Position numbers and translations under genes: made by a program. Below are positions 1 to 35,220 of a stretch of 35,220 nucleotides of DNA, in pieces. Below the pieces are notes generated by a model. The model ran no database searches and was not told the DNA's origin. It saw only the letters and a program-made list of their open reading frames with translations. The stretch is from Cellulomonas rhizosphaerae (GTDB lineage: Bacteria; Actinomycetota; Actinomycetes; Actinomycetales; Cellulomonadaceae), in the NCBI RefSeq assembly GCF_003470205.1, contig NZ_QWKP01000196.1, positions 1 through 35,220 on the forward strand, written 5' to 3'. Position 1 is the first letter of the stretch; every line of letters starts with the position of its first letter.

Positions 1-579
1 CTCGACTCGCGCGCGCTGATCCGCATCGGCCAGGTCCTCAAGGTCCCCGGTGCGGCGAAGGCCACGACCACCACGTCGTCGACCCCGAGCACCAAGGTAC
101 CGAACAGCTTCGCGGGCCGGACGTACTCCGAGGCCGTCGTCGGCGCGGCGAACACGAACAAGGCGACCCTCGAGCGCGTCGGCGTCCCCTCGAAGGCCGA
201 GATGCAGCGCAAGGTCGCCCGGACCGCACGTGCCATGGGCCTCGACCCCGCGCTCGCGCAGGCGATCGCCTTCCAGGAGTCGGGCTTCAACCACACCTCG
301 GTCTCCCCCGCCAACGCCATCGGCACGATGCAGGTCATCCCGTCGTCGGGCGAGTGGGCCTCGGACCTCGTCGGGCGCCACCTCAACCTGCTCGACCCGG
401 ACGACAACGTCACGGCCGGGGTCGCGATCCTGCGCTCGCTCGTGCGCACGTCCCCCGACCTGCCCCGCGCGATCGCGGGCTACTACCAGGGCGCGGCGTC
501 GGTGAAGAAGTACGGCATGTTCTCGGACACGCGACGCTACGTCGCCAACGTCCAGACCCTCATGACGCGCTTCGGCTGA
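1..579 (+). CDS. LysM / lytic transglycosylase protein, C-terminal part
   Basis: The 5' end lies outside the window; the frame is open from base 1 to TGA at 577-579 (192 residues visible). The first residues, ending in RIGQVLKVPG, look like the tail of a LysM peptidoglycan-binding repeat. A Thr/Ser-rich linker follows, then an SLT-type lytic transglycosylase fold. Its signatures are FQESGF (catalytic Glu at about residue 93 of the visible part), AIGTMQVIPSSG and AGYYQG. The protein should act outside the membrane and cleave the MurNAc-GlcNAc bond of peptidoglycan. It lies 60 bases upstream of a PASTA kinase, which also senses cell-wall material. The number of LysM repeats and the signal peptide cannot be seen. 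Confidence 0.85.
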   Translation, partial: LDSRALIRIGQVLKVPGAAKATTTTSSTPSTKVPNSFAGRTYSEAVVGAANTNKATLERVGVPSKAEMQRKVARTARAMGLDPALAQAIAFQESGFNHTSVSPANAIGTMQVIPSSGEWASDLVGRHLNLLDPDDNVTAGVAILRSLVRTSPDLPRAIAGYYQGAASVKKYGMFSDTRRYVANVQTLMTRFG

Positions 580-626
580 CCCTGACCGGCCGCGTGCGCC
601 TCCGACGTCGCCACCGACCGCGCCCG

Positions 627-632
627 TAGACT
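627..632 (+). promoter_or_regulatory. -10 element TAGACT for a leaderless kinase mRNA
   Basis: TAGACT ends 7 bases before the GTG at 640, so transcription would begin at or next to the start codon. No Shine-Dalgarno sequence precedes that GTG. This supports 640 as the start. Confidence 0.5.
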
Positions 633-639
633 CTCGCGC

Positions 640-2640
640 GTGGGAGCAACCATCACCGATCCGCTCGTCGGCCGCCTGGTCGACGGCCGGTACGAGGTCG
701 TCTCCCGGATCGCGCGCGGCGGCATGGCCACGGTGTACCTGGCCGTGGACCGCCGGCTCGACCGGGACGTGGCCCTCAAGGTCATGCACCCGCACCTCGC
801 CGAGGGGTCGTCCGGAGCCGACTTCGTCGCGCGCTTCCGCCGCGAGGCACGCACCGCCGCCCGGCTGACGCACCCCGGCCTCGTCGGGGTCTACGACCAG
901 GGTGTCGACGGCGAGACCAGCTACCTGACCATGGAGTACGTCGACGGCGTCAACCTGCGACGCCGGCTCGGCGAGCGCGGCGCGCTGACCGTCGGCGAGA
1001 CGCTCGACGTCGCCGCCTCGGTCCTGGACGCGCTGGCCGCCGCGCACCGCGCGGGCCTCGTGCACCGCGACGTCAAGCCCGAGAACGTGCTGATGGCGAC
1101 GGACGACCGCGTCAAGCTCGCGGACTTCGGCCTCGCGCGCGCCGTCACCGAGGTGACCGCGACGACGACCGGCACGGTCCTGGGCACCGTCGCCTACCTC
1201 GCGCCAGAGCTCGTCGTGCGCGGCGCGAGCGACGCGCGCACCGACGTCTACGCGTGCGGCGTCCTGATCTTCGAGATGCTGACCGGCCACCAGCCCTTCA
1301 CGGGCGAGACGCCGATCCAGGTCGCGTTCCAGCACGTCAACTCCGACATCCCGGCGCCGTCCGACCAGGTCTCGTGGCTGCCGATCGAGATCGACGACCT
1401 CGTGCGTGCGCTCGCCGCGCGCGACCCGGAGGACCGGCCCGTCGACGCCGGGGCCGCGGGCGAGCTCCTGCGTCGCACGCGTGCCGCCCTCGACGAGGAG
1501 ACGTTGGACCGCCGCGCGGACGTCGCGCCCTCGATCGTCCTGCCCGCGGCGACCGACCCGGCCGAGACCGACCTCGGGACGGGCGCCGTCGAGGCCGGTG
1601 CCGACGACGAGCCCGACGACACCGACGCGACGACCCGCCTCGTGACCGACAGCCCGGGCTCAACGGTCGCGCTGCCGATCGGCCTCGCGGGCGCCCTGGC
1701 CACGCAGAGCGCTCCCGCTCCCCCACGTCGCCGCCGCCGGCTGCTGCGCTGGGTCGCGGTCCTGCTCGTGCTCGTCGCCGTCGTCACCGGCGGCGTCTGG
1801 TGGTACGCCGCTCTCGGACCCGGCGCCTGGACCGACGTCCCGACGGTGGCCGGCAAGGCCGTCGCCGACGCCGAGCGCGCGCTGGTCGCCGACGGGCTCG
1901 AGGCGTCGTCGACCAAGGCGTACGACGACGAGGTACCCGTGGGCGACGTCGTCTCGAGCGTTCCCGTCGCCGGCCAGTCCGTGCGCAAGGGCTCGACGGT
2001 CGAGCTGACCGTGTCCGAGGGCCCGCGGTATGTGAACGTGCCGTCGGGTGTGGTGGGCGAGATGCAGGCGCAGGCCGACGCCACCCTCGTGGACGCGGGA
2101 CTGAAACCCGTCTACGCGCCCGGCGAGTACGACGCCAAGGCAGCGATCGGCGAGGTGCTCAGCGCCACGTTGCCCGACGGCAGCGCCGCCGACCCCGGGA
2201 CGCGCACGACCTGGGGCACCGAGGTCCGGCTCACGGTCTCCAAGGGGCGCCAGCCGGTCACGGTGACGAACGTCGTCGGCGCTACCCTCGACGTCGCCAA
2301 GGAGACGTTCAAGGAGGCCGGGCTCAAGGTCAAGACGACCAAGGAGTTCAGCCACACCGTCCCCGAGGGCACCGTCATCAGCCAGGACCCGAAGTCAGGC
2401 ACGAGCCGCCTCGAGGGCGACACGGTCAAGCTCGTGGTGTCCAAGGGACCCGAGCCCGTCGAGGTCCCGAACGTCGAGCGGATGGGCTTCGACGAGGCCG
2501 AGCAGAAGCTCACGGACCTCGGGTTCGTGGTCAGCGAGAAGAAGTCGTGGGGCGGCTTCATCGGTCAGGTCGTCGACCAGAGCGTCGAGGCCGGCACCAC
2601 CGCCCCCTGGGGCAGCACGATCGTCCTGACGGTCGTCTGA
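640..2640 (+). CDS. PASTA-domain serine/threonine protein kinase (PknL/PknB type)
   Basis: A 666-residue membrane kinase with a GTG start. The N-terminal Hanks kinase domain (about residues 15-275) is complete: glycine loop RGGMATVY, Lys47 in VALKVM, catalytic HRDVKPEN (Asp144), DFG 162-164 and APE 188-190. A disordered acidic, Thr-rich linker follows, then a basic stop-transfer and one membrane helix at about 370-392. Four extracellular PASTA repeats (about 398-460, 464-535, 538-603, 607-666) should bind peptidoglycan fragments or lipid II. The kinase would phosphorylate cytosolic division, wall-synthesis or translation proteins. Its place next to aroG matches M. tuberculosis pknL (Rv2176), although as I recall that protein lacks PASTA repeats, so the symbol is left open. 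Confidence 0.93.
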   Translation: MGATITDPLVGRLVDGRYEVVSRIARGGMATVYLAVDRRLDRDVALKVMHPHLAEGSSGADFVARFRREARTAARLTHPGLVGVYDQGVDGETSYLTMEYVDGVNLRRRLGERGALTVGETLDVAASVLDALAAAHRAGLVHRDVKPENVLMATDDRVKLADFGLARAVTEVTATTTGTVLGTVAYLAPELVVRGASDARTDVYACGVLIFEMLTGHQPFTGETPIQVAFQHVNSDIPAPSDQVSWLPIEIDDLVRALAARDPEDRPVDAGAAGELLRRTRAALDEETLDRRADVAPSIVLPAATDPAETDLGTGAVEAGADDEPDDTDATTRLVTDSPGSTVALPIGLAGALATQSAPAPPRRRRRLLRWVAVLLVLVAVVTGGVWWYAALGPGAWTDVPTVAGKAVADAERALVADGLEASSTKAYDDEVPVGDVVSSVPVAGQSVRKGSTVELTVSEGPRYVNVPSGVVGEMQAQADATLVDAGLKPVYAPGEYDAKAAIGEVLSATLPDGSAADPGTRTTWGTEVRLTVSKGRQPVTVTNVVGATLDVAKETFKEAGLKVKTTKEFSHTVPEGTVISQDPKSGTSRLEGDTVKLVVSKGPEPVEVPNVERMGFDEAEQKLTDLGFVVSEKKSWGGFIGQVVDQSVEAGTTAPWGSTIVLTVV

Positions 2641-2645
2641 CGTCA

Positions 2646-2669
2646 CGGGCCTTCTGACTGGTAGGCCCG
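2646..2669. terminator. Weak inverted repeat between convergent genes
   Basis: A 7-bp inverted repeat (CGGGCCT / AGGCCCG, loop 10) sits in the 42-base gap between the convergent kinase and DAHP synthase genes. There is no T-run. A bidirectional terminator is plausible from position only. Confidence 0.4.
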
Positions 2670-2682
2670 CGCCGTCAGCGCA

Positions 2683-4035
2683 TCACGCCTTGCGGAGCAG
2701 CTCGACGACCTGGAAGGCCAGCTCGAGTGACTGCTGGTGGTTCAGCCGCGGGTCCACGAGCGTCTCGTAGCGACGCGCGAGGCCCTCGTCGTCGATCTCC
2801 TCGGACCCACCGAGCACCTCGGTGACGTCGTCACCCGTGAGCTCGATGTGCAGGCCGCCGGGCACCGTGCCGAGCGCGCGGTGCACCTCGAAGAAGCCCG
2901 CGACCTCGTCCATCACGTCGGAGAACCGGCGCGTCTTGTAGCCCGACGCCGACGTGATGCCGTTGCCGTGCATGGGGTCGCAGACCCAGGTGACCGGCCG
3001 GCCGTCGGCCGTGACCTTCTCGACGAGCGCGGGCAGCAGGTCGCGGACCTTGCCGGCACCCATGCGCGTGATGAAGGTGATCCGGCCGGCCTCGCCCTGC
3101 GGGTTCAGCTTGTCGATGAGCGCGAGCGCGTCGTCGGCCGTCGACGTCGGGCCGAGCTTGATGCCGAGCGGGTTCTGCACGCGCGAGAAGTAGTCGACGT
3201 GCGCGCCGTCGAGCTGGCGCGTGCGCTCCCCGATCCACACGAAGTGGCCCGAGCAGTCGTACGGCAGGCCCGTGCGCGAGTCGATCCGGGTCAGCGGGCG
3301 CTCGTAGTCGAGCAGCAGGCCCTCGTGGCTCGAGAAGAAGTCGACCGAGCGCAGCGCGTCGAAGTCGGCGCCGCACGCCGCCATGAAGCGGATCGCACGG
3401 TCGATCTCGGCCGCGATCTCCTCGTAGCGCGAGTAGGCCGGGTTGGCCATGAAGCCGCGGTTCCACTCGTGCACGCGCAGCAGCGACGCGAAGCCGCCGG
3501 TCGTGAACGCGCGGATGAGGTTCAGCGTCGAGGCGGACGTGTGATACGCCTCGAGCAGTCGCTGCGGGTCCGGCGTGCGGGCCTCGGGCGTGAACTCGTA
3601 GCCGTTGATGATGTCGCCGCGGAACGCCGGCAGCGTCACGCCGTCGCGCGTCTCGGAGTCCGAGCTGCGGGGCTTGGCGTACTGCCCGGCCATGCGGCCC
3701 ATCTTGATGACCGGCAGGCTCGCGCCGTACGTGAGCACGACCGCCATCTGCAGGATCGTCTTGATCTTGTTGCGGATGTTGTCCGCGGTCGCCTCGCCGA
3801 ACGTCTCGGCGCAGTCCCCGCCCTGCAGCAGGAAGGCCTCGCCGCGGCCGGCCGCCGCGAGCTGGGACCGCAGGTGGTCCGCCTCGCCGGCGAACACGAG
3901 CGGCGGGAGCGTCGACAGGCGCGAGGTCACGGCCTCGAGCGCGGCGGCGTCGGGCCACTGCGGCTGCTGGACGGCCGACATCGACCGCCAGGCGTCGAGC
4001 CCCTCGACGACGGCCGGGTCCGGCGCGACGCTCAT
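2683..4035 (-). CDS. aroG: Class II 3-deoxy-7-phosphoheptulonate (DAHP) synthase
   Basis: A 450-residue enzyme condensing phosphoenolpyruvate with erythrose 4-phosphate, the first step of the shikimate pathway. Family signatures include LQGGDCAETF (metal-binding Cys), KMGRMAGQYAKPRS, the SHEGLLLDYE region, ITRMGAGKVRD, CDPMHGN (metal-binding His) and HIELTGDDVTE. The C-terminal DPRLNHQQSLELA is typical of the plant/mycobacterial class II type. The start is ATG at 4035, which overlaps the TGA of the upstream phosphofructokinase gene as ATGA, so translation is probably coupled. An alignment would be needed to judge the allosteric sites for aromatic amino acids. It corresponds in position to M. 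tuberculosis aroG (Rv2178c). Confidence 0.95.
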   Translation of the reverse strand: MSVAPDPAVVEGLDAWRSMSAVQQPQWPDAAALEAVTSRLSTLPPLVFAGEADHLRSQLAAAGRGEAFLLQGGDCAETFGEATADNIRNKIKTILQMAVVLTYGASLPVIKMGRMAGQYAKPRSSDSETRDGVTLPAFRGDIINGYEFTPEARTPDPQRLLEAYHTSASTLNLIRAFTTGGFASLLRVHEWNRGFMANPAYSRYEEIAAEIDRAIRFMAACGADFDALRSVDFFSSHEGLLLDYERPLTRIDSRTGLPYDCSGHFVWIGERTRQLDGAHVDYFSRVQNPLGIKLGPTSTADDALALIDKLNPQGEAGRITFITRMGAGKVRDLLPALVEKVTADGRPVTWVCDPMHGNGITSASGYKTRRFSDVMDEVAGFFEVHRALGTVPGGLHIELTGDDVTEVLGGSEEIDDEGLARRYETLVDPRLNHQQSLELAFQVVELLRKA

Positions 4036-5252
4036 GAGTGGCTCGCGGGGACGAGATCCTGGCCGATGTCGGACAGCAGCGAGCCGAACCAGGGCTGCGA
4101 GACGTCGAACGCCTTGCCGCCGGCGATGCGCGGGAACTCGATCGCGCGCAGCACGTCGTCCTGCTCCTCGTCGTGCCCGATCACGCCGGACTCGCCGCGC
4201 AGGGCGCACTCGACCGCGAGGTCCGTCATCGACTTGATCAGGCGCAGGTCCTCGGCGTTCGCGGCCGCGGCGCGCGAGTAGTACCCGGACTTCTGGACCA
4301 TGGTCTTCTCCGCGCCGAGCTTCTCGCCGAACTGCTTGGCGAACCACTGGCCGGGGTTGACGGTGTCGAGCTTGACGTGACCGAACGGGTCGCGCTCCAC
4401 GGGCGTGCCCGCGGCCTCGAGCTGCTCGACGATCTCGTGCATGCCCGCGCCCTCGGACAGGAAGATGTTGACGTTGCCCTGGCTGTCCATGATGCCCTTG
4501 AGGCGCTCGGCCTCGGCGTCGATGTCGAGCGCGAGCTCGGGCACGAAGACGGCGTGGATGTCCCAGCGCTCGCGCGTCAGGCCGATGCCGGGGACCCACT
4601 CCTGCTGGTCGAGCCACTTGCGGTACTCGACGGCCGCGGCGGCGGTCAGCCACCCGCAGTGCCGGCCCATGACCTCGTGGACGATGAGCATGCGCGGGCC
4701 CGAGCGGTGCTCGCCGATGATGTTCGCCGCGAAGCCGGCGGCCTCCTCGGCGGCGGTCCAGGCGCCGAGCGACTGACGGATCGGGATCACGTCGTTGTCG
4801 ATCGTCTTGGGCAGGCCGACGACGGTCAGGTCGTAGCCGTTCTCGTGCAGGTAGGCGGCCAGGTCGGCAGCCGTCGTGTTCGTGTCGTCGCCACCGATGG
4901 TGTGCAGCACGTCCACGCCGTCGGCCTTGAGGCGCTCGGCGGCGACCTTCAGCGGGTCCTCGCCCTCCTGCACCAGGCCGCGCTTGACGCAGTCCTTGGC
5001 GTTGGTGAGCTTGACGCGCGAGTTGCCGATCGGCGAGCCGCCGAAGCGGTGGAGGATCCCGGCGTTGGCGCGGACCTGGTCGTCGATGACGATCTTGTCG
5101 CCGCGCAGGAGTCCGTAGTAGCCGTGCTCGTACGCGATGATCTCGACGTCCGGGGCGATCTCGGTGTAGCGCTCGATGAGGCCACCGACGGCGGACGACA
5201 GGCACGGAGCGAAGCCACCCGCGGTCAGGAGGGCGACGCGACGAACCGACAT
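4032..5252 (-). CDS. pfp: 6-phosphofructokinase, probably pyrophosphate-dependent
   Basis: A 406-residue group II phosphofructokinase phosphorylating fructose 6-phosphate. The phosphoryl-donor determinants read GGDD (residues 120-123) and PKTIDND (148-154). Asp and Lys at these places are the known marks of PPi-dependent enzymes; ATP enzymes have Gly at both. MGRHCGW is the sugar-phosphate loop. With PPi as donor the reaction is reversible and can serve glycolysis or gluconeogenesis. The ATG at 5252 is chosen because AGAGG lies 8 bases upstream; a GTG three codons earlier would sit on top of that site. The gene ends in an ATGA overlap with aroG, so supply of hexose phosphate and DAHP synthesis are expressed together. 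Annotation as a plain ATP enzyme (pfkA) would be the alternative. Confidence 0.93.
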   Translation of the reverse strand: MSVRRVALLTAGGFAPCLSSAVGGLIERYTEIAPDVEIIAYEHGYYGLLRGDKIVIDDQVRANAGILHRFGGSPIGNSRVKLTNAKDCVKRGLVQEGEDPLKVAAERLKADGVDVLHTIGGDDTNTTAADLAAYLHENGYDLTVVGLPKTIDNDVIPIRQSLGAWTAAEEAAGFAANIIGEHRSGPRMLIVHEVMGRHCGWLTAAAAVEYRKWLDQQEWVPGIGLTRERWDIHAVFVPELALDIDAEAERLKGIMDSQGNVNIFLSEGAGMHEIVEQLEAAGTPVERDPFGHVKLDTVNPGQWFAKQFGEKLGAEKTMVQKSGYYSRAAAANAEDLRLIKSMTDLAVECALRGESGVIGHDEEQDDVLRAIEFPRIAGGKAFDVSQPWFGSLLSDIGQDLVPASHS

Positions 5253-5369
5253 GAGACACACCTCTCGTAGAACTGCACTGTTGGACCTGCTCGCGCAGGG
5301 GTTCGAACGTATGACGGCGACCCGTGCCCGGACCGGGACCGAGGTCCGATCAGCGCGGGTGCGACGCGG

Positions 5370-6170
5370 TCATCCTACTGACGCGGCGTCCTCGTCCTGC
5401 GGGGGGACCGGAACCTGGACGTCCGGCACCGGACGCCCGCCCGGCGCAGCCGGGAGCTGGTCCGGGGCGTCGCCCGTGACCGCCGGGTGGCCGGTCGCGA
5501 TGCGGGCCTTCTGGGTCGCGGCGTAGACGTCCACGTACTCCTGGCCGGACAGGCTCATGATCGCGTACATGATCTCGTCGGTGACCGCCCGCAGGATGAA
5601 GCGGTCGTTCTCCATGCCCTGGTAGCGGCTGAAGTCGAGGGGCTCGCCGACGACCATGCCGATCCGCATGACCTTGGGGATCGTGCGCCCGAGCGGCTGC
5701 GCGACGTTCGTGTCGACCATCGCGACCGGGACCACCGGCGCGCCCGACTCGATCGCGAGGCGCGCGATGCCGGTCTTGCCGCGGTACAGCCGGCCGTCGG
5801 GGCTGCGGGTGCCCTCGGGATAGATCCCGAACAGCCCGCCCTCCTCGAGGCGTCGCAGACCCGTGCGCAGCGCGGCCTCGCTGGCCTTGCCGCCACCACG
5901 GTCGACCGGGATGGTCCCGACGCCGCGGAAGAAGCCCGCCTGCAGGCGGCCCTTGAGGCCCTGGCCGGTGAAGTACTCCTGCTTGCCGATGAACACGAGC
6001 TCGCGGTCGAGCATGAGCGGCAGGAAGAACGAGTCGATGACGGCGAGGTGGTTGCTCGCGAGGATGGCAGCACCCTCGGCCGGGATGTTCTGGGCACCAC
6101 GGATCCACGGTCGGTAGACCAGGTGCAGGAGCGGACCCACGAAGACCCGCTTCATCAACCAGTAGAACAA
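5370..6170 (-). CDS. plsC: 1-acyl-sn-glycerol-3-phosphate acyltransferase
   Basis: A 266-residue membrane-associated acyltransferase for phosphatidic acid synthesis. It carries the NHLAVID block (HX4D, His41/Asp46), the GVGTIPVDRGGG region and the YPEGTRSPDG block (Glu119), the four-block pattern of the PlsC family. The C-terminal 40 residues are Pro-rich and probably disordered. The start is taken as TTG at 6170 (MFYWLMKRVFVGP) because GGAGAGGTGAG precedes it and homologues begin with a similar hydrophobic segment. A TTG at 6212 would add 14 residues but has no ribosome site. It corresponds in place to M. tuberculosis Rv2182c and is transcribed away from the next gene. Confidence 0.9.
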   Translation of the reverse strand: MFYWLMKRVFVGPLLHLVYRPWIRGAQNIPAEGAAILASNHLAVIDSFFLPLMLDRELVFIGKQEYFTGQGLKGRLQAGFFRGVGTIPVDRGGGKASEAALRTGLRRLEEGGLFGIYPEGTRSPDGRLYRGKTGIARLAIESGAPVVPVAMVDTNVAQPLGRTIPKVMRIGMVVGEPLDFSRYQGMENDRFILRAVTDEIMYAIMSLSGQEYVDVYAATQKARIATGHPAVTGDAPDQLPAAPGGRPVPDVQVPVPPQDEDAASVG

Positions 6171-6247
6171 GTGCTCACCTCTCCAGCCGGCCTGCTCGGC
6201 AGCATGCCGCAACGCGGGCCGGACACCTCGACCGCACCGTCCGACTC

Positions 6248-6253
6248 TAGAGT
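6248..6253 (+). promoter_or_regulatory. -10 element TAGAGT for a leaderless mRNA
   Basis: TAGAGT ends 6 bases before the ATG at 6260. No ribosome-binding site is visible, so the mRNA probably begins at the start codon. Confidence 0.5.
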
Positions 6254-6259
6254 GCTCTC

Positions 6260-6829
6260 ATGGCTCCTCGCCCCGACGACCCGGACGAGCCGGCCCTCGG
6301 TCCCGACGCAGACGTCCCCGGACCCGAGGATGACGGCTCGCGCGCCGGCGCGTCCACACCCGCAGACGACGAACCCGTCGACGACGAGCAGTGGGCCGCC
6401 ATCGTGGCCCAGCTCGGCGAGATCGACAGCGCCGACGCGCCGAGCCCACCCGCGCTCGACTTCCCCGTGGCGCCCTGGGTGGGCACCGCACACGTCGTGC
6501 GCGCGGCCGACGAGGCGCCGGCCGCGGCGCGCGACTGGGACGGCACCGACCAGTACGACGAGGCGGAGGCCCGGGCCGACGAGGCCGAGGGCTTCGTCGC
6601 GCCGGACCCCGGGCCCGTGATGGGCGGCGACCCGCTGCTGACGATGGCGTGGCTCGCGGCGGCCGGCATGCCGGTGTTCCTGCTCGTCGTGCTGATCACG
6701 TGGCGCGGCGCACCGGCCGCCCTGGTGCAGGCGGCGTGCGCGGTGTTCGTGCTCGGCGTGGCCGTGCTCGTCTGGCGCATGCCGAGCCGTCGCGATCCGG
6801 GCGACGACGACACGGGCGCCGTGGTCTGA
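6260..6829 (+). CDS. Acidic two-helix membrane protein of unknown function
   Basis: A 189-residue protein not recognised as a named family. Residues 1-115 are very acidic (Asp/Glu/Pro/Ala) and probably disordered, with one ordered-looking patch (DEQWAAIVAQLGEID). Two hydrophobic segments follow (about 128-148 and 153-175), separated by a short polar turn, and a basic then acidic tail ends the chain. This suggests a small membrane hairpin with a long cytosolic N-terminus. The gene diverges from plsC and ends two bases from the stop of the convergent glucokinase gene. The ATG is supported by the -10 hexamer 6 bases upstream. Similar hypothetical proteins occur in other Micrococcales, as I recall. 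Confidence 0.8.
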   Translation: MAPRPDDPDEPALGPDADVPGPEDDGSRAGASTPADDEPVDDEQWAAIVAQLGEIDSADAPSPPALDFPVAPWVGTAHVVRAADEAPAAARDWDGTDQYDEAEARADEAEGFVAPDPGPVMGGDPLLTMAWLAAAGMPVFLLVVLITWRGAPAALVQAACAVFVLGVAVLVWRMPSRRDPGDDDTGAVV

Positions 6830-6831
6830 CG

Positions 6832-7776
6832 TCAGAGCCGCGCCAGGTCCGCGGCGCCGACCATGCCGGCGTCGTTGCCCATCGCGGCGACCACGAAGGT
6901 CGCCTCGGGGCGGTGCCCGCGGCCCGAGAGCTGCTCGCTGAAGGCCTTGCGGGCCGGGACGAGCAGGAGGTCGCCCGCCGCGGCCACGCCGCCGCCGACC
7001 ACGATGAGCGCAGGGTCGAGCAGCGCGGTCGCCGATGCGGCGCCCTCGCCGAGCCAGCGGCCCAGCTCGGCCAGCAGCTCGACGGCGAGCGGGTCGCCCT
7101 CGACCGCAGCCTTCGTCACGTGCGGGCCGGCGATCTTCTCGGCCGAGCCGCCCGCGAGCTCGAGGATGCGCGCGGCGCGCTCGGGCGCCGTGATGGCGGC
7201 GGCCTGGGCGTCGCGCACGAGCGCGCTGCCGGACGTGTACTGCTCCCAGCAGCCCTCGTGGCCGCAGCCGCAGTAGTGGCCACCGGGGACCACGCGCATG
7301 TGGCCGATCTCGGACGCCACGCCCCACGCACCCCGCAGCAGCTCGCCGTTGGTGACGATCGCACCGCCGAGGCCGGTGCCGACGGTGAGCGTGAGCATGT
7401 CGTCGACGTCCTGCGCGGCGCCGAACCGGAACTCGGCCCAGCCGGCGGCGTTCGCGTCGTTCTCGACGACGATCGTCACCTTGTCGTCGATGAGGGCTGC
7501 CACGTTGTCGCGCAGCGGGTAGTCGCGCCACGCGATGTTCGGGGCGAACAGGACGCCCGAGCGGTCGGCCGCGACGAACCCGGCGGCGGCGAGGCCGATC
7601 GCGGAGATCTTGTGGTCCGCGCTGAGCTCGGCGTAGACGTCCGCGATCGCGCGGTCGATGCTCGCGGCGTCGTCAGGCTCCGTCTCGCGTCGCGTCTGGG
7701 CCAGGATCTGGCCGTCGTCGTCCACGACGCCGGCCGCGATCTTCGTCCCGCCGATGTCCACACCGATGGCGTGCAT
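6832..7776 (-). CDS. glk: ROK-family glucokinase
   Basis: A 314-residue sugar kinase converting glucose to glucose 6-phosphate. The N-terminal phosphate loop is VDIGGTKIAAG. The sugar-binding ENDANAAGWAE contains the catalytic base Asp107, followed by VGTGLGGAIV. The ROK zinc site is His159 (EIGHM) with Cys169, Cys171 and Cys176 (CGCGHEGCWE). The length fits GlkA-type glucokinases better than the shorter polyphosphate glucokinases, so ATP is the likely donor, but the donor is inferred. GGAG lies upstream of the ATG at 7776. The gene is transcribed divergently from fadD15. In streptomycetes the homologue also mediates glucose repression; nothing here shows that role. Confidence 0.92.
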   Translation of the reverse strand: MHAIGVDIGGTKIAAGVVDDDGQILAQTRRETEPDDAASIDRAIADVYAELSADHKISAIGLAAAGFVAADRSGVLFAPNIAWRDYPLRDNVAALIDDKVTIVVENDANAAGWAEFRFGAAQDVDDMLTLTVGTGLGGAIVTNGELLRGAWGVASEIGHMRVVPGGHYCGCGHEGCWEQYTSGSALVRDAQAAAITAPERAARILELAGGSAEKIAGPHVTKAAVEGDPLAVELLAELGRWLGEGAASATALLDPALIVVGGGVAAAGDLLLVPARKAFSEQLSGRGHRPEATFVVAAMGNDAGMVGAADLARL

Positions 7777-7934
7777 GTGTGAGTACTCCTACGCGATCGT
7801 CACTGGGGGCGCCGCATCCGCTGCGGCACGGGTGCCAACGCTAGCGGTCCCGCAAGGGTGCGGGTGACGACCTTGGTCCGTGCAGCACCCGCGCCACCCG
7901 GACGGGCGCTGGCGTACTGCTCGGTAACGTCCCG

Positions 7935-7940
7935 TATCCT
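7935..7940 (+). promoter_or_regulatory. Candidate -10 TATCCT upstream of the acyl-CoA ligase
   Basis: TATCCT lies 35 bases before the ATG at 7976. The leader would contain GGAG 7 bases before the ATG. No clear -35 is seen. The 199-base gap with glk on the other strand holds both divergent promoters. Confidence 0.35.
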
Positions 7941-7975
7941 CGTCGCACACTTCGCCACCTGCCACTGGAGCCAGC

Positions 7976-9787
7976 ATGGACGAGTTCAGCACGCCCCTGC
8001 TCATCGAGGTCGATCCGTCGAGCAACCTCAACGCCCTGTTCGCCGCACGCGTGCAGTCCGACCCGGACTCCCCGGTCGTCGAGCACAAGACCCAGGACGA
8101 CGGGCCGTGGATCCCGCTGACGGGACGCGAGCTCGACGCCGAGGTCGTCGCCGTCGCGAAGGGCCTCGTCGCGCGCGGCGTGGAGCCCGGCGACCGCGTG
8201 GGGATCATGTCCCGCACCCGGTACGAGTGGTCGCTACTCGACTGGGCGGCCTGGGCCGCGGGCGCCGTGCCCGTCCCGCTGTACGAGACGTCGTCGGCCG
8301 AGCAGGTCGCCTGGATCCTCACCGACGCGGACGTGTCCCTGCTCGTCGTCGAGAGCGCCGAGCACGCCGCGACGGTCGACGAGGTCCGCCCGGACACGCC
8401 GAACCTTCGCGAGGTGCTGGTCATCGACGACGGCGCGATCGACAGTCTGGTCGCCGCCGGGGTCGACGTCAGCGACGACGAGATCGCCCGCCGCCGCGCG
8501 CTGGCCTCGCTCGCCGACATCGCGACCGTCATCTACACCTCGGGGACGACAGGTCGGCCCAAGGGCGTCGAGCTCACGCACGGCAACTTCTACGAGCTGA
8601 CCGTCAACGCGGTCGCCGACCTGCACGAGGTCGTCTCCGAGCCGGGCGCGCGCACGCTGCTGTTCATGCCGCTCGCGCACGTCTTCGCGCGCTTCATCCA
8701 CGTGCTCGTGATGCCGGCCGGCGCGGTGCTGGGCCACACCCCCGACACCCGCACGCTGATCGACGACCTGGCCTCGTTCCAGCCGACGTTCATCCTCGCC
8801 GTGCCGCGCGTGTTCGAGAAGGTCTACAACTCGGCCGAGCAGAAGGCCGTCGCGGGCGGCAAGGGTGCGATCTTCCAGCGGGCCGCCAAGACGTCGATCG
8901 TCTACTCGCGAGCGCTCGACACCCCGCGGGGCCCGAGCCCGTGGCTGCGCCTGCAGCACAAGGTCGCCGACGTGCTGGTCCTCAAGCGCCTGCGTGCGGC
9001 GCTCGGCGGCCGTGCGCGCTGGGCGATCTCCGGCGGCGCGCCCCTGGGCGAGCGCCTGGGCCACTTCTACCGCGGGCTGGGCCTCAACGTGCTCGAGGGC
9101 TACGGCCTCACCGAGACGACGGCGCCCGCCACCGTGAACCGGCCGGGCAAGACGAAGATCGGCTCGGTCGGCCTCCCGCTGCCCGGCTCGTCGGTCCGCA
9201 TCGCCGCGGACGGCGAGATCGAGGTCAAGGGCATCCAGGTGTTCCGCGGCTACCACGCGAACGAGGCCGCGACCGACGAGTCGCTGACCGACGGCTGGTT
9301 CCGCACGGGCGACCTCGGCGCGATCGACGACGAGGGGTACCTGTCGATCACGGGTCGCAAGAAGGAGATCATCGTGACCGCGGGCGGCAAGAACGTCGCC
9401 CCGGCCGTGCTCGAGGACCGCCTGCGCGGCCACCCGCTGATCAGCCAGGTGGTCGTCGTCGGCGACGCCCAGCCGTTCATCGGCGCGCTCGTGACGCTCG
9501 ACCCCGAGGGCGTTCCCGGCTGGCTCGCGGCGCACAACAAGCCCGCGCTGTCGATGGCCGAGGCGGCCGCCGACGCCGACGTGCTGGCCTCGATCGACAA
9601 GGCCGTCGAGCGCGCCAACAAGGCCGTCTCGCGCGCCGAGTCCATCCGCAAGTACCGGATCCTCGACACGGACCTGACGATCGCGAACGGCTACCTCACG
9701 CCCAAGCTCAGCGTGAAGCGCTCGCTCGTGCTCAAGGACTTCTCCGCCGAGGTCGACGCCCTGTACGCGGGCAAGCGCGACGACTGA
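7976..9787 (+). CDS. fadD15: Long-chain fatty-acid-CoA ligase (FadD15 type)
   Basis: A 603-residue adenylate-forming enzyme that activates long-chain fatty acids to acyl-CoA through an acyl-AMP. The P-loop YTSGTTGRPKG is at residues 187-197. GYGLTETTAPAT and GWFRTGDLG bind the adenylate. The hinge GRKKEIIVTAGGKNVAP and a C-terminal lysine within LTPKLSVKRSLVL complete the fold. No transmembrane segment is obvious. The ATG at 7976 has GGAG 7 bases upstream. Its place near plsC and trpD matches M. tuberculosis fadD15 (Rv2187). It may feed acyl groups to lipid synthesis together with plsC, but the two genes point in opposite directions and are not one operon. Confidence 0.93.
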   Translation: MDEFSTPLLIEVDPSSNLNALFAARVQSDPDSPVVEHKTQDDGPWIPLTGRELDAEVVAVAKGLVARGVEPGDRVGIMSRTRYEWSLLDWAAWAAGAVPVPLYETSSAEQVAWILTDADVSLLVVESAEHAATVDEVRPDTPNLREVLVIDDGAIDSLVAAGVDVSDDEIARRRALASLADIATVIYTSGTTGRPKGVELTHGNFYELTVNAVADLHEVVSEPGARTLLFMPLAHVFARFIHVLVMPAGAVLGHTPDTRTLIDDLASFQPTFILAVPRVFEKVYNSAEQKAVAGGKGAIFQRAAKTSIVYSRALDTPRGPSPWLRLQHKVADVLVLKRLRAALGGRARWAISGGAPLGERLGHFYRGLGLNVLEGYGLTETTAPATVNRPGKTKIGSVGLPLPGSSVRIAADGEIEVKGIQVFRGYHANEAATDESLTDGWFRTGDLGAIDDEGYLSITGRKKEIIVTAGGKNVAPAVLEDRLRGHPLISQVVVVGDAQPFIGALVTLDPEGVPGWLAAHNKPALSMAEAAADADVLASIDKAVERANKAVSRAESIRKYRILDTDLTIANGYLTPKLSVKRSLVLKDFSAEVDALYAGKRDD

Positions 9788-9805
9788 GCGACGACTGACC
9801 CCGTC

Positions 9806-9841
9806 GCGGATGGGCCCCGTCACACGGCGGGGTCCATCCGC
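9806..9841. terminator. Bidirectional hairpin terminator
   Basis: Stem of about 14 bp with one G-T pair (arms 9806-9819 and 9828-9841, loop 9820-9827). It lies just after fadD15 and covers the stop codon and last codons of the convergent small cysteine protein gene. There is no T-run. Confidence 0.7.
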
Positions 9842-10035
9842 AGCGGAGGCACGAGCCCGGAGGCCGCGAGCACGCCGATCGCGTGCTGCTCGGCCACGTC
9901 CAGGTCGATCAGGTCCGGCTCGATCCCGTCGGAGGCGACGACCGGCGCGCGCGGGCTGCCGATCGCCAGGAACGTCATCACGCAGTCCCCGCACGCGACG
10001 GGGCGCGCGGTGCAGCTCTCGCAGTCGATGATCAT
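9820..10035 (-). CDS. Small four-cysteine protein, conserved in actinobacteria
   Basis: A 71-residue protein. The N-terminus holds two CXXC pairs, CESC (Cys5, Cys8) and CGDC (Cys15, Cys18), six residues apart, a pattern that could bind zinc or an Fe-S cluster. The C-terminal half (LDVAEQHAIGVLAASGLVPP) looks like one amphipathic helix with a short conserved end. From memory, streptomycetes have a similar protein of unknown function, beginning MVIDCDTC. The ATG at 10035 is supported by TAGCGT 7 bases upstream. The gene lies downstream of the NYN gene on the same strand. No function can be assigned. Confidence 0.75.
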   Translation of the reverse strand: MIIDCESCTARPVACGDCVMTFLAIGSPRAPVVASDGIEPDLIDLDVAEQHAIGVLAASGLVPPLRMDPAV

Positions 10036-10042
10036 GCGTCGG

Positions 10043-10048
10043 ACGCTA
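10043..10048 (-). promoter_or_regulatory. -10 element TAGCGT for a leaderless mRNA
   Basis: Read on the minus strand, TAGCGT ends 7 bases before the ATG at 10035. There is no ribosome-binding site. It suggests the small cysteine gene has its own promoter despite the gene upstream. Confidence 0.5.
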
Positions 10049-10082
10049 ACGACGCCCACCGACACGACCGGCCGGCCGCGGG

Positions 10083-11324
10083 CTACACGCGGTTGAGCCG
10101 CGCCACGAGCGTCGCCGCGGGGACCACCCACGCGCCGGTCGCCTCCACGTCGCGCGCGACCGCCTGGTCGCTCGTGACGACCACGACGACGCGCCCCGCG
10201 GGCTCGGCCCGCACGAGCCGCCGAATGAGGTCGTCGGCGATCTCCCCGACCGAGAACCGCACGCGCACGCCCCGGGCGAACCCGCCGGGCGGCATCGCGC
10301 TCTCCTGCCCGTCGAAGCAGCACGTGACCTCGGCGCCCGTGCGCGCGGCGACGACCGCGAGCCCGTCGACGACGCGGCGGCGCTGCTCGTCGAGCGCGAG
10401 CGACCCGAAGCCGGTCTTGGAGACGTTGTAGCCGTCGACGACGAGGTGCGCCCACGGCTGGCGCAGCACCTCGTCGAGCAGCGCGGGGTCGTCGAGCGAG
10501 CGGCCACGCGACCCGCTGCGGCGGCCCGGGACACGCTCGGGCTCGGGTGCGACGAGGTCGGCCGGCAGGTCCGCCACGGGGGCGAGCGCGAGCTCGGCCC
10601 GCAGTCCGCTCGCGGCGTCGACCACCGTGTCGAGCAGCAGCCGCACGCGCGCGTCGGCGAGCTTGCGGGCCACCCGGATCTCGGCGCGCGCGGCCGTGCG
10701 GACCGCCTCGGCCTCGCGCCGGTCCTCGGCCGCCTGCTCGCGCTCGGACCGGGCGTGGGACCGCTCGGCGTGCGCCTCCGCGAGCGCAGCGCGCGCCTCG
10801 TCGGCTGCCCTGCGCCCCTCGCTGCGCGCACGGTCGGCGTCCGAGCGCAGGCGTCGCATCTCGCGCTGGCTGCCGGCGAGCTCGTCGCGCGCGGCCTGCG
10901 CGTCCGCGACGGCCGCCTCGGCGCGGGCCTGGGCGCGGGCGAGCTCGTCGCGCGTGCGCTGCAGCCGCTCGTCCACCGGCGGGGCGGCCGGCTGCTCGTC
11001 GGCAACCACGCCCTGCCACTCGTTGGTCCCCCGCAGCCACGCGCCCACGGCTTCCACCAGCGGTGTCGGCTCCTCGTCCCCCGCCGAGGCGCGCCCGGTC
11101 GCCCACTCGCGCGCGACGCGGGCGCGGAAGGCCTCGTCGTGCAGCGCAGCCCACAGCGGCGCCGCGCCGGTCGCGGCACGCTTGCGCGGCGTGAACTTCG
11201 CGACCGCGCGCAGCGAGGTGGGCACCTCGACGGGTTCCATCCGCCCGAGCACCTCGGAAGCCGCCTGGACGAGGGCGGCGCGCAGGACGTCGGGGACGTC
11301 CGGACCGTTCGGGGCAGCGCTCAT
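10083..11324 (-). CDS. Coiled-coil NYN-domain protein, putative RNase
   Basis: A 413-residue protein. Residues 1-110 form an Ala-rich N-terminal region. A long charged coiled coil rich in Arg/Glu/Ala runs from about 118 to 225. The C-terminal 130 residues form a YacP-like NYN (PIN-fold) domain. Acidic positions expected to bind the metal are visible: VVDGYNVSK (Asp298), CCFDGQ (Asp338), EIADDLI (Asp364/365) and VTSDQAVARD (Asp387). YacP/Rae1 of Bacillus is a ribosome-associated endoribonuclease of this fold; the same activity here is an inference. The ATG at 11324 follows TAGGGT by 7 bases. The gene diverges from the exonuclease gene. Confidence 0.82.
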   Translation of the reverse strand: MSAAPNGPDVPDVLRAALVQAASEVLGRMEPVEVPTSLRAVAKFTPRKRAATGAAPLWAALHDEAFRARVAREWATGRASAGDEEPTPLVEAVGAWLRGTNEWQGVVADEQPAAPPVDERLQRTRDELARAQARAEAAVADAQAARDELAGSQREMRRLRSDADRARSEGRRAADEARAALAEAHAERSHARSEREQAAEDRREAEAVRTAARAEIRVARKLADARVRLLLDTVVDAASGLRAELALAPVADLPADLVAPEPERVPGRRSGSRGRSLDDPALLDEVLRQPWAHLVVDGYNVSKTGFGSLALDEQRRRVVDGLAVVAARTGAEVTCCFDGQESAMPPGGFARGVRVRFSVGEIADDLIRRLVRAEPAGRVVVVVTSDQAVARDVEATGAWVVPAATLVARLNRV

Positions 11325-11331
11325 CCGACCC

Positions 11332-11337
11332 ACCCTA
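11332..11337 (-). promoter_or_regulatory. -10 element TAGGGT for the NYN gene
   Basis: On the minus strand TAGGGT ends 7 bases before the ATG at 11324. No Shine-Dalgarno sequence is evident. A divergent -10 for the exonuclease lies 44 bases away. Confidence 0.5.
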
Positions 11338-11381
11338 GGGGCGTCGTCCGCGCGCCTGCAGGTCGTGTCGGCGGTCGTGGG

Positions 11382-11387
11382 TAGCGT
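11382..11387 (+). promoter_or_regulatory. -10 element TAGCGT for the exonuclease/UvrC-like gene
   Basis: TAGCGT ends 7 bases before the ATG at 11395 and no ribosome site lies between, so the mRNA is probably leaderless. Confidence 0.5.
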
Positions 11388-11394
11388 CCCTGCC

Positions 11395-13233
11395 ATGTCG
11401 ACCGTCCGCCGCCTGCGCCCCGTGTGGGCGGACGCGTCGGTCGACGTCTCCGGGACGCCCGTGCAGCCGAGCCTCGACGACGTCGGGACGCCTCTGTCCG
11501 ACGTGACGTTCGTCGTCGTCGACCTCGAGACCACGGGCGGCACGCCCGCGGACTGCGCGATCACCGAGATCGGTGCGGTCAAGGTCCGCGGCGGCGAGGT
11601 GCTGGGCGAGTTCCAGACGCTCGTCGATCCCGGCGGTCCCGTCCCGCCGTTCATCCAGGTGCTCACGGGCATCACCACGACGATGCTCATCGGCGCGCCC
11701 CGCATCGAGGAGGTGCTCCCCGCGTTCCTCGAGTTCTCCCGGGATGCGGTGCTCGTCGCCCACAACGCGCCGTTCGACGTGGGCTTCCTCAAGGCTGCCG
11801 CAGCGCGCACCGGCCACGCGTGGCCCGGCAACCGCGTGGTCGACACCGTCCGCCTCGCGCGCCGCGTCGTGACGCGCGACGAGGCGCCCAACCACAAGCT
11901 CTCCTCGCTCGCCGCGCTATTCGGCGCGAGCGTGACGCCCAACCACCGCGCGCTCTCGGACGCGCGCGCCACCGTCGACGTGCTGCACGCGCTGCTGTCA
12001 CGGATGGCGCCGCTGGGGATCACCCACCTCGAGGACCTCGCCACCGCGACGGACCCGGTGCCTGGGGAGGTGCGCCGCAAGCGGACGCTGGCCGACCACC
12101 TGCCGGACTCCCCGGGCGTGTACCTGTTCCGCGGCCCGGGCGACGAGGTGCTCTACGTCGGCACGTCGACGACGTCGCTGCGCCGCCGGGTGCGCTCGTA
12201 CTTCACGTCGGCGGAGAAGCGCGGCCGCATCCTCGAGATGGTGCGGATCGCCGAGCGCGTCGACCCGGTGCCGTGCGCGACCCCGCTCGAGGCGCGCGTG
12301 CGCGAGCTGCGGCTCATCGCCGAGCACGCCCCGCGGTACAACCGCCGCTCGCGCAACCCCGAGCGGATGCCGTGGGTCCGGCTGACGTCGGAGCCCTTCC
12401 CCCGGCTGTCGGTCGTCCGCGAGGTGCGCGACGAGGACGGCGCGGCCTATCTCGGCCCGTTCGGCACGTCGCGCAGCGCGACCCTCGCGGTCGAGGCGCT
12501 GCACGAGGCCTTCGAGATCCGGCAGTGCACGCGCCGACTTCCTCTGATCGCACCCGCGGGCTCGTCGGCGTGCGTGCTCGCGGACATGGGCCGGTGCGGC
12601 GCGCCGTGCATCGGGGAACAGTCGGTGCCGGACTACGCCGAGGTCGTGTCGCGCGTGCGCGCCGCGATGCTGGCCGACCCCGCGCCAGTCGTCGCCGCCC
12701 ACGCGGCCCGGCTCGAGGCACTCGTCGACCAGCAGCGCTACGAGGAGGCCACCACGGTCCGCGACCGGCTCGGCGCCTACCTGCGCGGCGCGGCCCGTGC
12801 GCAGCGGATGGATCCCCTCGCGCGTTGCTCCGAGCTCGTCGCCGCGGGTCGGACGCTCGACGGCGGTTGGGAGATCGTCCTGGTCCGGCACGGCCGGCTG
12901 GCGGCGACCGCACGCGTCGACCGCAGGACCGACCCGCGCCCGGTCATCGAGACGCTGCGCGCCACCGCCGCGCACGTGCCGGCACCCGTGGCCCCCGCGA
13001 CGGCCGCCCACCCGGAGGAGACCGACCTCATCGCGGACTGGCTCGAGCGGCCCGGTGTCCGGCTGGTCGAGGTCGTCGGCACGCTGGCGTACCCGGTGCG
13101 CTCGGCGCTGACCGACGTCGACCCCGCGGCGGCCGTCGCCGCGCACGCACGCCTGCTCATCGGCGCTCCCCCGCGCCCCCTCGCGCTCGTGCCCTCGCCA
13201 GATGCCAGCGCGGTGGTCGGCCGCACGGCATGA
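11395..13233 (+). CDS. DEDDh exonuclease fused to UvrC-like GIY-YIG nuclease
   Basis: A 612-residue two-nuclease protein. Residues 35-205 are a DnaQ/epsilon-like 3'-5' exonuclease with all DEDDh residues: DLETTG (Asp43, Glu45), HNAPFDVGFL (Asp128) and HRALSDA (His184, Asp189). Residues 235-320 are a UvrC-type GIY-YIG domain (GVYLF, LYVGTS, RRRVRSYF, Glu304 in RELRL). A UvrC-like cysteine segment (Cys at CVLADMGRCGAPC) and a UVR helix (QQRYEEATTVRDRL) follow, then about 150 unassigned residues. The UvrC C-terminal RNase H-like nuclease is absent, so it may make only one incision, somewhat like Cho, and trim the end. M. tuberculosis Rv2191 has this architecture at the matching place. The role in DNA repair is inferred. 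Confidence 0.9.
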   Translation: MSTVRRLRPVWADASVDVSGTPVQPSLDDVGTPLSDVTFVVVDLETTGGTPADCAITEIGAVKVRGGEVLGEFQTLVDPGGPVPPFIQVLTGITTTMLIGAPRIEEVLPAFLEFSRDAVLVAHNAPFDVGFLKAAAARTGHAWPGNRVVDTVRLARRVVTRDEAPNHKLSSLAALFGASVTPNHRALSDARATVDVLHALLSRMAPLGITHLEDLATATDPVPGEVRRKRTLADHLPDSPGVYLFRGPGDEVLYVGTSTTSLRRRVRSYFTSAEKRGRILEMVRIAERVDPVPCATPLEARVRELRLIAEHAPRYNRRSRNPERMPWVRLTSEPFPRLSVVREVRDEDGAAYLGPFGTSRSATLAVEALHEAFEIRQCTRRLPLIAPAGSSACVLADMGRCGAPCIGEQSVPDYAEVVSRVRAAMLADPAPVVAAHAARLEALVDQQRYEEATTVRDRLGAYLRGAARAQRMDPLARCSELVAAGRTLDGGWEIVLVRHGRLAATARVDRRTDPRPVIETLRATAAHVPAPVAPATAAHPEETDLIADWLERPGVRLVEVVGTLAYPVRSALTDVDPAAAVAAHARLLIGAPPRPLALVPSPDASAVVGRTA

Positions 13234-13240
13234 TGGCGAC

Positions 13241-13522
13241 ATGCTGACTGCGATCGTGCTCATCGACACCGACGCCGCGCGCATCCCCGAGGTCGCCGCC
13301 GCCATCGCGGACATCCCGGGCGTGAGCGAGGTCTACTCCGTCACCGGAGAGGTGGACCTCATCGCCATGGTCCGCGTGCGCGAGCACGACGGCCTCGCCG
13401 ACGTGATCGCCGACAAGGTGAGCAAGATCGAGGGCGTCCAGCGCACCCAGACGTACATCGCGTTCCGCACGTACTCCCAGCACGACCTGGAGCAGGCGTT
13501 CGCCCTGGGCCTCGAGGACTGA
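13241..13522 (+). CDS. Stand-alone Lrp/AsnC ligand-binding (RAM) domain protein
   Basis: A 93-residue protein that is entirely an Lrp/AsnC effector-binding domain: an alpha/beta sandwich with the loop VYSVTGEVDLIAMVRV and the end VQRTQTYIAFRTYSQ. It has no helix-turn-helix, so it cannot bind DNA in the Lrp manner. Stand-alone RAM proteins form decamers that bind amino acids and may modulate full-length Lrp proteins or enzymes. It starts 7 bases after the exonuclease stop and is probably cotranscribed with it. It converges on trpD 231 bases away, which invites the idea of an amino-acid link, but nothing in the sequence proves it. Confidence 0.88.
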   Translation: MLTAIVLIDTDAARIPEVAAAIADIPGVSEVYSVTGEVDLIAMVRVREHDGLADVIADKVSKIEGVQRTQTYIAFRTYSQHDLEQAFALGLED

Positions 13523-13753
13523 GCTGCCGCTGCGCCTGGTCGCTGTCGCCGCTGGATCGCAGCGAGGCGCGCTGCTCGGCTAGGTGCGTGTGCGCGTTGC
13601 ACCGCTCGTTGCAGCCTGCGCGTCGCTGAGGTGCACGAGTGCTTCAACGAGAGGTGCGTCGACGTGGTCGTCGGCGCCCGTCATCGGCCCCAGCGGTTGT
13701 GAGCGCGGCCAGCGTGCAGCAGCGGCGTCCGGCGCTACGTCAAGTGCTCGAGG

Positions 13754-14797
13754 TCAGGCGCTGGCGGAGCGCCAGCGGTCGAGCGCGGCCGACGCGGCAC
13801 CAGAGTCGAGCGAGGTGCGCGCGTGCTCGGCGCCCGCGGTGAGGCGCTCGACGAGCGAGCCGCTCTCGGTGCCCGGGAGTGTCCCGTCCGCGACGAATGC
13901 CGCCGCGACGTTGAGCACCACGGTCTCGCGGACCGCGCCAGGCTCGCCGGCCAGCAGGCGGCGGGCGACCTCGGCGTTGTAGGCCGCGTCGGCGCCCCGC
14001 AGCTCGGCGAGCGTCACGGGCGCGACGCCCAGGTCGGACCAGTCCACGACGCTCTCGGTCACGACGCCGTCGCGGATCTCCCAGAGCCGGCTGGGACCTG
14101 TGGGCGCGATCTCGTCGAGGCCGTCCTCGCCGCGGAACACCACGGCGCTCTTGCCGCGCCCGGCCAGGACGCCCGCGACCAGGGGCGCCATCCGCGCGTC
14201 GGCGACACCAATCGCCGCGGAGTCGGGCTGCGCGGGGTTGGTGAGCGGGCCAAGGAAGTTGAAGGCCGTCGCGATGCCGAGGCCCGCGCGCGCGGCGGCG
14301 GTGTGGCGGAACGAGGGGTGGAACACCTGCGCGAAGCAGAACGTGATGCCGGCGTCGGTCGCGATCTGGGCGACGCGCTCGGGCGTGTGGTCGAGCCGGA
14401 TACCGAGCTCCTCGAGCACGTCGGCACTGCCGGACGACGACGACGCCGCGCGGTTGCCGTGCTTGACGACCCGGATCCCCGCACCGGCGATCACGAGCGC
14501 GGACATCGTCGAGATGTTGACCGTGTGGGCACGGTCGCCGCCCGTCCCGACGATGTCGAGCGTGCGGCCCGGGACCGAGATGCGCTTGGCGTGGCCCAGC
14601 ATCGTGTCGGCCAGGCCGGTGAGCTCCTCGACGGTCTCCCCCTTGGCGCGCAGTGCGACGAGGAAGCCGGCGATCCGGATCGGCGAGGCCTCGCCGCTCA
14701 TGATCTCGTCCATCGCCCAGGAGGCCTGGGACGTGGTGAGGTCCTGGCGCGCGACCAGCGAGGTGAGCAGGTCCGGCCAGGTGGGTGCGTCGGTCAT
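13754..14797 (-). CDS. trpD: Anthranilate phosphoribosyltransferase
   Basis: A 347-residue enzyme joining anthranilate to PRPP in tryptophan synthesis. PRPP-binding [14 protein letters not shown] and the [21 protein letters not shown] stretch (anthranilate and pyrophosphate contacts) are intact, as are the [20 protein letters not shown] and [12 protein letters not shown] blocks. Length and motifs are normal. The ATG at 14797 overlaps the stop of the receiver-like gene as ATGA. No other trp gene is adjacent, as in M. tuberculosis, where trpD (Rv2192c) also sits alone beside ctaE. Tryptophan attenuation signals are not seen, but the leader would lie before the upstream gene. Confidence 0.95.
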
Positions 14798-15198
14798 CCG
14801 GCGACGGCCCTCGTCTCGAGGACCGCGGCCACCGCGGCCTGCAGCTCGATCGGGTCGAGCGGACGGCTGACGACCGCGTCCGCGTGCGACCACGACGCGA
14901 GCCAGGCGTCCTGCGGGCGGCCGGTGAGCACGAGCGTGGGCGGGCAGGCGTAGACCTCGTCCTTGAGCTGGCGCGCGAGCCCCATGCCGCCGACCTTGTC
15001 GGCCTCGCCGTCGAGGATCAGCAGGTCGAGCCCACCGGCCTCGGTCGAGGCGATCACCGCGGGCGCGGTGGCGACCTCGAGCCACTCGATCTCGGGTGCG
15101 TCGTGGCGCAGTCGCCGACCGACGGCGAGTCGCACCTGGGCGCGCGCGTCCACGTCGTCGCTGTACAGCAGGATCCGCGGACCGGTGGCCGTGCTCAT
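14794..15198 (-). CDS. Receiver-like (CheY fold) protein, atypical
   Basis: A 134-residue single-domain protein with the CheY/response-regulator pattern. Acidic residues Asp14/Asp15 lie in [12 protein letters not shown], the possible phosphoacceptor is Asp63 in [10 protein letters not shown], the switch Thr is Thr92 in VLTG, and [15 protein letters not shown] forms the last helix. The usual Lys-Pro near the end is Arg112-Pro113, so the invariant lysine is replaced. No output domain or partner histidine kinase is present. The ATG at 15198 has GAGGA upstream. The 3' end overlaps the trpD start, so the two are translated together. It could be a pseudo-receiver acting by protein contact; its link to tryptophan or respiration is unknown. 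Confidence 0.82.
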
Positions 15199-15368
15199 GG
15201 GTCGTCCTCACTCGTCGTCGACGTGGCGTCCGAACGCATCTTGGCACGACCCGCGCGCGCGTTGTGGCGCCGCCCGGCGAGCCATAGCACGGACACGCTG
15301 GTGGGCTCGGCGTGTCGGCTCGTCGGCCGGGGCCCGAAAGCGCCTCGCGGGCGCGTGTTCGCGCGGAA

Positions 15369-15392
15369 ATCTGGGCCTCTCGGGGCCCAGAT
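15369..15392. promoter_or_regulatory. Perfect hairpin in the ctaE promoter region
   Basis: A 9-bp perfect inverted repeat (ATCTGGGCC / GGCCCAGAT, loop of 6) lies about 82 bases before the ctaE start. There is no T-run. It may be an operator or mark the end of a short upstream transcript. Confidence 0.5.
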
Positions 15393-15400
15393 CCTGACGG

Positions 15401-15416
15401 TGTGACATTTACCGCG
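15401..15416 (+). promoter_or_regulatory. Possible CRP-like half site upstream of ctaE
   Basis: TGTGA followed six bases later by CCGCG gives a perfect left half and a poor right half of the TGTGA-N6-TCACA pattern. It is centred about 65 bases before the proposed transcription start at 15474. A better site lies upstream of ctaC, and the 9-mer CGGTGTGAC is common to both. Confidence 0.25.
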
Positions 15417-15460
15417 CGCCACGGCCTGGGTCCAAGGGCCCACACGGGCCCGAGTTCAGC

Positions 15461-15466
15461 CATAAT
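15461..15466 (+). promoter_or_regulatory. -10 element CATAAT for the ctaE-qcrCAB operon
   Basis: CATAAT ends 7 bases before a GTG at 15474. If it is the -10, the mRNA starts at that GTG and the ATG at 15465, which overlaps the hexamer, would not be transcribed. Confidence 0.5.
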
Positions 15467-15473
15467 GGCGAAC

Positions 15474-16112
15474 GTGTCGACCGCAACGGCTGCCCCTCGC
15501 ACCGCCCCCCACGTGAGTGTCAACCGACCCAACCCGGTGTCGGTGGGAACGATCGTGTGGCTCGCCAGCGAGCTCATGTTCTTCGCTGGCCTCTTCGCCA
15601 TGTACTTCACGCTCCGCGCCGCCGTGCCGGACGAGTGGGCGGAGCAGACCGCCAAGCTCAACGTGACGTTCGCGGCGATCAACACCACGGTGCTGGTCCT
15701 GTCCTCGGTCACGTGCCAGATGGGCGTGTGGGCGGCGGAGCGGTTCCAGCCCGTGCGCTCGGGCAAGCTGATCCAGGTCAACCGCTGGGGCATGAACGAG
15801 TGGATGACCGTCACCTACGTGATGGGCGCCTTCTTCATCGGCGGCCAGGTCTTCGAGTACGCCGCCCTGGTGCACGAGGGCCTGACGATCTCGTCGAGCC
15901 CCTACGGCTCGGTCTTCTACCTGACGACGGGCTTCCACGGCCTCCACGTCATCGGCGGTCTCATCGCCTTCCTGTTCCTGCTCGGTCGCTCGTTCTCGGC
16001 CAAGCGGTTCGGTCACCACGAGGCCACCACGGCCATCGTCACGTCGTACTACTGGCACTTCGTCGACGTCGTCTGGATCGCGCTCTTCGCGGTCATCTAC
16101 CTGCTCAAGTAG
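15474..16112 (+). CDS. ctaE: Cytochrome c oxidase subunit III
   Basis: A 212-residue membrane protein, subunit III of the aa3 oxidase, with five predicted helices. Typical stretches are [29 protein letters not shown] and the final [18 protein letters not shown]. It stabilises the proton-uptake side of subunit I. The start is uncertain: GTG at 15474 fits a leaderless message, while ATG at 15465 would add three residues and has no ribosome site. It is the first gene of the row with qcrC, qcrA and qcrB, 72 bases before qcrC. Subunits I, II and IV are in a separate operon on the other strand 7 kb away. It corresponds to M. tuberculosis Rv2193. Confidence 0.93.
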
Positions 16113-16184
16113 CACCGTCGTCGCGCGAAGTCGCGCACCGACCACCCGCCCCCCACCCCCCATGTGCGAGACGAGGATCGATCC

Positions 16185-16970
16185 GTGAAGGCACTCGCAG
16201 CCCGCAGGCACGATCGGCGAGCGCCGATCGTCCTGCTCCTGCTGGCGCTGCTGCTCACCGGCGGCCTGTACGCCGTCCTGGCCCCGACGTCCGCTGACGC
16301 CGCTCCGGCAGCCGTCAGCACCGATGACGTGAAGGCCGGCGAGAAGCTGTTCCAGGCCAACTGCGCGACGTGCCACGGCCCGTCGGCCGCCGGGACCCAG
16401 AGCGCTCCGTCGCTCATCGGTGTCGGCGCCGCAGCAGTGGACTTCCAGGTCGGCACCGGCCGCATGCCGATGCAGATGAACGGCCCGCAGGCCCCGGCCA
16501 AGCCCGTCCAGTTCGACGACGAGCAGATCACCCAGCTGGCGGCGTACGTCGCGAGCCTGGGCGCCGGACCGGCCATCCCCACGGCCGACCAGGTCGACCC
16601 GGCCAAGGGCGACGCCGCCAACGGCATGGCCCTGTTCCGCACGAACTGCGCCATGTGCCACAACGCGGTCGGCGCCGGCGGTGCCCTCTCGCGCGGCAAG
16701 TTCGCCCCGAACCTGTGGGAGACGACCCCGACGCACCTCTACGAGGCGATGCTGACCGGGCCGCAGTCCATGCCCGTCTTCGGCGACACCAACCTCGACT
16801 CCGAGGAGAAGCGCGACATCATCGCGTTCATCGACCAGCAGGGCGAGGCCACCCCGGGCGGTCTCGACCTCGGCTCGCTCGGCCCCGTCAGCGAGGGCCT
16901 GTGGGCCTGGGTCGTCGGCATGGGTCTGCTGATCGGTGCCGCAGTCTGGATCGGAGCGAAGTCCTCGTGA
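16185..16970 (+). CDS. qcrC: Di-haem cytochrome c subunit of the bc1 complex
   Basis: A 261-residue cytochrome cc subunit. A membrane anchor lies at about 14-33. Two c-type haem domains follow: CATCH (Cys60, Cys63, His64) with a probable Met ligand in GRMPMQ, and CAMCH (Cys155, Cys158, His159) with Met196 in SMPVF. A second membrane helix lies at 236-256. It passes electrons from the Rieske centre straight to the CuA site of the oxidase, replacing a soluble cytochrome c, as in mycobacteria and corynebacteria. The GTG at 16185 has GAGGA 7 bases upstream. The stop overlaps the qcrA start as GTGA. It should need the cytochrome c maturation system, which is not in the window. Confidence 0.95.
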   Translation: MKALAARRHDRRAPIVLLLLALLLTGGLYAVLAPTSADAAPAAVSTDDVKAGEKLFQANCATCHGPSAAGTQSAPSLIGVGAAAVDFQVGTGRMPMQMNGPQAPAKPVQFDDEQITQLAAYVASLGAGPAIPTADQVDPAKGDAANGMALFRTNCAMCHNAVGAGGALSRGKFAPNLWETTPTHLYEAMLTGPQSMPVFGDTNLDSEEKRDIIAFIDQQGEATPGGLDLGSLGPVSEGLWAWVVGMGLLIGAAVWIGAKSS

Positions 16971-17992
16971 GCACGCACGACAACACGTCCCACGACCTCG
17001 AGGTCCGCGACGGCCACACGGCGGTCGACCGCTTCGAGGACCCGGGTCACCCCGAGCACAAGCCTCGGCTGGGCGACCTGGACCCCAAGGCGAACAAGAA
17101 GGCCGAGCGCCAGGTCCTGTTCCTGTTCGGGATCTCGGTCCTGGGCACGATCGGCTTCGTCATCGCCTACTTCGCGCTCCCCCCGGGCGAGACGCCGGAG
17201 TCGATGCGCACGTCCAACCTGGCCCTCGGCGGCGCGCTCGCGTTCGCCCTGCTGGGCATCGGCACGGGTGCGATCCACTGGGCCAAGGCCCTGATGAACG
17301 ACCACGAGAAGTCCGAGGAGCGCCACCTGCAGGCCAGCGACGCGGAGACGCGCGAGGCCGCGGTCAACGCGCTGAAGGACGGCGCGGACGACTCGGGCAT
17401 CAGCCGGCGCGGCGCGCTCAAGGGCGCGGTCGTCACGGCGGTCGCCCTGTTCCCGGTCACCATCGCCCTGCCGCTGATCGGCAACATCGGCGAGGACTGG
17501 GACGTCAGCAAGCTCAAGCACACGATGTGGAAGAAGGGCACCAAGCTGGCCCGCGACCCCTCCGGTCGTCCCATCAAGGCGTCCGACGTCACCATCGGCC
17601 AGGTCTTCCACGTCATCCCCGAGGACCTCGAGGAGGCCGAGCACCCGCTCGACGAGAAGGCCAAGGCCGTCGTCCTGCTCGTCCGGCTCGACCCCCGCGA
17701 CATCAAGTCGGAGCAGGGCGAGGGCTGGTCGTACGATGGCATCATCGCCTTCTCGAAGATCTGCACCCACGTCGGTTGCCCGGTCGCCCTGTACGAGCAG
17801 CAGACGCACCACCTGCTCTGCCCGTGCCACCAGTCCACGTTCGACGTCGCTGACGGGGCCCGAGTCGTCTTCGGTCCCGCCAAGCGTCCACTGCCCCAGC
17901 TGCCGATCACGGTCGACGCCGAGGGTTACCTCATCGCACAGAGTGATTTCCTTGAGCCGGTCGGCCCGAGCTTCTGGGAGCGTGAGAAGTGA
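16967..17992 (+). CDS. qcrA: Rieske iron-sulfur subunit of the bc1 complex
   Basis: A 341-residue actinobacterial Rieske protein. It has an acidic/basic N-terminal tail and three membrane helices (about 50-70, 84-106 and 150-172). The C-terminal [2Fe-2S] domain has CTHVGC (Cys266, His268, Cys271) and CPCHQS (Cys285, Cys287, His288). It oxidises menaquinol and reduces QcrC. A twin arginine (SRRGALKG, Arg147-Arg148) precedes the third helix. In Streptomyces coelicolor the homologue uses Sec for the first two helices and Tat for this last one, and the same is likely here. GTG at 16967 overlaps the qcrC stop, and the gene's own stop overlaps qcrB. Confidence 0.95.
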   Translation: MSTHDNTSHDLEVRDGHTAVDRFEDPGHPEHKPRLGDLDPKANKKAERQVLFLFGISVLGTIGFVIAYFALPPGETPESMRTSNLALGGALAFALLGIGTGAIHWAKALMNDHEKSEERHLQASDAETREAAVNALKDGADDSGISRRGALKGAVVTAVALFPVTIALPLIGNIGEDWDVSKLKHTMWKKGTKLARDPSGRPIKASDVTIGQVFHVIPEDLEEAEHPLDEKAKAVVLLVRLDPRDIKSEQGEGWSYDGIIAFSKICTHVGCPVALYEQQTHHLLCPCHQSTFDVADGARVVFGPAKRPLPQLPITVDAEGYLIAQSDFLEPVGPSFWEREK

Positions 17993-19725
17993 GCACCACC
18001 ACCACCCCCACCCCGCTGGGCCGCGCGGCCGCGGGCACCGCGGACTACCTGGACCAGCGCACCGGTCTCGGCGTCGCGGTCAAGACCTTCGCGCGCAAGA
18101 TCTTCCCCGACCACTGGTCGTTCCTGCTCGGTGAGATCGCGCTGTTCAGCTTCGTCACGCTGCTGATCTCGGGCGTCTTCCTCACGATGTTCTTCGTGCC
18201 GAGCATGGCCGAGACGCACTACACCGGCCCGTGGGACTCCCTCAACGGCGTGCAGATGTCCGAGGCCTTCTCCTCGACGCTGCGCCTGTCGTTCGAGGTC
18301 CGCGGCGGCCTGCTGATGCGTCAGATCCACCACTGGGCCGCGCTGATCTTCATGGCGTCGATCGTGACGCACATGATGCGCGTGTTCTTCACGGGTGCGT
18401 TCCGCAAGCCCCGCGAGCTCAACTGGGTCGTCGGCTTCACGCTGCTGATCCTCGGCCTGCTCGCCGGCTTCTCGGGCTACTCGCTCCCCGACGACGTCCT
18501 GTCCGGCAACGGCCTGCGTATCACGGACGGCGTCATCAAGGCCGTGCCGATCATCGGCTCCTACGCCTCGTACTTCGTCTTCGGTGGCGAGTTCCCCGGC
18601 CAGGACCTGATCCCCCGCCTGTTCACGGTGCACGTCCTGCTCGTGCCGGCGCTGATCCTCGCGCTCATCGGCCTGCACCTGCTGTTCGTCGTGCTGCACA
18701 AGCACACGCAGTACCCGGGCTCGGGCCGCAAGGACACGAACGTCGTCGGCTTCCCGCTGTTCCCGATCTACGTCGCCAAGGCCGGTGGGTACTTCTTCAC
18801 CGTGTTCGGCGTGATCGCGCTCATGGCGGCGACCATGTCGATCAACCCGGTCTGGAACTACGGCCCCTACGACCCGTCGCCGGTGTCCGCGGGAGCCCAA
18901 CCCGACTGGTACATGCTGTTCCTCGAAGGTTCGCTGCGGCTCATGCCCGGCGGCGCCGAGTTCGTCACCTGGGGCGACTTCACCGTCAGCCTCAACGTGA
19001 TCATCCCGGCGATGATCGTGCCGGGCGTGCTGTTCACGCTGCTGGCGATCTACCCCTTCGTCGAGGCAGCCGTCACGGGCGACAAGCGCGAGCACCACGT
19101 GCTCGACCGCCCGCGCAACCGTCCGTTCCGGACCTCGTTCGGCGTCGCCGTGCTCGTGGCCTTCTTCATCCTCGTGCTGGCCGGCTCGAACGACCTCATC
19201 GCGACGCACTTCCACCTCTCGATCAACGACATCACGTGGGTGTTCCGCGTGCTGTTCTTCGTCGGGCCGTGGCTGGCGTTCATCATCACCAAGCGCATCT
19301 GCCTCGGGCTGCAGCGCAAGGACCGCGAGCTGGTCCTGCACGGCCACGAGACGGGCCGGATCGTGCGGTTCGCGAGCGGTGAGTACATCGAGGTGCACAA
19401 GCCGCTGGATGCTCACGAGCGCTGGCTGCGTGTGCAGCACGACAACATCCGCCCGCTCGAGATCGAGCCGGCCGAGGACGCCCGCGGCGTGCGCCGCAAG
19501 GGCTACCAGGTCGACCGGATCCGGCAGCGGCTGTCGCAGGTCTTCTACGAGGACCGCGTCGAGCCCGTGACCCCGTCCGAGGTGGCCGCGGCGCACGCGC
19601 ACGGCCACGGTGAGCACGACGAGATCGCGGCGGACTCGCACGAGCCCGCCCAGGTCGGCGGCGGGACGCACCTGGTCGAACCAGAGGGTGAGACGACGAC
19701 CGACGGGCGGAATCCCCAGGTCTGA
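17989..19725 (+). CDS. qcrB: Cytochrome b subunit of the bc1 complex
   Basis: A 578-residue membrane protein holding haems bL and bH and the quinol sites. Haem ligands are the pairs His114 (or 115)/His128 in QIHHW...VTHMMR and His215/His230 in TVHVLL...GLHLLF. The second pair is 15 apart, as in b6-type proteins. The Qo-site PEWY motif reads PDWY (305-308), a form usual in actinobacteria. A soluble C-terminal extension of roughly 130 residues ends in a His/Glu-rich tail. GTG at 17989 overlaps the qcrA stop as GTGA. In mycobacteria this subunit is the target of Q203-type inhibitors. A strong hairpin follows the gene. Confidence 0.95.
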   Translation: MSTTTTPTPLGRAAAGTADYLDQRTGLGVAVKTFARKIFPDHWSFLLGEIALFSFVTLLISGVFLTMFFVPSMAETHYTGPWDSLNGVQMSEAFSSTLRLSFEVRGGLLMRQIHHWAALIFMASIVTHMMRVFFTGAFRKPRELNWVVGFTLLILGLLAGFSGYSLPDDVLSGNGLRITDGVIKAVPIIGSYASYFVFGGEFPGQDLIPRLFTVHVLLVPALILALIGLHLLFVVLHKHTQYPGSGRKDTNVVGFPLFPIYVAKAGGYFFTVFGVIALMAATMSINPVWNYGPYDPSPVSAGAQPDWYMLFLEGSLRLMPGGAEFVTWGDFTVSLNVIIPAMIVPGVLFTLLAIYPFVEAAVTGDKREHHVLDRPRNRPFRTSFGVAVLVAFFILVLAGSNDLIATHFHLSINDITWVFRVLFFVGPWLAFIITKRICLGLQRKDRELVLHGHETGRIVRFASGEYIEVHKPLDAHERWLRVQHDNIRPLEIEPAEDARGVRRKGYQVDRIRQRLSQVFYEDRVEPVTPSEVAAAHAHGHGEHDEIAADSHEPAQVGGGTHLVEPEGETTTDGRNPQV

Positions 19726-19742
19726 GCAAGAGTTGGATGAGT

Positions 19743-19780
19743 CGGGCGGCTCGCCGTAGCGGCGGGTCGCCCGTTCTCGT
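19743..19780 (+). terminator. Terminator of the ctaE-qcrCAB operon
   Basis: A 14-bp stem with two G-T pairs (arms 19743-19756 and 19760-19773), a 3-base loop and a T-containing tail (TTCTCGT). It lies 17 bases after the qcrB stop. Confidence 0.75.
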
Positions 19781-19795
19781 TCGTCGATGTCCCGA

Positions 19796-19823
19796 TTGAC
19801 CGTGGGCCCGGATTCCGTACGGC
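19796..19823 (+). promoter_or_regulatory. Candidate sodA promoter
   Basis: TTGACC (19796-19801) and TACGGC (19818-19823) are 16 bases apart and lie between the qcrB terminator and the sodA ribosome site. The -10 lacks the final T, so the call is moderate. Confidence 0.4.
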
Positions 19824-19853
19824 CCGCACCGACCGCAGGAGAGGTACTCACGC

Positions 19854-20483
19854 ATGGCTGACTACACGCTTCCGGATCTGGCCTACGACTACGCAGCCCT
19901 CGAGCCGCACATCTCCGGCCGCATCATGGAGCTGCACCACGACAAGCACCACGCGGCCTACGTCACCGGCGCCAACACGGCCCTGGAGAAGCTCGCCGAG
20001 GCCCGCTCGAAGGACGACTTCGCGGCGGTCAACCTCCACGAGAAGAACCTTGCCTTCAACCTCGGTGGCCACGTCAACCACTCGGCCTTCTGGGCCAACC
20101 TCTCCCCCGAGGGCGGCGACCGCCCCGAGGGCGAGCTCGCCGTGGCGATCGACGAGAACTTCGGCTCGTTCGAGGCGTTCCAGAAGCACTTCGCGGCCAA
20201 CGCGCTGGGCATCCAGGGCTCCGGCTGGTCGATCCTCGCGTGGGACTCGATCGGCTCGAAGCTCGTGATCGTGCAGCTGTACGACCAGCAGAGCAACATC
20301 GCGCTCGGCCTCGTGCCGATCGTGCTGCTCGACATGTGGGAGCACGCGTTCTACCTCGACTACGTCAACGTCAAGGCTGACTACGTCAAGGCGTGGTGGA
20401 ACATCGTGAGCTGGTCCGACGCCGCAGCGCGCTTCGACCGCGCGCGCACCCAGACGGCCGGGCTCATCGTCCCGTCGCTCTGA
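19854..20483 (+). CDS. sodA: Superoxide dismutase, Fe/Mn family
   Basis: A 209-residue cytosolic enzyme that dismutates superoxide to H2O2 and O2. Metal ligands are His28 (ELHHD), His76 ([10 protein letters not shown]), Asp160 and His164 ([12 protein letters not shown]). Gly72 and Gln121 (GIQGSGW) resemble the Mn-type second shell, but actinobacterial enzymes vary and metal choice cannot be read with certainty. It has no signal peptide. AGGAGAGG precedes the ATG at 19854. It lies between the two respiratory operons, which fits removal of superoxide leaking from the chain. It has its own candidate promoter and is followed by a strong hairpin. Confidence 0.95.
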
Positions 20484-20499
20484 GACACCCAGCACCGCA

Positions 20500-20533
20500 C
20501 GAGGGCCGGCTCCCGCTCGGGGGCCGGCCCTCG
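20500..20533 (+). terminator. Terminator after sodA
   Basis: An 11-bp perfect GC-rich stem (CGAGGGCCGGC / GCCGGCCCTCG) with a 12-base loop, 16 bases after the sodA stop. No T-run follows. Confidence 0.7.
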
Positions 20534-20554
20534 GCGCATCCCGGAGGGACAGCC

Positions 20555-21055
20555 ATGGCGTCACGGTTCGAGCTGGTCGAGCGCGAGCGCCGCTTCCTCG
20601 CTCCCGGCCCTCCCCCGGCCGACGCCGTCGTCGCGACGCGGACGATCCACGACCGGTACCTCGACGGCACGCGGCTGCGGGTGCGGCTCATGATGCCCGG
20701 GCGGGACGGCACGGATGCCGAGCGCAAGCTCACCCAGAAGGTCCCCGGAGCCCCCTGGGGCACGCTGACGACGATCTACCTGAGCGCCGACGAGCATGCT
20801 GCGCTGGCCTCACTGCCGGCCGCGACGCTCAGCAAGACGCGGCTCAGCGTGCCTCCGCTCGGGTACGACGTGTTCGACGGCCACCTCGCGGGCCTCGTCC
20901 TGGCCGAGGTGGAGTTCGACTCCGACGAGTCCGCCGCGCGCTTCGTGGCCCCACCCGGCCTCGTCGAGGTCACGCACGACGAACGCTTCACCGGCGGCAG
21001 GCTGGTCCGCGCCTCGTCCGACGAGGTCCGCGGCTGGATCAGCTCGCTGCGGTGA
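20555..21055 (+). CDS. CYTH-domain (triphosphate tunnel) protein
   Basis: A 166-residue protein of the CYTH family, whose barrel binds inorganic or organic triphosphates with Mg2+. The N-terminal signature ExExK appears as VERERRF (Glu9, Glu11), with Arg13 in place of Lys. Further tunnel residues are DRYLDGTRLRVRL, Lys58 and LAEVEF (Glu118, Glu120). Most bacterial members are triphosphatases; adenylate cyclase (class IV) or thiamine triphosphatase activity is possible but less likely. GGAGGG precedes the ATG at 20555. Its last 17 bases overlap the end of the convergent aldo/keto reductase gene. Confidence 0.85.
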   Translation: MASRFELVERERRFLAPGPPPADAVVATRTIHDRYLDGTRLRVRLMMPGRDGTDAERKLTQKVPGAPWGTLTTIYLSADEHAALASLPAATLSKTRLSVPPLGYDVFDGHLAGLVLAEVEFDSDESAARFVAPPGLVEVTHDERFTGGRLVRASSDEVRGWISSLR

Positions 21056-21908
21056 TGGCGTCGAGCTCGGCCAGTGCGTCGGCGGGCAGGACCAGGTCGG
21101 CAGCCGCAAGGTTCTCGCGCAGGTGCGCGACGCGGGACGTACCCGGGATGACGACGATGTTCGGCGCCCGGTGCAGGAGCCACGCGATCGCCACGGCCTG
21201 CGGGCGGACCCCGAGCCGGACCGCGACGGCGTCGAGCGTGCCCGACTGCAGCGGGCTGAACCCGCCGAGCGGCCAGAACGCGGTGTAGGCGACGCCGAGC
21301 TCGGCCAGGGACGCGATCAGCCGCTCGTCGCCGCGGTGGGCGACGTTGTACCAGTTCTGCACCGTGACGACCGGGGCGATCGCCCGCGCCTCGGCGACCT
21401 GCTCGGCGTCGACGACCGAGAGCCCGAGGTGCCGGATCAGGCCCTCGTCGCGCATCGCCGCGAGGGCACCGAACGGCTCGGCGATCGACCCGGCGACGGT
21501 CGAGTGACCGTCGGAGCCGCCACCCACCCGCAGGTTGACGACGTCCAGCACGTCGACCCCGAGCGTTCGCAGGTTGGACTCGACCTGCGCGCGCAGCTGC
21601 TCGGGCGTGCGCGCGTGCGGCCAGCCGCCGTGCTCGTCGCGCACGGAGCCCACCTTGGTGACGACGTGCACGCCGTCGTACGGCGCGAGCGCCTCACGGA
21701 CGATCTCGTTGGTCACGTGCGGGCCGTAGAAGTCCGCGGTGTCGACGTGGTTCACGCCGGCCTCGACCGCTGCGCGCAGGACCCGGACGGCCTCGCCGCG
21801 GTCGGCGGGAGGCCCCCAGACGCGCGGCCCGGCCAGCTGCATCGCGCCGTAGCCCATGCGTGTCAGGGTCAGGCCCTCGGTGGTGGAGTAGGTCTCGAAG
21901 CGGTTCAT
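21039..21908 (-). CDS. Aldo/keto reductase, YdbC-like, without the catalytic His
   Basis: A 289-residue NADPH-dependent oxidoreductase with the AKR barrel. Asp56 and Tyr61 (VDTADFYG) and Lys85 (VVTKVG) of the catalytic tetrad are present. The usual His at the end of the DLLQLH strand is Arg127 (DVVNLRVGG), as I recall for the YdbC branch. The NADPH-binding end VIPGTSRVAHLRENL is present. The physiological substrate is unknown. It is transcribed away from a MmyB-type regulator with a 101-base shared promoter region, the usual arrangement of these regulators with an oxidoreductase target. AAGACT lies 6 bases before the ATG, so the mRNA may be leaderless. Confidence 0.9.
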   Translation of the reverse strand: MNRFETYSTTEGLTLTRMGYGAMQLAGPRVWGPPADRGEAVRVLRAAVEAGVNHVDTADFYGPHVTNEIVREALAPYDGVHVVTKVGSVRDEHGGWPHARTPEQLRAQVESNLRTLGVDVLDVVNLRVGGGSDGHSTVAGSIAEPFGALAAMRDEGLIRHLGLSVVDAEQVAEARAIAPVVTVQNWYNVAHRGDERLIASLAELGVAYTAFWPLGGFSPLQSGTLDAVAVRLGVRPQAVAIAWLLHRAPNIVVIPGTSRVAHLRENLAAADLVLPADALAELDAITAAS

Positions 21909-21940
21909 GAGAGCAGTCTTCGGCCACCGTGCGCGGGCAG

Positions 21941-21977
21941 CCAGGGCCCCGGCGATCCTGGGTGCGACAGGACCAGG
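21941..21977. promoter_or_regulatory. Candidate operator: three phased CCAGG/CCTGG pentamers
   Basis: CCAGG (21941-21945), CCTGG (21957-21961) and CCAGG (21973-21977) are spaced exactly 16 bases apart and alternate in orientation. They lie in the shared region between the reductase and its putative regulator. Confidence 0.35.
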
Positions 21978-21997
21978 CGCCCAGCGCTCCCCCGGCC

Positions 21998-22003
21998 TAC
22001 CGT
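21998..22003 (+). promoter_or_regulatory. -10 element TACCGT for the MmyB-type regulator
   Basis: TACCGT ends 6 bases before the ATG at 22010, with no ribosome site between; a leaderless mRNA is likely. Confidence 0.5.
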
Positions 22004-22009
22004 GGGCGC

Positions 22010-22873
22010 ATGAGCGACGCGCAGAACTCCCTGGGCGACTACCTGCGCGCCCGCCGCGAGCTCGTCACGCCCGAGCAGGCCGGCATCCCGGTCCTCGGCG
22101 TGCGCCGCGTGGCGGGTCTGCGGCGCGAGGAGGTCGCCATGCTCGCGGGCATCAGCGCCGACTACTACCTGCGCCTCGAGCAGGGCCGTGACCGCAACCC
22201 CTCGGTGCAGATCCTCGAGGCGCTCGCGCTGGTGCTCCGCCTGGACGGCGACGGCACCGCGTACCTGCTCGGGCTCGGCGCCGACAAGCCACGGCGCACG
22301 CGTCGGCGCCCCCGGCGCGAGGTCGTCCCGCCCGGCATCGCGCGGCTCGTCGAGACCCTCCCGCTCCCCGCGTTCGTCGAGGGGCGCTACTTCGACGTCC
22401 TGGCCGCCAACGCGCTCGCGACCGCGCTGTCGCCCCGCCTCGTCGCCGGCGCGAACCGGCTGCGCGACGTCTTCCTGGACCCCGCCGAGCGCGACCTCTA
22501 CCCGAGCTGGTCACAGGCCACCGAGCACCTCGTGGCGGGCTTCCGCCAGTCGGTCGGCACCGAGACCGACGACCCACGCCTGGTCGAGCTCGTGGGCGAG
22601 CTGTCCCTCGCGAGCCCGCAGTTCCGCCGGCTGTGGGGTCGGCACGACGTGCGCGGCCGTGAGGGCGAGCCTGTCCTGCTCGACCACCCTCAGGTCGGGG
22701 AGCTGCGGCTCAACCGCGAGAAGCTCGGGATCGGCGACACCTCCGGGCTCCTGCTCGTCGTCTACCACCCTGACGCGGGCAGCGACGCCGCGGACAAGCT
22801 CGCGCTCCTCGCGTCGGCCGTCCTGACGCCGGCCGCACCACGGACGACGAAGGCCCCCACCGGGAACCGGTAG
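22010..22873 (+). CDS. XRE-family regulator with MmyB-like ligand-binding domain
   Basis: A 287-residue DNA-binding protein. The N-terminal helix-turn-helix (about 8-80) includes RRVAGLRREEVAMLAGIS and YYLRLEQGRDRNPS, hallmarks of the MmyB group. Residues 110-275 form the PAS-like MmyB ligand domain (GRYFDVLAANALATAL, FVGE-type segments and the end GLLLVVYHPDAGS). Such proteins often regulate a divergent reductase gene, and here the neighbour is an aldo/keto reductase. The fatty-acid ligand seen in one family structure is only a guess for this one. The last codons lie inside a strong terminator hairpin, so the C-terminal TTKAPTGNR is partly dictated by that structure. Confidence 0.9.
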   Translation: MSDAQNSLGDYLRARRELVTPEQAGIPVLGVRRVAGLRREEVAMLAGISADYYLRLEQGRDRNPSVQILEALALVLRLDGDGTAYLLGLGADKPRRTRRRPRREVVPPGIARLVETLPLPAFVEGRYFDVLAANALATALSPRLVAGANRLRDVFLDPAERDLYPSWSQATEHLVAGFRQSVGTETDDPRLVELVGELSLASPQFRRLWGRHDVRGREGEPVLLDHPQVGELRLNREKLGIGDTSGLLLVVYHPDAGSDAADKLALLASAVLTPAAPRTTKAPTGNR

Positions 22874-22883
22874 GGGCCTTCGT
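22847..22883. terminator. Bidirectional terminator between the regulator gene and ctaF
   Basis: An 11-bp perfect outer stem (ACGAAGGCCCC 22847-22857 / 22873-22883) and a 5-bp inner stem with a 3-base loop. It covers the regulator's last codons and stop and ends 11 bases before the ctaF stop. The arms resemble the palindrome at 27645-27678. Confidence 0.8.
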
Positions 22884-22894
22884 GATGATCCAGG

Positions 22895-23293
22895 TCAGTG
22901 CGCGTGCTGCCCGCGGGAGTACTCGAACACCCAGCCGACCAGGGCGATGATGCCCAGCACGACGCCGATGCCCGAGAGCCAGAAGCCGACCGCGAAGCCG
23001 AGGAACGTGACGGCCCCGGCGACACCGATGGCCAGCGGCCACCAGCTCCACGGCGAGTACACGCCCTGGTCGCCGGCGCCCTGCTCGATCTCGCCGTGCT
23101 CGTCGTCCTCGGGACGCGGGTCGATGCGACGCGACAGGAGCGCGAAGTACGCGCCGATCATGCCGACCATGCCGCCCACGAGCGGGATGCCGAGCATGCC
23201 GACGGCCTCGCCGTCGCTCCACACGCCGTAGATCAGGCCGACGGGGATGAAGAACAGCACCCCGTAGAGGAAGAGCTTCGTCTCGAGCTTCAC
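22895..23293 (-). CDS. ctaF: Cytochrome c oxidase subunit IV, actinobacterial type
   Basis: A 132-residue membrane protein with four hydrophobic segments (about 8-25, 31-52, 83-103 and 104-122) separated by an acidic loop ([13 protein letters not shown]). The start [15 protein letters not shown] and the WSWWPL turn are typical of actinobacterial subunit IV (M. tuberculosis Rv2199c). It has no redox centre and stabilises the oxidase. Its GTG start at 23293 overlaps the ctaD stop as GTGA. It is the last gene of ctaC-ctaD-ctaF. Confidence 0.92.
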
Positions 23294-25110
23294 TTGTCGC
23301 CCTCCTCGTCACGCGAGGACGCGGGGCGCTCCTCGATGATGACCGTCGAGGACTGCTCCTGCTCGCCCGAGCCATCCGCGACGCGCTCCTGCGCGAGCTC
23401 GGTCTCGCCGCGGCGGTCCGCCTCCCAGTCCAGCGGGCCCTTGGTGGGTTCCGGCTCGACGAAGTCCATCGCGGCGACCTCGGGGTGGTGCAGGTCGAAC
23501 GCGGGGCGCTCCGAGCGGATGCGGGGCAGCGACGTGAAGTTGTGCCGCGGCGGCGGGCAGCTCGTGGCCCACTCGAGCGAGGCGCCGTAGCCCCACGGGT
23601 CGTCGACCTTCACGAGCGGGGCGTTGCGCCACGTCGTGTAGACGTTCCAGAGGAACGGCAGGGTCGAGGCCGCGAGGATGAAGGCGCCGATCGTCGAGAG
23701 CTGGTTCATCCACGTGAAGCCCTCGTCCGGCGAGTAGTCCGCGTAGCGACGCGGGAACCCGATGACGCCCAGCCAGTGCTGGATGAGGAACGTGGTGTGG
23801 AAGCCGATGAACAGCAGCCAGAAGTGCCACTTGCCGAGCCGCTCGTCGAGCATGCGGCCGGTCATCTTGGGCCACCAGAAGTAGAAGCCCGCGAACATCG
23901 CGAACACGACCGTGCCGAACACGACGTAGTGGAAGTGCGCGACGACGAAGTAGGAGTCGGACAGCTGGAAGTCGAGCGCAGGGCTGGACAGGATGATGCC
24001 CGTCAGGCCACCGAAGAGGAACGTGATCAGGAAGCCGATCGTCCACAGCATCGGGGTCTCGAACGTGAGCTTGCCCCGCCACATCGTGCCGATCCAGTTG
24101 AAGAACTTCACACCGGTCGGTACCGCGATGAGCATCGTCATGAACGCGAAGAACGGCAGCAGCACCGAGCCCGTGACGTACATGTGGTGGGCCCACACCG
24201 TGACGGACAGGGCCGCGATCGCGATCGTCGCGTAGACCAGGCCCTTGTAGCCGAAGATCGGCTTGCGGCTGAAGACCGGCAGGATCTCGGTGATGATGCC
24301 GAAGAACGGCAGCGCGATGATGTAGACCTCGGGGTGCCCGAAGAACCAGAACAGGTGCTGCCAGAGGATGGCGCCCCCGTTCTCGGGGTTGAAGACCTGC
24401 GCTCCGAGGCGGCGGTCGGCACCCAGCGCGAACAGCGCGGCGGCCAGCGGCGGGAACGCCATGAGCACCAGCAGCGACGTCACCAGGATGTTCCAGGTGA
24501 AGATCGGCATGCGGAACATCGTCATTCCGGGCGCACGCATGGTGACCACGGTGGTGATGAAGTTGACGGCACCGAGGATCGTGCCGAAGCCGGCGAGCGC
24601 GAGGCCGAAGACCCACAGGTCACCGCCGAGCCCGGGCGAGTACACGGTGTTCGACAGCGGCGCGTAGGCGAACCAGCCGAACGAGGCGGCGCCCTGCGGC
24701 GTGAGGAAGCCCGCGGCGGCGATCAGGCCTCCGAAGAAGAACAGCCAGTAGGCGAACATGTTGAGCCGCGGGAACGCCACGTCGGGCGCGCCGATCTGCA
24801 GCGGCATGATCACGTTGGCGAAGCCTGCGAACAGGGGCGTCGCGAACAGCAGCAGCATGATCGTGCCGTGCATCGTGAACGCCTGGTTGTACTGCTCCTT
24901 GGACTGGAACACGTCCATGCCCGGCGTGAAGAGCTCGGCGCGGATCAGCAGCGCCAGGATGCCGCCCACCGCGAACCACACGAAGGACGTGATCAGGTAC
25001 ATGTACCCGATCGTCTTGTGGTCGGTGGAGGTGATCCACTTGATGACGGTGCGGCCCAGCGTCTGGCGCGACGGCGCCAGCCCCGGGATCGTCTCAACGG
25101 CGTACGCCAT
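23290..25110 (-). CDS. ctaD: Cytochrome c oxidase subunit I (aa3 type)
   Basis: A 606-residue catalytic subunit with 12 membrane helices, reducing O2 to water and pumping protons. The low-spin haem a ligands are His81 (TMHGTIM) and His394. The haem a3 ligand is His392 ([10 protein letters not shown]). CuB is bound by His259 (GHPEVY, cross-linked to Tyr263) and His308/His309 (WAHHMY). Proton-channel residues are visible: Asp110 in [13 protein letters not shown] and Glu261 for the D path, Lys335 in TGVKFFNW for the K path. The C-terminal 90 residues are polar and acidic. The ATG at 25110 shares one base with the ctaC stop (TGATG). Confidence 0.96.
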
Positions 25111-25991
25111 CAGTCGTTGCCTTCCTGCGTGGCGCTCTCGAGGTCCTGCAGGCGGCTGTACTCGAGCCCGAGGGAACCCTCCTGACCCTTGGCCTTGAGC
25201 TCCGCGATGTGCTTGTCGTAGTCCTCACGGGACACGACGTTGACGTTGAACAGCATCGACGAGTGGTACTCGCCGCAGAGCTCGGCGCACTTGCCCTCGT
25301 AGTTGCCGATGACCTTGGGCGTCAGCTGGAACGAGTTCGTCTTGCCCGGGATCATGTCCATCTTGTACAGGAACGCCGGGACCCAGAAGGAGTGGATGAC
25401 GTCGCGCGACTCGAGCGTGAAACGGGTGCTCTCGTTGACGGGGAGCCACAGCGTGACCTGGTCCTTGAGCACGCCGGTGCCGGCAGCACCGACGTCCTGC
25501 GCGTGCTGGCCGGTCTCGTAGGCGTCGTCGTCGAGGTAGTTGAAGTCCCAGCTCCACTGCTTGCCGATGACCTCGACGTGGTTCTTGGTCGGCGTCGAGG
25601 TGTCCTGGATCGCCGTGACGTCGCGGTTCGTGTAGTAGAAGAGCACGCCGACCATGACGATCGGGAGCACGACGTACATGAACTCGAGCGGGACGTGGTA
25701 CCGCAGCTGCACGGGCAGGACGTTGTCGTCCTTGCGCTTGCGGTAGACGGCGACGCACCAGAGCATCAGGCCCCACGTGATGAGGCCGACGATGAGCGCA
25801 GCGATCCACGAGCCGACCCAGAGGTTGACGATGCGACCCGTCTGGTCCGTGATCTCGTTGTCGGAGTTGCCGGGCAGCCAGCCGCGCTGCACCTCGGCGG
25901 AACATCCGCTGAGGGCGACCGCGACGACGGCTGCGAGGCCGGCCATTCTCAGGGCCGTGCGCCGCTTCCGGCGGGGGGTGTCCGGGTGCAC
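25110..25991 (-). CDS. ctaC: Cytochrome c oxidase subunit II, lipoprotein
   Basis: A 293-residue electron-entry subunit. A signal sequence with lipobox ALSGC (Cys30) predicts a lipid anchor. Two membrane helices lie at about 57-80 and 103-120. The CuA domain has His200 ([10 protein letters not shown]), Cys235, Glu237 and Cys239 (CAELCGEYH), His243 and Met246. QWSWDFNY is the aromatic patch that takes electrons, here from QcrC. The GTG at 25991 is chosen because AGAGG stands 6 bases upstream and it gives a normal signal peptide; a longer reading adds an implausible Arg-rich stretch. The stop overlaps ctaD by one base. A CRP-like site and a -10 lie upstream. Confidence 0.95.
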
Positions 25992-26073
25992 TGGGGACCT
26001 CTCACTCGCGTCCCGTTGGCGCGCCACCCAAGGCAGGCAGCCGTCACCCGGGACCTTCGTCCTCGACCCGTGC

Positions 26074-26079
26074 AGCCTA
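26074..26079 (-). promoter_or_regulatory. Candidate -10 TAGGCT of the ctaCDF operon
   Basis: On the minus strand TAGGCT lies 82 bases before the ctaC GTG, giving a leader of about 75 bases with its own ribosome site. No good -35 is seen, which would fit an activator-dependent promoter. Confidence 0.4.
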
Positions 26080-26128
26080 GCGCGCCGACCAGCCGGTTTC
26101 GCCCCGGGGACACGACTTCGCGACACCG

Positions 26129-26144
26129 TGTCAGCACCGTCACA
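26129..26144. promoter_or_regulatory. CRP/GlxR-like operator upstream of ctaC
   Basis: TGTCA-N6-TCACA matches the CRP-family pattern TGTGA-N6-TCACA at 9 of 10 defined bases. It is centred about 70 bases upstream of the start expected from the -10 at 26074-26079, a position usual for class I activation. Binding is inferred. Confidence 0.4.
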
Positions 26145-26211
26145 CCGGCCCGCCGCAGCTCGGCGAGCGAGCGGGACGGGCACTCGCGCGTGCTCATGCG
26201 GCCCCGCGGGC

Positions 26212-26217
26212 TAGCGT
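26212..26217 (+). promoter_or_regulatory. -10 element TAGCGT for the NifS-like gene
   Basis: TAGCGT ends 6 bases before the GTG at 26224 and there is no ribosome site, indicating a leaderless mRNA. Confidence 0.5.
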
Positions 26218-26223
26218 GCCTCC

Positions 26224-27426
26224 GTGAGCTCTCCTGCCGACGACGCCACCGCGCGCACCGATGTGACGGACGCCACTGCGCCGCGCAGCGCCCCGAGGCG
26301 CGTGATCCTCGACGCCGGGGGCCGTGCGCCCCTGCTGACCGAGGCGCGCGCCGCGTTCGTCGAGGCGCTCGACCAGGGCTGGGCGGACCCGCGGCGCCTG
26401 TTCTCCGAGGGGCGCCGCGCCCGGATGCTGCTCGACGGCGCCCGTGAGGCGATCGCGGGCGTCGTCGGCGCGCGGACCGAGGAGATCGATCTCGCGCCGT
26501 CGCACGTGGCCGCGCTGCACACTGCGGTCCGGTCGGTGGCGCGCGGCCGGCGGCGGGTCGGGTCGGGCGTGGTCGTCGGCGCTGTCGAGCGCGCCGCAGT
26601 GCTCAACGCCGCGGCGTTCGTCGCGGGCGACGCGCGCCTCGTCGTCCCGGTCGACGCGACCGGCAGGGTCGACGCGGCAACGTTCGCCGCGGCCGTCGCC
26701 GCACCCGGGGTCGCGCTCGCCGCGCTGCAGCACGCCAACGGTGAGGTCGGCACGCTCCAGCCGGTCGACGAGGTCCACGTCGCCGCCCGCGCGGCCGGGG
26801 TCCCGCTGCTCGTCGACGCCGGCGCGAGCCTCGGACACGTGGCCGTCCCGCCGAGCTGGGACCTGCTGGCCGCGGACGCGGGCGACTGGGGCGGACCGGG
26901 CGGCATCGGCGTCCTGGCCACCCGGCGGGGCGTGCGCCGCTCCCCCGACGGCCCCGAGGACGACGACCGCTGGTTCCCCGGCGGCGTGAGCGTGCCTGCG
27001 GCCCTCGCGGCAGCCGTCGCGCTCCAGGTCGCCGAGCAGCGGCGGGTGGCGGAGGCGCAGCGGCTGCACGCGCTCGTCGACCGTGTCCGCGCCCGCGTCG
27101 CGGCCGAGGTGCCGGACGTCGACGTCGTCGGCGACCCCGACCGCCGGCTCCCCCACGTCGTGACGTTCTCCTGCCTGTACGTCGACGGCGAGGCGCTCGT
27201 CACCGCGCTCGACGCCGAGGGCTTCGCGGTCGGCTCCGGATCCGCCTGCACGTCGAGCGCGCTCGAGCCCAGCCACGTGCTCGCGGCGATGGGCGTCCTC
27301 ACGCACGGCAACGTGCGGCTCGCGCTGCCGGCAGGCACCACCGAGCGCGACGTCGACGCGTTCTGCGACGCGCTGCCCCGCCTTGTCGCGCGCGTGCGCT
27401 CGGCCCTGGGCGTGGAGGGGCTGTGA
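26224..27426 (+). CDS. Cysteine desulfurase-like protein lacking the PLP lysine
   Basis: A 400-residue NifS/IscS homologue of near-normal length. The sulfur-carrying loop GSGSACTSSALEPSHVL (Cys342) and Arg365 are intact. Aligned by eye to E. coli IscS, SGHKIYGPKGIG corresponds to DAGDWGGPGGIG, so the PLP lysine is Asp221. The stacking His is Arg123 (VERAAV), the Gln near PLP O3' is Ala201 and the GATES phosphate loop is gone; Asp198 remains. It probably cannot bind PLP in the normal way and may be a sulfur carrier, a scaffold or a changed enzyme. There is no frameshift or internal stop, so it looks maintained. It starts with a leaderless GTG and overlaps the TusA-like gene as GTGA. Confidence 0.85.
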   Translation: MSSPADDATARTDVTDATAPRSAPRRVILDAGGRAPLLTEARAAFVEALDQGWADPRRLFSEGRRARMLLDGAREAIAGVVGARTEEIDLAPSHVAALHTAVRSVARGRRRVGSGVVVGAVERAAVLNAAAFVAGDARLVVPVDATGRVDAATFAAAVAAPGVALAALQHANGEVGTLQPVDEVHVAARAAGVPLLVDAGASLGHVAVPPSWDLLAADAGDWGGPGGIGVLATRRGVRRSPDGPEDDDRWFPGGVSVPAALAAAVALQVAEQRRVAEAQRLHALVDRVRARVAAEVPDVDVVGDPDRRLPHVVTFSCLYVDGEALVTALDAEGFAVGSGSACTSSALEPSHVLAAMGVLTHGNVRLALPAGTTERDVDAFCDALPRLVARVRSALGVEGL

Positions 27427-27641
27427 CCGTCGTCGACGCGCGTGGCCTGCGCTGCCCGGCACCCGTCATCCGGATCGCGCGCGCCGCCCGCGACGCTGCA
27501 TCGGGGACGCACATCACCGTCCTGGCGACCGACCCGGCGGCCGTGCACGACGTGCCCGCGTGGGCGCGGATGCGCGGCCACGCGATGGTGTCCAGCACCG
27601 AGGCGGACGGCGAGTACGCGCTCACCGTGGAGATCGGCTGA
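27423..27641 (+). CDS. TusA-family sulfur carrier protein
   Basis: A 72-residue SirA/TusA-fold protein. DARGLRCPAPVIR carries the conserved CPxP motif, whose cysteine holds persulfide sulfur in the family. The GTG start lies inside the stop of the NifS-like gene (GTGA), so the two are translated together. TusA takes sulfur from IscS in E. coli and passes it to tRNA thiolation or molybdenum-cofactor enzymes. Here the partner is the desulfurase-like protein with the altered active site, so the sulfur source is uncertain. A perfect palindromic terminator begins 3 bases after the stop. Confidence 0.88.
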   Translation: MTVVDARGLRCPAPVIRIARAARDAASGTHITVLATDPAAVHDVPAWARMRGHAMVSSTEADGEYALTVEIG

Positions 27642-27644
27642 CAC

Positions 27645-27678
27645 GACGAAGGCCCGGCCGATCGGCCGGGCCTTCGTC
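27645..27678. terminator. Perfect 34-bp palindrome, bidirectional terminator
   Basis: A perfect inverted repeat with no unpaired centre in DNA (15-bp stem with a GATC loop in RNA). It lies between the TusA-like gene and the convergent erpA gene and would stop transcription from both sides. Confidence 0.85.
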
Positions 27679-27690
27679 ACGTCGCTGGGA

Positions 27691-28041
27691 TCAGCTGAAC
27701 GAGCCGCCGCACGCGCAGGCGCTGCCGGCGTTCGGGTTGTCGATCGTGAAGCCCTGCTTCTCGATCGTGTCCGCGAAGTCGATCGTGGCGCCGTCGAGGT
27801 ACGGGACGCTCATGCGGTCGACGATGACCTCGACGCCGTCGTAGTCCTTCGTGACGTCACCGTCGAGGTAGCGCTCGTCGAAGTAGAGCTGGTAGATCAG
27901 GCCCGAGCAGCCACCGGGCTGCACGGCGACGCGGAGACGAAGGTCGTCGCGACCCTCCTGCTCGAGGAGGCTGCGCACCTTGTCCGCGGCGAAGTCGGTG
28001 AGGAGGACGCCGTGCGTCGCAGTCTCGGTGGTCTCGCTCAT
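27691..28041 (-). CDS. erpA: A-type iron-sulfur carrier (ErpA/HesB family)
   Basis: A 116-residue protein that receives and delivers Fe-S clusters. The three conserved cysteines are Cys45 (PGGCSGLIY), Cys109 and Cys111 (SACACGGSF). The length is normal. The ATG at 28041 has AGGAGAG upstream. It corresponds to M. tuberculosis Rv2204c. Likely clients nearby are the Rieske protein and NadA, both Fe-S proteins, though this is inference from location. It converges on the NifS-like/TusA pair and shares their terminator. The 177 bases upstream contain its promoter, which I cannot fix. Confidence 0.93.
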   Translation of the reverse strand: MSETTETATHGVLLTDFAADKVRSLLEQEGRDDLRLRVAVQPGGCSGLIYQLYFDERYLDGDVTKDYDGVEVIVDRMSVPYLDGATIDFADTIEKQGFTIDNPNAGSACACGGSFS

Positions 28042-28218
28042 GGGTCTCTCCTGGGTGCTGGCGGTCGGTGCTCGGGCCCGGGTCCCACGATGCAGCGATC
28101 GCCGACCCCGTTCACGGTCGGCAACACGCGCCTTCGCGCGATTGTTCCCGGCCGGTTCCAGCGTACGTCTCCTGCGCCCGGATGCCGCATGACGTCCGCC
28201 ACACCACGCCGAGGCTGT

Positions 28219-29376
28219 TCAGCGCGACCAGGTCCGCGCCACCCGCTCGGCGCGCCGCTCGAGCGACCCTCCCGCGTCGGCCAGCGCGACCGCGACCTCG
28301 TCGGGCCCCTCGGCGACCGCGTACGCGGCCGTGACGCCCGCCGCCGACAGCTCACGCCGCCCGACGAGCACCTCGCCGGCCAGGACGACGGCGGGCACCG
28401 CGTGCGCGAGTGCCCGCGCGGCGACGCCGGTGGTGACCTTGCCGTGCAGCGACTGCCAGTCGAACCGCCCCTCGCCGGTCACCACGACGTCCGCGACCGC
28501 GAGCCGCTCGTCGAGCCCGACAGCGTCGGCCACGAGGGCCGCGCCCGGGACCAGGCGCGCGCCGAGCAGCGCGAGCCCGAACCCGAGGCCGCCCGCCGCA
28601 CCCGCGCCCGGCGCGGTGAGCAACCGCCGCCCGGCGCCGCTCGGTCCGGCCAGCAGGTCGGGACGGAGAGCGTCGCCCAGCGCGTCGATCGCCGCGTGCG
28701 CGAACGTCGCGAGCGCACCCTCGAGGTCCTGCGCCTGCTGGGGCGTCGCGCCCTTCTGCGGGGCGAAGCCCGCGGAGGCGCCCTGCAGCCCGAGCAGGGG
28801 GACGTCGACGTCCGTCGCGACGACGAGCTCGACTCCCGCCAGCCGCTCGCGCAGCTCCCGCAGCCCGACGAGGTCCGCCGCCGCCACGTCGGCGAGCGCG
28901 CCACCGCCCGCCGCGAGGGCCGGCGCGTCCAGGCCCAGGCCGACGAGCGCGCCCGCACCGGCGTCGTTGGTCGACGACCCCCCGAGCCCCACGACGACCC
29001 GACGGGCGCCCGTGCCGATCGCCGCGCCGATGAGCTCGCCCGCCCCGCGCGTCGACGTCAGCGTGGGATCGCGGCGGTCGGCGGGCACGAGACCGAGGCC
29101 CAGCGCGTGCGCGGTCTCGACGTAGGTCGTGTCGCCGACGACCAGGATCGCCGCAGGCACCGCTGTGCCGAGCGGCCCGGCCACGGTCGCGGCGACCAGG
29201 GAGCCGCCGAGGCTCGCGTGCAGGGTCTCCACGAAGCCGGGGCCGCCGTCGGACAGCGGGCACGCGGTCACCTCGTCGTGCGGCGCGGCCCGGCGCCAGC
29301 CCGAGGCGATGCGGGCCGCGGCCTCGCGGGCGGTCAGGGCGGTGCCGAAGGAGTCCGGGGCGATGAGCACGTGCAC
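28219..29376 (-). CDS. Glycerate kinase (GlxK family)
   Basis: A 385-residue kinase phosphorylating D-glycerate, in this family usually to 2-phosphoglycerate. Characteristic stretches are the N-terminal IAPDSFGTALTAREAA, CPLSDGGPGFVE, GLGGSSTNDAGAG, ATDVDVPLLG and VTGEGRFDWQSLHGK. It links glycerate to lower glycolysis. It corresponds to M. tuberculosis Rv2205c. The GTG at 29376 is chosen as the first of two nearby GTGs; CACGAT ends 6 bases upstream and could be the -10 of a leaderless mRNA. It diverges from nadA. No glyoxylate or serine genes lie near. Confidence 0.9.
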   Translation of the reverse strand: MHVLIAPDSFGTALTAREAAARIASGWRRAAPHDEVTACPLSDGGPGFVETLHASLGGSLVAATVAGPLGTAVPAAILVVGDTTYVETAHALGLGLVPADRRDPTLTSTRGAGELIGAAIGTGARRVVVGLGGSSTNDAGAGALVGLGLDAPALAAGGGALADVAAADLVGLRELRERLAGVELVVATDVDVPLLGLQGASAGFAPQKGATPQQAQDLEGALATFAHAAIDALGDALRPDLLAGPSGAGRRLLTAPGAGAAGGLGFGLALLGARLVPGAALVADAVGLDERLAVADVVVTGEGRFDWQSLHGKVTTGVAARALAHAVPAVVLAGEVLVGRRELSAAGVTAAYAVAEGPDEVAVALADAGGSLERRAERVARTWSR

Positions 29377-29460
29377 GCGGGCATCGTGACATGCGCCACG
29401 TCTCGCCCCGCGACCGACGGGCCCCGTGGCGCGCCGGTCGCCGTGTGGGAAGATCGCGCC

Positions 29461-30672
29461 GTGAGCACCGCGACCTCCGCTCCCTCCCCCGCCGGCTTCG
29501 CCGAGCCCGCCCCGTCGGCCCTGCTGCTGCTGGGCCGAGGAGTCGACCTGGCCTCCGAGCGCGGGGTCGAGTGCGTCGGCGACCTGCCGTCGCCGAGCGA
29601 CCCCGACCTCGTCGAGCGCGCCCGCGTGGCGCGAGCCGCCCTGGGTGACCGGGCGTTCATCCTCGGTCACCACTACCAGCGCGACGAGGTCATCGACTTC
29701 GCCGACGTCACGGGCGACTCCTTCAAGCTTGCGCGCGAGGCCGCTGCCCGGCCCGACGCCGAGTTCGTGATCTTCTGCGGCGTCCACTTCATGGCGGAGT
29801 CCGCAGACATCCTCACGTCCGACACGCAGCAGGTGATCCTCCCGGACCTCGCGGCGGGGTGCTCGATGGCCGACATGGCCGCGATCGACCAGGTCGAGGA
29901 CGCGTGGGACGTGCTCGTCGACGCCGGCGTCGCGGAGTCCACGGTCCCGGTCACCTACATGAACTCGACCGCCGCGATCAAGGCGTTCACCGGTCGCCAC
30001 GGCGGCACGATCTGCACCTCGTCGAACGCGCACGTCGCGCTGCGGTGGGCGTTCGACCAGGTCGGCGGCGTCGACGGCACCGGCAAGGTCCTGTTCATGC
30101 CGGACCAGCACCTGGGCCGCAACACCGCGGTGCTCGAGCTCGGCCTCTCGCTCGACGACTGCGTGGTGTTCGACCCGCGCAAGCCGAACGGCGGCCTGAC
30201 GACCGAGGAGCTCAAGGCCGCGCGGATGATCCTGTGGCGCGGGCACTGCTCGGTGCACGGCCGCTTCTCCGAGCGCAACGTCACCGACATCCGCGCCGCG
30301 GCGCCGGGCGTCACCGTGCTCGTGCACCCCGAGTGCAAGCACGAGGTGGTCAACGCGGCCGACATGGTCGGCTCGACGGAGTACATCATCAGGGCCCTGG
30401 ACGCCGCCCCCGCGGGCTCGGTCTGGGCGATCGGCACCGAGCTCAACCTCGTGCGCCGGCTCGCGGCCGCGCACCCGGACAAGCAGGTGCACTACCTCGA
30501 CTCGACGGTCTGCTTCTGCTCGACGATGAACCGCATCGACCTGCCGCACCTCGTGTGGGCGATGGAGTCGCTCGTCGCGGGCCGTACGGTCAACCAGATC
30601 GTCGTGGACGCCGACGACGCGCACTGGGCCCGCGTCGCGCTTGACCAGATGCTCGCCCTGCCGGGCTACTGA
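29461..30672 (+). CDS. nadA: Quinolinate synthase
   Basis: A 403-residue [4Fe-4S] enzyme that makes quinolinate from iminoaspartate and dihydroxyacetone phosphate for NAD synthesis. Cluster ligands are Cys134 (AAGCSMADMA), Cys292 (HPECKHEV) and Cys351 or Cys353 (DSTVCFCSTMNRIDL). GHHYQRDEVIDFAD and YMNSTAAIKAF line the substrate site. The N-terminal 50 residues extend beyond shorter family members. GTG at 29461 follows GAAGAT by 6 bases; a longer reading upstream would be Arg-rich and unlikely. The usual partners nadB and nadC are absent. The next gene begins 5 bases after the stop, so an operon with the DJ-1 and ABM genes is likely. Confidence 0.94.
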   Translation: MSTATSAPSPAGFAEPAPSALLLLGRGVDLASERGVECVGDLPSPSDPDLVERARVARAALGDRAFILGHHYQRDEVIDFADVTGDSFKLAREAAARPDAEFVIFCGVHFMAESADILTSDTQQVILPDLAAGCSMADMAAIDQVEDAWDVLVDAGVAESTVPVTYMNSTAAIKAFTGRHGGTICTSSNAHVALRWAFDQVGGVDGTGKVLFMPDQHLGRNTAVLELGLSLDDCVVFDPRKPNGGLTTEELKAARMILWRGHCSVHGRFSERNVTDIRAAAPGVTVLVHPECKHEVVNAADMVGSTEYIIRALDAAPAGSVWAIGTELNLVRRLAAAHPDKQVHYLDSTVCFCSTMNRIDLPHLVWAMESLVAGRTVNQIVVDADDAHWARVALDQMLALPGY

Positions 30673-30677
30673 CGAGC

Positions 30678-31277
30678 ATGAGCACCGGGAACGCCCTGCG
30701 TGTCGGCATCTTCGTCTTCGACGGCGCCGAGGAGCTCGACGTCGTCGGCCCGTACGAGGTGCTCGCGGCGTGGGCCAAGATCTCGCCGCTGCACCCCGAG
30801 GTCGTGACCTTCTCCTGGGACGGCGGCGGGATCCGCTGCGCCAAGGGCCTGTGCCTCGTCCCCGACCTGGCCGCGCCCGACGTCGGCCCGCTGCACGTGC
30901 TCGTCTACCCCGGCGGCCACGGCACCCGGGCCCTGGCCGCGGACCCCGACCACCTGGTGTGGGTCCGGGAGATGCGCGAGCAGACGCCGCTCATGACGAG
31001 CGTGTGCACTGGCGCTCTCGTCTACGCCGCCGCGGGCCTGCTCTCGGGCCGCACGGCAACGACGCACTGGAGCGCGTTCGACGAGCTCGTCGCGTTCGAC
31101 CCGAGCGTGCTGGCCGACGACGAGGCGCGCTACGTCGACGACGGCGACGTCGTGACCTCGGCGGGCGTCTCGGCCGGCATCGACATGGCCCTGCACCTCG
31201 TCGCCCGGCTCGACTCGGTCGACGTGGCGCGCGCAGTCCGCCGCGAGATCCAGTACGACCCCGCTCCCCCGATCTGA
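30678..31277 (+). CDS. DJ-1/PfpI family protein
   Basis: A 199-residue protein with the DJ-1/PfpI glutamine-amidotransferase-like fold. The nucleophilic elbow is SVCTGALVYAAAGLL (Cys110), with ATTHW (His130) after it and an acidic N-terminal strand FDGAEELDVVGPYEV. This subgroup resembles isonitrile hydratase (InhA) and the ligand domain of some AraC regulators; here no DNA-binding domain follows. The substrate is unknown. It begins 5 bases after nadA and its TGA overlaps the ATG of the ABM gene by one base (TGATG). Confidence 0.88.
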   Translation: MSTGNALRVGIFVFDGAEELDVVGPYEVLAAWAKISPLHPEVVTFSWDGGGIRCAKGLCLVPDLAAPDVGPLHVLVYPGGHGTRALAADPDHLVWVREMREQTPLMTSVCTGALVYAAAGLLSGRTATTHWSAFDELVAFDPSVLADDEARYVDDGDVVTSAGVSAGIDMALHLVARLDSVDVARAVRREIQYDPAPPI

Positions 31278-31591
31278 TGATCGACGCGCCCGTCCTCGAG
31301 CACGCGATGCTCGACGTGCGTCCCGGCACGTCCGCGCAGTTCGAGGCGGCCATGGCCCAGGCGCTGCCGATCATCGAGTCCGTCCCCGGCTGCCGCGGCG
31401 CACGGGTCAGCCGCTGCCTCGAACGGCCGGACACATACCTGCTGCTCGTCGGCTGGGACTCGGTCGAGGCGCACACGGTCGGCTTCCGCGGATCGCCGGA
31501 CTACGGGCGCTGGCGTGAGCTGCTGCACCACTTCTACGAGCCGTTCCCGGTCGTCGAGCACTTCGTCGACCTCGAACGTACTCGTGAGTAA
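31277..31591 (+). CDS. Antibiotic biosynthesis monooxygenase (ABM) domain protein
   Basis: A 104-residue dimeric alpha/beta-barrel protein. The pattern EHAMLDVRPGTSAQFEAAM, CRGARVSRCLERPDTYLLL and the C-terminal HHFYEPFPVVEHF is typical of ABM-fold proteins. These include quinol-type oxygenases, haem-degrading enzymes and many of unknown role. No haem-ligand pattern is certain. Translation is coupled to the DJ-1 gene through a TGATG overlap. Its TAA stop forms the first half of the TAACAT -10 for the thioesterase. Confidence 0.85.
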   Translation: MIDAPVLEHAMLDVRPGTSAQFEAAMAQALPIIESVPGCRGARVSRCLERPDTYLLLVGWDSVEAHTVGFRGSPDYGRWRELLHHFYEPFPVVEHFVDLERTRE

Positions 31592-31594
31592 CAT
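31589..31594 (+). promoter_or_regulatory. -10 element TAACAT for the thioesterase gene
   Basis: TAACAT ends 6 bases before the GTG at 31601 and includes the TAA stop of the gene before. The thioesterase probably has a separate leaderless transcript. Confidence 0.5.
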
Positions 31595-31600
31595 CGCCTC

Positions 31601-32128
31601 GTGACCCGCACCCTGCAGCTGGCGCTCGCCACCTACCGCCCCCGCAAGGCCGTGCCCGGCCAGGGCCTGTTCGACCCGTCGGTGACGCGCATGCGCGTGT
31701 GGCCGACCGACCTCGACCTGTACCGGCACGTGAACAACGGCGTGTACCTGCAGTGCATGGACGTCGGGCGCAGCAACTTCCTCGCGGACCTCGGCTCGTT
31801 CACGGCGCTCAACGAGAAGCACTGGTACCCCGTCGTCGCCGCCCAGACGATCAAGTACCGCCGGTCGCTCACGCTCGGCCAGCGCTTCGAGCTCACGACG
31901 ACCGTCCTCGGCTGGGACGCGCGCGTCGTCTACCTCGAGCAGTCGTTCTCGCGCAACGGCGAGCACGTCGCTCGCGGCGTCGTCGCGGGCCGGTTCCTGG
32001 GCCGTGGCGGCGAGCGCGTCGCGGCGCCGGACGTCGTCGCACTGATCACCGGCGCGCCGGTCGAGAGCCCCGCGCTGCCCGACGACGTGGCCGCCTGGGC
32101 CCGCGCGGTGGACGTCGCCGCGCGCTAG
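31601..32128 (+). CDS. Hotdog-fold acyl-CoA thioesterase
   Basis: A 175-residue protein of the 4-hydroxybenzoyl-CoA thioesterase type. The active-site turn is WPTDLDLYRHVNNGVYL, with the expected Asp and the His-Val-Asn-Asn sequence. The central strand IKYRRSLTLGQRFELTT fits the single hotdog domain. It should cleave an acyl-CoA, but chain length and role cannot be read. The GTG at 31601 follows a -10 by 6 bases. The stop TAG overlaps the convergent dipeptidase stop within a shared CTAG. Confidence 0.87.
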   Translation: MTRTLQLALATYRPRKAVPGQGLFDPSVTRMRVWPTDLDLYRHVNNGVYLQCMDVGRSNFLADLGSFTALNEKHWYPVVAAQTIKYRRSLTLGQRFELTTTVLGWDARVVYLEQSFSRNGEHVARGVVAGRFLGRGGERVAAPDVVALITGAPVESPALPDDVAAWARAVDVAAR

Positions 32129-33486
32129 CTGTCGACTCGGGCGAGCCGCTCGAGCAGGAGCGCCTCGGCCAGCACGACCTTCTCCAGCTCGCCGAGGTGC
32201 ACCGACTCGTCGGCGCCGTGCGCGCGGCTGTCGGGGTCCTCGACGCCCGTGACCAGGATCGAGGCCGACGGGTACACCGCGAGCAGGTCGGCGATGAACG
32301 GGATCGACCCACCGATGCCGATGTCCACGGGCTCGGTGCCCCACGACTGCGCGAACGCCCAGCGTGCGGCCTGCATCGCGGGCGAGTCGGCGGGCGCGAG
32401 GAACGGCTTGCCGGCCTCCCCGTCGCGGACCGTGACGCGCGCACCGAACGGCGCGTGCTCGACCAGGTGGGTGCGCAGCGCGTCCATCGCGGCCGCCGGG
32501 TCCTGGCCCGGGGCGAGCCGGACCGAGAGCTTGGCCGTCGCGCGCGGGGTCAGGGTGTTGGAGGCGCTCGCGACGCGCGGGGCGTCGAACCCGATGACGC
32601 CGATCGCCGGGCGCGTCCACAGCCGTGCGGTCAGCGGGCCGGTACCAGCGAGCTGCACGCCGTCGAGCACGCCGGCGTCGGCGCGGAACGCCGCCTCGTC
32701 GTAGTCGACGGTGGGGTCCGGGGCGTGCACCAGGCCCGCGACGGCCACGTCGCCCGCGTCGTCGTGCAGCGTCGCGATCAGGCGCGAGAGGAGCGTGGGT
32801 GCGTCGAGGACGGCGCCGCCGAACATGCCCGAGTGCACCGCGTGGTCGAGCACGGCGACCTCGACCTCGCAGTCGACGAGCCCGCGCAGGGACGTCGTCA
32901 GGGCCGGGGTGCCGACGGCCCAGTTCGCCGAGTCCGCGACGACGATGACGTCGGCCTCGAGCTCCTCGCGGTGCGCGTGCAGGAACTCGACGAACGTGGG
33001 CGAGCCGATCTCCTCCTCGCCCTCGACGAATACGGTTACGCCGACCGCCAGGTCCTCGGCCAGCACGCGCAGCGCGCCGACGTGGGCGATCACGCCCGCC
33101 TTGTCGTCGGCCGCGCCCCGCCCGTACAGGCGGCCGTCGCGCTCGGTGGGCTCGAACGGCGGCGTGTGCCAGTGGGCCTCGTCGCCCGGGGGCTGCACGT
33201 CGTGGTGCGCGTAGAGCAGGACCGTCGGCGCGCCGGCCGGTCCGGGGCGCCGCGCGATGACCGCCGGGCGACCGGTACCGACGCGGGTGATCTGCACGTC
33301 GGTGATGCCGGCGCCGCGCAGGAGGTCCGCCACGGCCTGGGCGCTGGCCGCCACGTGCGCCTGGTCGAACTCGGCGTTCGAGACGCTCGGGATCCGGACG
33401 AGGTCCTCGAGGTCGGAGCGGAGCGCGGGGAACGCGGCGGCGGTGCGGGTGCGGAGCTCAGCGGTGCGGGAGTCGTCGGTGGTCAC
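32125..33486 (-). CDS. M20-family metallodipeptidase
   Basis: A 453-residue zinc peptidase of the PepV/CNDP dipeptidase group. The two-metal site is visible: LYAHHDVQPPG (His, Asp), YGRGAADDKAG (bridging Asp), VEGEEEIGS (catalytic Glu-Glu), VADSANW (Asp) and the late SRAHGADESV (His). The lid domain of about 100 residues contains the HSGMFGG dimerisation loop. It is probably cytosolic and hydrolyses dipeptides or similar N-acyl compounds. The start is GTG at 33486, with TACCGT 8 bases upstream on the minus strand. It diverges from the DUF3043 gene. Confidence 0.93.
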   Translation of the reverse strand: MTTDDSRTAELRTRTAAAFPALRSDLEDLVRIPSVSNAEFDQAHVAASAQAVADLLRGAGITDVQITRVGTGRPAVIARRPGPAGAPTVLLYAHHDVQPPGDEAHWHTPPFEPTERDGRLYGRGAADDKAGVIAHVGALRVLAEDLAVGVTVFVEGEEEIGSPTFVEFLHAHREELEADVIVVADSANWAVGTPALTTSLRGLVDCEVEVAVLDHAVHSGMFGGAVLDAPTLLSRLIATLHDDAGDVAVAGLVHAPDPTVDYDEAAFRADAGVLDGVQLAGTGPLTARLWTRPAIGVIGFDAPRVASASNTLTPRATAKLSVRLAPGQDPAAAMDALRTHLVEHAPFGARVTVRDGEAGKPFLAPADSPAMQAARWAFAQSWGTEPVDIGIGGSIPFIADLLAVYPSASILVTGVEDPDSRAHGADESVHLGELEKVVLAEALLLERLARVDS

Positions 33487-33494
33487 GCTTCGCC

Positions 33495-33500
33495 ACGGTA
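33495..33500 (-). promoter_or_regulatory. -10 element TACCGT for the dipeptidase gene
   Basis: On the minus strand TACCGT ends 8 bases before the GTG at 33486. It lies only six bases from the opposing -10 at 33507-33512. Confidence 0.45.
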
Positions 33501-33506
33501 CTCGAC

Positions 33507-33512
33507 TACCCT
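33507..33512 (+). promoter_or_regulatory. -10 element TACCCT for the DUF3043 gene
   Basis: TACCCT ends 6 bases before the GTG at 33519, consistent with a leaderless mRNA. Confidence 0.5.
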
Positions 33513-33518
33513 TGCGGG

Positions 33519-34121
33519 GTGTTCGGACGTGACAAGGACCCTGTGACCGCCGCTGCGACCTCGCCGACGGGCGACGAGTCGAACCCGACCGACGTCACCG
33601 GCAAGGGCCGTCCGACGCCCAAGCGCAAGGACGCCGAGGCCGCCAACAAGCGCCCGCTGGTCCCGACCGACCGCAAGTCGGCCGGCAAGGCCAACAAGAG
33701 TGCGTCGCGCGAGGCCCGCAACCGCGAGTACCAGGCCATGCAGACCGGCGACGAGCGGTCGATGCCGCCGAACCACCGCGGCCCCGTGCGCCGGGACATC
33801 CGCGACTACGTCGACGGCCGCTGGAACCTGGGCGAGTTCTTCCTGCCGATCGCCGCCGTGTTCCTGGTGCTGCAGATCAGCCTGGCGAACTCCGCTCCGG
33901 ACCTCGCCGCGCTCGCCGTCATCATCCTGTACGCCTACGTGATCTTCGCGATCGTCGACGGCTTCATCATGTGGCGCGGCCTGCGCAAGCGCCTGCGGGC
34001 CAAGTTCGGCGAGGACAAGCTCGGCCGCGGCCTGGTGATGTACTCCCTGATGCGGTCGTTCCAGCTGCGCCCGACGCGCCTGCCCAAGGCCCAGGTCAAG
34101 CGGGGCACCAAGCCCGAGTGA
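33519..34121 (+). CDS. DUF3043 membrane protein
   Basis: A 200-residue actinobacterial protein of unknown function (the place of M. tuberculosis Rv2206). Residues 1-75 are basic and disordered, with GKGRPTPKRKDAEAANKRPL. A conserved segment (REARNREYQAMQTGDE and PPNHRGPVRRDIRDYVD) leads to two membrane helices (about 107-126 and 129-152). A basic tail ends with LGRGLVMYSLMRSFQLRPTRLPKAQVKRG. Both ends are thus probably cytosolic. GTG at 33519 follows TACCCT by 6 bases. Confidence 0.9.
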   Translation: MFGRDKDPVTAAATSPTGDESNPTDVTGKGRPTPKRKDAEAANKRPLVPTDRKSAGKANKSASREARNREYQAMQTGDERSMPPNHRGPVRRDIRDYVDGRWNLGEFFLPIAAVFLVLQISLANSAPDLAALAVIILYAYVIFAIVDGFIMWRGLRKRLRAKFGEDKLGRGLVMYSLMRSFQLRPTRLPKAQVKRGTKPE

Positions 34122-34156
34122 GCCACTCGCGCGCGGTGGGAGCACGCGGCGCGACG

Positions 34157-34162
34157 TAGGGT
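34157..34162 (+). promoter_or_regulatory. -10 element TAGGGT for the Kv-beta-like reductase
   Basis: TAGGGT ends 7 bases before the ATG at 34170; no ribosome site is seen. Confidence 0.5.
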
Positions 34163-34169
34163 TGTTGAC

Positions 34170-35177
34170 ATGGTCAACTACCGCAATCTGGGCCGCTCCG
34201 GCCTCAAGGTCACCGAGATCACCTACGGCAACTGGCTCACGCACGGCTCGCAGGTCGAGAACGAGCAGGCCACCGCGTGCGTGCGCGCCGCGCTCGACGC
34301 GGGCATCACCACCTTCGACACCGCGGACGTCTACGCCAACACCAAGGCGGAGTCCGTGCTGGGCGAGGCCCTCAAGGGCGAGCGCCGGCAGAGCCTCGAG
34401 ATCCTCACCAAGGTCTACTGGCCCACCGGCCCCAAGGGCGCGAACGACTCGGGCCTGTCCCGCAAGCACATCCTCGAGTCCATCGACGGCTCGCTCGAGC
34501 GCCTGCAGACCGATTACGTCGACCTGTACCAGGCGCACCGCTACGACCACGTCACGCCGCTCGAGGAGACGATCCAGGCGTTCGCCGACGTCGTCCGCCA
34601 GGGCAAGGCCCTCTACATCGGCGTCTCCGAGTGGACCGCGGACCAGATCCGCGCGGGCCAGGAGCTCGCCACCCAGCTCGGCTTCCGCCTGATCTCGAGC
34701 CAGCCCCAGTACTCGATGCTGTGGCGCGTCATCGAGGAGGAGGTCGTCCCGACCTCGGCCGAGCTCGGGCTCTCGCAGATCGTCTGGTCCCCCGTGGCCC
34801 AGGGCGTGCTCACCGGCAAGTACCTGCCCGGGCAGCCCGCGCCCGAGGGCTCGCGCGGCACCGACGACAAGGGCGGCGCGCAGATGATCAGCCGCTTCCT
34901 GTCGCAGGAGGAGACGCTGCGTCGCGTGCAGGACCTGCGTCCGATCGCCGACGAGCTCGGCCTGTCGATGGCGCAGCTCGCGGTCGCGTGGGTGCTGCAG
35001 AACCCGAACGTCGCCTCGGCGATCATCGGCGCCTCGCGGCCCGAGCAGGTCGCCGAGAACGTCAAGGCGTCCGGGGTGACGATCCCCGCCGAGCTCCTGG
35101 CGCGGATCGACTCCGTCCTGGGCGACTCGGTCGTGACCGACCCGCGCGAGACCGAGAAGAGCTCGCCGCGCCCGTGA
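34170..35177 (+). CDS. Aldo/keto reductase, potassium-channel beta-subunit type
   Basis: A 335-residue NADPH-dependent oxidoreductase. The complete catalytic tetrad is visible: Asp50, Tyr55 (FDTADVYAN), Lys81 (ILTKVYW) and His123 (DLYQAHRYD). The start NYRNLGRSGLKVTEITYG, the segment WSPVAQGVLTGKY and the NADPH-binding IIGASRPEQVAEN are typical of the Kv-beta/GSP69 branch, which reduces aldehydes. No potassium channel gene is visible. The substrate is unknown. The ATG follows a -10 by 7 bases, and a hairpin follows the stop at the window edge. Confidence 0.93.
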   Translation: MVNYRNLGRSGLKVTEITYGNWLTHGSQVENEQATACVRAALDAGITTFDTADVYANTKAESVLGEALKGERRQSLEILTKVYWPTGPKGANDSGLSRKHILESIDGSLERLQTDYVDLYQAHRYDHVTPLEETIQAFADVVRQGKALYIGVSEWTADQIRAGQELATQLGFRLISSQPQYSMLWRVIEEEVVPTSAELGLSQIVWSPVAQGVLTGKYLPGQPAPEGSRGTDDKGGAQMISRFLSQEETLRRVQDLRPIADELGLSMAQLAVAWVLQNPNVASAIIGASRPEQVAENVKASGVTIPAELLARIDSVLGDSVVTDPRETEKSSPRP

Positions 35178-35197
35178 GGTGACGCGTCAGCCCCGGC

Positions 35198-35220
35198 GGC
35201 CGGCTCCTGACGAGCCGGCC
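35198..35220 (+). terminator. Hairpin after the last gene
   Basis: A 9-bp perfect stem (GGCCGGCTC / GAGCCGGCC) with a 5-base loop, 20 bases after the stop. The window ends at its last base, so a T-run cannot be checked. Confidence 0.65.

Follow-up and report, generated by a model that had tools for sequence, protein, structure and literature searches.

A NifS/IscS-fold protein of Cellulomonas rhizosphaerae, 400 amino acids long, has lost the PLP lysine together with most of its other PLP contacts and has kept the persulfide-loop cysteine (Cys342) along with Arg365, Asp198 and Asn172. It belongs to a bacterial family, tied to TusA and to NAD synthesis, that seems to have lost its PLP lysine on seven or eight occasions, with the cysteine kept in 195/195 aligned rows. 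The textbook view is that cysteine desulfurases depend on PLP, and the family offers a natural experiment on the purpose of the rest of the fold, be it a relay, a scaffold or a partner, as well as a bacterial parallel, coupled to TusA, to the archaeal IscS described below. The reading that we favor, and hold with somewhat less than even confidence, is that the protein acts without PLP as a persulfide relay or as a platform for assembly, often together with TusA and probably for the cluster of the quinolinate synthase NadA. Besides the pattern of lost and kept residues, this reading draws on the usual pairing with TusA, the synteny of the locus, the selection acting on the gene and its co-occurrence with NadA.

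The window, by which we mean the whole stretch of DNA that was analyzed, is an entire contig of 35,220 bases from a genome of 3.66 Mb. The NifS-like gene (26224..27426, + strand) begins with GTG and ends with TGA, and its stop overlaps the start of tusA in the sequence GTGA (27423..27426, + strand); the coordinates, the reading frame and the overlap agree with those given in a first-pass annotation of the same DNA. The tusA gene (27423..27641, + strand; Pfam TusA) encodes a sulfur carrier of 72 amino acids with a CPAP motif. Beyond it lie a gene for an ErpA-like A-type Fe-S carrier (27691..28041, - strand; NCBIfam ErpA 118.8 bits, cut-off 117), a glycerate kinase gene (28219..29391, - strand; Pfam Gly_kinase) and the gene of the proposed client, the NadA quinolinate synthase (29461..30672, + strand; Pfam NadA, 312 bits). 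On the other side are the divergent neighbor ctaC (COX2; 25110..26183, - strand), which is kept at this place across the class, and ctaD (COX1; 23290..25110, - strand). An A-type carrier had already been named as the convergent neighbor, which proved right, and NadA is now added as a further recurring companion.

The 400 amino acid protein matched Pfam Aminotran_5 at 99.6 bits (cut-off 21.5). Among the NCBIfam models NifS ranked first at 208.9 bits, under its cut-off of 530.75, while IscS scored 125.8 bits, under its cut-off of 643.2; since the NifS score lies under the cut-off, the curated NifS name is not earned. An AlphaFold2 model built on 78 aligned sequences had a pLDDT of 94.7 and a pTM of 0.91, and the best PDB matches of this model in a Foldseek search were IscS and Nfs1, with Archaeoglobus fulgidus IscS at ranks 16 and 18-21. 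The first 20 residues aside, the lowest pLDDT (73) was found in the block 341-350 around Cys342, as expected of a mobile loop. The protein therefore has the class V aminotransferase fold, the homology and the persulfide-loop cysteine of the NifS/IscS proteins, but lacks the PLP lysine, the stacking His, the O3' Gln, the phosphate-binding residues and a score above the NCBIfam NifS or IscS cut-off. Since the PLP lysine is absent, we would not file the protein as a cysteine desulfurase; it may in part act as the sulfur-handing end of one does. Homology-based labels of cysteine desulfurase in such genomes may be wrong.

The cofactor site was aligned with that of E. coli IscS (sequence from NC_000913.3). 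Asp221 (codon 26884..26886, + strand) occupies the position of the PLP lysine (K206), Arg123 (26590..26592, + strand) that of the cofactor-stacking His (H104) and Ala201 (26824..26826, + strand) that of the Gln near O3' (Q183), so that all three E. coli residues are replaced. The phosphate side is altered as well, with S73-G-A-T76 changed to P92-S-H-V95, S203 to D218, H205 to G220 and T243 to G254. Cys342 (27247..27249, + strand) aligns with the persulfide-loop cysteine C328 and Arg365 (27316..27318, + strand) with R354, and Asp198 (D180) and Asn172 (N154) are also kept. The alignment thus bears out the central claims of the first-pass annotation, namely the loss of the PLP lysine along with the His, the Gln and the phosphate loop, and the retention of the cysteine loop. 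The composition of the protein, 0 Lys and 40 Arg, goes further than had been claimed: with no lysine in the entire chain an internal aldimine with PLP is impossible, and a lysine elsewhere in the PLP pocket is ruled out.

It is conceivable that pocket chemistry persists and that Asp198, Asn172 and Arg365, which are near invariant despite the loss of the lysine, hold PLP non-covalently or bind some other ligand. PLP is present in structure 4EB5 of A. fulgidus IscS-IscU according to a figure legend in PMC9769115, so that loss of the lysine by itself need not abolish binding. However, A. fulgidus IscS keeps the phosphate loop SGATE and the stacking His, whereas here the phosphate-side residues, the His and the Gln have all changed, and no lysine is available for an aldimine. 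We consider this explanation distinctly unlikely.

The cofactor-site changes are shared by close relatives. An orthologue, recognized by score (376 bits or more), was present in 52/60 genomes of the genus, its own included, and in 103/121 genomes of the window's GTDB family (104 matched; G100, whose sole match of 208 bits was taken as ordinary NifS, was excluded). In the 30 genus loci returned and aligned, own included, D221, R123 and C342 were each found in 30/30. We also compared the best 80 of 145 named relatives found, from Cellulomonas, Isoptericola, Oerskovia, Promicromonospora, Sanguibacter, Actinotalea and others, a set that shares some organisms with the genus set. D221 was present in 78/80 of these (Gly and Ala stand there in the other two), and R123 and C342 were each present in 80/80. 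Asp221 and Arg123, whose conservation the first-pass annotation had proposed to check, are therefore typical of these relatives. Every orthologue of the order that was read lacked the PLP lysine (30/30 genus, 80/80 named and 23/23 other loci), and no order orthologue was found that keeps it. A single decaying copy is ruled out by this conservation together with the purifying selection described below (dN/dS 0.14-0.31). Two similar loci, L112 (67% identical) and L163 (73%), come from metagenome bins titled Proteobacteria and Solirubrobacterales, and are probably mis-binned contigs.

In many Actinomycetes members of the family are flanked by ctaC and erpA. A class-level search matched 197/394 genomes at E<=1e-66, the weakest of which may include a few with some other NifS, and a phylum-level search matched 52/246 genomes at 1e-64; the phylum matches beyond the class scored 299 bits or less and mostly resembled ordinary NifS. 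We picked 85 family loci (L168-L252) for breadth, a non-random sample lying outside the genus and named sets, and found the PLP lysine kept in 42/85 and absent in 43/85. Fifteen more loci (L253-L267) were left out as more distant or ordinary NifS; L253-L255 keep the lysine and have TusA directly behind, and counting them gives Lys in 45/88. All 23 loci from the window's order and family were without Lys, having S (8), D (7), E (4), A (2), G (1) or T (1) in its place. Beyond the order the lysine was missing from f40 (1/1), f41 (1/1), f44 (1/1), f45 (1/3), f50 (2/2), f51 (11/11), f54 (2/4) and f57 (1/1), and the remaining 17 families sampled there had Lys throughout. The loss of the lysine, first described for the window protein, holds for every orthologue read from the order; beyond the order, orthologues often keep Lys. 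Lys-bearing actinobacterial NifS-TusA orthologues (e.g. L193, L194, L221 and L223) share the neighborhood and 41-59% identity with the window protein, and have TusA adjacent or fused, but differ in having Lys at 221, His at 123 and mostly Gln at 201; from these residues they are presumably active.

The distribution of the lysine was then read on two trees. In a quick tree of 108 rows the 31 order rows grouped together (SH-aLRT 92), and nine changes of lysine state were counted, of which two (A. fulgidus IscS and L261) lay outside the family, leaving seven within it. A more careful tree was built from 62 rows after deletion of the trait columns and, with a bootstrap that had not converged, gave eight changes; support for its order clade (18 rows) was 98/90, and in f45 and f41 the Lys-less row was nested in well supported Lys-bearing groups. 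Forcing 31 Lys-less rows into one clade cost 103.7 log units (AU p=0.0018), by which a single origin of all Lys-less members is rejected, with the proviso that the forced group was itself chosen by the trait and that the tree has some long branches. Since the outgroup rows have Lys except for A. fulgidus IscS and L261, the changes were read as losses; the ancestor seems to have borne the PLP lysine and its descendants to have lost it repeatedly. With the lysine lost in several separate events and the cysteine kept, the protein probably has a job that does without the usual PLP chemistry. The His at 123 is retained in several Lys-less rows (f5, f15, f18 and four of the six f17 rows), so that the erosion of the cofactor site was stepwise. 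L261 (G857:C4:27718-34857), a NifS outside the family, carries Leu (SSDLLYGP) where the PLP lysine would align, which indicates that the lysine has been lost in other NifS branches also.

A solved Lys-to-Asp precedent, which the first-pass annotation did not name, is A. fulgidus IscS (PDB 4EB5, 4EB7 and 4HVK, with 4R5F as the D199K mutant); no PDB sequence matches the 400 amino acid protein better. The two share the NifS/IscS fold, the Lys to Asp and Gln to Ala changes, the loop Cys and the pyridine-side Asp; they differ in that the archaeal protein keeps SGATE and the stacking His and has Leu at the Arg365 position. According to PMC7585200, the Lys-to-Asp change leaves A. fulgidus IscS without desulfurase activity, and one of its cysteines serves as a ligand of the [2Fe-2S] cluster in IscU. 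The same source describes Methanosarcina acetivorans IscS1, an archaeal protein that we compare by description only, as also lacking the catalytic lysine, set beside IscU1 and insoluble when expressed (PMC7585200). A search of titles and abstract openings, which covered few subscription papers, found no work on actinobacterial NifS-TusA or on a Lys-less bacterial desulfurase.

Next after the relay or platform reading we rank a structural partner of the A. fulgidus type, the loop Cys of which would ligate a cluster built on SufU or ErpA and would carry no sulfur. The Lys-to-Asp and Gln-to-Ala changes match those of an inactive, cluster-ligating protein (PMC7585200), the gene of ErpA is adjacent, and such a role would account for retention of the protein where TusA is absent. 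However, in the quick tree, built on residues 19-376 only, A. fulgidus IscS fell among ordinary NifS rows, so that its Lys-to-Asp change appears convergent in a different lineage, and shared ancestry of the Asp state is unsupported. In addition, Arg365 is kept here and is Leu in A. fulgidus IscS; the locus has no IscU gene, the sole NifU_N match in the genome adjoining a SufS-like gene (L001) on another contig; and the frequent pairing with TusA is left unexplained. A role as scaffold ligand is for these reasons rather unlikely in our view, though it deserves to be weighed.

Selection and residue retention were examined across the family. Cys342 and Arg365 were present in 195/195 rows, and Asp198 and Asn172 in 193/195, of a set whose genus and named rows are partly redundant. 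Of 82 positions conserved at 93% or more in 40 Lys-bearing members, 38 hold at 90% or more in 41 Lys-less members and 44 relax, in a comparison that omits L179, L234, L249 and L250. Pairwise dN/dS (NG86) was 0.14-0.31 in 12 distinct Lys-less pairs (13 were run, two of them the same organism pair, and dS was saturated in one pair), and in Lys-bearing pairs it was 0.20 and 0.21 for two family pairs and 0.32 for one pair of more distant relatives. Purifying selection acts on the gene in which the cofactor-site pattern persists, so the pattern goes beyond chance. One genome, G319, has two copies, of which L178 keeps the Cys loop with no TusA nearby, and L179 has a degenerate loop (CGCTC) and a TusA without its cysteine (GNPT). 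The relaxation of 44/82 positions and the state of L179 are what a relic, merely in slow decay at a stable locus, might look like, but the low dN/dS, the invariance of Cys342 and Arg365 and the survival of the gene across many families of the order make a relic very improbable.

The window TusA matched the Pfam model at 76.5 bits (cut-off 28.6) and has the CPxP cysteine, and it scored 50.3 bits with the NCBIfam equivalog, under the cut-off of 78. Its single Cys is Cys11, and it is the sole TusA match in the genome. In E. coli the desulfurase cysteine feeds TusA, and the window pair has the same two folds as E. coli IscS-TusA (PDB 3LVJ). In PMC5372745, IscS is described as handing its persulfide sulfur to TusA. 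TusA was near or fused at 24/30 genus, 68/80 named, 29/43 other Lys-less and 39/42 Lys-bearing loci, and its Cys motif was present in 24/24, 68/68, 28/29 and 37/39 of these. It was not found nearby at 6/30 genus loci, 12/80 named loci and 14/43 Lys-less loci outside the genus; loci without TusA numbered 28/170 by profile search, against 81/170 by a narrow CPxP pattern. When 20 genomes, mostly picked because they had no TusA nearby, were searched, 15/20 had a TusA match, and G042, G087, G103, G118 and G386 had none. Since TusA is missing nearby at many Lys-less loci, and wholly from some genomes, transfer to TusA is not the whole role. TusA is the usual, not an obligatory, partner: the pairing that had been described for the window is usually kept, but TusA as an invariant partner is weakened by its absence near those 14/43 loci. 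Fused NifS-TusA forms, which the first-pass annotation believed to be labelled as active desulfurases in related genomes, do exist, three with Lys (L194, L221 and L223) and three without (L170, L244 and L252); its doubt about such a label applies to the Lys-less ones but not to those with Lys.

In a sample of 347 genomes from the order the orthologue was present in 88 (91 matched; G100, G200 and G357, at 206-212 bits, were taken as ordinary NifS and excluded). NadA was found in 88/88 genomes with the orthologue versus 145/259 without it, and by genus in 27/27 versus 43/77; the genomes are related and the co-occurrence is phylogenetically clustered, so that p-values overstate it. In the window's family, 18 of the 26 genomes without the orthologue have NadA, twelve at 323-364 bits, one split (G108) and five at 310-314 bits, and the same search gave 296-317 bits for NadA in orthologue-bearing genomes. 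G035, G038, G060, G100 and G120, which have no orthologue and a NadA in the score range of the bearers, are assemblies of 110 or more contigs. In G118 the orthologue was present and NadA was not detected by the family-level search, and in G087 nadA lies ~38 kb from the orthologue. The NadA score as a marker of two kinds of NadA works within the window's family but fails across the order, f9 genomes with the orthologue also having NadA at ~324-334 bits. In four genomes of the same genus without the orthologue (G004, G012, G046 and G048) NadA scores higher (356-364 bits), a pattern that would fit replacement of the entire NadA/NifS locus.

The nadA gene was within 4 kb of the orthologue in 66/80 named loci and within the flank at 12/43 Lys-less and 9/42 Lys-bearing loci of the wider set, where the flanks were shorter. 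Among order genomes that lack the orthologue we selected 12 NadA loci. Seven of these (L268-L273 and L277) had a NifS 2.4-2.8 kb beyond nadA, with a GHK or AHK lysine motif in six of the seven and the motif in L271 missed by the search pattern; at the other five there was no NifS nearby, and NadA was 30-35% identical to that of the window. This suggests a dedicated NifS at many NadA loci. The B. subtilis NifS is placed under NAD biosynthesis in PMC6522883, and plant SufE3 is described as a SufE-NadA fusion whose activity requires the SufE part (PMC5890173). Within the bases available, ctaC was present at 30/30 genus, 78/80 named, 41/43 Lys-less and 36/42 Lys-bearing loci, and erpA at 30, 76, 31 and 24 of these. 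The order ctaC-NifS-erpA, common to Lys-bearing and Lys-less loci, may be inert.

The window genome encodes three further class V proteins, all with SGHK, which by eye are SufS-like (L001 and L002) and IscS-like (L003). IscS-like enzymes are dimers, and with Lys-bearing relatives in the same cell the protein could be a pseudo-subunit that forms mixed dimers with such a desulfurase or regulates it. Within the genus, however, the IscS-like paralogues are only distantly related, with 38-40% identity in the congeners listed, and we think such a role about as improbable as persisting pocket chemistry, or slightly more so.

Under the preferred relay or platform reading, the protein would descend from an actinobacterial NifS already paired with TusA and would now bind no PLP. 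It would have given up the removal of sulfur from cysteine and retained the IscS fold with its mobile Cys342 loop. Sulfane sulfur would most likely be accepted either from a true desulfurase, namely the SufS-like or the IscS-like protein, each of which bears Lys, or else from some small persulfide, held as a persulfide on Cys342, and passed to Cys11 of TusA or directly to a nascent cluster. The [4Fe-4S] enzyme NadA would be the likely client, with ErpA as carrier. A preserved sulfur-transfer role without normal desulfurase chemistry had been suggested in the first-pass annotation; the lost lysine and the kept cysteine loop agree with it, and the relay itself we infer. A bolder version, which we regard as improbable, is that a widespread actinobacterial lineage repeatedly dropped PLP chemistry to become a cofactor-free acceptor of sulfane sulfur, the former substrate pocket (Arg365, Asn172) holding a small persulfide, for instance that of cysteine, from which the outer sulfur would move to Cys342, then to TusA and into assembly of the NadA cluster.

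The lack of lysine extends beyond the cofactor position. The core was without any lysine in 117/152 Lys-less members (three rows left out), and in 19/40 Lys-bearing members the PLP lysine is the sole lysine of the core, an extreme bias of Arg over Lys.
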